Assembly: GCA_903813345.2 (NCBI GenBank)
Contig: CAIIXF020000009.1
Coordinates: 19,121,759 to 19,185,758 of the forward strand
Source: Owenia fusiformis
Taxonomy: Eukaryota; Annelida; Polychaeta; Sabellida; Oweniidae
Length of the DNA: 64,000 nt
Direction of reading: 5' to 3'
Part shown: positions 1 to 64,000 of the stretch, piece after piece
Layout of the letters: each line of letters starts with the position of its first letter
How positions within the stretch are numbered: the first letter of the stretch is position 1
Translations under genes and position numbers: made by a program
The notes under the pieces: model-generated
What the model was told of the DNA's origin: nothing
The model's database searches: none
What the model saw: only the letters and a program-made list of their open reading frames with translations

Positions 1-254
1 TTTTTTAAAATAACAAAAGTGATTTCCCTATGGATATTGGATAACTATAAGACCGGATACACTTAATAAACTATCGATGATAGTCTGGATAGTCTCCAAG
101 GCAACTTTAAAAAATCAATTCCAAGAGCGTAGGAACTTGTTAATTGATTGGTCTGGAATAGCTTCAAGATATTTTTCAACTGTTAAGTAAATCAAATGTG
201 TGAAACAATATCTAATTAATTGTTTTTATCGAGAATACTAATGATTATACTTAC

Positions 255-1375
255 GCAATTTGCATGTTAGCCTTCTCAATTGTTTGCCTCATTTTTTCTT
301 GGCATCTTTTAATTACATCGACTTCCTGAAAAGAGAAAAAAAGGTCATCAAAAATCACATAAATTACAATATAAATGGAAAACAAGATATAATATTAAAT
401 CTGAATTCATCACCATGCAACCAATGTTTATATAGCACTTTATGCCTTGTCTTCGATTTATCACTTGAAAAATGGTTATTTGCTAGCTCGGTGTTGCCTG
501 TAACTATGACAACAATAATGCACTGGCATAATGTAAGTGATTTAGCAGGCTAAAACAAAGGTGAAATTTCTCTATTGGTTAATTAGCAGTGGAGGTTTTT
601 ATACAGAGAAGTTTAGATTACAGTCTAGACTCACCCTGATTAATTCCTGTTCTACATTGTCGTGGACTAAATCTATCCCTTGACGCTTTTCTCTGTTGTA
701 TAAACACTCTTTAGCTATGTGAAGTGGGTTTTCTGTTTCAGCTAGTGATTTTTCCATTATTCTCTTGGCTTCATTTAGAGCATTTATTTCTGTGATCATA
801 TTGTCTGTTTCGTTACAAACTTCTGTTTTCCAGAATTGAATGTCCCCGATACGTTCTCCTAATTTTTTGCCAACATCGGCTTGTGCTCTCTTTGTTTTTT
901 CATCAGTTTCTCTACAAAGTCTAGCAGTATCAAATCGTAGCCTCTCAGCTCCACTACGGACACGGTCTGAGGCTTGGTAGTTAGCAGAGTTGGATCGCAT
1001 CCAATCATTAGGAGTGTACCTTGTGTAAAGGGCGTTTCTGGCAGCAGCAAATACTGGGGGGACTTTAATACTGTCTAACTCGGACAATCTGTTAGTGGTT
1101 GAAAGTGGTTCGGGCATACTTTTTGTAACAGCAGAACTGGGGTTGACTTTGGCGGTCTGGTAATAGGTGCTTGGTCTCCAGGGCATAGTTGTCAGTGAGC
1201 GCCTGAGGGGGGAAGGAGCGGGGTATGTATCGTATGGTTTGTATGATGACTGCATTGTGCTGATAGATGGCAGGAATGTTGGGTTTCCGCTACCCCCCAT
1301 GCGGGGTCCTGTCATATAGGAAGCTGTCTGAGTGTGTCCTAGAAATTCCATGGTTAGAGGATGTTGTTAACTGGC
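255..1375 (-). CDS. TEKT3: Tektin-3, first two coding exons (gene continues past the left edge)
   Basis: Tektins are coiled-coil filament proteins inside the doublet microtubules of cilia and flagella. The exon at 635-1375 carries a splice acceptor at 1376-1377 inside the 5' UTR, the start codon at 1351-1349 (CCATGG context), and 239 codons ending AGG before a GTGAGT donor at 634. The next exon, 255-325, opens after an AG at 326-327, continues in phase 0 and ends at a GTAAGT donor. Visible family features are the N-terminal PWRPSTYY motif, RYTPNDWMRSN, the helical segment with LGERIGDIQFWK, and the CLYNREKRQGIDLVHD block. Exon 2 supplies EVDVIKRCQEKMRQTIEKA, matching the next part of tektin-3. 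The rest of the rod and the NRPNVELCRD signature lie outside the window. Assignment to tektin-3 rather than tektin-5 rests on the N-terminal motifs and is likely but not certain. Confidence 0.93.
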
Positions 1376-2440
1376 CTGTAAATATAAATAAATAATAATT
1401 AAATTTATGTATAAAAACTTTGTTTGTGTTTAATTGTAAAATATCAAAATAAATAAAAACATGTATAGATTATAATTAAATTGAACAACAACCTTATTTA
1501 CTTTATAACTTAAGTTTTTTTTGTTAAATCATATTATGTCACATCTTACTAAACAAAAATAGATGATAACAAAATACAATTATTAAATTACAACCTTATT
1601 AACTTTTCTTCTCAAATAAATATTTTAATTTATTGTTTAGTGTTACATGTTATAGATAAAACGTTATAAACGAAAACATCTTGCTTTTAATGAAACTCCC
1701 ATGGCTTTTATTCTTATACCTGATTTTTGTTTTCACTTATTATAAGAACATCTTATTTAGTCTCGAAAAGTGAAAGTTGATATGACTATTAAAATTAACT
1801 ATACTCCATGTAATTATTTGTTTTACATAAGTGATTAATCTCATGTCTTAATTACAAATTACTAATTACCTTAGGTGTGAACAACTCCTGTACTTAAGCT
1901 ATACTGATAATTTTCTACACGTCAAGCAATAAGTTAAACTAGATCTATTGTATGTTTATCATCGCATAGCAACTACTCAAGAACCAGACTTTTGTAGATT
2001 GTGAATAGAAAGGGAGTAGAGAGTATTGTATTTACATAGATCAATATCCAATGTTTACATTAGGCACCTTGAATTTTGGCTTAAAATAAGTCATTGTGAT
2101 AAAGTTTTATGTTAGTTTAAAATGTTATATGATGTGCATGCTATGGTCACTTCTGGAACAGATTATATTCTATTATTTTTTGTGACACTTTTGAGTCACA
2201 TAACTTAATAATGGTCTGATGACGTATATTTGTGGTTCCACTGAACTGCTATTGATCCAATTGTCAATAGTCAGAAAGTACTATCAATACCTGACAAAGG
2301 ACATTGTAAACATTGTAAAATAAACTCAGAAATTTATTTCTATGCAACCACTAAAGTCTAATCATTCATACTTTACATTGATAGTCATTTTCAAATTATT
2401 TCTCTGTTGATAACTTGTCACTTAATATTTTAGTACAGGC
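1376..2440. other. AT-rich non-coding flank upstream of the tektin-3 coding start
   Basis: This stretch should hold the 5' UTR intron of tektin-3, since an acceptor (TATTTACAG on the minus strand) lies directly upstream of its first coding exon, and possibly the promoter. I could not identify the upstream non-coding exon. I see no ORF of note, RNA gene or tandem repeat here. Confidence 0.5.
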
Positions 2441-2445
2441 TCTAT

Positions 2446-2830
2446 GCAGGGGCGTAGCCAGCTTTCAGTCGCAAAAAAAATTAAAAAAGCTCTTTTCCTC
2501 TTCTATATCATAATGTTGTATTTGTAATGCGGGGGTGCACATTGTGATTATTTACCATTCCTAATCATATAAAAGGACAGACAGGGGATGGGGGCAATAT
2601 CGGAACTGCCCCCACAAAAAGGAAAAAAGCAACTTGGTAAAATTTGTTGGAAAACATAAACAAATTTGAGTTTGAAATGCTTAGAATGCACAACAGACTA
2701 GATATACGATGTAAATTTTTAAAAAATCCTGAGTGTGAACTCCTGTACACCCCTTTTAGTGGAGCTTTTTGGGGCTTGCTGATCGCTCGCAGTGATGAAA
2801 ACTCAAAAAATCGCACCCCTATGACTGTGC
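2446..2830. mobile_element. Possible non-autonomous hAT-like element fragment
   Basis: The motif CAGGGGCGTAGCCAGC at 2447 looks like the terminal repeat of many animal hAT-type elements. A weak, diverged inverse (AATCGCACCCCTATG) lies near 2810-2824. No transposase is visible and the target-site duplication is not clear, so the boundaries are tentative. Confidence 0.3.
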
Positions 2831-3507
2831 AACTTATCAAAGCAGCGGATCAGAGCCAAGCGAATACATGTTGTTTCACTTTCATGATTTGTTTATAAAT
2901 CAACTTTTCATTTGAAACTATTTCCGGTGTAAAACGTAAATCATTATTATCCGAAATTTGTTTTGAGGTTGATGTTCAAGCGCTATACAAGAGTTCTTTG
3001 GCATCCTTGATATACTTACTTTCTGTTAAATCATACGCTAAATAGATGTCTAATAGGTTAGCAGTATTATATGATTTTAAAAGACACACTTCCAGACAGA
3101 CTTCCAAAAACTTTTTCTTCCCGAAATGCATTTCGCGGCCGCTCTTCATAAGCGGAGACAATAAAATTCAGGTAAAAATCTTTTTCAAATCTTTTTCGTT
3201 TTTCACTGTTTTTGTTTATTTTGAGTTAAATAAGACTGTACTAAAGTCACTCCCACAACGTATACAATTTATGATTACTGTTATGTCTTCAATGGGAAAT
3301 GATAAGTGACCCCGTCACCATTAGATCCTCAATAAGACTGCTTATAAAATTTCAATTTTGTTTCTATTTTCACTTCATTCAGTTTCAGTATTCTGACACA
3401 AATATTCAGTCTAGAATTGCAATTGCATTCATTTAGATTTGATTAATCCATTTTCTTCATGCCCATCCTAATTGAAGTTCAAGTTGAATGTGTACCTGAT
3501 TTACTCA

Positions 3508-4092
3508 CTTCGAGAGCCATGTTAGATTTTGAAACTTATGGCTCTCAAACGGAGAAGTGAACAGCTGATCAATAGTGACCTTTGAAATTGAATTAAGTCG
3601 ATCCGCGGCTTACTTTTGGTCTCTAACTGTGTCTTACATCAGTATCATCAATCCGTGTAAGTATTGGAGCGCTGGAGTACTTCTTTTTCGATCAAGACTT
3701 GTAAATTGTTCATCGAGTTAAAGTTTTACAGACCTATTCCAATATGGTGGTTTGCTAGGTGCGAGATACGCAACGAACGAAATGAATTTTGAGAATTAGT
3801 TAGGTTCGGACAACCTCCAGAGATTTACGAAAATGTCCGAGCAGAAACCGCCATATTGGAATTTGGCAGTAAAACGATTCACTCGACTAACAATTACAAG
3901 TCTTGATCGAAAAAGAAGTACTCCAGCGCTCCAATACTTACACGGATTGATGATACTGATGTAAGACACAGTTAGAGACCAAAAGTAAGCCGCGGATCGA
4001 CTTACTTCGATTTCAAAGGTCACGATCATTGAGCTGTCCAAATGCTCCGTGGGAAAGCTATTATATCAAAATCCAAATAGCTTTCGCAGGAA
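3508..4092. mobile_element. Foldback element with ~195-bp inverted arms
   Basis: The segment at about 3557-3753 recurs in inverted orientation at about 3845-4038 with few differences (shared landmarks: GATCCGCGGCTTACTTTTGG, AGTATTGGAGCGCTGGAGTA). Weaker inverted similarity extends outwards to short hairpins at each end (AGAGCCAT/ATGGCTCT on the left, GAAAGCTA/TAGCTTTC on the right). The spacer is only ~90 bp. No transposase is present. The structure is that of a non-autonomous foldback or long-TIR MITE. Confidence 0.8.
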
Positions 4093-7000
4093 GTAATACC
4101 TGATGTGTGTCAGATTTGTAAATCTTTAAACTGTATCTAACTTTATCTAACTTCAGGAGTCTTAACTTTGAGAAAGGATAAATTAGAGTAATAATGTGTT
4201 GGTATCCACCAAAACCAGACAGCAGTTACAAGATTATCGGTAAGTAAATATACATGTACTTTTCAATAGTGGTTGCGAGAAGCATTTCAAGAATTAAACT
4301 GTCACTATGGCATTGAACAACTACTGTTGAAGTTAATTTTATTGTATGTGTAAACTATTAAAGGTATCATATGAAATAAATTTGATAACATTTTCAATCA
4401 GTTTGGTCAACATCAAATATTTGAAAACTTCTCAAGTTTTCTCAGGTTTAATAACATAGCTGTTCAGTTAGACCACAGGTTGAATTAAAATACCATTTGG
4501 AATAGATTCCGAATAAAAGTTTATTCAGATTGCTCCTTTTGGAATTTTACAAATATTTTAATGTCATTTTCATTGAATGTTCATTTTAAAATTAATTTGT
4601 ATTGAACAAGTTTTATTTATATTATTCATTGACTGTCTAAAAGTTTTTTTACTGAATTGTCCATGTCAATTGAAGTTTTTTTGAAATTTGATCAATTCAT
4701 CTTAACAATTGTCATTCAGCTTTGATACATATAATATAGACTAACAATGTTCTTTAGTTGTATCTACAATGTTAACACTATTCAAAGTAATAGATTTTTT
4801 GCCTTACCTCCTGAATGTATTTACTCTCCTTTTGATCTATGTGTGATTGTCAATGTTCAGACTCAATCAACTTTATATTCCCAATACACATGTTTGGCTC
4901 CATAGCAACCTACCCACAATCCTTTGCGTTAAACACCAATGAATACATTTCATACAATACTGTTCAATAGCTTCCGACAATGGATTATTGGATTTATAAA
5001 TTTATTAAGCAAGTTACATGGAGCTTAATCTATATTGTGATTTTATTTGATCGGATTTGCTAAGTATGGATTAGTATATTGTAGTACTATAGGTTTTAGA
5101 TTGGCCTATGGCGAGTATTAAATCAAAGTTCTATAAAGGCTCTCTATCCATATTCTTTATGATAAAAAGTTACTCAATGCCAAGTCAACATGATTTTCAT
5201 GACTACAGGGGTGTATAAAATTTGGATTATTGTAAACCCATGAAGTTTATTATTGATGGTCATTTGACAGGTGACTATCTCAGATACTTGTTGATAGCAA
5301 CCATTACTGAATGCTGATAGATAGAATGATAACATTTTCAGGAAGTTCAATGAAACATTTTCTTTTCTGATGTCAAAGCAAAATTAGGATTTCAATCTAT
5401 GAGCTACAATATGTTTCTGACTATGTGTAATGTATTTCTACTGACAGTCTTGAGTCTTTATGTAAAATGGTTAGTTGTTAAAAGAGTACCATTTTCAATA
5501 ATTTGACTTTGTCTCTCGATGAGAGTCTGGTCTACACAAGGGCAATTACATTTCTGAACTTTAAGGTATGAAAGAGTACATTGTAGGACTTATCTCATTT
5601 ATTTTTTCTATGTATCTTAATTTGATTTGTAATTTTTTCAGTTTTTTTTTGAAAACTCATGACAATTATTTATATTTTTTTCAGATAAAACACGGGCCTA
5701 TTGTTAAATGAAATGTTGCGTGATGCACAGTTATAATCCATTGGTCCTGAAAAGAGCTGAATGATAACCCAAATGGAACTGCAGACAGGTACCTTCTTCA
5801 TTCATTAATGTACCTAGTTGACAAAAGAACTCATGGAATCAATTCCTGTCTGTGTATCAGTATGACATGCCATGTAAATAACCAGAATATAAAATACAAT
5901 ATTCTTATGGTGAGGTTTTAAAGTGCAAATAAAAAAGAAAAGTTGATTTATTGAGGAATTAAGGCATTATTAAATTAGTGAGAAATCTCATAATTCCTCC
6001 AAAAGCAAGAAATGAGAGAAATAAAAATAAATTGGGTGTTATCTTGTCATTGGGAAAACTAATACAGGTTCATTAATTACTTATAAAGAGTTTCTATCAA
6101 GTTCTTTAATTATTTATTTGATACACTGGTATCCTGGTTACACATTGTTCAATAAATAATGATGTATAAATTAACTCGAAAAGTGATTCTATTTTTCTAC
6201 ATATTGATATTACAGTAACTGTTTTGTTATGACTTGAGCACCGGAGATTTCATTCGCTTAATTGGTTGATTTAGATTAACATTTGTCACTTTTTAAAATG
6301 TGTTTTCTGATTTAGGCAAGAACTTATTGTTTAAATCAAAATATTTCAATGACAGTTATGGCCCTCCCAATGTTTATTTTCTATTGATTACCTTTCTCAG
6401 TAATTAAATTTAAGATTAAATCTATTTATTTGTTTATTTAATTCATGTAAGCATAAACATTTTATTTTATGTTTTACAGTAGGTACTGGACCAATGTTAC
6501 TTGTTTATTTTAAATTTATTGGTTTATAAATTAAACTAATGTCATTCAAATTATTCTTTAGGCTATAGAATCAAATGGTTGACTGGCCTTTTATACCTTC
6601 AAAACATGATTTATGTCCAGTGATCAACATAGATAAATAAGGTTCTGTTTTATAAGCAAAAAACTGGAAAAGAATGGAATTAGCAAGAATTAAAATAAAC
6701 AGACTTTACAGACTCGATAGCACTTTAAATTATGAAGAATAGCAGAAAGTCATGAGATTCATTTTTAGAGGAAAATTGGAATGGAATAAAAGGGAACAAA
6801 GTGACCTTTTAAGAAATGTTGTCATGCAGTCAGGTCACTTTGAACAACCCTCTCATGAAATATAATAGTCTTCAAAATTCACTGTAACATATTATCAATA
6901 TGATTTTAGATGAAATAAAATAAAGACATTGATTAAGGTTGTACATTTATTTACAGAAGGTATATAATAATATGTTATCTTAACTTTAATAATAGAAACT

Positions 7001-9080
7001 TAATTAATGAATTTTTTGTCTTATTTTGAAAAGATTGGGTCTAGTGTTGTTTTGGCTTTGTTGCTTTATCAATGTTTGATGACATATCTAAGGTAGTTCT
7101 AAATGTTGTGAAATGTATCTTTTATTTTGAGTATTAACTTAAAACATAAAGTGAATACAGTTCTCCATTAAATGTTGATGTATTAAGAAGGTTATCTTTG
7201 ACTCTAAATGAACATACCAAATTTTTATTTTTCATACTCCTAGATTGCCAAGTTTTAGACAAGCGCTTTCAAAATAGACCACCTATATGATAGACCTGTA
7301 TAATTCTGAATCTTTCATTCATTAACTCATATGAAATATTAAAAGGATATATGTTGACGTTTCAAGTACTTGAACTTTGAGATAGTAACCACTTCTAACA
7401 GTGAATCTGTGACTATGCTACACAGTACACACAGCCTATCACCAATGGTGACTGACTTACCAAGTAAATATGTCCAATCTAGTTTTTAATGAATAGTATT
7501 TTTTAATTACCCATGACTATTTTAGTATTCCAAGGCAAGTACAGTAGATTTCAGTGTCCTTAACAGTTCAATATGTAATACAGTACATTAGATTTAACAG
7601 TACTGATCTAGCAACATATATTATTCTCATCATTAGTTGAAATAAATTACTCCTACCTATATTTTTTCTATCTTATCTGTAGCCTTATACTTATATCTAT
7701 AACATTAACCTAAGTGTGTTTGTATATTAAAGATACTTACCTCCAAAAGTGGAAAGAATTCCAAAAATATGAAGCGCAGATTAAGGTTCCTTTCGGTATT
7801 ATGGCTAACTTTCTCCAATAAGCCAGGTTGTCAACACATGGCTTAGCATCATATCGCTCTTAGCAACCTAGTCATGTGACCACAGTGCAAACATTATAGC
7901 GGCTAGAGAAGTTCTTTGTTATTGGTTGAGCTGATTTAAGTGCACAATATATTTGTATTAGATTCCAATGGCGGGTTTAGTAAATTGCATTCAACAACCA
8001 GCCTGCATATTGAAAATATCCAGAAGCTCAATTGTTCTTGAAATCATATAAGAGGCTTCAAGAGCTCTTATATTATGCAAGCACGTTAAGTGTTAATTTG
8101 TTACTTTTTGGATCTGTTTTTTTCATACAGCTCATTTTGGTACTCATTGCTTCTTTCGCACAACAGAGAGTGACATACTCATGGTAATCCACCTTGCAAG
8201 TAGCTAACGCTCTACTTTTTTTCTTATTCATAAACACCAATTTCTTCAAATATATAAAGTAATCCTAAAAACTCACTTCCATTTTGACTTAAATTAGTTG
8301 TGTTAATGAAGTGGCCATATCTGTTTATTTCATTATATTATTTTAATAGAAAGGTGTTAACATCATGACATGTTCGATTCATACTTAATAGTAATAGCTG
8401 CATTAAGCCATACATTCTAAATGTAATCATTTACAGTTTTTTTGTAAATATGAAAGTAATTTATAGCAAAATTTATATGAATGATTATGAAATTAATTCT
8501 GAAATAATCAATTTATTATGAATATTTTATTTGTCACAAACAATCATTGATATTTCATATTTGGACATGGGAATACATGGGGAGCATTGATTTGATTACG
8601 TTAACACCTATACCTTCATTTATTATTTAGTGGTAATATTATATTATAGTATATAAACCATCAACAGCATACTTGATGAACTGTTATGAAATAGCCTAAC
8701 ATTATTCAGTTACTATTCAAAGGTTTGGGATGGGATTTTGAAAAATCAAAACTAGGTTCCCCACCTGGAAAGAATAATAGCTGGTCAAATACAGTCAAAA
8801 TTCTGATTACAGAAAATATGCATTTCAATAGTCCTTCCTGGGAGATAACCATGTCAAAATTCTACCACTTGGGACAATACTCAGTGTCAAATTCCTGATA
8901 ATCCCCATGTGGGGTAGTTTCATGCAAATCTTTGAATGTGCATAATCAGTATATGGCCTAGGCTGGGGTGAATAAATGTAAAAGATATTCACGTTAATTT
9001 TCTTTTATTTTGATATTGAATTTTAATTTGGATTTTCTGTATATGATGTCTCTAATGGCCAACAAACTGTCTTCTCTGAT
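4093..9080. other. Five kilobases of AT-rich non-coding sequence
   Basis: I see no coding exon, RNA gene or strong repeat. A few isolated plus-strand splice-like signals exist: a GTAAGT donor after 4231, an acceptor near 5682 followed by a donor near 5788, and an acceptor near 9086 followed by a donor near 9229. The sequence between them is not coding, so if transcribed it would be a non-coding RNA or UTR exons. Confidence 0.5.
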
Positions 9081-9689
9081 TTATAGCATCAGGTGTTGTT
9101 TTGCCAATCGGGAAGCTGAGCAGTTATTCAAAACTACAAAAGTGAACAGCATACCAACATAACACAACAGCTCATATGCGAAGTCCTACGTCCAATGAAT
9201 GAAAAAGCTTTCTTAACCAAAAGTAAGGGTATGTATCATAATAATTCTTAAAAATCTTCACGAAGATGATGCCGACTTCAAGGTTGAAATAGTCAAATAG
9301 GGTCATCTGAGAAATCATTTTGAGCCAATCTCTCAATAATGCAATTATAAGTTATAACTGTACATTCTTAAATATTAGCTGAAATAGATTTACACATTTT
9401 AGGTTTGCACTTGTTCATGCCAAATATATTAATATAGATTTATAAATGTTCAAACAAATAATACATATAATTCAAAATTGGCAATTTTAGAAATATTTGG
9501 GAATTGAAAACATTGAACATCTTCAAAAAGTTGAAAGGATTGGTATTGATATGGTGAACTGAATTCAACAATGTTTTTCTCCTAAACCAATTATTGAAAA
9601 CATTCTGTAAAAACACATGGTCCTTTATGTAATGTTGACTGATTGGCAACAATTTAATGCAAAAATTATTTATATATATTTTATACAAC

Positions 9690-10770
9690 TACATATCAGC
9701 ACCATGGACCCCTGTACGGTCAGGAATAGCTCAGGGATCTGTAATTGGACCTTTGATCTACCTACTGTATGTCAACGACATGCCAAACGTTGTTAAACAC
9801 AGTAATATAAGCCTGTTCGCTGACGATACTAAACTCCATAGAAAAGTTAACTACATAGATGATCAAACTTTACTACAGAGGGATATTGACAATGTTCAAA
9901 AATGGACTCAAGATTGGCAATTAAAATTCAATACTAAAAAATGTGGCGTACTACATATTGGAAGAAGTAACAGGAATTTCGACTACCTGATGAAAGACAA
10001 CAACTCAGACCAGAAATCTACAATTAGACATAGTAACTGTGAAAGAGATCTTGGAGTTTATATGGATACGAATCTCAAATTCAGTAACCATGTCAAAACC
10101 ATAGCAAACAATGCAAACAAAGTGCTTGGAATGGTAAAAAGATCTTTTACATACTGGGACACTGATACATTTAAATTACTATTCAATGGCTTAGTCAGAC
10201 CCAAACTTGAGTTTGCACAATCAGTGTGGAATCCCTACATGAAGAAGGATATAGAAGCCCTAGAGAAAATACAAAGAAGAGCAACGCGTATAGTTCCAAC
10301 ACTTAAAGCTCTACCCTACCCCCAGAGACTAAAGGCACTAGACCTTACAACACTTGCCTACAGACGACTACGTGGTGATATGATAGAGACGTTCAAATAC
10401 ATCAACTCATACTATGATGTCATCACAACAGCAACATTACCTAATTTCCAAGCAAGAGAAACACACAATAGAAGAGGAAATTCCCAACCACTCCTAAAAG
10501 CCCACTGCAAAACCTCAATGAGACAAAACACTTTCAGCCACAGGGTAACAAACAATTGGAACAGTCTCCCAGAGTACGTAGTGCAGTCAGTCCATGTCAA
10601 CCAGTTCAAGAACCGCCTAGATGCACATTGGTATCACCATCCTTTAAAATTCAATTACGAAATTGCTGGCGTACAAGTAGCCCCCAAGCTACGTTAGTTT
10701 CAAAAAGTATCAGAACTGTCATACAGGCAATGTCTGCCTAGGACGGAAAATTACTTATAAACTTATAAAC
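9690..10770 (+). mobile_element. 5'-truncated non-LTR retrotransposon (CR1/Jockey-like reverse transcriptase)
   Basis: An open frame from 9657 to 10697 (346 codons, the first ~12 probably flanking DNA) encodes the C-terminal half of a LINE reverse transcriptase. Visible are RT motif SGIAQGSVIGPLIYLLYVND, the catalytic box SLFADDTKL, the thumb region (LGVYMDTNLKFSNHVKTIA), LVRPKLEFAQSVWNPY, and the usual tail ending SHRVTNNWNSLPEYVV. The endonuclease and the N-terminal RT motifs are missing, as expected from incomplete reverse transcription. The frame has no stop or shift, so the insertion is fairly young. Downstream, ACTTATAAACTTATAAAC near 10750-10770 looks like the short tandem 3' tail of CR1-group elements. 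It cannot move by itself. Confidence 0.9.
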
Positions 10771-10851
10771 TGCTTTTGTTAACATTTTTTGATTTTTAGT
10801 GCAATTGTTTTTTGTTCCTTTCTACTAATTCTTGAGAATGAAATAAAAGGT

Positions 10852-11128
10852 CTTTCTGAACCTTGTTGGAACAAAATAGCATATACAACATTTTCTTAGA
10901 CCTCTCAATATTACAGTTATACAAAGGGAAATTTTGGTTGATTTAACAAAAAGTATGCAAAAACTTAAAACAAAACCCCCCAAAATAGATAAAAATTAAG
11001 ATAAACATTTTATTTCATTAACAGGATACTTTCTTAAAATAAACCAAACTTTCCTTTGTACAATTACAATATTGAGAGACCTAAACACGTTGTGTTTATA
11101 TCATTTTGTTCCAATGAGGTTCGGATAG
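10852..11128. mobile_element. Foldback MITE directly after the LINE 3' end
   Basis: About 85 bp at 10855-10940 (CTGAACCTTGTTGGAACAAA ... CAAAGGGAAATTTTGG) returns inverted at about 11040-11125 (CCAAACTTTCCTTTG ... TTTTGTTCCAATGAGGTTCG) with scattered substitutions. No coding content. Confidence 0.75.
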
Positions 11129-11129
11129 A

Positions 11130-12290
11130 TGTTTCATTTCATTCCACACATATGATACCAAGAACAAAAAAAGTGTCTGATGTGTTTTCTAAAACAATAT
11201 AGAGAAAAGGATATATATATATATTTCAAATTAAAATGTTACCATCCAAAAGATGACCATAAAATTGACGATGTGTAAAATTTTCAGAATGTTTTGTTGA
11301 CTGGTTTAAGAGGATTGTATGTTAAAAAAGTTCAACATACTGATGCCACTCCTTTGCAAAGTTGATGCAATCTTGTTTTTCATTTTCAGTAAATTCATGG
11401 ATACAATTATATTGCACAATACCTGAGTAAGATCAAATAAATTCTGTCAGTCTTTGGCAAAATTGACACATTTTGACTTACCTCCCTTGATTATACAAAC
11501 TATTTGGGGCTCTTCATGAAAACTGGCGCATGGCAACAGAGGAAAAATTAATTTGTATGAAATAGGTTTGACATATCCAGTTGTACCCTTTGTTTATTTT
11601 CAGTTTGTACCATTCATAGTAATCAAAACTTGTCTATTGTCAGTTAAACCTCTGTGTCATATTTATTTTGTTTATAGTGCTCCATCTAATGTTTTGTCTT
11701 TTTCAGGATTATGCACAAATACAAGAATCATAAAGACATGCAGGGCATAACAAAGAACTCTGGAAAAACACATTTGACTGCCAAGCTTATGATATTTCAC
11801 ATAACAGACAATGGGTCATTTACAATTTTTCATTACAAAAGGTCAGTAAAAAATTAGTTGTGAACTATTTAAATTGTGTACATGTATATAACACATACCG
11901 GTTTATCTATAATGATAATTGCATCACATGTCCCAGTAAGGGCTAGCTATTTTTGTAAAATAGGTGACCCTAAAAAATAAAAAAATATATAAAATGCATC
12001 ATGGCTGCCTTGTTACTGCCTAGGGTTACTTTGTGACATATATCTCTTGAAAGCCTATCATTTATTGTGTCTCGGGTTTGTAACTACATAAAAGCAACCA
12101 AGACAGTTGCCATTAATCCAATTTTTCAAAATTTCTTTTTCTCACAAAGCCTAATGATTCTTTGATCAGCCAGTGAATTGATATGTACAATTATTTTTGT
12201 CTAGTAAAGCATAACTTTAAAGCTTGCACACAGTACTATTGAAATCAAAAACCATTCTCTACCCAAAGACCTAGGGTGACATCTAAACGT
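11130..12290. other. Non-coding AT-rich stretch
   Basis: Holds a short ATATAT run near 11212 and no recognisable gene. An acceptor-like TTTTTCAG at about 11699-11706 has no coding continuation. Confidence 0.5.
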
Positions 12291-12291
12291 T

Positions 12292-12574
12292 GGGAATAAT
12301 ATCTATTTCATACTTTAGAATAATGTTATTATGGGAATAATATCTATTTCATACTTTAGAATAATGTTATTATGGGAATAATATCTATTTCATACTTTAG
12401 AATAATGTTATTATGGGAATAATATCTATTTCATACTTTAGAATAATGTTATTATGGGAATAATATCTATTTCATACTTTAGAATAATGTTATTATGGGA
12501 ATAATATCTATTTCATACTTTAGAATAATGTTATTATGGGAATAATATCTATTTCATACTTTAGAATAATGTTA
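12292..12574. repeat. 41-bp tandem repeat, about seven near-identical copies
   Basis: Unit starts fall at 12292, 12333, 12374, 12415, 12456, 12497 and 12538 (last copy 37 bp). The unit begins GGGAATAATATCTATTTCAT and ends ATAATGTTATTAT. I see no difference between copies, which points to very recent expansion or homogenisation. Confidence 0.97.
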
Positions 12575-12819
12575 GTTATAGCCTTTGCAAATGTAATGAG
12601 CTGGAAGCCAGCTTATGACAATACTGCAAAAATATGCTTTAAGGATAAAGTACAAATTATTTTAAAGTATTTCCTTTTGCTATAACCATGGGTATTCAAC
12701 TAGACCCGCGCTATAACCTATATCAGAATAAATGTTAACATTCTAATACATGTAATTTATTTACGAGTCAAGCAATGTTCTGGATTCTGGAAAGAAGCTA
12801 CACTGTATCACTGGTCACT

Positions 12820-14085
12820 GTATCTATGAGGTCCATTGTATCAGTTACTAATGGTCACTATATGTTATAATACTCCATGTGTTGGAGGTCTAATGTATCC
12901 TATCGGTCACTCTATGTGTGTATGCGGTCCATTGTGTTCTGTTTCTATCGGTCCCTCTATGTGTGTATGCGGTCCACTGTATCCAGCTCCTATCGGTCAC
13001 TCTATGTGTGTATGCGGTCCACTGTGTTCAGCTCCTATCGGTCACGCTATATGGATATGAGGTCCATTGTGTTCAGCTCCTATCGGTCACGCTATGTGTG
13101 TATGAGGTCCATTGTGTTCAGCTCATATCAGTCCCTCTTTGTGTGTATGCGGTCCACTGTGTTCAGCTCCTATCGGTCACTCTATATGTGTATGAGGTCC
13201 ATTGTGTTCAGCTCCTATCGGTCACGCTATATGGATATGAGGTCCACTGTGTTCAGTTCCTATCGGTCACGCTATGCGTGTATGAGGTCCATTGTGTTCA
13301 GCTCCTGTCGGTCCCTCTTTGTGTGTATGAGGTCCATTGTGTTCAGCTCCTGTCGGTCCCTCTATATGTGTATGAGGTCCATTGTGTTCAGCTCTTATCG
13401 GCCACGCTGTGTGTATGAGGTCCATTGTGTTCAGCTCCTGTCGGTCCCTCTATGTGTGTATGAGGTCCACTGTGTTCAGCTCCTATCGGTCACTCTATAT
13501 GTGTATGAGGTCCATTGTGTTCATCTCCTATCGGTCACTCTATGTGTGTATGAGGTACACTGTGCTCAGCTCCTATTGGTCACTCTATGTGTGTATGAGG
13601 TCCATTGTGTTCAGCGCCTATCGGTCACTCTATGTGTGTATGAGGTGCACTGTGCTCAGCTCCTATCGGTCACTCTATGTGTGATGAGGTACACTGTGCT
13701 CAGCTCCTATTGGTCACTCTATGTGTGTATGAGGTCCATTGTGTTCATCTCCTATCGGTCACTCTATGTGTGTATGAGGTACACTGTGCTCAGCTCCTAT
13801 TGGTCACTCTATGTGTGTATGAGGTCCATTGTGTTCAGCTACTATCGGTCACTCTATGTGTGTATGAGGTACACTGTGCTCAGCTCCTATTGGTCACTCT
13901 ATGTGTGTATGAGATCCATTGTGCTCAGCTCCTATTGGTCACTCTATGTGTGTATGAGGTCCACTGTGTTCAGCTCCTATCGGTCACGCTATATGGATAT
14001 GAGGTCCATTGTTTTCAACTCCTACCTGTCTACCGGTGTCTCTATGTGTGTATGAGGTCCAATATGTTCAGTTCATATTCGTCAC
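12820..14085. repeat. 45-bp minisatellite, about 27 copies
   Basis: The unit reads GTCCATTGTGTTCAGCTCCT then ATCGGTCACTCTATGTGTGT and ATGAG, with variants such as ATGCGG for ATGAGG and TATGGATAT for TATGTGTGT. Since 45 is a multiple of three and the common unit lacks stops in two phases, long frames stay open (12877-14055, 392 codons; 13677-14090). Two indels near 13409 (-2) and 13684 (-1) move the long frame from one repeat phase to another and back. No splice sites, start context or homology support translation, so this is annotated as a repeat. Confidence 0.95.
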
Positions 14086-14089
14086 CATA

Positions 14090-15076
14090 AATTTTTTTGA
14101 AAAGGTTCAACTAACAGTCCTAAGACATCATCAATTTAGCCAACATATCGGTTGCAGGGTTTATTGGAAAGGCCTATTAGCAACATATTAGACGAAAACA
14201 TACCAAAAAACGTATTTGAGTAGTGATATACATGAAGTGTGTTAACATCGCCTGATGGTTCTGATGAAAAAAAATTGTCCCTCGTCTATAGATAATCTAG
14301 ACTCTTCGCCCTAATACAAAACAAATGAGCAAATTGAAAGTATGATCTATCCACTCAGCAGCATAGGTTTTATCACTGTTTATTGAAATCTAATCGGGCC
14401 GAGAGAGGTTTTGATGAAGACTAATCACTGTTATCTTGAACGCCTTCTAAAATTAATCTGGACTGACATCGCAGAATTGCTTATCCAAGATATCTCACTG
14501 TTATAACGTTATGGAATTCTGCCATTGGAAACACATTCGTACATGATTTGCACTGAATCCTTTGTCGTTTGTATATTACTAGATAAATAAGGGTTGTGGA
14601 TCAGGAGATTTGGGATATAGCTTTTTATCCCATACTTGGACGTGTTACGGGTACATAAAGCCGGTGTGAAAGTTTATACGGTCTCCTATTTTGAAAGTCC
14701 GATAGACTCTAACTCCTGGGTTTACAAGTCCTGGACTTTAAAATCTAGAATCTATATTCCCTCGGACTTCTAAACCTTAGTAATGAACGTCTTGGTTATG
14801 GGATTTATTGTCTCTTGTGGACTTGTAAACCTAGATTTAATTATCCATAAGATTTCAACCGGACTATCACACCTAAGATTTATAGTCTGGATATGCTACA
14901 GTTATCTTTAGGCCTGCGTCGCAAAAACAAATAAACTAACAAACAAACAAATTACTAGTATGTCACATTACACTTTTATTTGCGAATTGTTACGTCAGTT
15001 TCGTTTTTCGACGTCAGACGTACAGTATGCACTCTTACAATTATATACTAATAATGATTACATCATTATTCGAGAG
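14090..15076. other. Non-coding stretch with degenerate GTCC-punctuated repeats
   Basis: From about 14640 to 14900 short motifs such as AAGTCC, GGACTT, CTGGGTTTACAAGTCCTGG recur at irregular spacing. They resemble the material at 15.9-16.9 kb. No gene is seen. Confidence 0.45.
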
Positions 15077-15710
15077 TTATTGGTGAAACTGTTTTAAGTT
15101 ACAGCCATTTACGGATTTTTTAAAAATTTGTCCTTTTTTATTTTTAATCTTGTAGATCCCTGCCCTCTCCACCCCTGCAATTTCGAAGGGGCCAGTCCAC
15201 GGCTCCTCCGTCTTGCCCCCTTTCTGTCTTGTCTTCTTAAGTTGCGCATCAATACTAATGAACCTACTGCCAAATCCTGTAAAGTTATTACATTTATTTA
15301 CTTCTTCTCTACGATTACCATTACATACCATTACATATTTTATCAATTAATGTATTATTATTTCAAGCACTTATTAGGAGGTTTTCAATTATGTCCGTTA
15401 TCAGTAGTTGCAAATCATATCGTGGAAGTCGATAAAATGTAAACATTGTTTTGGACCTCCTGTATGTGCACAAAAGTGAAATAGCTTTCAGTACCTTTTG
15501 TGGATTTCTTCTTTTGTCGTAATTGTTCTTCTGGCGATCTTGTGCTGTTTTGATGTTTGACAACACTTTAACCCCGATTGCATTCATTTTCTCCAGTTTT
15601 TGGTTTGTTGAAAGAACGACATCATGGTCAGAATCTTCCTCAGAATCATCAAGATCTTCATCACTATCGTGCTGCACTTCACTGGGCAGTGTTGCTTCTC
15701 TGTATTAAGG
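15077..15710 (-). pseudogene. Decayed Ty3-type retroelement integrase C-terminal fragment, split by a GT-AG insert
   Basis: The upstream part (about 15710 down to 15495) reads EATLPSEV, a DSDEDLDDSEED acidic stretch, and NIKTAQDRQKNNYDKRRNPQ, typical of the linker after the integrase core. It stops at a phase-0 boundary followed by GTACTG. A 218-nt segment (15494-15277) ends TTTACAG, after which DLAVGSLVLM and LRRQ resume the integrase C-terminal fold. A one-base loss in a G run near 15220 shifts the frame, after which EEPWTGPFEIAGVERAGIYK follows in the next frame. The upstream edge also sits at an acceptor-like TACAG. No RT, RNase H or LTR is seen. It is a broken relic, or an exonised one given the splice-like borders. 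Confidence 0.7.
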
Positions 15711-15935
15711 CGTCAAAAAGATTCGATATTAAATTTACAATTAATAACAGTAAGTTATTGAAGTGATAAGAATCTGTTACTGAAGCCGAACTCCGTTCAA
15801 AAAGATGAAGCCTATAACAATATTATAGTTATGCATATTAACCAAGGTGAATAAATGTATTCCATTAAGACACAACAGAGTTACCTTAATAAAAATGTAT
15901 CCACATTTACAATGATGAATTGGTTATATGTGTAA

Positions 15936-16200
15936 TTTCGGACGATTTAACCTGGGGCAAAAAGTCCAGGACATAAAAAATGATATTGACAAGGTCCACG
16001 TGGTTGTTTTTGGATGTTGTAATCTGAGGGGAAAGTCCAGGACTACTAAAATGGATATAAACAAGGATAGATTGTCCATGTGTATGTTTTCGGACGTCGT
16101 AACCCGAGGGAAAAGTCTCGAGGACTACATTTGTGAACATATTTCAGGAGGAAGTGTCCTCATTGTGTGGCGTCGGACGTTATTATCTGGGTACGATTGA
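15936..16200. repeat. Degenerate tandem repeat, ~75-85-bp units
   Basis: Three imperfect units follow one another, each with CGGACG or TGGATG, a TAACCTGGGG/TAATCTGAGG/TAACCCGAGG core, AAAGTCCAGGAC and a downstream ATATTGACAAGG-like segment. The two partly open frames here (one per strand) are repeat artefacts. Confidence 0.6.
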
Positions 16201-16525
16201 CTTTATAATGTGAATAAATTAACATTACCTTGAATTTTGTTGTCGAAGCTCTTCTTATAGCCCTCTTTCCATTCACTGTTGTTGGTTGTACCTGGCGGAT
16301 ACGATTTTTGCCTGACATATTGATAAATAACATTTATGTCCAGTTGTGTTTTCATCTTGGCATCCACTTTTCAAAGGAATAACATATACCACGTGCAACA
16401 ATTTATACCCAGGTTGGCCACGCTTAACTAAACATCTGAGTTTTTTAAATATGACATTTTCTTTAAAAAAAGCGGTGTTGGGATACTTAAAAAAGTGTTT
16501 AACTGTATTGAGATTAAAAAAAAAA

Positions 16526-16578
16526 GTTGACTCACATAGGGATCGAACCACCATTCTCTCGGCCACTGGACCAAGTCG
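16526..16578 (-). repeat. tRNA-derived SINE head or tRNA pseudogene
   Basis: On the minus strand a TTGGTCCAGTGGCCGAGAG segment resembles a pol III A box, and GGTTCGATCCC is a near-consensus B box. The ends (GACT/AGTC) can pair and a run of about ten T follows, as at a pol III terminator. At ~53 nt it lacks most of the anticodon arm, so it is not a functional tRNA gene. Confidence 0.55.
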
Positions 16579-16639
16579 TAATTGATTTTGCCAAGAAAGG
16601 TGAGACGAACAGACTCAACTTTCATTTATATTTATGCAT

Positions 16640-17960
16640 AACTCTTTTAATATATGTAAAATGACGGTCTCTTTGACCTAGATATAAAAGTCCGGGACAA
16701 TAAAATTGGGATTAAATGTCCGGGACATTTCATTCTTTCACTGGTGTGGAAGGAACAGAAGTCCATTGGTGATTATAGTCCATGGTCTTATTAATATATA
16801 ACAGTAGGAATGACAGTCCTATTGAGACCATAAACCCTGGGATTGACAATCCATAGGATGTATAAACCCAGGAAGCACGGTCCGTAGGACCGTGCTTCCT
16901 TGGGACTACCATTACTTTTACACCGGTTTGTAAAAACTTGTATCTCATACTTGAGTGGGTTTGGGGTAGATATCACCCGGGAATATATATCGTATCTGAG
17001 GAGCGGGCAGGATATATTGTATATGTCCCGCTCCAGGCCAAATGCGGGCAGATATAATATATCCATCCCGCTCCCGGGAATTTTTCAAAAGTTTAAATAT
17101 CATAAGTTTTAATTTTTTAATTTTAAAATTTAATTTTTTTTAAGTTTAAATGTTACAATTTCATTGTATTGAACAAAAAGAATATTACAAAAATGTTCAG
17201 TTCAGAAAATGTTAAATATAAATATCTTGTCATTTGAAAAAGGTGGAAAGGGTAATATCTACCCTAAACCCACTCAAGTATGAGATACACGAGTTATGCA
17301 CGGTCGGTTTGGATACATGGAATATCCCTTGGGATATACAATACATCTTCCGAAGATATATTGTATATCCCTCGGGATATTCCCTGTATCCAAAACCTCC
17401 CAGTGCATAACCCCTATATATTTTCATCAGCGGGCAGATATAGCTTTACGGCCCGCTCTGAGCGGGGAGATATAGTATATCTGCCCGCTACGTCATAATC
17501 GCTGTTCCCGTATTGGTTCTTTTTTGTAACGTTCGCATACTGTAAACGACAATGGAGAAAAACGCAGACAATCGCGATCTGTTTGATGCTTTAAAGAAGG
17601 GAAGGAGCAGTATGCCCCGTTAATAATCAAATATTTGAACAGGAAATTCCGGCTACGGACAAGAATATAAAACTGGACATGAATATTTTAAAATAATTCC
17701 ACGGTTGGTTGCAACAATTGAACAATGTGATTGGTATTGGATAAACAGATCATCCTATAGTCGGTTCAGGATATTGGGATTATCCCTTGGCCAATATAAT
17801 ATATCTTCCCTCGGGACCTACGGCCCTCGGGCAGATATACTATATTGGCCTCGGGATAATCCCAATATCCTGAACCTCATATAGGATAATCTCTATTTAT
17901 CCCAAGGGATAGTTTCTATTTTCTCGATGGAACCAGGGGAGATATAGGTATTTCTCGAGG
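16640..17960. repeat. Cluster of nested near-perfect palindromes (foldback region)
   Basis: Four structures are visible. 16870-16899 is a hairpin around GGAAGCACGGTCC with a 3-nt loop. The segment TCTCATACTTGAGTGGGTTT (from ~16950) returns inverted at ~17262-17285, enclosing AGCGGGCAGGATATA/TATGTCCCGCT hairpins. 17310-17394 is a palindrome built from GGATACA, GGAATATCCC, GGGATATACAATA. 17760-17880 is a longer palindrome running from GGTTCAGGATATTGGGATTA to its inverse. Blocks share a GATATA/CCCTCGGG vocabulary, suggesting one element family amplified in place. Confidence 0.8.
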
Positions 17961-18729
17961 GATAAACCATATACCCAAAGCCCATTATGTAATTAAAGGG
18001 TTGCAAGGAATTTCTCAACAGGGTTCGATTTTAATCAGTTTGCTTACTCATCACGTTCATCATCGTTATACGTCCCCTTACCTAAAGTTGCCCACACGTT
18101 GATAAACAAATTTGAGATTTTTCGGGTGAAGAGAAATTGTCTCGCAATACAATACTCACAACTGCACGAAAATGAAAGCCAAATGAATAGATGGTATGAA
18201 TGGTAATATCTACCCGTTCCCTGGTTCGATCACTATACACGATAGGAAGTGATCCACTCGGCAATAACAAAACAAAGGCGATAGTTACAAAATTACCAAA
18301 TGTGTTTATATTTACAATTTTTGAATGGTTCATGATTGTATTAATTTATGAAACAGTATTTCAAATAAACGAAACATAAATCCTTGTCTAGATCCCTGTC
18401 GTGTGACGTCTAGCCATCGCTGAATTATTTTAAGGACCGTTCATTTTTCATTTATATTGAGAATTGTTGTTGCTCTCCGCTCAACGCTAACAAAATCGGT
18501 TTATAAGTTTTCATTATGCTTCCAGAACAGCTAAATTGGAACTTCTGTTCTTGTCTAATATTATCGAAGGGTCACCAATCAATTCAATTTACAAGAAATT
18601 GTATCGATCAGTGGCAGTAGTTGTGTTATCCAGTAGTTTCTCTATCTTGTAATTGCGAAATGTGTTCACGTTGCTTTGTTTATCGTTTCTTGACTTGTCT
18701 TGATTGTTGTTTTGAAGGGCGGTTCCAAA
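17961..18729. other. Non-coding; 3' flank of the small membrane protein gene
   Basis: No ORF with homology or repeat is seen. The part next to 18730 is presumably the 3' UTR of the neighbouring minus-strand gene; I saw no clear AATAAA. Confidence 0.4.
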
Positions 18730-19053
18730 TTAGGCATCCGTTGTGTCCACGTGGTTTTGGAGATTATTTTCGACACATTTTTCCTTTAGCTCAAAATTGC
18801 TGTTTTCCATCGCTCGAACTTTATCAAAATCCTTATCGTCTAATTTTCGCTTCGCTCGGTAACACCAGACCATGGCGGCAATTTGGAAGAGTGTCATTGC
18901 GAACATCACGATCCCGACAACGAGCGCTTCTTTCTCTCCATTGGGAGATGTCACTTGCCATATCAAAAGTCCTGCACCCACGAGGAGAAACACTATCGCT
19001 GGTAACGACAAATATATCAACTGTTTCTGCCAGCTCATACCGGTGCCTGTCAT
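18730..19053 (-). CDS. Small two-pass membrane protein, family unknown
   Basis: An intact single-exon frame of 107 codons starts at ATG 19053-19051 in a favourable AAATAAAA-ATG context and stops with TAA/TGA-free reading up to the terminator at 18730. Two hydrophobic helices are clear: residues ~12-33 (LIYLSLPAIVFLLVGAGLLI) and ~43-65 (ALVVGIVMFAMTLFQIAAMV). They are joined by a short loop SPNGEKE and followed by a basic YRAKRKL stop-transfer and a ~38-residue hydrophilic, charged tail. With only nine residues before helix 1 and the basic stretch after helix 2, both ends probably face the cytosol. I do not recognise the family and assign no function. Lack of introns leaves open a retrogene or orphan gene. 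Confidence 0.7.
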   Translation of the reverse strand: MTGTGMSWQKQLIYLSLPAIVFLLVGAGLLIWQVTSPNGEKEALVVGIVMFAMTLFQIAAMVWCYRAKRKLDDKDFDKVRAMENSNFELKEKCVENNLQNHVDTTDA

Positions 19054-19129
19054 TTTTATTTAGTGGGACCTTTAGTCTTTACACTATCTGCGAGGCAGGA
19101 AACTCCGATTTTTACAATCTATAGGCCAG

Positions 19130-21465
19130 AACGTACCCCTAAAAAGAACAAATGAAACATGTGATGATATAATTAGAAAATCGTGTCTGATAACTTCTTC
19201 GTCACGTTTACGACTGAGTTTACTCACCGAATGCATCTATAGATATCATATATTGTTATGATATAAATTCCATATTCCTTAACTCCAAACAAACTGAACA
19301 AATCGATAATGATGAGCAACAAAATAATGTTTCCGAACGTTCAGTTTGGCAGTTTGGCAGTTTACTAATATCCGGTTACTTTGGTTCTAAGATTGTAGGT
19401 AATGAATACAAGCAGCAAATGTTTGCAGCATCCTGTCAGTCTAGAGTCCAGAATGTTAGCTTTAACATTTAAACACAAAGTCACGCTAGAAATTACCATT
19501 AACATCAGCCGTGCCACAGGTATGTCTGACAAGATATCAGTTTACTTTGAAACATGCACGATCCATAGCTTATTCCCGACAGTGGCGGACTTAGGAATTG
19601 AATAGAATGGATTTTTTCGAAGAGGGAATTTTTAATCTATTAATTCGGTCCAGTTTTCCAAAATGTAATCGGATTTAAAATTTTGAAACTCATTTTTATT
19701 GGGCATGTAGCAGTTATGCAAGCTACAGAATTCGCATTCATAAATTTACTTTTGAAATATTACTCGATCGTATGTGAGATTCTAAAACATATACATGGGA
19801 TGTACAATGGGACTTCTGCTTTAGTAACGAAATACACCGAGGCTCGAGGATTTCATATATTTGGATAGCTGAAATGGTATAAGCCGTGTGCTCTAAATAA
19901 GATTGGAATCTGAACACTGGGAACATCTGGCATCACACCAGGATTTTAATAAATCACTTGCACTGCTGTCGATCTAGCAATGCTTCTTCATAAGAATAGA
20001 ATGAGGCATTTTCTCATTTATCTACAGTAAAATATTAAGTGCTAATACTAAAAGATAAGCAATCAAGGACCGTGCAGTATTATATCAAAAAATTTTATAT
20101 GCGATAATGCTATGGCCATATTGAAATTTAGGTTTCACAATGTTGATTTTGAGGCTTCGAGAATAACCACTCAGGCCACGTATTCCTTTCATTATAACGA
20201 ATTTTATGTTACATGACTATATGTTTTTATTCCGCTATTTAATATACGCTCTACCATGAGTATTTGGTATCAAATTAAACGTCTCTTAATCCTGCAAATT
20301 ATCATTTAGTTTTTATCTCAGGGTTATAAAAGCTGAACGCATTATCAATCGTCGAACATTCCAAACTATCATTTTTTGCCTTGTAACCGATCACCCTTAT
20401 GTTAATTGACAGTAACTTTTTTATATTCTGGAACGTATTTTGTTATGATAATTGACAATTTCATCATAAAGACTGCATCTTGTCGATTGTACGTTAGCTG
20501 GAATTAATTTATTTGCTATTTTACTATTGGAAAATCGACATTAAGTATGTGTAGCCCTCGAAGGCACCATCATCGACACCATGCTTGAAATCAACGATGT
20601 GGAGAAGCCTCTGCACTATTCATGATAATCCCCCATTCACTTCACTTGAAATATAAATTGCCTTATTAACGGATGTAAAACATTTTCAAAATACATTTGA
20701 ATATAACATATTTAGCTTGTTACGTATTTTTCGACGTAAAGTACTATTTTTCAAAATCATCATCGACTCCACAAGTACGTTGTCTTTGCACTCTGCTTTC
20801 AATCAAAATCAGGTTTCAATGTTAAGTAATGGTGTTGACGGTTTGTCTCAATATATATTGATAATATAAAAATACGCTTTATTGATGTTATTCTTTGACC
20901 ACGTAAAGATTGAGATATTTACGACCATCAACGACTCCACCACATACGACTCCAAAATACTATCCACATATTAAGTAGGTCACATGTATAATCGAATGCT
21001 ATATATTTGTTGAATTAACCTACATTCATTAAATGACTATTTTGTTGTATGTGTAGCATTTTACAGTGATACCGAGCTAAGGATTTAGAGCATATTGTTC
21101 ATTGTGATTACAACGTATAGTGATAAGTAAAATTGAATCTATTAAGCAGACCATGTTATTTACTTATGATGCATATTCTGTTTGTTTTAAAATGCTAGGG
21201 TAATGTGACACAAGAATTGGGATGATTGAGCAGCTCATAGTTTTATAAAATCACTGACAAATATAGATGCACATTCCCCGATATTTCTTAATTTATAAAC
21301 GTTTCGTTCAGTGTACCACTAGACGAAATGTATTTCTTGCCATTATTGTAAAACAATAAATATTTCATTGGGATAATCAGTTTTGTGACATTTTATTAAT
21401 GTGCATAACTTCCCACACTCTCATTAACATATTTGTCTTACTTATCAGACCTTTCTGATGATATA
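19130..21465. other. Non-coding stretch with scattered CATCATCGACACCA-like motifs
   Basis: No gene is seen. The phrase CATCATCGACACCA and close variants occur at about 20567, 20757 and 20927, and again beyond the next feature at about 22445 and 22811. They may belong to the element containing 21471-22403. Confidence 0.4.
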
Positions 21466-21470
21466 AGAAT

Positions 21471-22403
21471 ATGGCACTCACCAACGCCGAGAAGTGTCGT
21501 CGTTCCCTAAGACTACAGTACAGGGAGAGAAAGAAAGAAAAGATACCAAAGGCTACTAAGAGCAAGAACGATTGCGACAGCGAGCATCGTATACACCGAG
21601 AAATAACCTGTCTGCTGAAGCTCTTCAACGGATCAGAGAAAAGAACGACAAGGCATCCCGGGAATACAGGGCACGCATACGCCAAGTGTATAGAGAAACA
21701 ATCAAAACACGCCAGACTGAAGGGAACGCTCAGAGTCTCAAAGTGAAACTGCCAGGACACAAATGAAAATCCAAGAAATCCCAGAACGCATTATTAAAAC
21801 ATTGAAGATAGGGCGACTGGACTTAAACCAGTACAAGGTACATGTACCTTTCGAATCAATGCTGTGAGAGGGGTTTCCGATAATATTGTTGAAACGCGAG
21901 AATTATCGTGCTTTTGTAACGCATGCAGAACAGATACGTCATCCTCACCCTGTGGTTGGCAAAGGAACAACCTTATAACCGTTAGGAAGACCGAGCAGGC
22001 AGCTAAGGTGGTCACCGAGCAACCTTTAAAACCAAAACGGACCACACGACGAGCACACCCGACACCCAGTACGTCAAGTAAAGCATCGACGCCCTCCGAC
22101 GTTTCCACTCTTTCAACCACATTGAAGCGTCGGCCTTTGGTAACCCCATCAACAAGTTCAAAGTCTTTAGACACAATGGTTTCCGCGAAGAAAAGGAAAG
22201 GCCCGATAAAAAGAACAGACACTGTAAATATTTGCAAGGCATGCGGTGTTAACTATTATTCGTATTTACAATCGCAGTTCGAATGGATCAAGTGCTCTAA
22301 ATGCCCCGACTGGTTTCATGATTCCGGGAAATGTTCTCGTGTAAAGGGGATACTCATTGGAGAAATATTTACATGCTTTAATTGCAATAAAAGACGACCT
22401 TAA
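21471..22403 (+). pseudogene. Broken intronless gene with basic N-terminus and C-terminal PHD-like finger (likely from a mobile element)
   Basis: The first part starts MALTNAEKCRRSLRLQYRER and continues, after a frame change near 21570, as a basic helical segment (IREKNDKASREYRARIRQVY) that stops near 21766. The last part, in the first frame again, runs to 22403: ELSCFCNAC, a Ser/Thr/Lys-rich linker, then ICKACG, WIKCSKCPDWFHDSGKC and FTCFNCNKR, spaced like the Cys/His ligands of a PHD-type zinc finger. Proteins with this layout (basic N-terminus, SCFC motif, terminal PHD-like finger) recur as multicopy, intronless, uncharacterised sequences in invertebrate genomes, from memory of such families. 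Compared with them the middle appears deleted. This copy cannot make the full protein. Confidence 0.6.
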
Positions 22404-23070
22404 ATGTGTAAATTATGTACGTTATTGTTTAAAAACCTAAGCGACCATCAGCGACACTGTTAAATAACACTTAATATCACAAGGAGGAGTGATTGACCTA
22501 TTCGGAACAATGTTGTATTTTGATGTAAGAAGACATGTGTGTCTAATTTGTACATTCATTTTGTCGATCGAGGAATTGACTTGGCATATTATTTAGCTTA
22601 GAAAACAAAATCTTGAAATTAATTATCTTTAGGGAAACTCAAAACAATGTATTTCAACGATTATCTTAATAAAATTCTCTTGTTAAGATAAACAACAACT
22701 ATTGCAATTTATTTTTATTCATGTGATTAAATATTTCAAACTTGATACATTAGTTTATCTTTAAACTCAAAATTAATTGTGAAACATGAATCAATGTAAG
22801 CCTGTGTATACACCATCATCGACACCAGCAATTTAAGAGTATATTTACGTTTTGATGCACAATCAAGTAATTGTTTAAAGGGTAATAAAAATATTTTGAG
22901 AAACGCTTCTTAAACCCCATGGCTAATGGTATATGCATTTATATCTCAATCTAAAATTTCATTTTTTCAACTTTTACATTGATCAAATGTGAAAGAGATT
23001 CGTGGCTTGACTGTAACATGGCAGAAAAAAGCATCAAAATGACACACACATATACGGGCTTGAAATAGCC
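22404..23070. other. AT-rich non-coding flank
   Basis: Contains the last CATCATCGACACCAGC motif (22811). Nothing else is recognised. Confidence 0.4.
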
Positions 23071-23075
23071 TTAAA

Positions 23076-23421
23076 ATAAGTATCCAAACGTTAGATAAAA
23101 ATGATCGAAAATAATTAAATTGAACGGGGGGAGGGAGGGTGAACTGAGGGGGGGGGGGAGTAATATGCCTTTTAGGTGGAAGAACTTTCCGCGAAATTGT
23201 GTATTTGTATTGTAAAATAAACTCAGTAACTCAGTATCAACTGGATGGTACAACTCTGAAAAGTGAATAATAAGGACATATAGAGTTATTTGAAATAAAG
23301 TCAAGTTACATCTCTTATCATATGTCTTATAGACACATTACTCCCTCCTCCGTTCACCCCTCCCCCCTCCGTTCAATTTTAATTATTCTCGAATAGTTTT
23401 TAAATAACGTATGGTAACGTG
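23076..23421. mobile_element. MITE with ~90-bp inverted arms
   Basis: The left arm (23076-23172: ATAATTAAATTGAACGGGGG, G-rich, then GTAATATGCC) returns inverted at 23334-23421 (ATTACTCCCTCCTCCGTTCA ... CCGTTCAATTTTAATTATTC). A third ACTCCCTCTCCGTTCA fragment lies at 23784. No ORF. Confidence 0.75.
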
Positions 23422-23991
23422 ATTTACAAAACCAACGATGACAATAGCAGAATACTTTTGTCATAATAACTTCACTTACAAGTATTTAGAACATGTCGCG
23501 TAGACCATAGGTTCTGGGCCGATATAAAGATGGCAGCACCAATCCAGTATTATCCTTTCTCTACTGTTGCTTGATTTATAGCAAAAACATTGGCATTTGC
23601 ACGTTGGCGACATTGCGCCTTTTTACATAGATCTTTCATCTCAGAAGTCCATCAGTTAAAAAATCCTAGAAGACCTAACATTTCCCGTGTACTGACCCTA
23701 TTCATTTAGCAATTCAGTTGTAAACCTTCTCTTGAAAAAATAAATCTCCCAAGGTTTGTTGAATTTTTTACCGGAAATCAGTTACTCCCTCTCCGTTCAT
23801 TTCTTCCGATCACCGGGTGTGTTTACGTACATTTTATGGAAATAGCCGCATACAGTGCTGATATATAATAATTAAGGGTGCGTTTTCAAACTAAACAGAG
23901 TGCTCCTACCAAAATAAATTTGCCTACATACCCCTGAGACTCTTATCTGATAGATAGAATGCACAAATAAAACAAAAGTTTTGCTATTATA
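23422..23991. other. Non-coding
   Basis: Apart from a MITE-end fragment near 23784 nothing is recognised. Confidence 0.4.
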
Positions 23992-25537
23992 CAGGGTGGG
24001 CCAAAAAAAACCACCCCCTTAGCCATTATTCCTGATAAATATTTATTTTTTAACATGTACACCAACAATGATATATCATTTTAAAGATAATTTAATTTGC
24101 TACAAAATGATATATAATAGCACCATTTTCAACAACCCCATATAGAAATATAACCAATTATGTGACATGGGGGTCAAAAAACACCTTTTCAATTTTCATC
24201 GATTTTGCGAACAATAGCCTATTTCCACCAAATTTTACTGTCCAGTTAAAAATTGCAACATTGACATGAGTCTTTCATAATTGGATATTATATGTTGTTT
24301 TCATTCAGTTTTTGAACCACGCATGCCCAATAAACATGTGTATGCTTATAAAACAAATTAATTTCTTCTCCAGTCTGTCCAAATATGGCTCAATAGACCC
24401 ATCCCCGGGACCCATCCTCTGATCAGATTATTTGCTTAAGACGCAGAAGCCATTGGTTGATGGCATAATTGATGAATGTATGCGGAAGTACCATTCAACT
24501 GCTAGTTATTCTTTCTTTTAGTTCCTCTACATCCCTGATAGGCTGGGTATCTTTAAATACCAATTGTTCTAGATGCCCCCGGGTATGGTAATCAACATTA
24601 TTGGCATCCGGACTGTCAGTAAGCCATTTGTCCAGGCTGGAGATGGTGCCATTTCGAATCTCCAAAAACTCCAGGGTAGCATTGGACCTGTGTGATGAAG
24701 CACTTTCCTATCCTTTCACATGTTTTTTATATCCTTGAGGAGTCCTTTTTAACACCTCATGTCATTAACACTCGGGAGTATATTTTTGCTCCTGATTCAA
24801 CAAAAACAGGGCCTGTACGGTCTTTCCTTTCTGGGAAACAATGAGTGGACACCACTGCCGTTTCAGAAAAATGTCCTCTCGATTTGAGTAGCCTTTTATC
24901 GCAAATGTCCCTATTCTTGCTAACTGATATATAGAGTCTATCCTGTTGATTACATGTATAGTACTTGGGGCATTTAGAACAGTTGGTCTATGAAGATCAC
25001 TAGCCTATCAGGGATGTAGACAAACTGAAAGAATGAATAATTAGGAGTTTGATGGTACTTCGGCAGAGAGCCATCAATTATACCAATGGCTTTCGCGTCT
25101 TTAGCGAATAATCCGGTCAGAGGATGGCTCCGGGGGGTTGGTCTATTGAGCCATATTTGGACAGACTGAAGAAGAAATTAATTTGTTTTATAAGCATACA
25201 CATGTTTATTGGGCATGCGTGGTTCAAAAACTGAATGAAAACAACATATAATATCCAATTATGAAAGACTCATGACAATGTTGCAGGACAGTAAAATTTG
25301 GTAAAAATAGGCTATTTTTCGCAAAATCGATGAAAATTGAAAAGGTGTTTTTTGACCCCCATGTCACATGAATGGTTATATCTCGAGCCAGGGTTGTTGA
25401 AAATTGTTCTATCATATATCATTTTGTTGCAAATTAAATTATCTTTAAAATGATTTATCATTGTTGGGGTACATGTTAAAAAATGAATATTTATCAGGAA
25501 TATCAGCTAGGGGGGTGGTTTTTTTTGGCCCACCCTG
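23992..25537 (-). mobile_element. Mariner-like DNA element folded back on itself, with decayed transposase
   Basis: Termini are CAGGGTGGGCCAAAAAAA and its inverse, flanked by TA on both sides as for Tc1/mariner insertions. The inverted similarity is not limited to the ends: ~550 bp at 23992-24546 match ~540 bp at 24999-25537 in inverse order. The unique centre and left arm encode, on the minus strand, the C-terminal part of a transposase: FSETAVVSTHCFPERKD, then FLEIRNGTISSLDKWLTDSP and GHLEQLVFKDTQPIRDVEEL, with stops and shifts. The right arm repeats the transposase end in reverse. It looks like two partial copies joined head to head or one copy plus an inverted duplication. Not autonomous. 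Confidence 0.75.
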
Positions 25538-25539
25538 TA

Positions 25540-27130
25540 GGTAAAAAGTTCTCTTGAAATTACGAAGTGATTTTACCTGTTAATTCTGTTCATGGTCCGC
25601 CATTTTTGCGGAAGTTACACTGAAACGCAAACTCCATGAAACGAAACGAAATCACTAGAAAAAACATGGCATACATTGTGCGCATGTGCAGCAAAGTTTT
25701 AACCAATCAGATTATTTGATTATTTTGCGCACATGAATTATTTGCTTCTGAGCACTTACAAGCTTACCACAATAAACAAACCTGGCAGAGACTACCCTGA
25801 GCCTACTTCATTTTGGCGAAATTTCAGCTCAAACTCGTGACAAATGAACTATGCATACGCTGGTGTGAAGCCTTGGAGACACTCATTTTTGTATATATGA
25901 TTTATGGTGTATACTTTTCTGCAGTTTGTGTGAGTTTGGGACATTAAATGTTAAAATTCAAGAAAATATGGCAATAAAACGACTAATCAATTAATATATA
26001 CCAGCACTGTAGGTAGATGCCGGTAAGATTTTTTATAGTAGGATCAGAGGCTCAATAAATATATTATTTATATCTATATTTTTATTGACCTTCCGACACT
26101 ACTATAAAACGATCTGGCCGGCGCCTTTGGAAATAGCTACTACGTAGAGAAGAAAACAAAGAAACAAGTAAATCGTACTTACAATTGTCTCATCCATATA
26201 CTTGTATTATTGCATCATAAAGCCTACAAAAAAGATTTAGATGATCCTAATCCGTCGCTTCAATCCACATAAGGCTTTTCACGCCTAAAATGCACAATCG
26301 CAGTATGTGCACTCGAAAGCTTACTGAGTGCATTTATTTGTGCTATTGACTCAGATATTCATTCAACTGTGGTATAGTTGAAACGAGCTTACAAAAGGCA
26401 CAGCGTTTACATTCAAATCTTCTTTCATTATTTTTGCTTTGTTACAGTTTCATTCACGTGACGTCATGCATGATGGAAAATATCAATGATACCAGACATG
26501 CCAGATGTGCCATGAATCCTGATAATAGAGTCCCGTTTGGTCCCACTCTCAAAGTCCCATCGAATCGTGTCTAAAGCAGACCGGTGAACGTGGAAAGAAC
26601 GAATATAATTCATTTCGTTATCCATGTTACATCATAGACATTAGGCTTACAATTTGAGTTATCAGTCGATCATTTTCTTCATGAACAAAGATGGCAGTCT
26701 TGAATTCAGCGGCCATCTCAGTGGATTTTAACATTTTAACATTTCCTTACATATAACATTTGAATTAAACCCTCCGATGGATCGGAGCAAATGTGACCCA
26801 AGCATTAGGCATCAGCATAAAATCATATCTAACAACTCACTGGGTTATCAAAAACTAATTTTCAAAATCGTGAAATAACATTACAATGGCAAATAATAAA
26901 ACTTCATCACTTTATTCTCACCGTTTATCCTGCACTGTACAAGGCTAGTATAGGCGATATCAAATTATCTTTATCAGATCAAATAAATATTCTAACATTT
27001 CAGTATATACAATCAACTGAACGAACGAACGTGGCACAAATTATTGTGACTAGTATTGACAATAGTTAATGAACAATAACTAATTTTCCATAGTTTCCTA
27101 GTGTGGCACCAAGTCCTTTGTCTCATCAAG
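25540..27130. other. Non-coding, with one short hairpin
   Basis: At about 26022-26117, GCCGGTAAGATTTTTTATAG pairs with an inverse ending ACGATCTGGCCGGC, a ~95-nt imperfect hairpin that may be a MITE remnant. No gene is seen. Confidence 0.45.
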
Positions 27131-27308
27131 TTATGCCTCAGTCACATTTGATCTACGGCAACCATACGGCAGCCTTATACCTTCCCAAACTCGAGAGTAA
27201 TATGCAGCATGGAAAATAGGAATAAGCAGTATGGTGTCGATTTTTTATATCGATTTTGTGAAGCTATGGTTGCCGTACGGCCGCCGTAGAACAGATGTGG
27301 CTGAGGCT
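27131..27308. mobile_element. Short MITE-like inverted repeat
   Basis: About 40 bp starting GCCTCAGTCACATTTGATCT return inverted as ...GAACAGATGTGGCTGAGGC after ~100 bp. The palindromic ends share CTACGGC...GTACGGC. No ORF. Confidence 0.65.
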
Positions 27309-28063
27309 TTGTGTGCTCTGGGTTGTAAACAGTTCACTGGATGGGCCTGCAAGCGACAGTACTGAAGTCGAGGGAATCATTTTCAGTATGATCAAGAGGT
27401 CAGATTAATTTTTGATATGCTGAGTTTTCAAGATCTTGTCTGTCCATCTTGATAAATAACCTTGGGATGACCATATTGAAGTATAACTGGATGCTTCTCA
27501 TTTAGCTCGTCGGCTGAATATCAGGAAGAGTGAGCAATTCTCAAGCCCTTGTTCAGATGTTAAAATTAAACTTTACGTACGATATTATTCATCATACACC
27601 CCTTTAGACATACTGATTGTATTCCTCAAGGGTGCGATTATGTCCGATCAGTCTCCAGGCCATGTATTTCTTAGCGGACGCTTTCACCATTCGCCGAATA
27701 ATTAATAACTATAAAGATTTAAAAACTGGTCTAAGCATAGTTGGTTCACTTCGATGTTTATATTTGATTTTGAAAAAATTCCAGTTCTTCCGACTGTAAG
27801 ACAAAACCACAGAAGATTAAACAGTTAGGGCTCATTTACGTGTAGACGTGCACCTTGATCATGTCTTCCCGGCCAAGTGAACGTTGGTGAACAATTGTTT
27901 CCTGGCCCATGACCCCAGAACCCACTGAAGATAATAACCAAATTGTCGGATTGTACTTCAGTTTGACTACTACTATCTGTTATGCAACGTGTGTTTCTAG
28001 GAGTCACAGTATGACAGGTCCCTAGAGATAGATCATGTAGGTATGGTAGACTGGGACGGATTC
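27309..28063 (-). other. 3' flank / probable 3' UTR of the hephaestin-like gene
   Basis: Follows the TAG at 28064. No canonical AATAAA is obvious on the minus strand, and no other gene is seen. Confidence 0.4.
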
Positions 28064-28130
28064 CTAAAGTGCGTAGACAAGGGGCGTTGGATCTTCTTCA
28101 ATATTTTTTTCGGTATGCTCTTTTGGTAAC
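28064..28130 (-). other. HEPH: Hephaestin last coding exon (cytosolic tail)
   Basis: The transmembrane exon reads ...WHFRKW then AG at a perfect GGAG-GTAAGT donor (28470/28469); reading through gives TAA within the donor. The acceptor TTTTGCAG at 28131-28138 opens a 67-nt exon in the correct phase: RLPKEHTEKNIEEDP and TPLVYAL, then TAG at 28066-28064. Without splicing the tail would be one residue after KW. Confidence 0.8.
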
Positions 28131-31100
28131 CTGCAAAACACAAGTGTACACAAGCTACTCTCGGATAACAATTACATTTCGTACGATAGCACAGGATAAT
28201 GCGATTCAACTTTTATCTCCGAGCGGGTGGGGTAATAAAGTACTATCTAGTATTCATTTTGGCCTATGGTTTGTCGAAAACATGGCAGTACAGAGGGACG
28301 TCAATGTCATGGACCATGGGAATCTCTTGTTATAGCATCACTCCGTCGTTACAAGGAGATGTGATAAATATCAGAATGACATGTGACACTATGCAAGAAT
28401 TCATTAAGGCATAGAGTTAGATCAAAGCCACGGTTGGTTGAACATGGATGGCCATAAGTAAGAACTTACCTCCATTTCCTAAAGTGCCATATTAATAGGG
28501 CACCTGTGAGTAAGATGACAAAGCCTAAGAAGCCTAATATCACGAGACTAGGACCATGCTGCAGTAGAAATACTTCATTGTCTGATGATTCAAGATTAGG
28601 TAATACCGTGTACACTGTTTCCATGCCCGATTGCATGTGTTTGTTAACGTGACAATGTAACAGCCAAGTCCCTATCTCATTTGGGGACATCTCAACATTT
28701 TCGTATATCCCGGGGAAGATGTCTACGACGTCCGCTCTGTGCGAATGGTGGGTGCGATGGATCACTGTTTGACCGTGGAAGTGCACTGTGTGGATGTCAA
28801 CCTTGCCTCCCATTCCAATCAAGTACCACGCTACATGTTCCCCTTCCCTCATTTCGAGCCCAATATCGCTTTGGAAAACATATCCATTGATGGCTGAAAG
28901 TTAAATTGAGATTTGGAGATTTACCGGTAAGTAAGGGCATAGAAGTGAACACCCTGGAATTACTATATTTTCACATGTTTCACATAGACGAACAATAAGT
29001 CGTGTTTATAGCTGTTATAGCAGTTTGAATTAATTATAATCGTTGAGCTTGTGACCTGAAGACGAAGTTATGAGATGTTAGACATGTAAGATTTCCAAGT
29101 GCCTTCCCCGTAAATTAAAGGTAAACAAATGACCACTCACCGTACATCATATTACTGAGCCGGAAAGATGCGTCGCTCTTCTGAATCACTGCGCCCTCAT
29201 CATTATTCAGTTTCTCAATATTGTCATCTATATACCAACTGAGATTCTCGTCAAATATGGTAAAAAGCAAGCCGAATTCTCTGTCCATATCGAGCCTGCC
29301 ATCTTGCTTATTTAAAACGTTCTTTCTACAAATCACTATTGGTCCAATAAGACCACTATTTGTATCTCGAACTATATCGACCGCGGAGTAATACGCCCAG
29401 ACAATGCAGTTAGGATCGGAGTGACCCGGTCCTGATCTGGCGGGAACACTCCAATGATATGTGTAAGTCCGCCCTGGGGCAACAGCTTCATCGCAATGTG
29501 GAGTTTCTCCATCCTTATAAGCAATTCCTTCACTGGATTTATCAAACATAACTCCATGTGGATGGATTGAATACGAACGTTGTTTTGCATTGTTCTTGAA
29601 AACAACATTTATTTTATCGCCCACTTCAGCTTTGATTACTGGGCCAAGAATTCCTAAATGGCGTTCAAGTTCGGATCGTTCTTTTCTATGCATGAATGAA
29701 TCATCGGAATATTCAACAAATACTGCTTTTAAGTATTTAGATCCTATAGTGGTGTTACTACGAACTACAAACCGAGCCTTGGAACTGCAAACAAAAATCA
29801 ACAAGGATAACATATAAGGATAAAATCCTCTCTTGGTGTCTGTCGAAAATCGAGGAATATGACAAAAACAGACAAAGGTCACGTACGATAAACATCCACA
29901 ACAGGGTTTGCTAAACTGCCATAATCATAGTCATTGCATAGATGCGAGTAGAAATAATATTGATTTATGTCATTAAATATTCAAAGTGATGTCATATTTG
30001 AAATATACATGTAAAAGTACATCTAGAAATATGATTTTTAAAATTGTTTATCAACTTTGAAAGTGTAATTCTTTGGGAAAATGTGACTTTTAGTTCGGGG
30101 AGATTCCCCATAGACCCTATGTTATAAAATCACAAAAGGTGAAATATCTTTTCTTGTATTGGACAGATAATATTTTCTTTTACTGGACATATTTTAATTT
30201 GCATAACTATTAGAAACATAAAGTTGATATGAAAATACCTCATAATATTAAAGGGAACTTTCTACTACACCCGCCATGAAATCTGACCCGAATGAGCCAC
30301 CCGATGGTGAAATTGTTTACTACCTACTCGCATCTGAGTTCTTGACAATTGTGATACTATATATCCGAACAGCTTTGGAAAATCCCGAATGACACTATAA
30401 TCAATTCTTATATCTTTTTGCCTTGCAACGCAAGATGCTCTTAGATTGCAACATCTGAACTTTTGAGATTAATGTGGGCTTTTCCTGGCTTGAGAAGGTA
30501 TGATATTCCATGATATTTTATATTTTGTCATCAAATACATGTACTTATACCTATCCATTTCATCCAATGGTTTACCGGTCACCACATCTTTGTTTATGGG
30601 AGCATAATCCCAAATCTCTTCCTCAGCAGCGATGAAATACGTTTTAGTAGCACCAACCATGTGACCATCCCCCTCAGAATTGGGAGCATCCTCTAGGGAA
30701 CATTTCGACACTTCAAACATTGCACTTTCTCCGGCCAAAAAATGATCATTGCTTCTGCAGGCCACTGACCAAATTCCTGAAATTAAATGTGGATGAATTC
30801 AATTTGTGCACACACAGAACAATAACCTTCAGGACATACAATTCAGAAAGCACATTGTAAATCCGACTTGAAACAAATTAAATATCTTAAGGACAGGGTG
30901 CATGTTGGGAAATTTTCTGCATTCCTCAATTGAGTCACATGTTATTTTTCAAACATGAATAACTCCTTCCCCACATTGTCTACATCTTCCAAGTTTGCAC
31001 AAAGAGTGCACTTCTGTGCCTAGAAAAGCCTTGTGAGAAGGTTTGTTTTGTAAAATGTATAAAAAATGAGAAAATTCAGTGAAAAAAATTCTGAAAATTT

Positions 31101-34100
31101 TCTGAATTTTCTTGTTTTTTATACACTTTATCACAACATTCTTCTCACAAGTCTTTTCTAGGCTCATAAGTGCACTCTTTGTGCAAAACTGGAAGATATA
31201 GACAATGAAGGGAAGGAGTGATTCTTGTTTGAAAAATAACATGTGACTCAATTGAGGAATGCAGAAAATTTCCCATCATGCACCCTGACCTTAAGTCATA
31301 CAGACATTCAAGTCTCAACATTCAAGTAGCAAACGAGTACACACGATAATTCAGACGATTTTTTCTAAATGTAGGCCTATATTCCAAATCAAATGTTGGT
31401 GGAAGTTTTTTGGTGTGAGGTAGGCTATATATATTTATAAAATTAACCTCGTACATTACCTAGATTGTCCGGGTACATTATAATGGTGGAGAATGTGCCC
31501 GCTAGTTCCAACACAGAATCCTTTGTATTATGCCATCTCTGGAAAGTGTGTCCGCTGAAGTGGACAGCGTGCAAGTCCGCTTGGCTCCCCAATCCGATAA
31601 TGTGCCAGCTGACGACATCGTCTAAGCACGTCCTTAAAAGGGGGAGGTTTCCATAACTGTATCCATTAATGGCTGAAAATAAATGTTTCCTTATTACTGT
31701 ACTGCTTTAATAATAAACAATGCAAAGCATGTGAAATCATTCATGATAATCCACTCCATGGCCAACCCCTAATGCATCTAGTGAACTCATTGACCTCATC
31801 ATAATTTTGCATTTGTATTATTTCCTTGTAACCTTCTATAATGCCCTCGGGCAATTGAAGGAATTAACATTATAATATTTTATGAAGAAATAAATACGAA
31901 ATATTAAAAAAAATCCATGATAATTCTTAAACTGTGCGTTGAACTGTACGTGTACTACTTACAATGCATCTGATTAGCGGCTTTGAAGTTCTTGTCTTTA
32001 GCAATTCCAGGATTGGTAAAACGTTTGACATTATCATCTAAATACCATCCTATGTTCTCATTGGTCACACTAAACAACAAGATGAACTCGCTGTCTACTC
32101 CAATCTGTAATTGTAAACGTTAATGGTTGTTATTTATAATCACAGACGAGAATTGGTTTTAGTATGGTTATATTGGGTTTGTTTGGTTTTCATATTTTAA
32201 CAGGATACATAAATTGCTACTAATGAAAGTGAATATTTATGCATACATGATAACAGGTTTCAAAAGAATAATTGAACTGATACGATTTCAGGTTACTTAG
32301 CACCTTAATATACCATTTACATTCGTTTGACTTCACTTCTTAAAAGAGAGCTTCGTCTTCTTCTTGTAGTTTAACTAGACTCTGCACGCAGCAGGGTAAC
32401 CTTAATACTGCAATTACTCGATTACCTGTTTCCCGTGATTATCCAAAGAGCCCCGTTTACAAGTGAGCAAAGGTCCTACTAATCCCGAGTATATATCCTT
32501 CCGTTGATCAACGGCGGAGTGATATATCCAGGTGAGGCACTGTGGATCTTCTTTACTAGGCGCCTCATCTTCCGTCACTGTCCAAATGTAAGTAAATGTG
32601 TGCCCTGGTTGAACCTGATCACCGCCTTTACCACGAGCACCATCTTTATAAAGAGCACCTTCGTACATCTTACTGAATGAAACTCCTCGAGCATTGACGG
32701 AATAATTTCTCGATGCTTTATTTAGAAATGTTAGTTTTATAGTATCACCAACTTCGGCTCTTATTATTGGCCCTAGAAATCCCAAATGAGCCTCTTTGTC
32801 TGATCGTTGCACTTTGTTGGTAAATGTACTGTCTGTGTATTCCTTGTACAAAACCTTTTTGTATTTGCCGCCTATGAACTTCCCATCTCTTAGGAAATAT
32901 TTCAATGAGCTGAAATATGAACATACATAAATTATGTCATTTAATTTTGGGCTTATTTGTGACCTTGATCGATGTGCAGGATCTAATAAGTTACTGCAAT
33001 TATCATAAAAATCGAGCAAATATTGAGTACATTAAATCAGAAAATAGAGAAACAACACTTGAACAAAAGCAAATACAACGGAACAATAAAATAAACACCA
33101 ATTACAAACATCCCTATGTTGCAAAACAACTTTTAATATTATGTTCAAAATAGAGGATCTGTATGAAAAAATCACATCAGTTAAATTCAATTAATAGAGC
33201 ATGTCACGGTAGTTCTAAAGAAAACAAATGCCAAATAAAAAGGCACTACAAAAGAAGAACCACATAAAAATGATAGGCCTCTATACGAGGTGATTGGAAA
33301 AATGCAATGTTTTGCTATGTAACGGGGTCTTATTTTTTGTGGCTTTCACAGCCATTACTTTCAAGCAAACGTTGACCGAATCATGACATTACATGTACTT
33401 TTAATCAGATATAAATTATTAACATTCGTGTAGTATTTAAATATTGTACATTATCCCTCAGAGTCAAGGTTTGCCACTCGACTTTATCGTATGTTGAAGT
33501 AACAGTCATTCTAATTTCACTTTTACAATGGGTGATCATGACATGCCAATAATTCACTGTTCCTTATAAACATGTATTGTGCAACGATCATGGATTACTA
33601 TACCATGGTCATGTTTTAATATGGATTCACAGATCTATAAAAAGTTGGTGTAACGAGAAACAGTATGGATGCAGTAACCAGGGGAATGCAGCAATTTAAT
33701 ATTATTTTCAGATAATTAAAGTCGTTCTCACCTTTTCGTTGTATTGAGGGATGTGCCATTAAACTTATTCCTACCAGATGGCGCATAATCCCACGTGACC
33801 TCCTCTGCAGCGATGAAATATTCTCTCGTATTTCCAGTATTGAGCATGTTACCATGGTGATGTTTGTGCATATTTATATCATCTGAGCCCTTTAGATCCT
33901 CCATGTGGATATGGGGTTCAACGTGGCCCCTGTGCATATGTTCCCCATCGTGTGATTCGGGGTGGTGTTTGAGGTAGATATCCTCACCGTCGCCATCCAT
34001 CTTGTCATCATTTAGGTTAACATCCTTTTCAAACAAGTGTGTTTCTGCGTCGATGTTTATTTTGCTATTGTCTTGTGATGGACAATCGTTGATGTCAACA

Positions 34101-37100
34101 TATGCTAACATTCCACCTACATACAGACACATAATGATAATCAATGAATTGAAATATAAATTCAAAATAGACTAGGCTTTCTCCTCATTTTATTAAAAAT
34201 CATTTCAACTATATTCATCCACATATTTTTGTAAACGAGTAAAATGTATACGTTATCGCTTAATCGAACATTTTCTATATTTCGTAACTTACCAAAATAA
34301 TGGCCGAGGAGATCGCACTCTATGAGCCATCTTCCTGTTTCCTTGGCTTGCATGAAACTCCTTGTCACTTTCCCAGGGTAAAGGGCCATAACGTCTGTCC
34401 TAATTTTGTAAAAAAGTATCAATTAGTCCATTAGGTGGACGCTTTTAAAAACAGGGGTCGAACTGTCGAATGACATTAGTTTAAAAACAAGACTTTTACA
34501 ATGTAATACTTTGAGAATAAACTGCAACATGTGAAGGCCTATTGTACAATACCTGTGATTGTTGTACAGCAATGTCTGACCGTGGATGTAAGCCGTATGA
34601 AGGTCCGCCTCTGTTCCCAGTGTAAACATATTCCATCCTACTTTGTCTCCTCTACACACAGACAGCCCCGGTAGGTTCCCATACATGTACCCGTTGATGG
34701 AGTGCATTCGGTTACTCTTGAAAAACGCCTTGTCAGATTTCAATGATTTTAGATCAGCGTTGCAGAACTTTTTTATATTGTGATCTATGTACCAGCTTTC
34801 GTTCTCGTTGAATATTTTGAAGAGTAGGGTTCTGTCTTTGTATTTGTAGTCACTGTTGTTGTAGTATGTCCCTAAATGATATTACCAGCACGTGCAGTAT
34901 AGGCTATTTTCAAAAATTTAGATAAATACAATAAGTTTCCTGGATTAGCGGCAGATTTGCTTTAACTGAAAAATCTCTGACTCAATTATGTCATTCTCAA
35001 CCTACCTTTTCTACACGTCATAAGCGATCCGATCAGGCCGGAATTAGTGTCTCTCGGTGTATCAACATGGGAATGATATATCCAGGCTAGACAGTCCGGG
35101 TCCCCCGTAGAAGGAGCCTCTGATTCTCTGATTGACCAAATATAGGTATGGGTGGAATTAGGAAGGACGCCATCATCTAATTTATTTTTGCCTGTTGTCT
35201 TATCTTGATAGAATGCCCCTGTAAATCACACAAAGAACTGGTGCAAAGGGGAAATAATAATGAATAGGCTCACGGTTGTATTGTAGTATCCTCGTCTGAA
35301 CGGAACCGTTTAATGGAGAGTCTAGAATTAGTCACATAATCAATTTTGCCAGTGAACATAAAATTTTACTTTAAAACACATCATAATAATTGGTATAAAC
35401 ATTTTGCTGATTCGAAAATTCAAAGTAAACGCATTTACTTTTCAACCAGTGGAACTTGACATATTACACTTTGTATCACCCGCTCGTTGATGGAGGTATT
35501 TTATTCGAGGGCCAATATCTTTGGATGGGGCAATTAATCATCCATTTTATAAACTGGATTTGTAGTTGTGTTACGTGTTGGATCAAAAGATTGTGATGAA
35601 CATTTACCTTCAGAATCTTTTTTGTAGTTAACACCATGTGGATGCATGCTGAATGGCCTCGATGCCAAGTTTTTGTAATGAATCACGATTCGGTCGCCAA
35701 CCTCTCCAACCATTGTAGGTCCCAAGACACCCGTGTATTCATCCCTTTCTTTCCTGGCGGTGAACGAATCGTCCTTAAATTCACGGTACAAGGCCTTCAC
35801 ATATCGGGAACCAATTCGCCTTGCATTGTGGGTAAAGTAATCCAGTGGTTTTCTGTAAAAGATTATGATCGATTTGACACAGCAGGTCTATCTCAGAGTT
35901 TTATATTTACCAATTCAAAAACAAAATAAATATGATATTGATATTGTTAGCTGTTTTTGTGAGTCATACAAAAAGTAATAAGGATAATGTTTAATTCAGT
36001 CTTTCGCACATAAGATTTCTCATCAAACTGAGATGACCCCCATGGTTTCTATGGAAATGTTTCCCTAGCGCCCATGAGGAACACCAAACTAGTGTTGCGG
36101 CTGGTACACTCCCATCCAAACGTTTGGAAACCCTTTAACTCATTGAACTACATGTCAAATGATACTCGCGTTTTAATTTTTCTCATTCAAAAACAATTAA
36201 AATGTGGATGTTTTATTTATGATTCTATGTATTTACATCATTTCCAGATCCTCAGATTTTTTGAATTATTCTGTCACTTTCAAAATATCGTATTTTCATG
36301 TCCCATTTTATTAACATTTGGAAATCGCCGTCTACGTAATATTCCAGTGTGAAATGGTTTGCCGCAAACAACATTACAAGATAAGATTAAAATAGACATG
36401 TATTAATCGAATCGATGTTTTGCAAATGTTTCTTTATGTAGGAAATTAAAGATTTTGAAATCATTTTTGCCTGTCGTGTTATCTCATTTAATGAGAGGGA
36501 TATTTGAAAAATAAAGAACGAATGGCTATAGACATTCATGGGGTTACATTAACATTTTTTGAAAAATTCAATGTCGTTAATATCTTTGATATGTAGGATC
36601 AAATTGTAGATAAATATGTATATTTTCAAGAAATAGCAATAAAAAACATTCAAGATAACTGATATAAGTTTCTTTTGGTTGATTTGGGAGGTATGTATCA
36701 CTTCCTGTGAAAATGTGAATATTTTATCAGTCTTAGAAAATGTCTCCAGAATATATAAACCCAACTTGGCAGATGTCACATTGTTTGATTGTGTCATTCT
36801 ATACACTCATTGGATTAATATTTTGTACATATAAATAATCATATTTCAATAGTCATTGAGTAGGGATTAGCTATGTTTGCGATTGTGTTGACCTACTTAT
36901 TTTTAGAGAGAAGAAGGTCATGAAAAACACCTGCTTTGTTCATATAACGCTTGGTTCTTACCTAGAAAGTTATATGTAGTAAGGGAATAGTGTACTTCTA
37001 AGGTACTTCTTGAGATATGTAAAATTCTAGGTAAGGACCAGGCGTTGTGCTAAAATGGAACTTTTATGCAATTTTCAGCATGAAATAAAATGATGTCAGC

Positions 37101-39172
37101 CATTTTGAAAATCCTTTGAATGATTGTGACAATTTTGGTTTATATATTCAAGTATATTTTCTTACTTCATATTATCATTTCATGAACTAATATTTATGCT
37201 TGCATTGAAGCATGACCTCTAGAGAAGCATATATTTTATCATGGCTCTCAACAGCATAACAACATGTAATTCCTTTCCATACATTCATATAAATGTACAT
37301 GGAAAATTGAGATGACTGTTGTACAATCATTTAATCTTCATGTGACAAGCGTCATTTTTGTCAATGAATAACTTTTTTATATTATCAGAGTTCACTGGCT
37401 GGTCATGCCAATGTTCATATTTAGAAATCCAGCTCAACTTTATTGTGCAAAAGAAATATACTGTAAGTCACAATCAGTAGGTGGGAACATGACATTTGCT
37501 AATAAGATGCCTAAATAAAGCTAACAGAACTGTATGAGTGAACTGTAATCACTCAGTACCCCCTATATGGAGACAGAGGGTTACATCTAAATTGTAGTGG
37601 ACTCTTTTGAGGACTTCCCCATTTTGACTGAAGACGATGTATGTCAACTCACTTTTGGTGTATATCATAGCAAACCAATCTAAAAGATACACAGACGATA
37701 CACAGGGATTAGGGCTGTAGGCACAAGGGGTATAAAAGCAAAAAGAAATGCCCAAAGTTTAACATTTTAAGGTCAGGGTGCACTTCGATGAAATTTCATG
37801 ACGATGTGCTATTTTCAGATAAACATAACTCATTCACACATCATCTACATCTTTCATTCTTGCACAAAATATGCATTAGTGTACCTAGACTACCTAGACT
37901 ATTGAGGGTTGATAATTCTTCAGAATGTTTGAATATCTAGAATATTCAGTGGTTTACTTTTCAAAATTGCAAAAATATTCCAAAGTGCACCCTGACCTTA
38001 AAATCAAAAGATATGTCTGAAATGTTGTCATCTGAAGAAGATGATGATAGCTCATAGTCTCCTTTTATAATAAACAAACACACAAATGTGCTCATCTACA
38101 GAAGTACAACAGTTATGTAGAGTCCAGAGTAACCTTTTAGAAATTGTTATATTTTATGTGTTTTCAAATGTTGCTCTTTGTGCTTCCTCACCGTGATGTG
38201 AAGTCATAAATTCAGTATTTTACTGCCACTTCAATATAAACTGATTATGAGGAATTGATCTCAAGGAAGCAGATCAATATATAATTGATTGATATGCATT
38301 TTTGACTTGTTAATTACTTCATGTGTTTTTTAGTGTTGCTCCTTGTTCTTTCTCATTGTGATGTTAATTAAAAAACTCAATATTCTTTTCTGAGTTGATA
38401 TTCTTTCAAACTTTTTTGTAGACGATCTCGATGAAGTATAAAGAAGATCACTCTTCAATATTTTTTTGGCATTTTTGACTTGCTATATTTTATGTATTTT
38501 CGAATGTTGCCCATTATGCTTTGTCACTATTATGTAAGATAATACCAAGAGGATCAATAAAAAAGTCTTAAATGACTGTAAATTATGATTATTTTGATAA
38601 TAAGTAGAAACAGTGACAATAATGATGTGAAAAGAGTGATTTTTCCTTCAAAAGGTCATTTTATACATGTTAATAAAATGACCTATATTTTGAAATATAA
38701 AGGTCAGAATGATCTAATTTTTGGATCTAGTTATCAAACAAAGTCTCTTCTTTGATATCCTGTACAATTTCTTCTAAATATCTTGGGGACTATTATAGGG
38801 TCTTAAAGACACTCATCCTTTGAGTTTGAGAACTTGTAATCTTTTTGCCTCAGGTAAAAAAAACTTTGGGTAGAGAATGTATGTAAACCACTACAGCAAG
38901 CAGGATATTTCACCTTCTACTTTACCTTCTTCAATAGCGACAAAGGTCATCAACCGACTCTTTCTTTATAAATGATATGATGCGTACAATTGGCAGCATT
39001 TTAAAAACGAGAAGTCGTTTTAAATAACATACTTGTGATCATAGGTGATAAGGTTTACCCCAGATGGGGCATAGTCCCACTCCTCTTCTACACTAGCGAT
39101 GTAGTAGACTCTGTCTGTGCCCTCTGACAACGCACTCAACACAGCTACACAGAGGAGTACAGTGATTCTCAT
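28064..39172 (-). CDS. HEPH: Hephaestin/ceruloplasmin-like membrane multicopper ferroxidase, complete, 13 exons
   Basis: Exons (minus strand): 39172-39033, 35852-35608, 35218-35006, 34871-34553, 34399-34293, 34116-33732, 32909-32426, 32104-31963, 31672-31460, 30776-30551, 29784-29141, 28893-28470, 28130-28064. All have AG/GT borders and matching phases; the sum is 3,609 nt, 1,202 residues plus stop. A signal peptide (MRITVLLCVAVLSALSEG) is followed by six cupredoxin domains in three repeats, each opening YxIAxxEExWDYAP. Type 1 copper in domain 6 uses H1074, C1120, H1125, M1130. The trinuclear ligands are all present: H117, H119, H177, H179, H1077, H1079, H1119, H1121. Domain 2 keeps H291, C334, H339, M344; domain 4 keeps H713, C756, H761 but has Glu766 at the axial position. 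A transmembrane helix (~1155-1175) and a tail ending PTPLVYAL make it type I membrane-bound, like hephaestin (1,158 residues in humans). The inferred role is Fe(II) oxidation at the cell surface for iron export. Confidence 0.95.
30888..31294. mobile_element. TTAA-flanked palindromic element in hephaestin intron 9
   Basis: Ends are TTAAGGACAGGGTGCATG and CATGCACCCTGACCTTAA. Two ~190-bp arms are inverse copies (landmarks ATTTTCTGCATTCCTCAATT, AGAGTGCACTTCTGTGCCTA), giving an almost perfect ~400-nt hairpin. TTAA at both borders resembles piggyBac-type insertion, though the ends are not canonical piggyBac ends. Relatives lie at 37767 and 40965. Confidence 0.8.
33732..34116 (-). other. HEPH: Hephaestin exon 6: His/Asp-rich linker between domains 2 and 3
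   Basis: This exon finishes domain 2 (GMLAYVDINDC) and starts domain 3 (EYFIAAEEVTWDYAPSG). Between them, residues ~355-438 form an ~84-residue hydrophilic insert with about 13 His and many Asp/Glu, for example HHPESHDGEHMHRGHVEPHI and MHKHHH. Vertebrate ceruloplasmin and hephaestin have a much shorter linker here. It could bind metal or act as a pH-sensitive spacer (inference). Confidence 0.85.
36949..37052. repeat. Short inverted repeat in hephaestin intron 1
   Basis: AACGCTTGGTTCTTACCTAG at the left returns inverted as CTAGGTAAGGACCAGGCGTT about 60 nt later. It may be a MITE remnant. The rest of this 3.2-kb intron is non-coding. Confidence 0.6.
37767..38002. mobile_element. Second TTAA-flanked element of the same family, in hephaestin intron 1
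   Basis: Begins TTAAGGTCAGGGTGCACTT and ends AAGTGCACCCTGACCTTAA, with family landmarks (AACATAACTCATTC, ATCTACATCTTTC, TGCACAAA). The right arm is shortened and diverged relative to the copy at 30.9 kb. Confidence 0.8.
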
Positions 39173-40219
39173 GTCGTCATTTTAGTCCAAATCGCTTCAT
39201 GTTCGCAATCAGAGAATATACACCACGGGTCTACCTGGAATGTATATGAGATTTGGACATGTTGTCATTCTCCTATGGCATATGCCCGAGATAATCATGT
39301 TGCAATGTGGACCGTCCTTGGAGGCCCATACTAGGATGAAGAAAACATATCCTGATATCGGGTACACTCGGATATCACAACAATTTTTGTTTCAAGTTGT
39401 TCGCCAGGCGAGAACAGACCAGCAATCTACTGATCTATGATCAATCCAGGCCTTACACCAACACGTCCACCATTTTATAGCATTCATGTAGTAGGGATCT
39501 TCACTTCCATGGTACGATTAAATATCCGAAATGCTTTCTGTGTCCAAGTAGACTGGCCCATTGTAGAGCAAGTTATTCAGTCCGGAACTCACACATGACA
39601 ACAACAGACTAAGCCTAACCTTAAAAGGCAAAGCTACGTGTACTAAAATAAAATATTAAGTGCTAATCTTACTTGTGTCATCTCCGCCGTAATCTCGTAT
39701 AGCTATATTAAATAATAGCCTATAACGAATTTGTCACGTACCTTTATCTCGTCTCCTATCAATTTTGTTTTGATTAATCCTACGCACGAAGCAGCATGAA
39801 TACATTGTGTATTTACTCATCTGCCTATACTTGATATAAGTAGGATCGGAACTATAAACGTTATAAATGAAATCAATAGACGATATTGATATACCTACAC
39901 ATGTCAAGTCAATTCAATTTGCAATTGTTCAACAACAATAATAATATCATAATCGTCATACATTATGGTAATAATTGGATAAAATGTGCAATTCATTAGA
40001 GTCGGAACAATTTTTATTCATGATCTATCTAGAAAAACAAGCTAATGGATGCGACAGCTTTTTATCAAGACATCTTAGAATTTTGGTTTAGGACTCTTGA
40101 ACTGTGGACGATTTTAAGCGCGATGGTTTTGTACGAGACTTTGAAGCAGATGTAGAAATGCAGTAGCCCGAATTCAAGCACTGGCATACAAGAGAAAAGA
40201 CTGATTTAAATCATCTACA
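39173..40219. other. Upstream region of the hephaestin-like gene
   Basis: Should hold the 5' UTR and promoter. No upstream coding exon is needed, since the signal peptide starts in the exon ending at 39172. An out-of-frame ATG lies seven nt upstream of the start. I could not assign a TATA box or other elements. Confidence 0.4.
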
Positions 40220-40949
40220 ACTCATTGCCCAATTTACACTACGCGCACCATTCCAAGACGTTTTGGCTAAACGTTTTAGAAAAATTAAGTTGAGTTTACA
40301 TTACCATTTTCAAGACGTCTTAGGAAATAAGATCGAGTTTACACCTGTTTTCCTAAAACCTCTTAGAGATATGTAGGTAATAGGTATACATGTAAAATTA
40401 AATAAGCAGTTCAGTACTGATTGAAGGACGGTTCAGTCAATATAGTTATTCCCTTACCGCTTCTATACTTTGTACCGACTTTGTACTAAAGAATGCATCG
40501 GTTTCAGAAAAATATGTCCTGAAGACAGCATTGTTAAAATCTTGAAAGAGAGCAGGAAGATTTTATGCATAAATTAGGATTATGATAAATCGCCAGGCAA
40601 ATAAGTTCTTCTCAATAATTTTGGGATGATATTGGGAACAAGGGATAAGATAAAATAAAGGACCATGTGACATATGTAAATGTAAAGTTTCAAATGTTTC
40701 GTTCGACGCAACGCAAAAACCGGGCTAAGAGCTCTTAGCTAAAACCGATGGATTTACATTCGCTTGTAAAACGTTTTCACGCTTAGACGTCTTGGCTATG
40801 ACTAGGGTCCGAAAACGTTTTAGCTAAGCGCTCTTAGTAGTCGAGAGCTCTTGAGTAAATCTGGATTTACATTACATTTGTATAACGTTTTAACGCTAAA
40901 ACGTTTTAGCTAAGACGTCTAGCGCGCTAGTGTAAATCCAACAATGAGT
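40220..40949. mobile_element. Long-TIR element with internal AACGTTTTAGC repeats
   Basis: The ends ACTCATTGCCCAATTTACAC and (inverted) ACTCATTGTTGGATTTACAC match, and the similarity continues inward through AAGACGTTTTGGCTAAACG. Inside, AAAACGTTTTAGCTAAG, AGACGTCTTGG and GGATTTACATT are repeated in both orientations. No transposase is seen. Confidence 0.75.
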
Positions 40950-40964
40950 CATGTGGTAATTAAA

Positions 40965-41345
40965 GGGAGACGTGTACGTTTGGAATTTTTATGCAGTCCT
41001 AGTTAGAGTCGTCACATGTTATTTTCAGGAATACATAACTCATTCCATACGGTACATCTTTCATTTGCAAAAAAGTACATTAAGGTACCTAGAAAAGAGT
41101 GTGGTGAATAATTTTCTGAATAAAATTTATAAAAAGGGAAAAATAAAGTGACCTGCTTATTTTGTACTTTTAAAAAGTAGGTCAATGATTTTTTTCATTT
41201 TTCATACATTTACAAAAACAAAATGTTCTATGCACTCTTTTCCAGGTACATTGGTGCACTACATTTATGTGTGCACAACTGAAAGATGTAGACAAGGTGG
41301 ACGATTCTCGGTTTGGAGAACAGTCTCCTGGGCTAATAATTTTTT
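40965..41345. mobile_element. Degraded third copy of the TTAA-palindrome family
   Basis: Shares ATAACTCATTCCATACGGTA, ACATCTTTCATT, GTACCTAGAAAAGAGTG and the inverse half (CACTCTTTTCCAGGTACATT, AACTGAAAGATGTAGACAAG) with the 30.9-kb copy. The termini are eroded. Confidence 0.6.
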
Positions 41346-41579
41346 TCATGAAAAATATAGAAATATTACCCAAATTAAACTATGAATATTCAAAAGAGGA
41401 CATTTAAATCTACAAGATGTAAAAATAACAAATTGGTCTGAAGCAGGGGTAACGCTCAATTATACCGATTCAATAAAATACAAGTCTCGATTTGGGGAAA
41501 GAAGTTCATCAGTGTACTGCGCTAATATTTTTTTGCGAAAAATCTAGAAAGATTACCCAGATTAAATTATGACTATTAT

Positions 41580-42386
41580 ATATCTTTTATTGACTCTCTG
41601 ATGTCATTACAATGACATATTAGTCACTAAAAACTACAATCTACAAAACTGACCTAAGACTAAACTAACTATTGAATACAAAAATAAAGTTGTTGTCAAA
41701 TACAATTCTAATTACATCATCAAATGTAAAATACAGAATACAAGATAATTGTAAAATACAAATATAACTTGACAGAAATTTAAATATCAGTGTGATGCAT
41801 CGTTGACACATTAATCCAATTTTTTGAGTGAATGATAGATGAACTTTGCTAAATGTAAAATTACATAAGAATTTTTGTGAGACATTAGTTTTTTAAAAAT
41901 AATGTCAGGACTGCCTACAAAATTAAATCGTGTAAGGGTGTCAAACAAAATTTTTCTTTCTGTAGTGTTTTTCTTACAAATCATGATGAAGTGTTGTTCA
42001 TCTTCTAAAATACCACAAATATTACATAAACGTTCATCTACAGGTTTTGGCTTTGGCTTTAAATGACGACCAAGTTCTATATGTAACTTGTGGGAACTAA
42101 GCCTAAATCTACAAATTGCTTGCCTGTAATTTTTATTTTGGATATTTAAATAACTCTCTCTTTCAAAGACATTTTTGAATTTAACATAAGTTCTCAAGAC
42201 AGGGTAATTTAATATATCTTTGTTCCATTGAGTTTTATAATTCTGATACAGTGTTTTTGTTATTGTCTTGATAAAAATATTGTCATCATCAATCTTTTGA
42301 GTATCCCAATAAGATAATAAATCACACTTTTTTAAAATATCAATGACTTTGTTTGACCAAGTGCCTTTAAAACCAAATTGACTCAT
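41580..42386 (-). mobile_element. LINE remnant: C-terminal zinc-knuckle part of a reverse-transcriptase ORF
   Basis: A 191-codon open frame (42386-41811) carries the tail found at the end of many non-LTR retrotransposon ORFs: ICRFRLSSHKLHIELGRHLK, then ERLCNICGILEDEQHFIMIC (a CxxC...H...C knuckle) and a helical end. The RT and endonuclease domains are absent, so it is strongly 5'-truncated. Downstream (41800-41580) lies an AT-rich 3' region with TGTATTTT repeats. A diverged ~75-bp direct repeat flanks the insertion (41389-41462 and 42424-42500). Confidence 0.8.
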
Positions 42387-42580
42387 TTCACGGTCATATA
42401 TATATGTTTTATGAAGAATGTTTCAAAAGAAAACATTCAAATCTATATTATGTAAAAAAATCAAATTTGTCCGAAGCAGGGAAAATGCTCATTTAGATTG
42501 ATGAACTTCCTTCTCCAAACCGAGAATCGTCCCTTGAGTCAAATATTATTCGGTAAGTCTGTACACTATTGGAAATATTT

Positions 42581-43540
42581 CGCAACTCACTTATAGCGAA
42601 ACTTATTATTTCCGTATAACGTATAAGTATAGGGAGTTTAAGATTAGCGTAAATATCCCACTTACCTATACCTATACGTAGTTTGTTATTGCACTAAGCG
42701 GGATTTTACCTAAGTTACAGGGTTTGCGATACGTATTTACCTATAAATGGCCGAAGATAGGTAATTCAAATACGTATGTTTTTTTCCCAAATACTATGTG
42801 ACTTGTAGATCAAATAGCATTCAATAAACTTTAATTTAGTTATAACAAACATTTATTATTCGATCTGCATAGAAATTAGGTGGTCGAACAAAACCATTGA
42901 TGCGATAAACGATGCCATGTGATGATGCATAAAATTGTTGAATTTAGACATTTTTCATCAATTTCTGTTTTGCTCACTGTGAATGAAGATAATTGCTCAT
43001 TTTGTTTTATTTGTTTAATTTTACTATTTTGTCATTCTCATTGCTGGGTTATGCTAGAAATTAACATTTCGCCTTGAGTCACTGCCCCATTAGCAACACG
43101 TACTCCCTCCCATTACAGTAGCTTCACCACGCCCCCTCTCTCTGAAGTAAAACAGTTCTTGGTGGTGGCATATACTGGCGAACAAACGCCAAACTCACCA
43201 CCGCAAGGGTTTTACCCCAAATTAGCATGTCATTTTTATCATAAATTGTTGAATACGATTTTGTAGCCTTTTGCGTTAATCTTAAACTCATTTTACAAAG
43301 CTCATTACCTATACGTATCCCTAACAAACATACGGATAGGGATAGGTATACGTATATTTTTACGCTCATCTTAACCTCCCTATTATATATAACTCTACGT
43401 CCATAAGTGTGATATTCTTACGTATGGACGACGATTTATAAGAGTATCACTCTTATGGACGTATAGAGCTGCGCAATAAACGATGACGTAATTAAACGCT
43501 TCATAAGTTATACATATACGGGAATAATAAGTGAGTTGCG
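42581..43540. mobile_element. Long-TIR DNA element, 960 bp, non-autonomous
   Basis: The terminal CGCAACTCACTTAT and inverse ATAAGTGAGTTGCG are exact. Inward the arms continue to match (TTATTATTTCCGTATA; TAGGGAGTTTAAGATTAGCG against its inverse near 43360). A second hairpin around ACGTCCATAAG sits at 43395-43470. No transposase ORF is visible. Confidence 0.8.
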
Positions 43541-44072
43541 TAATCTCTCTATTTGCAGATTTCATTTTCACTATTTCGACTAGTAAAAACGAGTAAAAAA
43601 TCTGCATTAATGTTATTTACAGCTTTTGGCGAGGCAGTTTCCTCGTGCGTGTTGCTTTAAGTTGTGTCGTGACACTCGATTTATACAACACTGCTTTACT
43701 CACCTTATAAATCGTATAGTAAAATAAATGGGTAATCCTGTACTCAGTTCCCGGTTCAGTTAAAAACCTTCACAAAATAAGTGTATGTTAAGGCTGCCAC
43801 GTGTTCAATTGTAGAAGTAATTTCTTAGAATGTTCCTTCTTACCTTTTGAAGATTTTAGGATTAGTAGTATCCTGTAATTTTAGATGTCGTCTTGCTATT
43901 TTGGGGTAAACAAATAACGAGCCTGATCACCTCGTGATTTTCCTCAAATCCTGATAAACAGACAAAAATGTAAAAGTTGAAATGTTAACGAAGAAATAAA
44001 GAACCCATAAATAAACTAGAAATCGGCAACTGCACGGAGTAGCAAATCCAACCATCTACTCTTATACCGTAC

Positions 44073-44597
44073 CAGGACTATAGTCCTGTATCGAGCGCAT
44101 TCTATTGCCTGTACGATTACAACTTGGGAGAATTATCTACGCCCTTTACACTTAAGATACCTACCTCAATGCATTATAGAACTCAAAATGTAACTTCTAA
44201 TATATTTGAACCGCCGATTGTCTGGGTATATCGGCAGAACAGGAACACTTTTCCTTTTCATCGAGGGAGATTCCATCACTTTTCAAGATGGCGGTTGGAT
44301 TTAAAAGGGGATTCCCCGTTTGACTGTCCCGGATGTGGCCCGGAAGTACCAAAAATGGACGAATTTGACGGTTGAAATAAGTTAAATATTACACGCAAAT
44401 ATTGCGATCAAAAACGAAAATTTCTTCGTTCTGCCGATAAACCAAGACAATTGTGGATTCAACTACACGAAAAGAATGCTAAAATACCAAGGAATCTTTT
44501 GAAATAGGTATCTGAAGTGTAGGAAGCGTAAAAAATTCTCTCATGTTGTAATCGCACAGGCAAAAGATTGAGATGATCACAGGACTATAGTCCTGTC
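44073..44597. mobile_element. Foldback element with palindromic AGGACTATAGTCCT ends
   Basis: Both ends carry CAGGACTATAGTCCTG, itself a palindrome. The arms then match in inverse for ~100 bp (TTGCCTGTACGATTACAAC against TTGCCTGTGCGATTACAAC) and again nearer the centre (TGTCTGGGTATATCGGCAGA against its inverse at 44423-44450). The open frame at 44124-44375 is part of this repeat and is not taken as a gene. Confidence 0.8.
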
Positions 44598-44828
44598 ACG
44601 GGATAAATCTACTCCACCCTTGATTAAATTGGCATATATTGAAAGACCTACTGAAAAGAGATATATTAAATTATAATATCATTGCTAGAAATCGTGTGAA
44701 TCGATTGGCTGATCCAACACCATGTGATCAATAATACCATAACGTATTTCACAGGCCCTTAATTTTTGGATTATAAAAGACGTATGTCCGCCTGGGAATT
44801 CTGTCAACTGCACTGGACGAAAATAAAA

Positions 44829-44920
44829 GTATACAATACAATGATACTAAGTATACAATACAATGATACCTAAAAAAACAATGATACCTAAAAAAAACAA
44901 AAAAAAACAATGATACTTGA
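44829..44920. repeat. Low-complexity ACAATGATAC repeat
   Basis: Five loose copies of ATACAATGATAC separated by A-rich spacers. Confidence 0.7.
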
Positions 44921-46177
44921 ATGTTATTACGTTAACTTATGGGAATTTATGATATATTTATTGATATAAATAAATGTTTAAACAAATATTCTATATTTCT
45001 TTGAAATGCAAAGTGATCGTGGAGAATGTCTAGCAATGATATAATAAAACAAATACAATACAATACAAAACAATATACCTGTTGCACTTTCAATGATTTT
45101 TTCAGCATGTGTTTCCCTCGCCGTACTGGCTGCGGGCAATACATGATACTGTAAAAATCATTGAGAGATGAACAGGTATTGCATCTGGGTGACCAATTAA
45201 TAGTTACAATATTTGAGATCTAATGTACTATAATGTAACCATATTTTGAAGAGATCTCTAAAAGCGAATTCATGCTCTCGGCAGCCATTTTGAATTTTCT
45301 GGGGCACAAATCAGGAAACAATACCATAATGGTGATCTACTTCAAAATTCCTTCAATTTGAGTGTAATAAAGCCATTTTGAATTTTTCGAGGCCCTTATC
45401 AAAAAATGACGATATTTTTCTTTCATTTGAGTATAATAAAGCTGTACTTAAGAAAGATCTCAGAATTTTAAGAAAATTCCTGCCCCCCCCCCCATACACA
45501 GCCGCTGGGGGCCAGCTTAAAAAACACAGAATATATGTGAAATCGATTGATGTTGTCCTGATGTTGAATATACTACCGAAATCTCAAACAATAATATTAA
45601 ATTTATTACTTTGGTTTAAAATGAAAACTTCAGAATTTTGCGAAAAATTTCCACCATTTCTAAAGCGACAGCCATCTTGAATTTTTTTTGAGTTAACATT
45701 TCACCATATAATAAGAAAATCTGTCCACTAGTATTCGAGTTATCTTCCAGACGGATGGACGGCTTCACTAGATCCCTACCGAACTTCGTTCGTTGGGATA
45801 ATTAACTGTCAGGAATGGTAGGAAGTATCACGATCATTCGTTTGTAACGTGTGTCCTAGCTTTTTGCCTTCGTTAATGCCCAGACAAACAAGTTACACGT
45901 TAGTATGCACTGGTCTATAAGTAAGCTCCGTTTATCAGCTACATCATTCTGGTATGCCAGAGCCCCTGTTATCTGCCGTTTGCGAGAGAAATTTGGAAGG
46001 ATAAAGACAAAGGGGGCGTGGCTATCGCGATGCAGCTGCATGTAATATAAACATGTTTAAATTCATAATGCTATGTCATCGTGCTCTAAATACTCCAAAT
46101 CATGAGAAGTCAAAAAACTCATCATATCATATCATTAAGTGACGCATAATGAAAAAACTCGTGTTATAAATTATATA
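44921..46177. other. Non-coding, with GCCATTTTGAATTTT-type dispersed repeats
   Basis: The phrase GCCATTTTGAATTTT recurs near 45284, 45372 and 45670, with a C-run at 45483 and a short CAGACGGATGGACGG block at 45751. The frames here are low-complexity and are not supported as genes. Confidence 0.45.
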
Positions 46178-47070
46178 GTTACTTTGACGGAACGTCAATG
46201 TAACAAAATGGACGAACTTTAAATGAGTTTTTTGTTTCGATTTAAACGTACGTTTAAGGCCAAACTGCCCTTATTCACGTCACCATACTAGTCAATGGGC
46301 AAAAGGGTAAACGCCTGACTTTATTTCGAGTTATGGATTTATGTGGCCTCACTGGCCTATCTGAGGTTCTAAACCTATGTCTAAGCTACATTTTGACACT
46401 AAACTCAATAGGGGTCAAACATCTAATTTTTGAAATAATTGGTCAATTGTGACACTACCCCCTCTCTCTGCCGAGAGAAATTGAAATTCACAAAAATGAA
46501 GGCAAAATTAATACGCCACTTGATTCGAAATTTTCCTTCAGATAACCCAAGTAAACGCAGTTTCAGAAGAAATTTCATGTTGTCATTGCAAAAAGATGAC
46601 AACTGTGCCTACATACTAGCTTACTGACTCGTCATGATCACAGTTGTGTTGGGACTACATTCATTTTTGAAAACTATTTTTTTCTTTTCAGCGGAATTGA
46701 CGTATTAGGGCATTTGGGCCTAAGTCATGTTGCGGTTTATCATTTGGCATAAAGTAAGTCAATATAGTCTACCTATTAGATATGCTCTCGGTTTGGAAGT
46801 TGATTTTTAAAAAGGTGTAATTCATGCATTTAGACCATCGTTTTTGTTACGACTTTCGTCAATGTAACAAAAGCGAGGGGCTAAATATATGAATTGCAAC
46901 TTCATTTACAAAACAAATTTCAAATCGAACAAACTTATTAAAACAAGACTGTATTTTCTAACTTTGTGCCAAATTATAATCTGCAACTTGACTTATAGGT
47001 AGGTTTAAATCGAGAAAACAAAATCTCGTAACCAGGAAGTTTATCCATTTTGTTACATTGTCAAAGTAAC
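46178..47070. mobile_element. TA-flanked long-TIR element, 893 bp
   Basis: The left end GTTACTTTGACGGAACGTCA (with an 8-nt insertion) and the right-end inverse GTTACTTTGACAATGTAACA lead into ATGTAACAAAATGGA in both arms. They then stay similar for ~80 bp (TTTGTTT..TCGATTTAAAC). TA flanks both ends, as for mariner-type insertions. Another GTCAATGTAACAAAA lies internally at 46858. The 62-codon frame at 46439 lies inside and has no homology I recognise. Confidence 0.75.
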
Positions 47071-47844
47071 TACTTGTGGAACAGTGATACATGTATGTCT
47101 TCTTTGAACCCCGAAGTTATTCCCCCTAGCCTTTCTTGGACTCGTCATAATCCTTTTGACATTGTTACATGTCTTTCCTCACGCATTATCACGTATGTCT
47201 GTACGTGCTAAACGTCTTATGTCACCGTCATAATAATATCAAGCAGATATAAACGCTAGTTAACATAAAATCAATGATAACTCTAAATTTCATATTGATG
47301 ATAGCTCCGATGATATTATACTTATGGCAGTATAATAATTCGATTTCAAAACACCCTACCGAACAGTACCTTACAATTCATTTGAGTTCGGTTGGTTGTA
47401 AATCGATGACGGACGCAGTCTTCATTCTCAGATTCCGACTCCCAGACGCACTCGGCTCATGCTCCGATCCCATGACTCCAGAATAACCAGAATTAAGAAG
47501 GTAAGGATGCTCGACACTCGGGAGGATGCACTAGGCTAGACTCATAAATTGACATAAAGGTTTCACCATACCGTTGTAGTTGTTATGATTTTTGCACATG
47601 CATCGCTTGTATGCTCGGCGTTCGTACTATACTGAAAAGCAAATGCTGATGATGGTAACAGCAATGAAACAATCTTACCTATAATTTATCATCAAATTAA
47701 CTAGCCTTGTTCAAGTGTTAATTTACGTTGTAATGTTAAAACCGAATTTACCATCGTGAGAAAATAGTCACATGTCAACAGTGTCTCAGAGATAACTATT
47801 GATACAACTACATTCAGGTTTCCTAAAAAGGACGTAAAGGCTAG

Positions 47845-49026
47845 AGTACCGACAATTGTCGGTACGGGAGACTTTGCTGTTTTGACACGCTAGAGGACCG
47901 ACAAATAAATTGTCGGCACTTTAGCCCCTCCTAGTACATGTAGTAGGAAACGCTAGAGAACCAACCAAAAGTCCGTGGGTCTGCTAAATACTGTAAAACA
48001 TGCTAAGTTCGCAAGCATAGTAATTTCGCCTTGAGTCGTACACTGATAGTGTAGTGGTTAGCGTCCCCGACTGCTATGCACATCGTACCGAGTTAATTCC
48101 CGCTTTCGGTTGCAATTTTTTCTGTGTCTAGATTATACATTTTGCTTCTTTTGCGGACCCATTTATATCAGTAGTAGCTCGGCAATAAATATTTTGAGCC
48201 ATTGACGCTACTACAATGATCTGGCTTATCCCTCAAACGCTGACTGGCTTACTAATTCATGATTTCCCGATGTTTTGGCGATTTACAACCACAATACACG
48301 GAAACTAATATTAAATACATTCTGTTTACGAAATGAATTGTCTCCAATAAAACTGCACTGAAATGTAATAAGAAATAAAACCTGTTTCGGAAAATATTAA
48401 GTGCAAATATCTAAGTAAATGTGCCAAAGGGAAAGGACCAAAAGTTCAGTGGAACTTAGCAAGAAAAAGTAAACTCTAAGTGCATACCAGTCAAGAAAAA
48501 CAAACCCCATATATCCCAAAACTATGATCTAATATGAAAAGAAACAATGTCTAATACCCCTTTTCCCCCACCATACAAGAGCCGATATCACAATCCAAGA
48601 CCAGAACACCATAAGGGACATTTCATCCATACTGAAGTCATTACAATACATAGTTGAAGAAAAAATTTGAAATTGATAGCCAATACTCATAACATCAAAT
48701 ATAGTTGTAGATACAAGTACTCATACAAGATAGAGCATTCAGTCTCAAATGATGTGGGATAGATAAAATCCAGTCTCCAAGTTCATAGGCGTATCAAAGG
48801 GTCAACATCCATTCACAAAAGCCGTCGCCATAATCCATAAAACAGCTCGGAAACTAGTGTATTTATTTTTGAAAATGTCGGTCCTCTACTCTTGCCCTAC
48901 TAGGAGACGATAGAGTGACGACAATTCGGTACCAAAGCAAATACTCATTGGGCAGTCTCCAGTTCCGACAACTGTCGGTACGGGAGCAAATGACTCACTG
49001 ACCAGTCTCTCGTACCGACAATTGTT
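47845..49026. repeat. Region with repeated CCGACAATTGTCGG palindromes
   Basis: GTACCGACAATTGTCGGTAC occurs at 47849 and diverged copies lie near 47898, 48965 and 49013. AGAGGACCGACA at the left and TGTCGGTCCTCT at 48889 are in inverse orientation. This suggests a long element or nested MITEs. A tRNA-like segment lies inside. Confidence 0.5.
48038..48112 (+). repeat. tRNA-like sequence (SINE head or tRNA pseudogene)
   Basis: TGATAGTGTAGTGGTTAGCG closely matches the D arm and A box of tRNA-Asp/Glu-type genes. At the right spacing a degraded B box (AGTTAATTCCC) follows, then a T run (ATTTTTTC). The acceptor stem does not pair, so it is not a working tRNA. Confidence 0.5.
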
Positions 49027-49029
49027 GAT

Positions 49030-49677
49030 GCCATGTCAAAATGATGGCATCATCGGTAGGCTACGCTTGGTCTTCCCTCCGACGGCCCGGTCCGCCGAGC
49101 TGCGCGAGTAACCAATGTACTGTACCCCCATGAATGTGTGGGGGTTACTCGAGTCTCTAGCTTACAGCCGGAATATAGAGAAAGCTTTGGACCTAAGTAA
49201 TAGGCTCTACCACTGATAATGTGGGGGACGGCTTTTGCCTAGAGCCTATTACTTTTTGACTAGATTATTTAGGCCTAGTAAGCTAGTAATTAGATATCAA
49301 AATAAGAAAAAGGCAGCACGTGCGGACCGAGAAGGGCCGCGGGGAAGCTTACCGTGAACTTTGTAGTAGTATACCAGGTATGGACAGAGTCAAATATCCC
49401 GGGCTTGATATGTCCTCGTTAGATATTAGCGCTGTACGAATCGGCAGTGCAGAAAGTTGTTCAGTTTGTGGCGGGTCATGAATAACTCTCCTGTCACGGA
49501 GGAAACAAAATAAAAAGGGGTAAAGTCTAAAAATTTGTTTTTGAAACATTATCACCATCAATGATCATGTAACGTCCCGAAGGCAAAACCTAATTTCTCA
49601 AAGGCTTCATATTTTGATGATGTTGCCCCTGAGTGCACCGTCACGTCATAATTACTGAGCATCGCTTTCAATCAGAT
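49030..49677. other. Non-coding with two clear hairpins
   Basis: CGAGTAACC...ACCCCC pairs with GGGGGTTACTCG (49106-49151). AGTAATAGGCTCTA pairs with TAGAGCCTATTACT (49196-49253). No gene is recognised. Confidence 0.5.
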
Positions 49678-50345
49678 ATAGTGCTCACCATAATGACACC
49701 TGAATTTTCTATCACCATTTCCAGACCATGGTGGGGCCCCATGGTGATTTTAGACTTCATACTTTCCAATAATATCTAGATACACATCACTACGTTTTGT
49801 ATATCTTACATTTTGTATACATCCACTGATGTATAGCCTCTTGAAAATTCTCTTCTTTTTAAGGCGAAGCTAAATAAATAGAAAGTGAAAAAAAGGACTG
49901 CCATATTTTTTTGATAAAGACACATGTTTTTAAAATCTGTTTACCTTGTACATGTTGTATATATGAATTGTATATCTTGACGAAACATGCCAAAGTTAAC
50001 ATCACACATCAATACTATGAATTGGAGGTACAAGGTACTACTCCTTGAAACTTTCAAAAATAGCCTCACTTTTCACTCTTCATGCTAGCTTCGGGAATCC
50101 ATTCACCTCCAGTTCATAGTTATGAAAAATGCGTTTAAATGTGATCAGATGTTTTCTTTTATGTGTCTTTTTAGTCAGAAAATGCATTCACATACAAGGA
50201 AAACAATATACAAAATCTTCTGACTTTATCAAAAAACTATGGCTGCCGTGTTTTTGTACTTTTGATTAACTTAGATGTCACCTTAACATGGGAAATCCTC
50301 ACTTCAGCAAATCCAGGTGTCATTTATTTATGGTGAGCATTGTAG
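49678..50345. mobile_element. Foldback element of ~670 bp
   Basis: GCTCACCATAATGACACCTG at the left matches the inverse of the right end (CAGGTGTCATTTATTTATGG TGAGC). The arms also share CTGCCATATTTTTTTGATAA and, near the centre, CTATGAATTGGAGGT/ACCTCCAGTTCATAG. No ORF. Confidence 0.75.
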
Positions 50346-51400
50346 TATAGCCCAGTCAAGTCATCTTTTAGGCCTAGTGGGAATAAAACTGTAAAGTGAG
50401 AATTTCTGAAAATCTGCATTCTTGTAGCAAGATACCCAGATTTCCATGATTGATTTCTGCCAACCACCATAAGTAACACTCTTTCACTCTTACACTTTTT
50501 CTGTTGCACATGTAATAAATTCTTACCTCAGTGTATTCAGTGCTCTATTTTCTCCGTCCTAGTAAGTCTAAATATAGTGGAATTTGTGTCCATAATGACA
50601 AATAGGAACTTGAAAATTTGAAGTGGATATTCACATGTTAATGCCGACTCTTCAAATGTTGAGGTGACTTTGGAGCCCAATTATGCCGCAATGAGAATTG
50701 GCTCCCAGAATGCAACATGACACGGGCCAGCTTTCAAAATGCCGTTCTGCCATTTTGAAACCTGTCAAGAGTAAATGAGGTTAACTCATGTTGCATTCTC
50801 CTTGTATCCTCCTTAGATTGCAAACATGGCGATTCATGAAAACATTCATTCGATTTGGTAGGAATTTATGCATCATTTGCAGGTATGAAGCTTTGGATTC
50901 ATTTATTGTGCTACTTAAAGTGAACGGGAATTATTTTTCTAACGCTTGGGAGAGTTTGAGACACAAAACTTAGAATTTAGCTCATTGTGACAGCTTTTGA
51001 TGGTTGAGATTTATTATTGTCTCAGACTTTACAGTAGTTTTTATACAAGCAGCTGTAGGGTGATTTGAAAAATCAACTCCACATTTATAGGGGTAATGTC
51101 ATGTTACCCACTGTTGTGGGCCTTGGGTTTGGCAAGAAAAAAATTTGGGCCCAAACATTTTGATGGGCCTGGATTAGTGGTCCTTTTGGTCATTACTTGG
51201 CCTTTTATAAAATGGTCCTTATTTTTCTAAATTTGGGCCCAATTTGGGGATTTAGAGGCCCATTTTTTCTCATTTGAAGATGAAGTTTGCCCCCCCCCCC
51301 TGCTAACTTCTGCATCTGCCAGTGTTTCTAAATAACATGTAAGTTATGACTAACACTGGAAACAACAGTTCACTGAATTTGAGACCATGAAGTCCAGAGT
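50346..51400. other. Non-coding
   Basis: Includes a stretch with repeated GGGCC words (51118-51265) and a C run at 51290. No gene is recognised. Confidence 0.4.
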
Positions 51401-52190
51401 AAGGGAATTCCGCAGAGTAACCTGATGAAAGCTTTAAGAACTCTTAATCTGAGCAGAAAGATGTGATCCTAGCAGACTGGACAAACACCCAAAAAGTGCA
51501 GTCAGTACAGAGTGATATTTATGGATGGTTCTGCTTATGAGAATCCATGTCCAACTGGAGCTACACATACAGCTATATTTTTATCCAAGAGAGATAAACT
51601 GTGCAAACAAACCAGTTAGTGAAAGAAATTGGCAACAAATGAAGAACAAGGCCTGAGATTCATATTTTCAAAGATTGCCAACCAGCAATCAGATCAGGTT
51701 TTGTGATATCTATACCAATATCTCAACAATAAATATAAGACTATAAATTTGCAGAGAATTATGCGAGTAAGGGTAAAACCATACATTGCCTGGACCCATA
51801 ATATCCATGGTACTATGAACTTGCAAATAAGAAAGCCAAAATTGCAGCTACTGCAGCAAGCAATCAACCTCATGTACTGTAGGAAATATACATCTGCATC
51901 ACTTTGTGAAGAGTGAAGCATACAGAGTCTTTAATAAATCTAACCACTCTTGGAAGTTGAACAAGACACCAGTTTACCTCCAGTGGATGGAAAAAGAACA
52001 CTCTTAGAAATAGGAAATGGAAGAGTGCGCTCAATGATAAAGCAGCTCAGCATTGGACATTCCACCCTGAATAACCATCGCTCCTCAGTGAATCCAGACT
52101 GTCAATCTAATCTGAGTGAACATTATAAGACACATTAGTCTGTGGAGCACTTCATATTCCACTGAAATGGGGAACTACACTGTCTAGTGG
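51400..52190 (+). mobile_element. Decayed LINE with RNase H domain remnant
   Basis: Near 51515 the plus strand reads VIFMDGSAYENPCPTGATHT, the start of an RNase H domain as found in some LINEs. Further on, IKQLSIGHSTLNNHRSSVNP and, past a stop, SVEHFIFHC match the usual C-terminal knuckle after RNase H. Stops and shifts lie between the blocks. No open frame longer than ~62 codons is left, so it is old. Confidence 0.65.
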
Positions 52191-52917
52191 GCTGTATTTT
52201 ACTGGAATTGAACGTAAAGAAACATAATACAGTTTGATAAAACTAGCTGATGAATGTAAAGGATTCGGCAAAGTCATTAATGTGAAAATCCTGAAATAAT
52301 TTCAAAAATACAAGAGAGACACCATATGATTCTACAGAAATCTCTGTTGCATAACGTTTTTGTAATAAAGTTAAAAACATAAACAAAATTAAAAGAAGAG
52401 TTCTACTGTTGAAAACTGCCAGCAACAAAAAGCCAGATAAGTAGCAAATACTGAAATATTACAAGTATCAATAATTAGAGATAAAAAGAAAAAGAGAACA
52501 ATCTAGCATGATAGAAGTGCTTAAAGGATAAAAAGAAAGAACACAGTGCTATAAGCATATCTGTTTTAACCCAGGCATGATCATGCATGCATGCATAGAT
52601 TTGTGCAAGTAGCAGGTCTCAGGATTTAGGCAAAGTAATTGTAAACATGTACAGTTCATCAGTGAAAATGATAAACTTGAACCTGCCATATATCTCTGAT
52701 GAATTGTGTCCCTGTGACCTAAGTTCAGAGATGCCATTATTTTCAGTTGCAACACCAGCAGGCCCATAGCTTTTGCCAAAGGGGGGGGGGGGGTCAGTTT
52801 CAAGGAGGGTCAAATTTCATAATTTGGACCCAAAGTCACTTGAAAAGTGCTCAAAATGGGAAAAACTGCATGAGTTTTAGAGAATTTTGGCAGAATTATT
52901 ATAACTACACATGTAAA

Positions 52918-55900
52918 TTGAACAAGTTCAATTTAAGACTCCAGATTTCAAACTTTTTTTAAGCTAAGTCATCCAAAATACTGTAAGCTGTAAGCTGAGC
53001 CATTCAGAATAAGCTGAGTCATCTAGAATATAGACATTTAGACAACTCTTAAGTAAGTTATCTTCGTCTCCATTGGCTTAACATGGGGATATCATAATAT
53101 CGACTTTTCGAGACTTCAAACAGCTATAACTATCTAACCAGAATTTGGGTCGAAATCAGGTTTGCAGATTCGAATTTCTGAGAAAATTCTACGTTTGTGT
53201 CATAACTCATACATTAAATTTTGAGAACTTTTTGTGTTGACCTTCTTTCCGGACGCCATTCCTCAAATTCGGTAAGAGTAATAAAAAAAGACAGTTACAA
53301 TAATGAAAGGACTGTCTTTAAGCTACATGATGAAAAAAAGATAAAGGAATAACGACGAATAGTGACAAAGATAATTGACATAACATGGGATATCAAAATA
53401 CCAATTTTTTATTTTTCAAAACGCCATTACTTCCAAACCGGGTGTCTGATTGAAATTTGATTTGCAGATTCGGATTCCTGAGAAAATTCTACCCTTAATT
53501 CATAACTCATACGTCAAATTTGGAGAAACGTTCATGTTGACCCACATTTCGGACACTATATCTCAAAAGTGGGTCAAAATACTTTCTGACGGCAAAAGGC
53601 TAACACTATTAGCACACTCTTTGCTACCTGTATACAAAATTTTGAAGCAAATAATTAAAGTGTAGTGTCAGAATTGCGAAAATAAGTTAAAACTACAAAT
53701 TTGACCTAGATTTTGACCAAGGCATTTTGGTGTCCAAATTGTGAAGCTAGCTAGCTTTTGAGGTCCCTTTCTTTTATAGGCTTCCATTATGTAAAGCTGT
53801 ACTCAGTCTATATCTCATATTTTACACTAATATTTTTTCCCATTGCCATAACATGGGGCACCAAATTTAGCGATTTTTGAGCTTTCAAAACGACATAACT
53901 TCCGAACCATAAGTTGGATTGAAATTTGGATTGCAGATTTGGATTCCTGAGAAAATTCTACCCTTAATTCATAACTCATACGTTGAATTTGGAGAACTTT
54001 TTATTTTGACCTACTTTTCGGACACCATATCTCAAAAGTGGGTCAAAATACTTTCTGACGGCAAAAGGCTAACACTATTAACACACTATTTGCTACCTGT
54101 CTACAAAATTTGGAAGCAAATCATTAAAGTGTAGTGTCAGAATCGCAAAAATAAGTTAAAACTAACAATTTGACCTAGATTTTGACCTAGGCATTTTGGT
54201 GTCCAAATTTTAAAGCTAGATAGCTTTTGAGGTCCCCTTCGTTTATAGGCTTTCATTATCTTAAGCTGTATTCAGTCTATATTTAGTATTTTACACTTTA
54301 AAAAAATCTTTTTTCCCATTGACTTAACATGGAGCACCAAATTTAGCGTTTTTTAGCTTTCAAAATGCCATTACTTCCGAACAGGAAGTCGGATCGAAAT
54401 TTGGTTTGCAGATTTGGATTCCTGGAAAAATTCTACATCTTTTTCATAGCTCACACATTCAATTTGGAGGATGTTTAGTCGTGACCTACATTTCGGACGC
54501 CATATCTCAAAATTGGTAAGAGTAATCAAAATTCTGATGTCATATCTTTGATTCGCCTTTTTCTAAGCTACACAATGAAAAAAAGATGAAGGAGTTACGA
54601 AGAATATTGGCGAAGATATGATGAAGAATGTTGAAAATGTAAGATTTGACCTAGTTCTTGACCTTTGACCTAGATAAAAATTTGACCTAATTTCCGAGAA
54701 AGCCGGGTACAGTCTTTAGTTAACCATGTAAGTTGGATTAAGTAAGCTGTTATAGTTGACGAGAAATTTGGTGAGGAGGAAGAAAAAAGAATAATAATAA
54801 TAACTAGATTTTGGAAATTGAACGAGTTCAATTTCAGACTCCAGATCTAGACTTTTTTTTATCCGAGTCATCCAGAATAAGCCAAGTCATCCAAAATGAA
54901 CTAAGTCATCAAGAAAAAGAAGGATGGATGGATGGATGGATGAAAAAGGAAGGAAGGATAGGATAGAATAGGAAGGAACGATAGGATAGAATAGGAAAGA
55001 AGGATAGAATAGAATAGGAAGAAGGGATAGAATAGGAAGGAGAGGAAACGAAGCAAGGGTAGATAGGAAGGATAGGAAAGGATCAGAAAGGAAGGATGGA
55101 TGCATTTTTCAATATTTTCTTCTCTACTCTTGACTTTCTATCAGGATACCATCAGATCGATTTTTCTTGAAATTTCAAAACGCCATAACTTCCGAACCGG
55201 AAGTCGGATCGAAATTTGATTTGTAGATTCAGATTCCTGACAAAAATTTCCCCCTAATTCATAACTCATACGTTAAATTTGGCGAATTTTTATTTTGACC
55301 TACTTTTCGGACACGCCATAACTTCGGAACCGGAAGTCTGATTGAAATTTGGTTTGCAGATTCGGATTTCTGAGAAAATTCTACTCTCAATTCATAACTC
55401 AAACGTTAAATTTGGAGAACTTTTTATTTTGACCTACTTTTCAGACACCATATCTCAAAAGTGGGTCAAAATACTTTCTGACGGCAAAAGGCTAACGCTA
55501 TTAGCACACTCTTGGCTACATGTATACACAATTTCGAGGAATATAATTGAAGTGTAGTGTCAGAATCGCAAAAATAAGGATAAACTATGAATTTGACCTA
55601 GATTTTGACCTAGGGATTTTTGTGTCCAAATTTTGAAGTTAGGTAGCCTTGGAGGTTCCCTTCTTTCATAGGCTTTCATTATTTTAAGCTGTACTTAGTC
55701 TATATCTCGTATTTTACACTTCAAAAATTTTTTTGTTCCCATTGACATAACATGGGGCACTAAATTTAGCGATTTTTGAGCTTTCAAAATGTTATAACTT
55801 CCGAACCGGAAGTCGGATCGAAATTTGGTTTGCAGATTCGGATTCCTGAGAAAATTCTATACTTAATTCATAACTCAAATGTTAAATTTGGAGAACTTTA

Positions 55901-56720
55901 TATTTTGACCTACTTTTCGGACACCATATCTCAAAAGTGGGGCAAAATACTTTCTGACGGCAAAAGGCTAACACTATAAGCACACTCTTGGCTACATGCA
56001 TACAAAATTTCAAGGAATATAATTAAAGTGTAGTGTCAGAATCGCAAAAATAAGGATAAACTATGAATTTGACCTAGATTTTGACCTAGGGATTTTTGTG
56101 TCCAAATTTTGAAGTTAGGTAGCCTTCGAAGTTCCCTTCTTTTATAGGCTTTCATTATATTTAGCTGAACTCAGTCTATATTTCGTATTTTTCACTTCAA
56201 AAAAATCTTTTTCCCCATTGACTTAACATGGGCACCAAATTTAGCGATTTTTGAGCTTTCAAAACGCCATAACTTCCGAACCGGAAGTCTGATTCGAATT
56301 TGGTTTTCAGATTCGGAATCCTGATAAAATTTCCTATAAGACCAATATCCTGGACATTTGATTCGAAGAACTTTTTTTTGGACCTCGTTTTCGGACACTG
56401 ATATCTCGAAATCTGTTTGAGATATCAAAAAACTAAATCGACCCTAGGTTTTCTACTTTTTTATAAGGAACACAATGAAAAAAAACCGGATCGAAAATAT
56501 TGAAGGATGACCGAGAAAATCGAAAAAAGTGACAAAGTACTGGATTTGACCTAGTTCTTGACCTTTGACCTAGATAAAAATTTGACCCAATTTCCGAGGA
56601 ACTAGATTCTGGACCTAAATTGTCCAAATGACTGACTTTACTGAAAACCTTATGGTTATTGAGAAAACTGGTTTAGAATAATAAAAAGAATAATAAGAAT
56701 AAGAAAACTGACGAAAACAA
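52918..56720. repeat. Composite array of ~470-bp units in two larger blocks
   Basis: Each unit holds, in order: ACATGGGGCACCAAATTTAG, GCCATAACTTCCGAACCGGA, TTTGCAGATTCGGATTCCTG, CATATCTCAAAAGTGGGTCA, TTTGACCTAGATTTTGACCT and TTTATAGGCTTTCATTAT. Homologous points lie near 53450, 53919, 54388, 55342 and 55814. Two longer blocks start with TTGAACNAGTTCAATTT plus AGACTCCAGAT (52918, 54819) and end in AATAATAATAA-rich tails (~54790, ~56690). The ~71-codon frames in several units begin with TTG, not ATG, and are treated as repeat artefacts. Confidence 0.85.
54915..55100. repeat. GGAT/GGATAGAATA polypurine low-complexity repeat
   Basis: GGAT repeats pass into imperfect AGGATAGAATAGGAAGGA units, almost all purine on the plus strand. 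Confidence 0.85.
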
Positions 56721-56800
56721 TAGACTCCAGATTTCATCTGGAGTCTAATAAGAAAACAGGCAAAAACAATAGACTCCAGATTTTCAATCTGGAGTCTAAT
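56721..56800. repeat. Duplicated perfect hairpin AGACTCCAGAT...ATCTGGAGTCT
   Basis: Two copies (about 56722-56746 and 56771-56797) of an 11-bp stem with loops of 3-5 nt lie at the end of the composite array. Single AGACTCCAGAT copies mark the block starts at ~52937 and ~54834, so these look like element ends. Confidence 0.8.
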
Positions 56801-56969
56801 TACTGAATTAACCAATGCACATAATTTTTAAGAAGAGGATATGAGTAGATAGACAGATGTTGAGTTATGCTGGAAAAATAACACATACTTGTATTTTTCA
56901 GATTCAAAGACATAAAGGAAGAAAATCTCTAATCGTAGAGGTCTCAGGACCATTTTGCAGGTAAAAAGA

Positions 56970-59900
56970 ATGGCTCTTTCAACATATCTCGTTGGAATGG
57001 GAGTTGCCATTGGGAGCATAGCAGTCTACTACAATCTCCCTAAATCTAAACCAGTTCTTGCAACAATAGATTATCTTGCAAAGGGAAAGATCTACAATAT
57101 GGATGGTGACAAAGAAATATTGGTGAGTTTTGTTCTCTGCTCTAGTGTCATCAAGGTCTCATCCACTTCATTATAAGGTTATAAACACGGGGTGATTAAT
57201 ACCCAGAGGGGGGGGGTCACTGTATATAATACACAATAAGGTCCCCCACTAAATGTTTTGTCATATCTTGTTTGATGTCCTTGATTATTAAGAAATAAAG
57301 GCACCAGTTACAGGGCTGTCAACTTGGGACCACCTAATATGAGTGACTTACAAATGTTGGACACCGAAGTCCAAATCTGAACACTTTTGTCCAAAATTAC
57401 GAAAATTACGAGGTACGAAAATTTGCAATGAACATGCGTGACATATACGGGATTCGCGTGACAAATCCGAACAAATTGCGTTCGTTTTTTTCCGACGTTC
57501 GTATTTTTACAGTATCATAAACATATTTTGAAAATTTTTTTACAGACACATATTTGCGTGACAATTACCAGGTAAAATGCGTATTTGCGTGACATTTTGT
57601 GTCACGCAAAAAAAACTGGCGTGACTTCAAATTCTTCAGCAAATGCGTGACAAATACGCAAATTGCGGGACAGTTGACAGGCCTGCAGTTAAGGTGTAAC
57701 AAAGTCATTTTACTGTACTAAAGGTGGAATCAAGGATGTTGATATGGAGTTGAAGGTAAAATTTGGCACACTTTTCCAATATTTCGCTTTTGATAATGCT
57801 ATGATTTTAAGCTTATATGACAATTATTCAATTCTCTCTGAATTTGGACATTTCTAGATTTTAAACCTACAAATAACTTTCATGTCGGATCATATATCTT
57901 AATAATTTGACTTTAGGATTGAAATTAATGGAAACATTACCATGCATCTTATAAAAAGTTCTTCAAAAAGTTTGCTGTGTCCTTTGCTGCCACATTAATA
58001 CACTTTGATATGCACTCATTTAATTTGATATACTTCATACAAGTCAATAAAATATACTACCTCTTTGTTGATTTTCAAAAGTATCCTTTGTCCATATGTG
58101 TGTGCTTCTTTACTGACTTGAGTTTTATTTAAGATAATACTTCTTTATAATGTTTGGAATCTCATTCTAGAAGGAATTTTAAGAATGGTGTTGATATTGT
58201 TTGATGTTGACTTTATACTTACAATAAAACCTCTTATAGTAAGTGGAATGCCCCTATTTAAGTGGAACACTTTTGTTAGTAGAACACTTTTCAGATCCTT
58301 GACCCACTGAATTGTTAATTGGAATACACAGGTACTGGTGTATTTTAAATCATAATATTTTATCATACTAGACTATACGTGTCTAAAGATACTTCCTGGT
58401 TATTTCTGTCATGAAAGTTGATGTTTTTTCTCATTAAACTTAGTTACAGAACTACTATTAAATGGTAAATAAATATTCTTAGAACCTAGTACAGGTACTT
58501 CTACTTCCTGGTTATTTCTACCATGAAAGTTGATGTTGTTCTCATTTTAAAGGGAGAATCAGATCTAGCGAGCAAGCCAAACAAAAAAGCATTTCTAATT
58601 TAGAATATTTTTGGCTCATTTCATTCGTTGTCATGTCTATTTTCTGAAACTCTCATAAGTCCATACTTTATTTCTTGAATTTTTACAATAATGTATTATT
58701 TTTCTATAATTATGGTTTCCATCTTTTAATCATTTCCACATACTGTATTCTTGCACTTTGAATCCTTAATAACTTCACCAATTTATGATATATGACATAT
58801 CTTTTGCGAGATATTGTATTTGAAATTGTAAGGAATACTAGATTGGTAGGTCAATTGTATATGTCACTAACTTGCTCGCAACTTTGTCACCCACTATAGA
58901 TCCAATTCTGCCTTTACCTTAAGTTATTTCTGTCTAGTTATATGTCAAGGACTATAAATTACAATAAAATTACTATTAATGGTAAACAAATATTTTGAGA
59001 ACCTTTCAATGACTGACCATGTCCTCACATTGTTTTAGGCTAGCACACTGTGGAAAGATGGCGGGGCAGTCATTATGGCAGTAAGGAGACCAGGATGATC
59101 CATGTGCAGGGAGGTTTGTAAATAATATAACTTTTACGAGGTCAAGTATTTGTCACAGTATTGTAAATATAATACTTGCCATGTACTAGAACTACTAGAA
59201 CTTTGTAATCCTCCAAAACATAATCGTACTAACAGAAATACATAGTTGTAAAAAGGATGACATTTGGTCAATTTTCCTTGATATATATTTAGACAAAAAA
59301 ATTGGTTCATCAACAGTTTCAGTATCTCCCGTTGTCATGTAATATGCTACTGCTACATTCAGTTTCATCTATTGTCCATGATTAAGAATACAGTATACAT
59401 TATGCATAGTTTTAAATAATGCATAAACTAACTAGATTAGAAATATTGTTAAAAGTGATTATAACTGTACATGTTTATTTTCTTGAAACATGTTCTAGGT
59501 GGCCAATGGGCTTGTATGTGCTTCTTTTGAAAATTTCTGCTCCAGGAAGCCAGAGAAACTGTTATATATATGATTATTCTCTTAAGACATGTTCCAGGTG
59601 GCCAATAGGCTTGTAAATGTATACGCTTGTGTTCCAGGAGGCCAAAAGGCCTGTACATGTATGTTTATATTCTTAAATATCTTGTTCTAGGAGGCCACAA
59701 GGCTTTCCTCCTTGAAGCCTGATCTTGATGCTCTAGGTGTCCGGCTAGCAGCTGTTGTACACGAGAGGACAGGGGTCTCGGGCTTTAAACCCTACTTTGC
59801 AGGGGACATATATTGGGACAAAAAAGTGAGTAATCAACTTATTAATGAAAACCCTTTATTGTGTATCATATTACACAAGAGTTTGCAGCACAGTAGTACA

Positions 59901-60897
59901 AACATTGCCTCTAAAAAAATTTTAAAAATATTTTTGTGAATGTCTGTAACAATATCCTAAACAGTGAACTTGATGGTGTATTTCATACCTACACAAACTC
60001 CAAATGTAGTAGTAGTATAAGGTATAATGCACGGGTAAGATACTGTATATCATAAATTCAAATTCCTAGTGTTGTACCTTACTGTTACAGCGCGTAATAA
60101 GGTATTCTTCATTTGGATTTTGTGCAGGTTTAACTATGAAATTCACTATCAATCTCACTGTCTAGGATGTTGTTACAGACATTAACATATAGAAATATCT
60201 AGAAACTAGACCACATCTTTCTGAAACGATGAAAACATCTGTTTGTTCACATTTCATTACCCTTGTGTTGTACCATACTCCACGTGTTCAACTGTCACAC
60301 TTAGTTTGGTACACACCTTGTGCCATTGCTATAAATGAAATACATGACTTATACATGTATATATAGGAATTTATTCTACAAGCAAAATAATCAATTGTTA
60401 TTAGTTTACATTGTAGTATACCTGTTAATGAATTCTGATTTTCAGCGCCATTTTTATGGTCCACATGAAAGGTGGGCATCAATTGGTGATCTGTTAAGAC
60501 TAGATGTAATATCCAGAGGTATTGATATGTACAAAAAAGGAGTTGATGGGAACTTAAAAGGAGAAGGTCGATTACTTGGAGGTTGGTAACAATTTGTGAC
60601 ATTACTACAGCAATAGCAATGTTATATGTATGTATAAGTAACATGTTTTAGAATTTGAATGTTTATATTATGATTAATATTTAATTGAAGTATGTGTATA
60701 TTGTGAGTTGTTATAATTAGAAAATATTTTAAATCTTTAATATGATATTTTCATGATCATAATTTATTTCAGGGTGCTATGTGATTGGTCCAGGTGACCA
60801 AGGTATTCTGTATCAGCACCAGGAAAACTCATTTGGCGACACATCAAATACGACTGAAGTTCTCGAGGCAGTAAAGAAGATAACATCAAAATTATAG
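56970..60897 (+). CDS. PRXL2A: PRXL2A / selenoprotein U, complete, five exons, in-frame UGA for selenocysteine
   Basis: Exons 56970-57122, 59039-59113, 59691-59825, 60446-60581 and 60773-60897 join with matching phases to 624 nt: 207 residues and a TAG stop. An acceptor at 56959-56960 precedes the ATG, so a 5' UTR intron exists. The N-terminus is hydrophobic (TYLVGMGVAIGSIAVYY). Exon 2 reads GGAVIMAVRRPG, then TGA (59096-59098, residue 71), then SMCREE. Human PRXL2A (FAM213A) has RRPGCFLCREE, so TGA replaces the first Cys, as in selenoprotein U. Exon 3 gives SSLKPDLDALGVRLAAVVHE, exon 4 FYGP and GNLKGEGRLLGG, exon 5 GPGDQGILYQHQENSFGD, all family landmarks. The protein is a thioredoxin-fold, peroxiredoxin-like redox regulator with a U-x-x-C centre (Sec71, Cys74). 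A pseudogene is unlikely, because all other codons and splice sites are intact. Confidence 0.93.
57311..57685. mobile_element. hAT-type non-autonomous element in SelU intron 1
   Basis: Ends CAGGGCTGTCAACT and inverse AGTTGACAGGCCTG are flanked by CAGTTA on both sides, a visible target-site duplication (at least 6 of the 8 bp expected for hAT). The interior holds about seven GCGTGACA words. Confidence 0.75.
59096..59098 (+). other. PRXL2A: Recoded UGA (selenocysteine) codon of SelU
   Basis: It is the 20th codon of exon 2, between GGA and TCC-ATG-TGC, giving G-U-S-M-C. It aligns with the catalytic Cys of CxxC homologues. Conservation on both sides and a SECIS-like hairpin downstream support recoding rather than termination. 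Confidence 0.88.
59490..59690 (+). repeat. Tandem copies of the exon-3 splice acceptor region in SelU intron 2
   Basis: Copies of TTCNAGGNGGCCANNNGGC have their AG at 59497-59498, 59544-59545 (weakest), 59596-59597 and 59636-59637, then the real acceptor at 59689-59690. Spacing is 40-53 nt. Each copy carries polypyrimidine-AG plus the first ~15 nt of exon 3 (GAGGCCACAAGGCTT) and some intron. Confidence 0.75.
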
Positions 60898-61317
60898 AGA
60901 ATAATTCAGATATTATAATTGTTTAATATTCAGACATTCTGTATATGATTTTCATAATTCCATTTGTGTTGGACATTGGGAGAAACTTTAAAGTTTGTGT
61001 GATTTGTTTGCCAAAGACTTGTGATAATTACTAGTCAACGAATGAACAAAAGTGATCTCTGATTTTAAGTGTTCACTGGTTTATTATTACACACAGTTTA
61101 TTACTGAATTCCTTCTCAGGATTTTTTACAAAAATCTAATTGTAAGCTAATTATGAACTGTTATTCCAAAGTCGTGCATTTTGTTAATTGGAATTTATTA
61201 TATACTGGTACAACAATATTGTCATGATTGCTCAACAACATATGTATTTTAACATGTGTATTATTATTCAGTTTCCTTTGTTGGGATGCTTGCTATGGCT
61301 ACACGTGATGTTTTTAG

Positions 61318-61379
61318 ACATTGCTTATGAAGGTGTGGTTTTAAATTATAATTATGAACATCACTGGATGCTTTAATGT
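61318..61379 (+). promoter_or_regulatory. Candidate SECIS element in the SelU 3' UTR
   Basis: ATGA at 61327-61330 is followed after 12 nt by the unpaired AA (61343-61344) and then by GA (61367-61368), within usual SECIS spacing. Basal helix: ACATT (61318-61322) with AATGT (61375-61379). Upper helix: GGTG with CACT and GTT with AAC around a two-base mismatch. It lies ~430 nt after the stop and before the AATAAA at 61487. A covariance search would be needed to confirm it. Confidence 0.65.
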
Positions 61380-61486
61380 GTTCCTACAGTCACATGATTC
61401 CATAGCAATGTTCCAACAAAGGTACTATCTGACTATAAGAATGACACATTAACATATAATTTTTATATACAAAAGTATGATTAAAA

Positions 61487-61492
61487 ATAAAA
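61487..61492 (+). terminator. Polyadenylation signal of the SelU gene
   Basis: AATAAA, ~590 nt after the stop and downstream of the candidate SECIS. It is the first strong signal in the 3' region. Confidence 0.5.
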
Positions 61493-61499
61493 ACAATTT

Positions 61500-62049
61500 G
61501 AATTTGATAAATATTGTTCAATTTGATATAGCCAGTACCCTTAGTACACACAGTCACACCCTGCCCTGCTTAGTATTGCAGCTTTGTAATTGTAACGTTA
61601 GTAAGACCTAACTTTTCCTCATCAGTTTTCGTTCAAACTAATATTGAAACCGTGTTTTATCATTTGAACTAGGGTTTACATGTACTTCATCCTCACATGT
61701 TCATAAATCGTCATCATCAACTTTTACTTCACTTACAAATGAAAATTGAATATCAAGATAAAATTCATAGAGCAAACCAGACACTCTGAGCAAACGAACA
61801 CTGGTAGCTCCACCTTTATAAGTGACTAGAAATATTTGATTCTTTTGGGTAGCCCTGTATGAATGTGCTTTGTCAACAATTTTTGTTGAGATTCAAAATA
61901 ATTAAGATGGGCTTATGTTTAGAAATCAGGTTTCATTGTAAACCTCCCACCGCCACCTTACTACTTTACTATCTTTCTAAAAGTTGTGTTTACTCCCCCC
62001 CCAAAAAAAAAACCCCATCTAGTTCTAGAGAGACAAGTCTTCAAAAAGG
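61500..62049. other. Intergenic region between convergent SelU and Cys-rich protein genes
   Basis: Non-coding, with a short C/A run at 61996-62012. The minus-strand polyadenylation signal of the next gene is at 62050-62055. Confidence 0.5.
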
Positions 62050-62055
62050 TTTATT
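62050..62055 (-). terminator. Polyadenylation signal of the Cys-rich membrane protein gene
   Basis: AATAAA on the minus strand, about 310 nt after the stop codon at 62368. Confidence 0.45.
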
Positions 62056-62367
62056 TACAAGCACCAGTTACAAATCTTGAAAGTTTAGCATTTGTCTAAA
62101 AGAGGCATTCCCACAATACATCCAGAATATATTGTACTGTGTAAAAAAGTCCCAACATATTTTTCAATTACCATGTAAAATCGTTTCATTAGACTTGAAA
62201 CTTCAAATTCTAGTTCTCAACATGAAACACTGAAGCTAGTCTTGCCTCAAGACTATGTGCCCCCTTGTGATGGGAAGGTGAAATACATGGGGGTGGGTGT
62301 AACACATACACTGAAGGTAAACGTGTATTGAACTGGTATCGATATTATCATGCTGGGTTCTCCTAAA

Positions 62368-63338
62368 CTACTTTGGTTTGACCCCTGATTTCTTCGTTTT
62401 GATATGTTCATGTGAATCGTCAGAACCAACACTGCCATATTCTGACTTGTCCTTCATTTCAACCAACCGCTCCTTGTCATCCACTGGCTCGGGTGTGTCA
62501 AATAACCAGCGGATGAATCTGATAGGCAGGTTTGTGATCCACTTGACTAACTTTCCAAGACCAGTGAGACATGGTGAGCAGCATGGGGATAGGCACATCA
62601 CTATAACACAAAAACAAAGATATAAACTTTACATATTGAGCAGCCCGGGACACAAAAACAAGAATATAAACTTTACATGTTGAGCAGCCCGAGACACAAA
62701 AACAAGGATATAAACTTTACATGTTGAGCAGCCCGGGGACATAAAAACAAGGATATAAACTTTACATGTTGAGCAGCATGGGGAAAATCGGTTTCCAGTC
62801 AGCGTCCCAACATGAAAAGTCATGCTGCGACCTGTTTTGAATATTACAGAAATTGATGCAACTTCCTGCAAATTGAGCTAGAAGCTTCTAATATAAAGCT
62901 CTTCTACCTAATGGTTCTATTTTGATTCGTTATGGGGCAGTTATGATTTGACGAGTGTTCAACTCTATGTCATTCCGTGATATTACAGTTTTTAAGATAA
63001 GTATTTTAGGTACACAGAAACTGGAAGTATTTAACCTAATTACCTAAAAAACACAAAAGTGAAAAATGGACTTTTCGAATAGCAATAAAAAATAAATAAA
63101 AAACTTTTACAGTGATACTCATACTCATATATGGTGACATACTCACGGGGAAGAATGACAATCCACACGGCTATTGTCACGATAATCAGTGCCAGAATTA
63201 TAGGAGTCAAGAGAATCAGTAATAGCACCTTTAAAAAGTTGACACATGTGCAACAAGAACAGCACGCACAGCAGCATGGCCGTTCTTCATTGTTTTCTAT
63301 TACCTTGTCCCCCTTCAGGTCTCCATTCGTAACTTGTT
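62368..63338 (-). CDS. Cys-rich single-pass membrane protein, last two exons (5' exon not found)
   Basis: The exon at 63338-63147 follows an acceptor (CTTTGACAG) and needs one base from an upstream exon. It encodes a hydrophilic NGDLKGDKVIENNEERP, the cluster PCCCACCSCCTC, a long hydrophobic helix (FLKVLLLILLTPIILALIIV and on to AVWIVILP), then a GTGAGT donor. The exon at 62600-62368 joins in phase (CTTCCCC plus TG-ATG) and gives LMCLSPCCSPCLTGLGKLVK, an amphipathic segment NLPIRFIRWLFDTPEP and a charged tail to the stop. Cysteine clusters on both sides of the helix suggest palmitoylation (inference). No in-frame ATG lies in these exons, so translation starts in an exon upstream, possibly outside the window. 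I do not recognise the family. Confidence 0.7.
62605..62785. repeat. 44-bp tandem repeat beside a splice acceptor
   Basis: About four units (ACACAAAAACAAGGATATAA, ACTTTACATGTTGAGCAGCC, CGGG) lie in the intron directly upstream, in gene sense, of the acceptor at 62601-62602. The unit contains GAGCAGC-CGGGGACA, similar to the exon sequence GAGCAGCATGGGGATA at 62575, so it seems to derive from the exon-intron border. Confidence 0.85.
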
Positions 63339-64000
63339 CTGTCAAAGTGGAGAAATAATACTTAATAAGTTATGTATATAGCAAACACAAACCTAACCAT
63401 TATTTTGTGAAATTACACGTTGTTTGGTGATGTTACACATTTAGGGTCGGTGGTATTAGTCTAATAGTCGTCTGGGTTTGCTATGGTCATTTACATCAAG
63501 ATGTATTACATATGGACATTTGACATTACCAAGCGTCGCCTACAGAACTTTTTACAGAGCAAACTATTGAGCTTATATCATATATAAACTTTGAAAGCCA
63601 ATAGCTCCAGCTCTAGCAACTGTCTGGAAGAATAATTAGCATGCATTGTGTTTCCTGAAAATATATTTTCATAGAGGTTATGTTAAGGTTTTTAAATGTA
63701 TGTTCAAGAGGGCCACTTCCCGGGGGCATTGTAAGATGTCAAGCAAAACATAATTGAATTGCGAATATAAAGGCAAATCAAAGGAAACCTATTTTCATGG
63801 GAATAGTTCGGAATTAGTATGAGAATAATGACATTTAAGAACGATTGTTGAATTTATCATATATTCTAGAACAATGCTGCGTTCCCATGCTGGCAATTTC
63901 TACAGACTTCTAATATGGGGATATATGATGCATTCCATTTGCAATTTTATCGATAAAATATATATCTAGGACCCTAATGTACATCTTGCAACAGGTTGAA
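63339..64000. other. Right end: upstream intron or 5' region of the Cys-rich gene
   Basis: I looked on the minus strand for an ATG-containing exon ending one base into a codon and found none that is convincing. No other gene or repeat is seen. Confidence 0.4.

Follow-up and report, generated by a model that had tools for sequence, protein, structure and literature searches.

UGA codon 71 of a selenoprotein U1 (PRXL2A) gene of Owenia fusiformis very probably specifies selenocysteine: a 3′ UTR SECIS candidate and a predicted hairpin across an exon junction

The locus analyzed here raises the question of whether a TGA triplet that interrupts an otherwise open gene is a true stop, an error, or a codon read as selenocysteine (Sec). 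In the window, i.e., the whole stretch of 64,000 nucleotides that was analyzed, five exons located between positions 56970 and 60897 were joined, and this yielded 624 nt that account for 207 residues plus the final TAG. The gene and all the features assigned to it below lie on the plus strand, its four introns are all of the GT-AG type, and a stop codon is present in frame upstream of the start codon. Exon 1 (56970-57122, 51 codons) carries the start codon and an open frame, encodes an N-terminus that is hydrophobic by inspection, and ends at a gtgagt donor. Exon 2 (59039-59113, 25 codons) is preceded by AG and followed by GT, is in phase 0 at both ends, and its translation reads ASTLWKDGGAVIMAVRRPG*SMCRE, so that it holds both the UGA and the entire redox motif. 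It is followed by exon 3 (59691-59825, 45 codons), exon 4 (60446-60581) and exon 5 (60773-60897), which ends with the TAG stop. The exon 4 donor (60582, gttggt) was selected as the one that keeps the frame; a second donor-like GT (gtaaca) is located 4 nt downstream, and by inspection its use would shift the frame. The sole internal stop in the joined frame is the TGA at 59096-59098, which is codon 71 and is found in the context RRPG-*-SMCREE. An earlier note on this DNA had described the TGA as the only in-frame stop of an otherwise intact five-exon gene, and the exact joining of the exons bears this out; it had also warned that a standard gene caller would truncate the protein at residue 70, and translation up to the TGA indeed gives 70 residues.

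Judged from sequence comparisons, the product is a member of the peroxiredoxin-like-2 (PRXL2) family and most likely belongs to its PRXL2A/SelU1 branch, because of a Pfam match and of the scores obtained with PRXL2B and with uncurated PRXL2A and PRXL2C sequences, on which the assignment to the branch leans. The Pfam family PF13911 (AhpC/TSA antioxidant enzyme) was matched by residues 80-185, i.e., downstream of the TGA (55 bits, E 1.2e-14; the cut-off is 27 bits). The best phmmer matches among the sequences of solved structures were those of the prostamide/prostaglandin F synthase PRXL2B, 9us9 (57.4 bits, E 1.3e-14) and 9usa (48.3 bits). Both cysteines of the CVVC motif of 9us9 are aligned with the proposed Sec71 and Cys74, and the corresponding residues of 9usa are two Ser, so that U71-S-M-C74 occupies the conserved place of the U/C-x-x-C redox motif; in the uncurated PRXL2A sequence, too, the first Cys of C-x-x-C falls opposite codon 71. 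An alignment with PRXL2A, which the earlier note had called for, was made with the uncurated mammalian sequence and scored 160 bits, 95 of 209 columns (45%) being identical. The uncurated mammalian PRXL2C gave 34 bits, and the comparison of both blastp values with the 57 bits of PRXL2B has to be read with the use of different programs (blastp and phmmer) in mind. Exon 2 aligned over its length with the uncurated PRXL2A, and in part with PRXL2B.

The gene presents a feature of Sec-containing SelU1, an in-frame UGA at the catalytic position of an otherwise open gene. The presence of the TGA inside the coding frame is more than chance, with the protein running on into its main Pfam match and the TGA falling opposite the first Cys of CxxC in PRXL2B 9us9; the alignment with this CVVC motif agrees with the placement of the TGA at the first catalytic Cys that had been claimed before. 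Searches for relatives of the protein gave 3 pattern matches in viral contigs and 27 in prokaryotic genome contigs, none of them confirmed, and a DNA pattern for RRPG-U-x-x-C-REE had 0 matches in viral contigs. These results say little, because the collections consisted of viruses and prokaryotes.

The earlier note had made its reading depend on the presence of a SECIS in the mature 3′ UTR, and a candidate was found at 61318-61379, between the stop codon at 60897 and an AATAAA at 61486. Since the candidate polyadenylation signals (61480-61491; ATTAAA at 61480 and AATAAA at 61486) follow it, the element would be part of the mature 3′ UTR. The Rfam SECIS_1 model (RF00031) was matched here from its first to its last position with 21.3 bits. 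We therefore name it a SECIS candidate and not an Rfam member, because this value is lower than the gathering score of 35, which is a curator's cut-off and not a biological definition. The E value over 4227 families was 1.5 when 5.5 kb were searched and 0.84 when 3.1 kb were searched; the printed values divided by 4227 correspond to single-family E values of about 4e-4 and 2e-4, respectively. No second SECIS_1 match was obtained in 1-64000 when this region was searched with Rfam piecewise at E up to 10. A single Rfam search of the whole window, also at E up to 10, returned no SECIS_1 match, the one at 61318-61379 included, because at that size this match should exceed an E of 10.

The segment 61270-61440 folds with -51.1 kcal/mol (shuffles: mean -35.4, sd 3.8; z -4.11; 0 of 200 as low) into a long basal stem topped by a SECIS architecture. 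In an internal loop, flanked by helices on both sides, the 5′ AUGA (61327-61330) faces a GGAU (61366-61369), an arrangement that permits U.U, G.A and A.G contacts, and the apical loop contains an AAA (61343-61345) at a distance of 11 nt above the quartet. The 3′ side of the non-Watson-Crick core of a SECIS has the form NGAN, and the candidate combines an AUGA/NGAN core, an apical AA at about 11 nt, flanking helices and a position in the 3′ UTR. AUGA_AA is the usual SECIS form according to section 11 of a 2012 survey (PMC3473315). The basal stem (61275-61422), with the SECIS core towards its top, is built from the arms 61275-61298 and 61400-61422 (CCTTTGTTGG.. / ..CCAACAAAGG), which form 23 pairs with one bulge. 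The helix I of a SECIS is usually much shorter than this stem. The idea that the stem is a window-wide repeat was rejected, and its 3′ arm occurs once in the window when up to 3 mismatches are allowed. The SECIS shape was the minimum-energy fold in pieces of 171, 148, 119, 76 and 64 nt; a 96-nt piece adopted another fold, which was no more stable than those of its shuffles (z 0.20). The mean pairing probability of the core was 0.67 at the three lengths that include the basal stem (119-171 nt), 0.22 at 96 nt, 0.36 at 76 nt and 0.86 at 64 nt.

We then asked how rare such an element is. A strict pattern, which required an AUGA, an AA located 9-12 nt above the quartet, an NGAU, 8 or more helix II pairs and 5 or more contiguous helix I pairs, was found at a single place on both strands of the window, and this was the candidate, in two registers. 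The average over 60 shuffled 64-kb strands was 0.13 matches, and a match occurred in 15 of 4000 shuffles of the 3′ UTR (60898-61560); this rarity is optimistic, because the candidate was already known when the pattern was composed. A loose scan with folding energies returned 8 places on each strand of the window (8 rows for the plus and 11 for the minus strand), among which the candidate was the only match in the 3′ UTR and ranked 4 of 8 on the plus strand and 5 of 16 on both strands. Because of these ranks the predicted SECIS structure alone is modest evidence, and the case for a SECIS is carried by its position in the gene and by its covariance score.

A second RNA structure was predicted directly after the UGA. 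It is a hairpin of the joined mRNA that starts after a spacer of 8 nt from the UGA, contains 13 pairs and one bulge, and is capped by an ACAA loop. Intron 2 splits its 5′ arm, of which 7 nt are located in exon 2 (59107-59113) and 6 nt in exon 3; the exon 3 part (59691-59714) further contains the loop (59697-59700) and the 3′ arm (59701-59714), and the two parts are joined by splicing. The 85 nt after the UGA fold with -32.5 kcal/mol in the spliced form versus -13.8 kcal/mol in the unspliced form, which folds differently. The 50-nt stretch that begins 6 nt after the UGA has a folding energy of -21.1 kcal/mol, and among synonymous recodings, a null that was run after the hairpin had been seen, the mean was -8.2 (sd 3.2) and 1 of 5000 was as low. 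When synonymous codons were permuted within the gene, 8 of 5000 were as low as the hairpin, and with uniform codon choice the counts were 1, 2 and 8 of 3000 at 42, 50 and 60 nt, respectively. Dinucleotide shuffles reached the observed energy in 7 of 300 cases at 50 nt (z -2.25), 9 of 300 for the 60-nt piece that begins 3 nt after the UGA (z -2.07), 14 of 300 at 70 nt (z -1.95) and 32 of 300 at 90 nt (z -1.35), and for the 52-nt piece from the UGA on in 2 of 200 (z -2.96). By this measure the hairpin stands out only to a moderate degree, which declines as the piece gets longer. When the 50-nt stretches of the joined coding sequence plus 3′ UTR (to 61520) are ranked by energy, the 25 lowest all lie around the UGA, and the best 50-nt stretch of the coding sequence that starts more than 50 nt from the UGA region has an energy of -16.0.

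Selenocysteine redefinition elements (SREs) are described as stem-loops downstream of Sec UGAs, and that of SELENON was reported to stimulate recoding (PMC8704476, PMC4561486). As a predicted stable stem-loop a few nt downstream of the proposed Sec UGA, the hairpin resembles this description. Because it is split between exon 2 and exon 3, it should form only in correctly spliced mRNA, and we tentatively suggest that, if it helps to redefine the UGA, it would link Sec insertion to the splicing of intron 2, a reading that we regard as possible, with the balance of probability against it. Within intron 2, the acceptor and the start of exon 3 are repeated three further times (59493-59516, 59592-59615 and 59632-59655), a short way upstream of the genuine copy at 59685-59708, in the form TTCYAGG[A/T]GGCCAA..GGCNTGTA; the chance expectation of such copies was 0.00 (100 shuffles), and Tandem Repeats Finder reported no array at these positions. 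In the phase of exon 2 the copies read VANGLV, VANRLV and EAKRPV, which resemble the EATRLS of exon 3. The use of a copy as the true start of exon 3 was rejected, as stops are encountered at codons 25, 31 and 13 in the phase of exon 2, and in the own frame of exon 3 the codon directly before the exon is TAG. The copies might serve as decoys or as alternative 3′ splice sites, or might have been left behind by duplication; under the same tentative proposal of a link with splicing, they could act as decoys.

Three other explanations of the TGA have to be weighed against Sec insertion. The triplet could stem from an error of sequencing or assembly, or a Cys codon could recently have mutated to a stop, so that the gene would be a Cys form or a young pseudogene. 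TGA is one base away from TGT and TGC, the analysis covered one sequence of the locus, and Cys-form SelU1 proteins exist in mammals and frogs according to the 2012 survey (PMC3473315). However, the rest of the frame is intact, a SECIS candidate in the right place and a hairpin directly after the UGA would both have to be coincidences, and the same survey reports the SelU1 of other invertebrates with Sec, hence we consider an error or mutation very improbable.

The UGA could also be read through by a near-cognate tRNA, without selenium and with the help of the hairpin, as proposed for the insect SPS1-UGA (PMC4561486). The strength of the hairpin and the score of the SECIS candidate, under the Rfam threshold, would fit with this, but the UGA coincides with the catalytic Cys/Sec position of the family, and a SECIS-like element is present in the 3′ UTR here, whereas SPS1-UGA is described as having none (PMC4561486); selenium-free readthrough is therefore given hardly any weight. 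Nor do we give more credit to the view that exon 2 is a mostly skipped cassette exon, the main product being a protein of 182 residues without the redox motif. Skipping would preserve the frame, because the exon has 75 nt and phase 0 on both sides, and its donor (gtttgt) is off consensus by inspection; yet the catalytic part of the family is encoded by this exon, whose translation aligns with PRXL2A (uncurated sequence) and partly with PRXL2B.

We infer that the gene is, with high confidence, an animal selenoprotein U1 (PRXL2A) gene in which UGA codon 71 is read as Sec by virtue of the SECIS in the 3′ UTR, with the hairpin probably aiding, and whose product is a thioredoxin-fold protein with a U-x-x-C motif. 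The proposal of Sec at the catalytic position, already made in the earlier note, is supported by the open frame, the family match, the SECIS candidate and the post-UGA hairpin. In the mechanism that we propose, the SECIS would serve to recruit SBP2 together with the Sec-specific elongation factor; the hairpin located 8 nt after the UGA would probably disfavour termination and raise Sec insertion. The resulting thioredoxin-fold protein would carry a U-x-x-C redox pair, with Sec71 as the residue that attacks the substrate and Cys74 as the resolving one. Under selenium shortage, translation would terminate at the UGA with three exon junctions downstream (15, 150 and 286 nt after the UGA in the joined mRNA); because of these junctions, a failure of Sec insertion would probably expose the mRNA to nonsense-mediated decay, following the general model of this process as presented in PMC8704476.

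Elsewhere in the window, a Pfam scan of the open reading frames (9 of 40 ORFs) accompanied the analysis. The segment 599-1366 of the minus strand encodes the N-terminal part of a tektin (PF03148, E 1.6e-40, profile positions 1-122). Multicopper oxidase stretches, also on the minus strand, were found at 28466-28900 (PF07731) and at 29115-29924 and 32414-33031 (PF07732); the stretches between 28466 and 33031 look like one or two ceruloplasmin/hephaestin-like genes, and ORFs of the same strand up to 35887 look similar to them by eye. The tektin and multicopper oxidase exons, as well as an identity to PRXL2A of only 45%, fit with an invertebrate animal. On the plus strand, 9639-10697 carries a fragment of a retroelement reverse transcriptase (PF00078, E 5.6e-12), and 12871-14090 is a repetitive segment in which several frames are open and VTLCVYEVHC / RSLYVCMRS units recur, a picture that a tandem array would give. 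MicroRNA precursor families were matched at 17307-17396, 17741-17897, 3631-3966 and 30977-31204, with low E values and scores far below the gathering scores; the matches near 17.3 and 17.8 kb occur on both strands, and these places are more probably inverted-repeat elements than microRNA genes. No tRNA was predicted in the window by ARAGORN.

When the gene is compared with the published distribution of SelU, a Sec at this site is the expected state. Section 8 of the 2012 survey counts more than 10 Sec-containing SelU proteins in six invertebrates, three of which are SelU1, and in its tree all the invertebrate SelU1 proteins have Sec, as do those of fish, birds and reptiles, with the Cys form found in mammals (platypus excepted) and in two frogs (PMC3473315). 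Hence the reading of the earlier note that the protein keeps Sec is right and unsurprising, since it represents no exception for an invertebrate, and its statement that SelU has Sec in some lineages and Cys in others, mammals included, agrees with the same section. The contrast that it drew with a vertebrate-type C-x-x-C stands for mammals (except platypus) and the two frogs, but not for fish, birds and reptiles, which keep Sec (PMC3473315); furthermore, SelU1 has been placed in the ancestral vertebrate selenoproteome (PMC3316567). The gene is thus a well-formed, ordinary addition to the already known family of Sec-containing SelU1, and it illustrates how a standard gene caller would end such a protein after 70 residues.

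With PRXL2A/SelU1 (FAM213A, C10orf58), whose Sec form is that of invertebrates, fish, birds and reptiles, the protein shares the peroxiredoxin-like-2 domain and the RRPG-[U/C]-x-x-C-REE motif, the motif of the relative being taken from the uncurated sequence; the middle residues of the motif are SM here and FL in the uncurated mammalian protein. Sec is reported in this subfamily (PMC3473315), and the 3′ UTR of the present gene has a SECIS candidate. The placement of this candidate on a long basal stem, and the predicted post-UGA hairpin across an exon junction, are further features described here for this gene. PRXL2B (SelU3; 9us9 and 9usa) belongs to the same family, with the CxxC motif aligned at 57.4 bits, but it is a Cys form and scores lower than PRXL2A, as far as values from different programs can be compared. 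The SREs of SELENON, SELENOT and SPS2 have in common with the predicted hairpin that a stem-loop is located downstream of the Sec UGA within the coding sequence (PMC8704476, PMC4561486), whereas here two exons together form the stem-loop. No SRE in SelU1 was found in the literature searched, a body of work that left most subscription papers and supplements outside its reach, so that no claim of novelty is made, even if the junction-spanning hairpin might be new. If this hairpin proves to be conserved, it would be a simple case of a recoding signal built by splicing.
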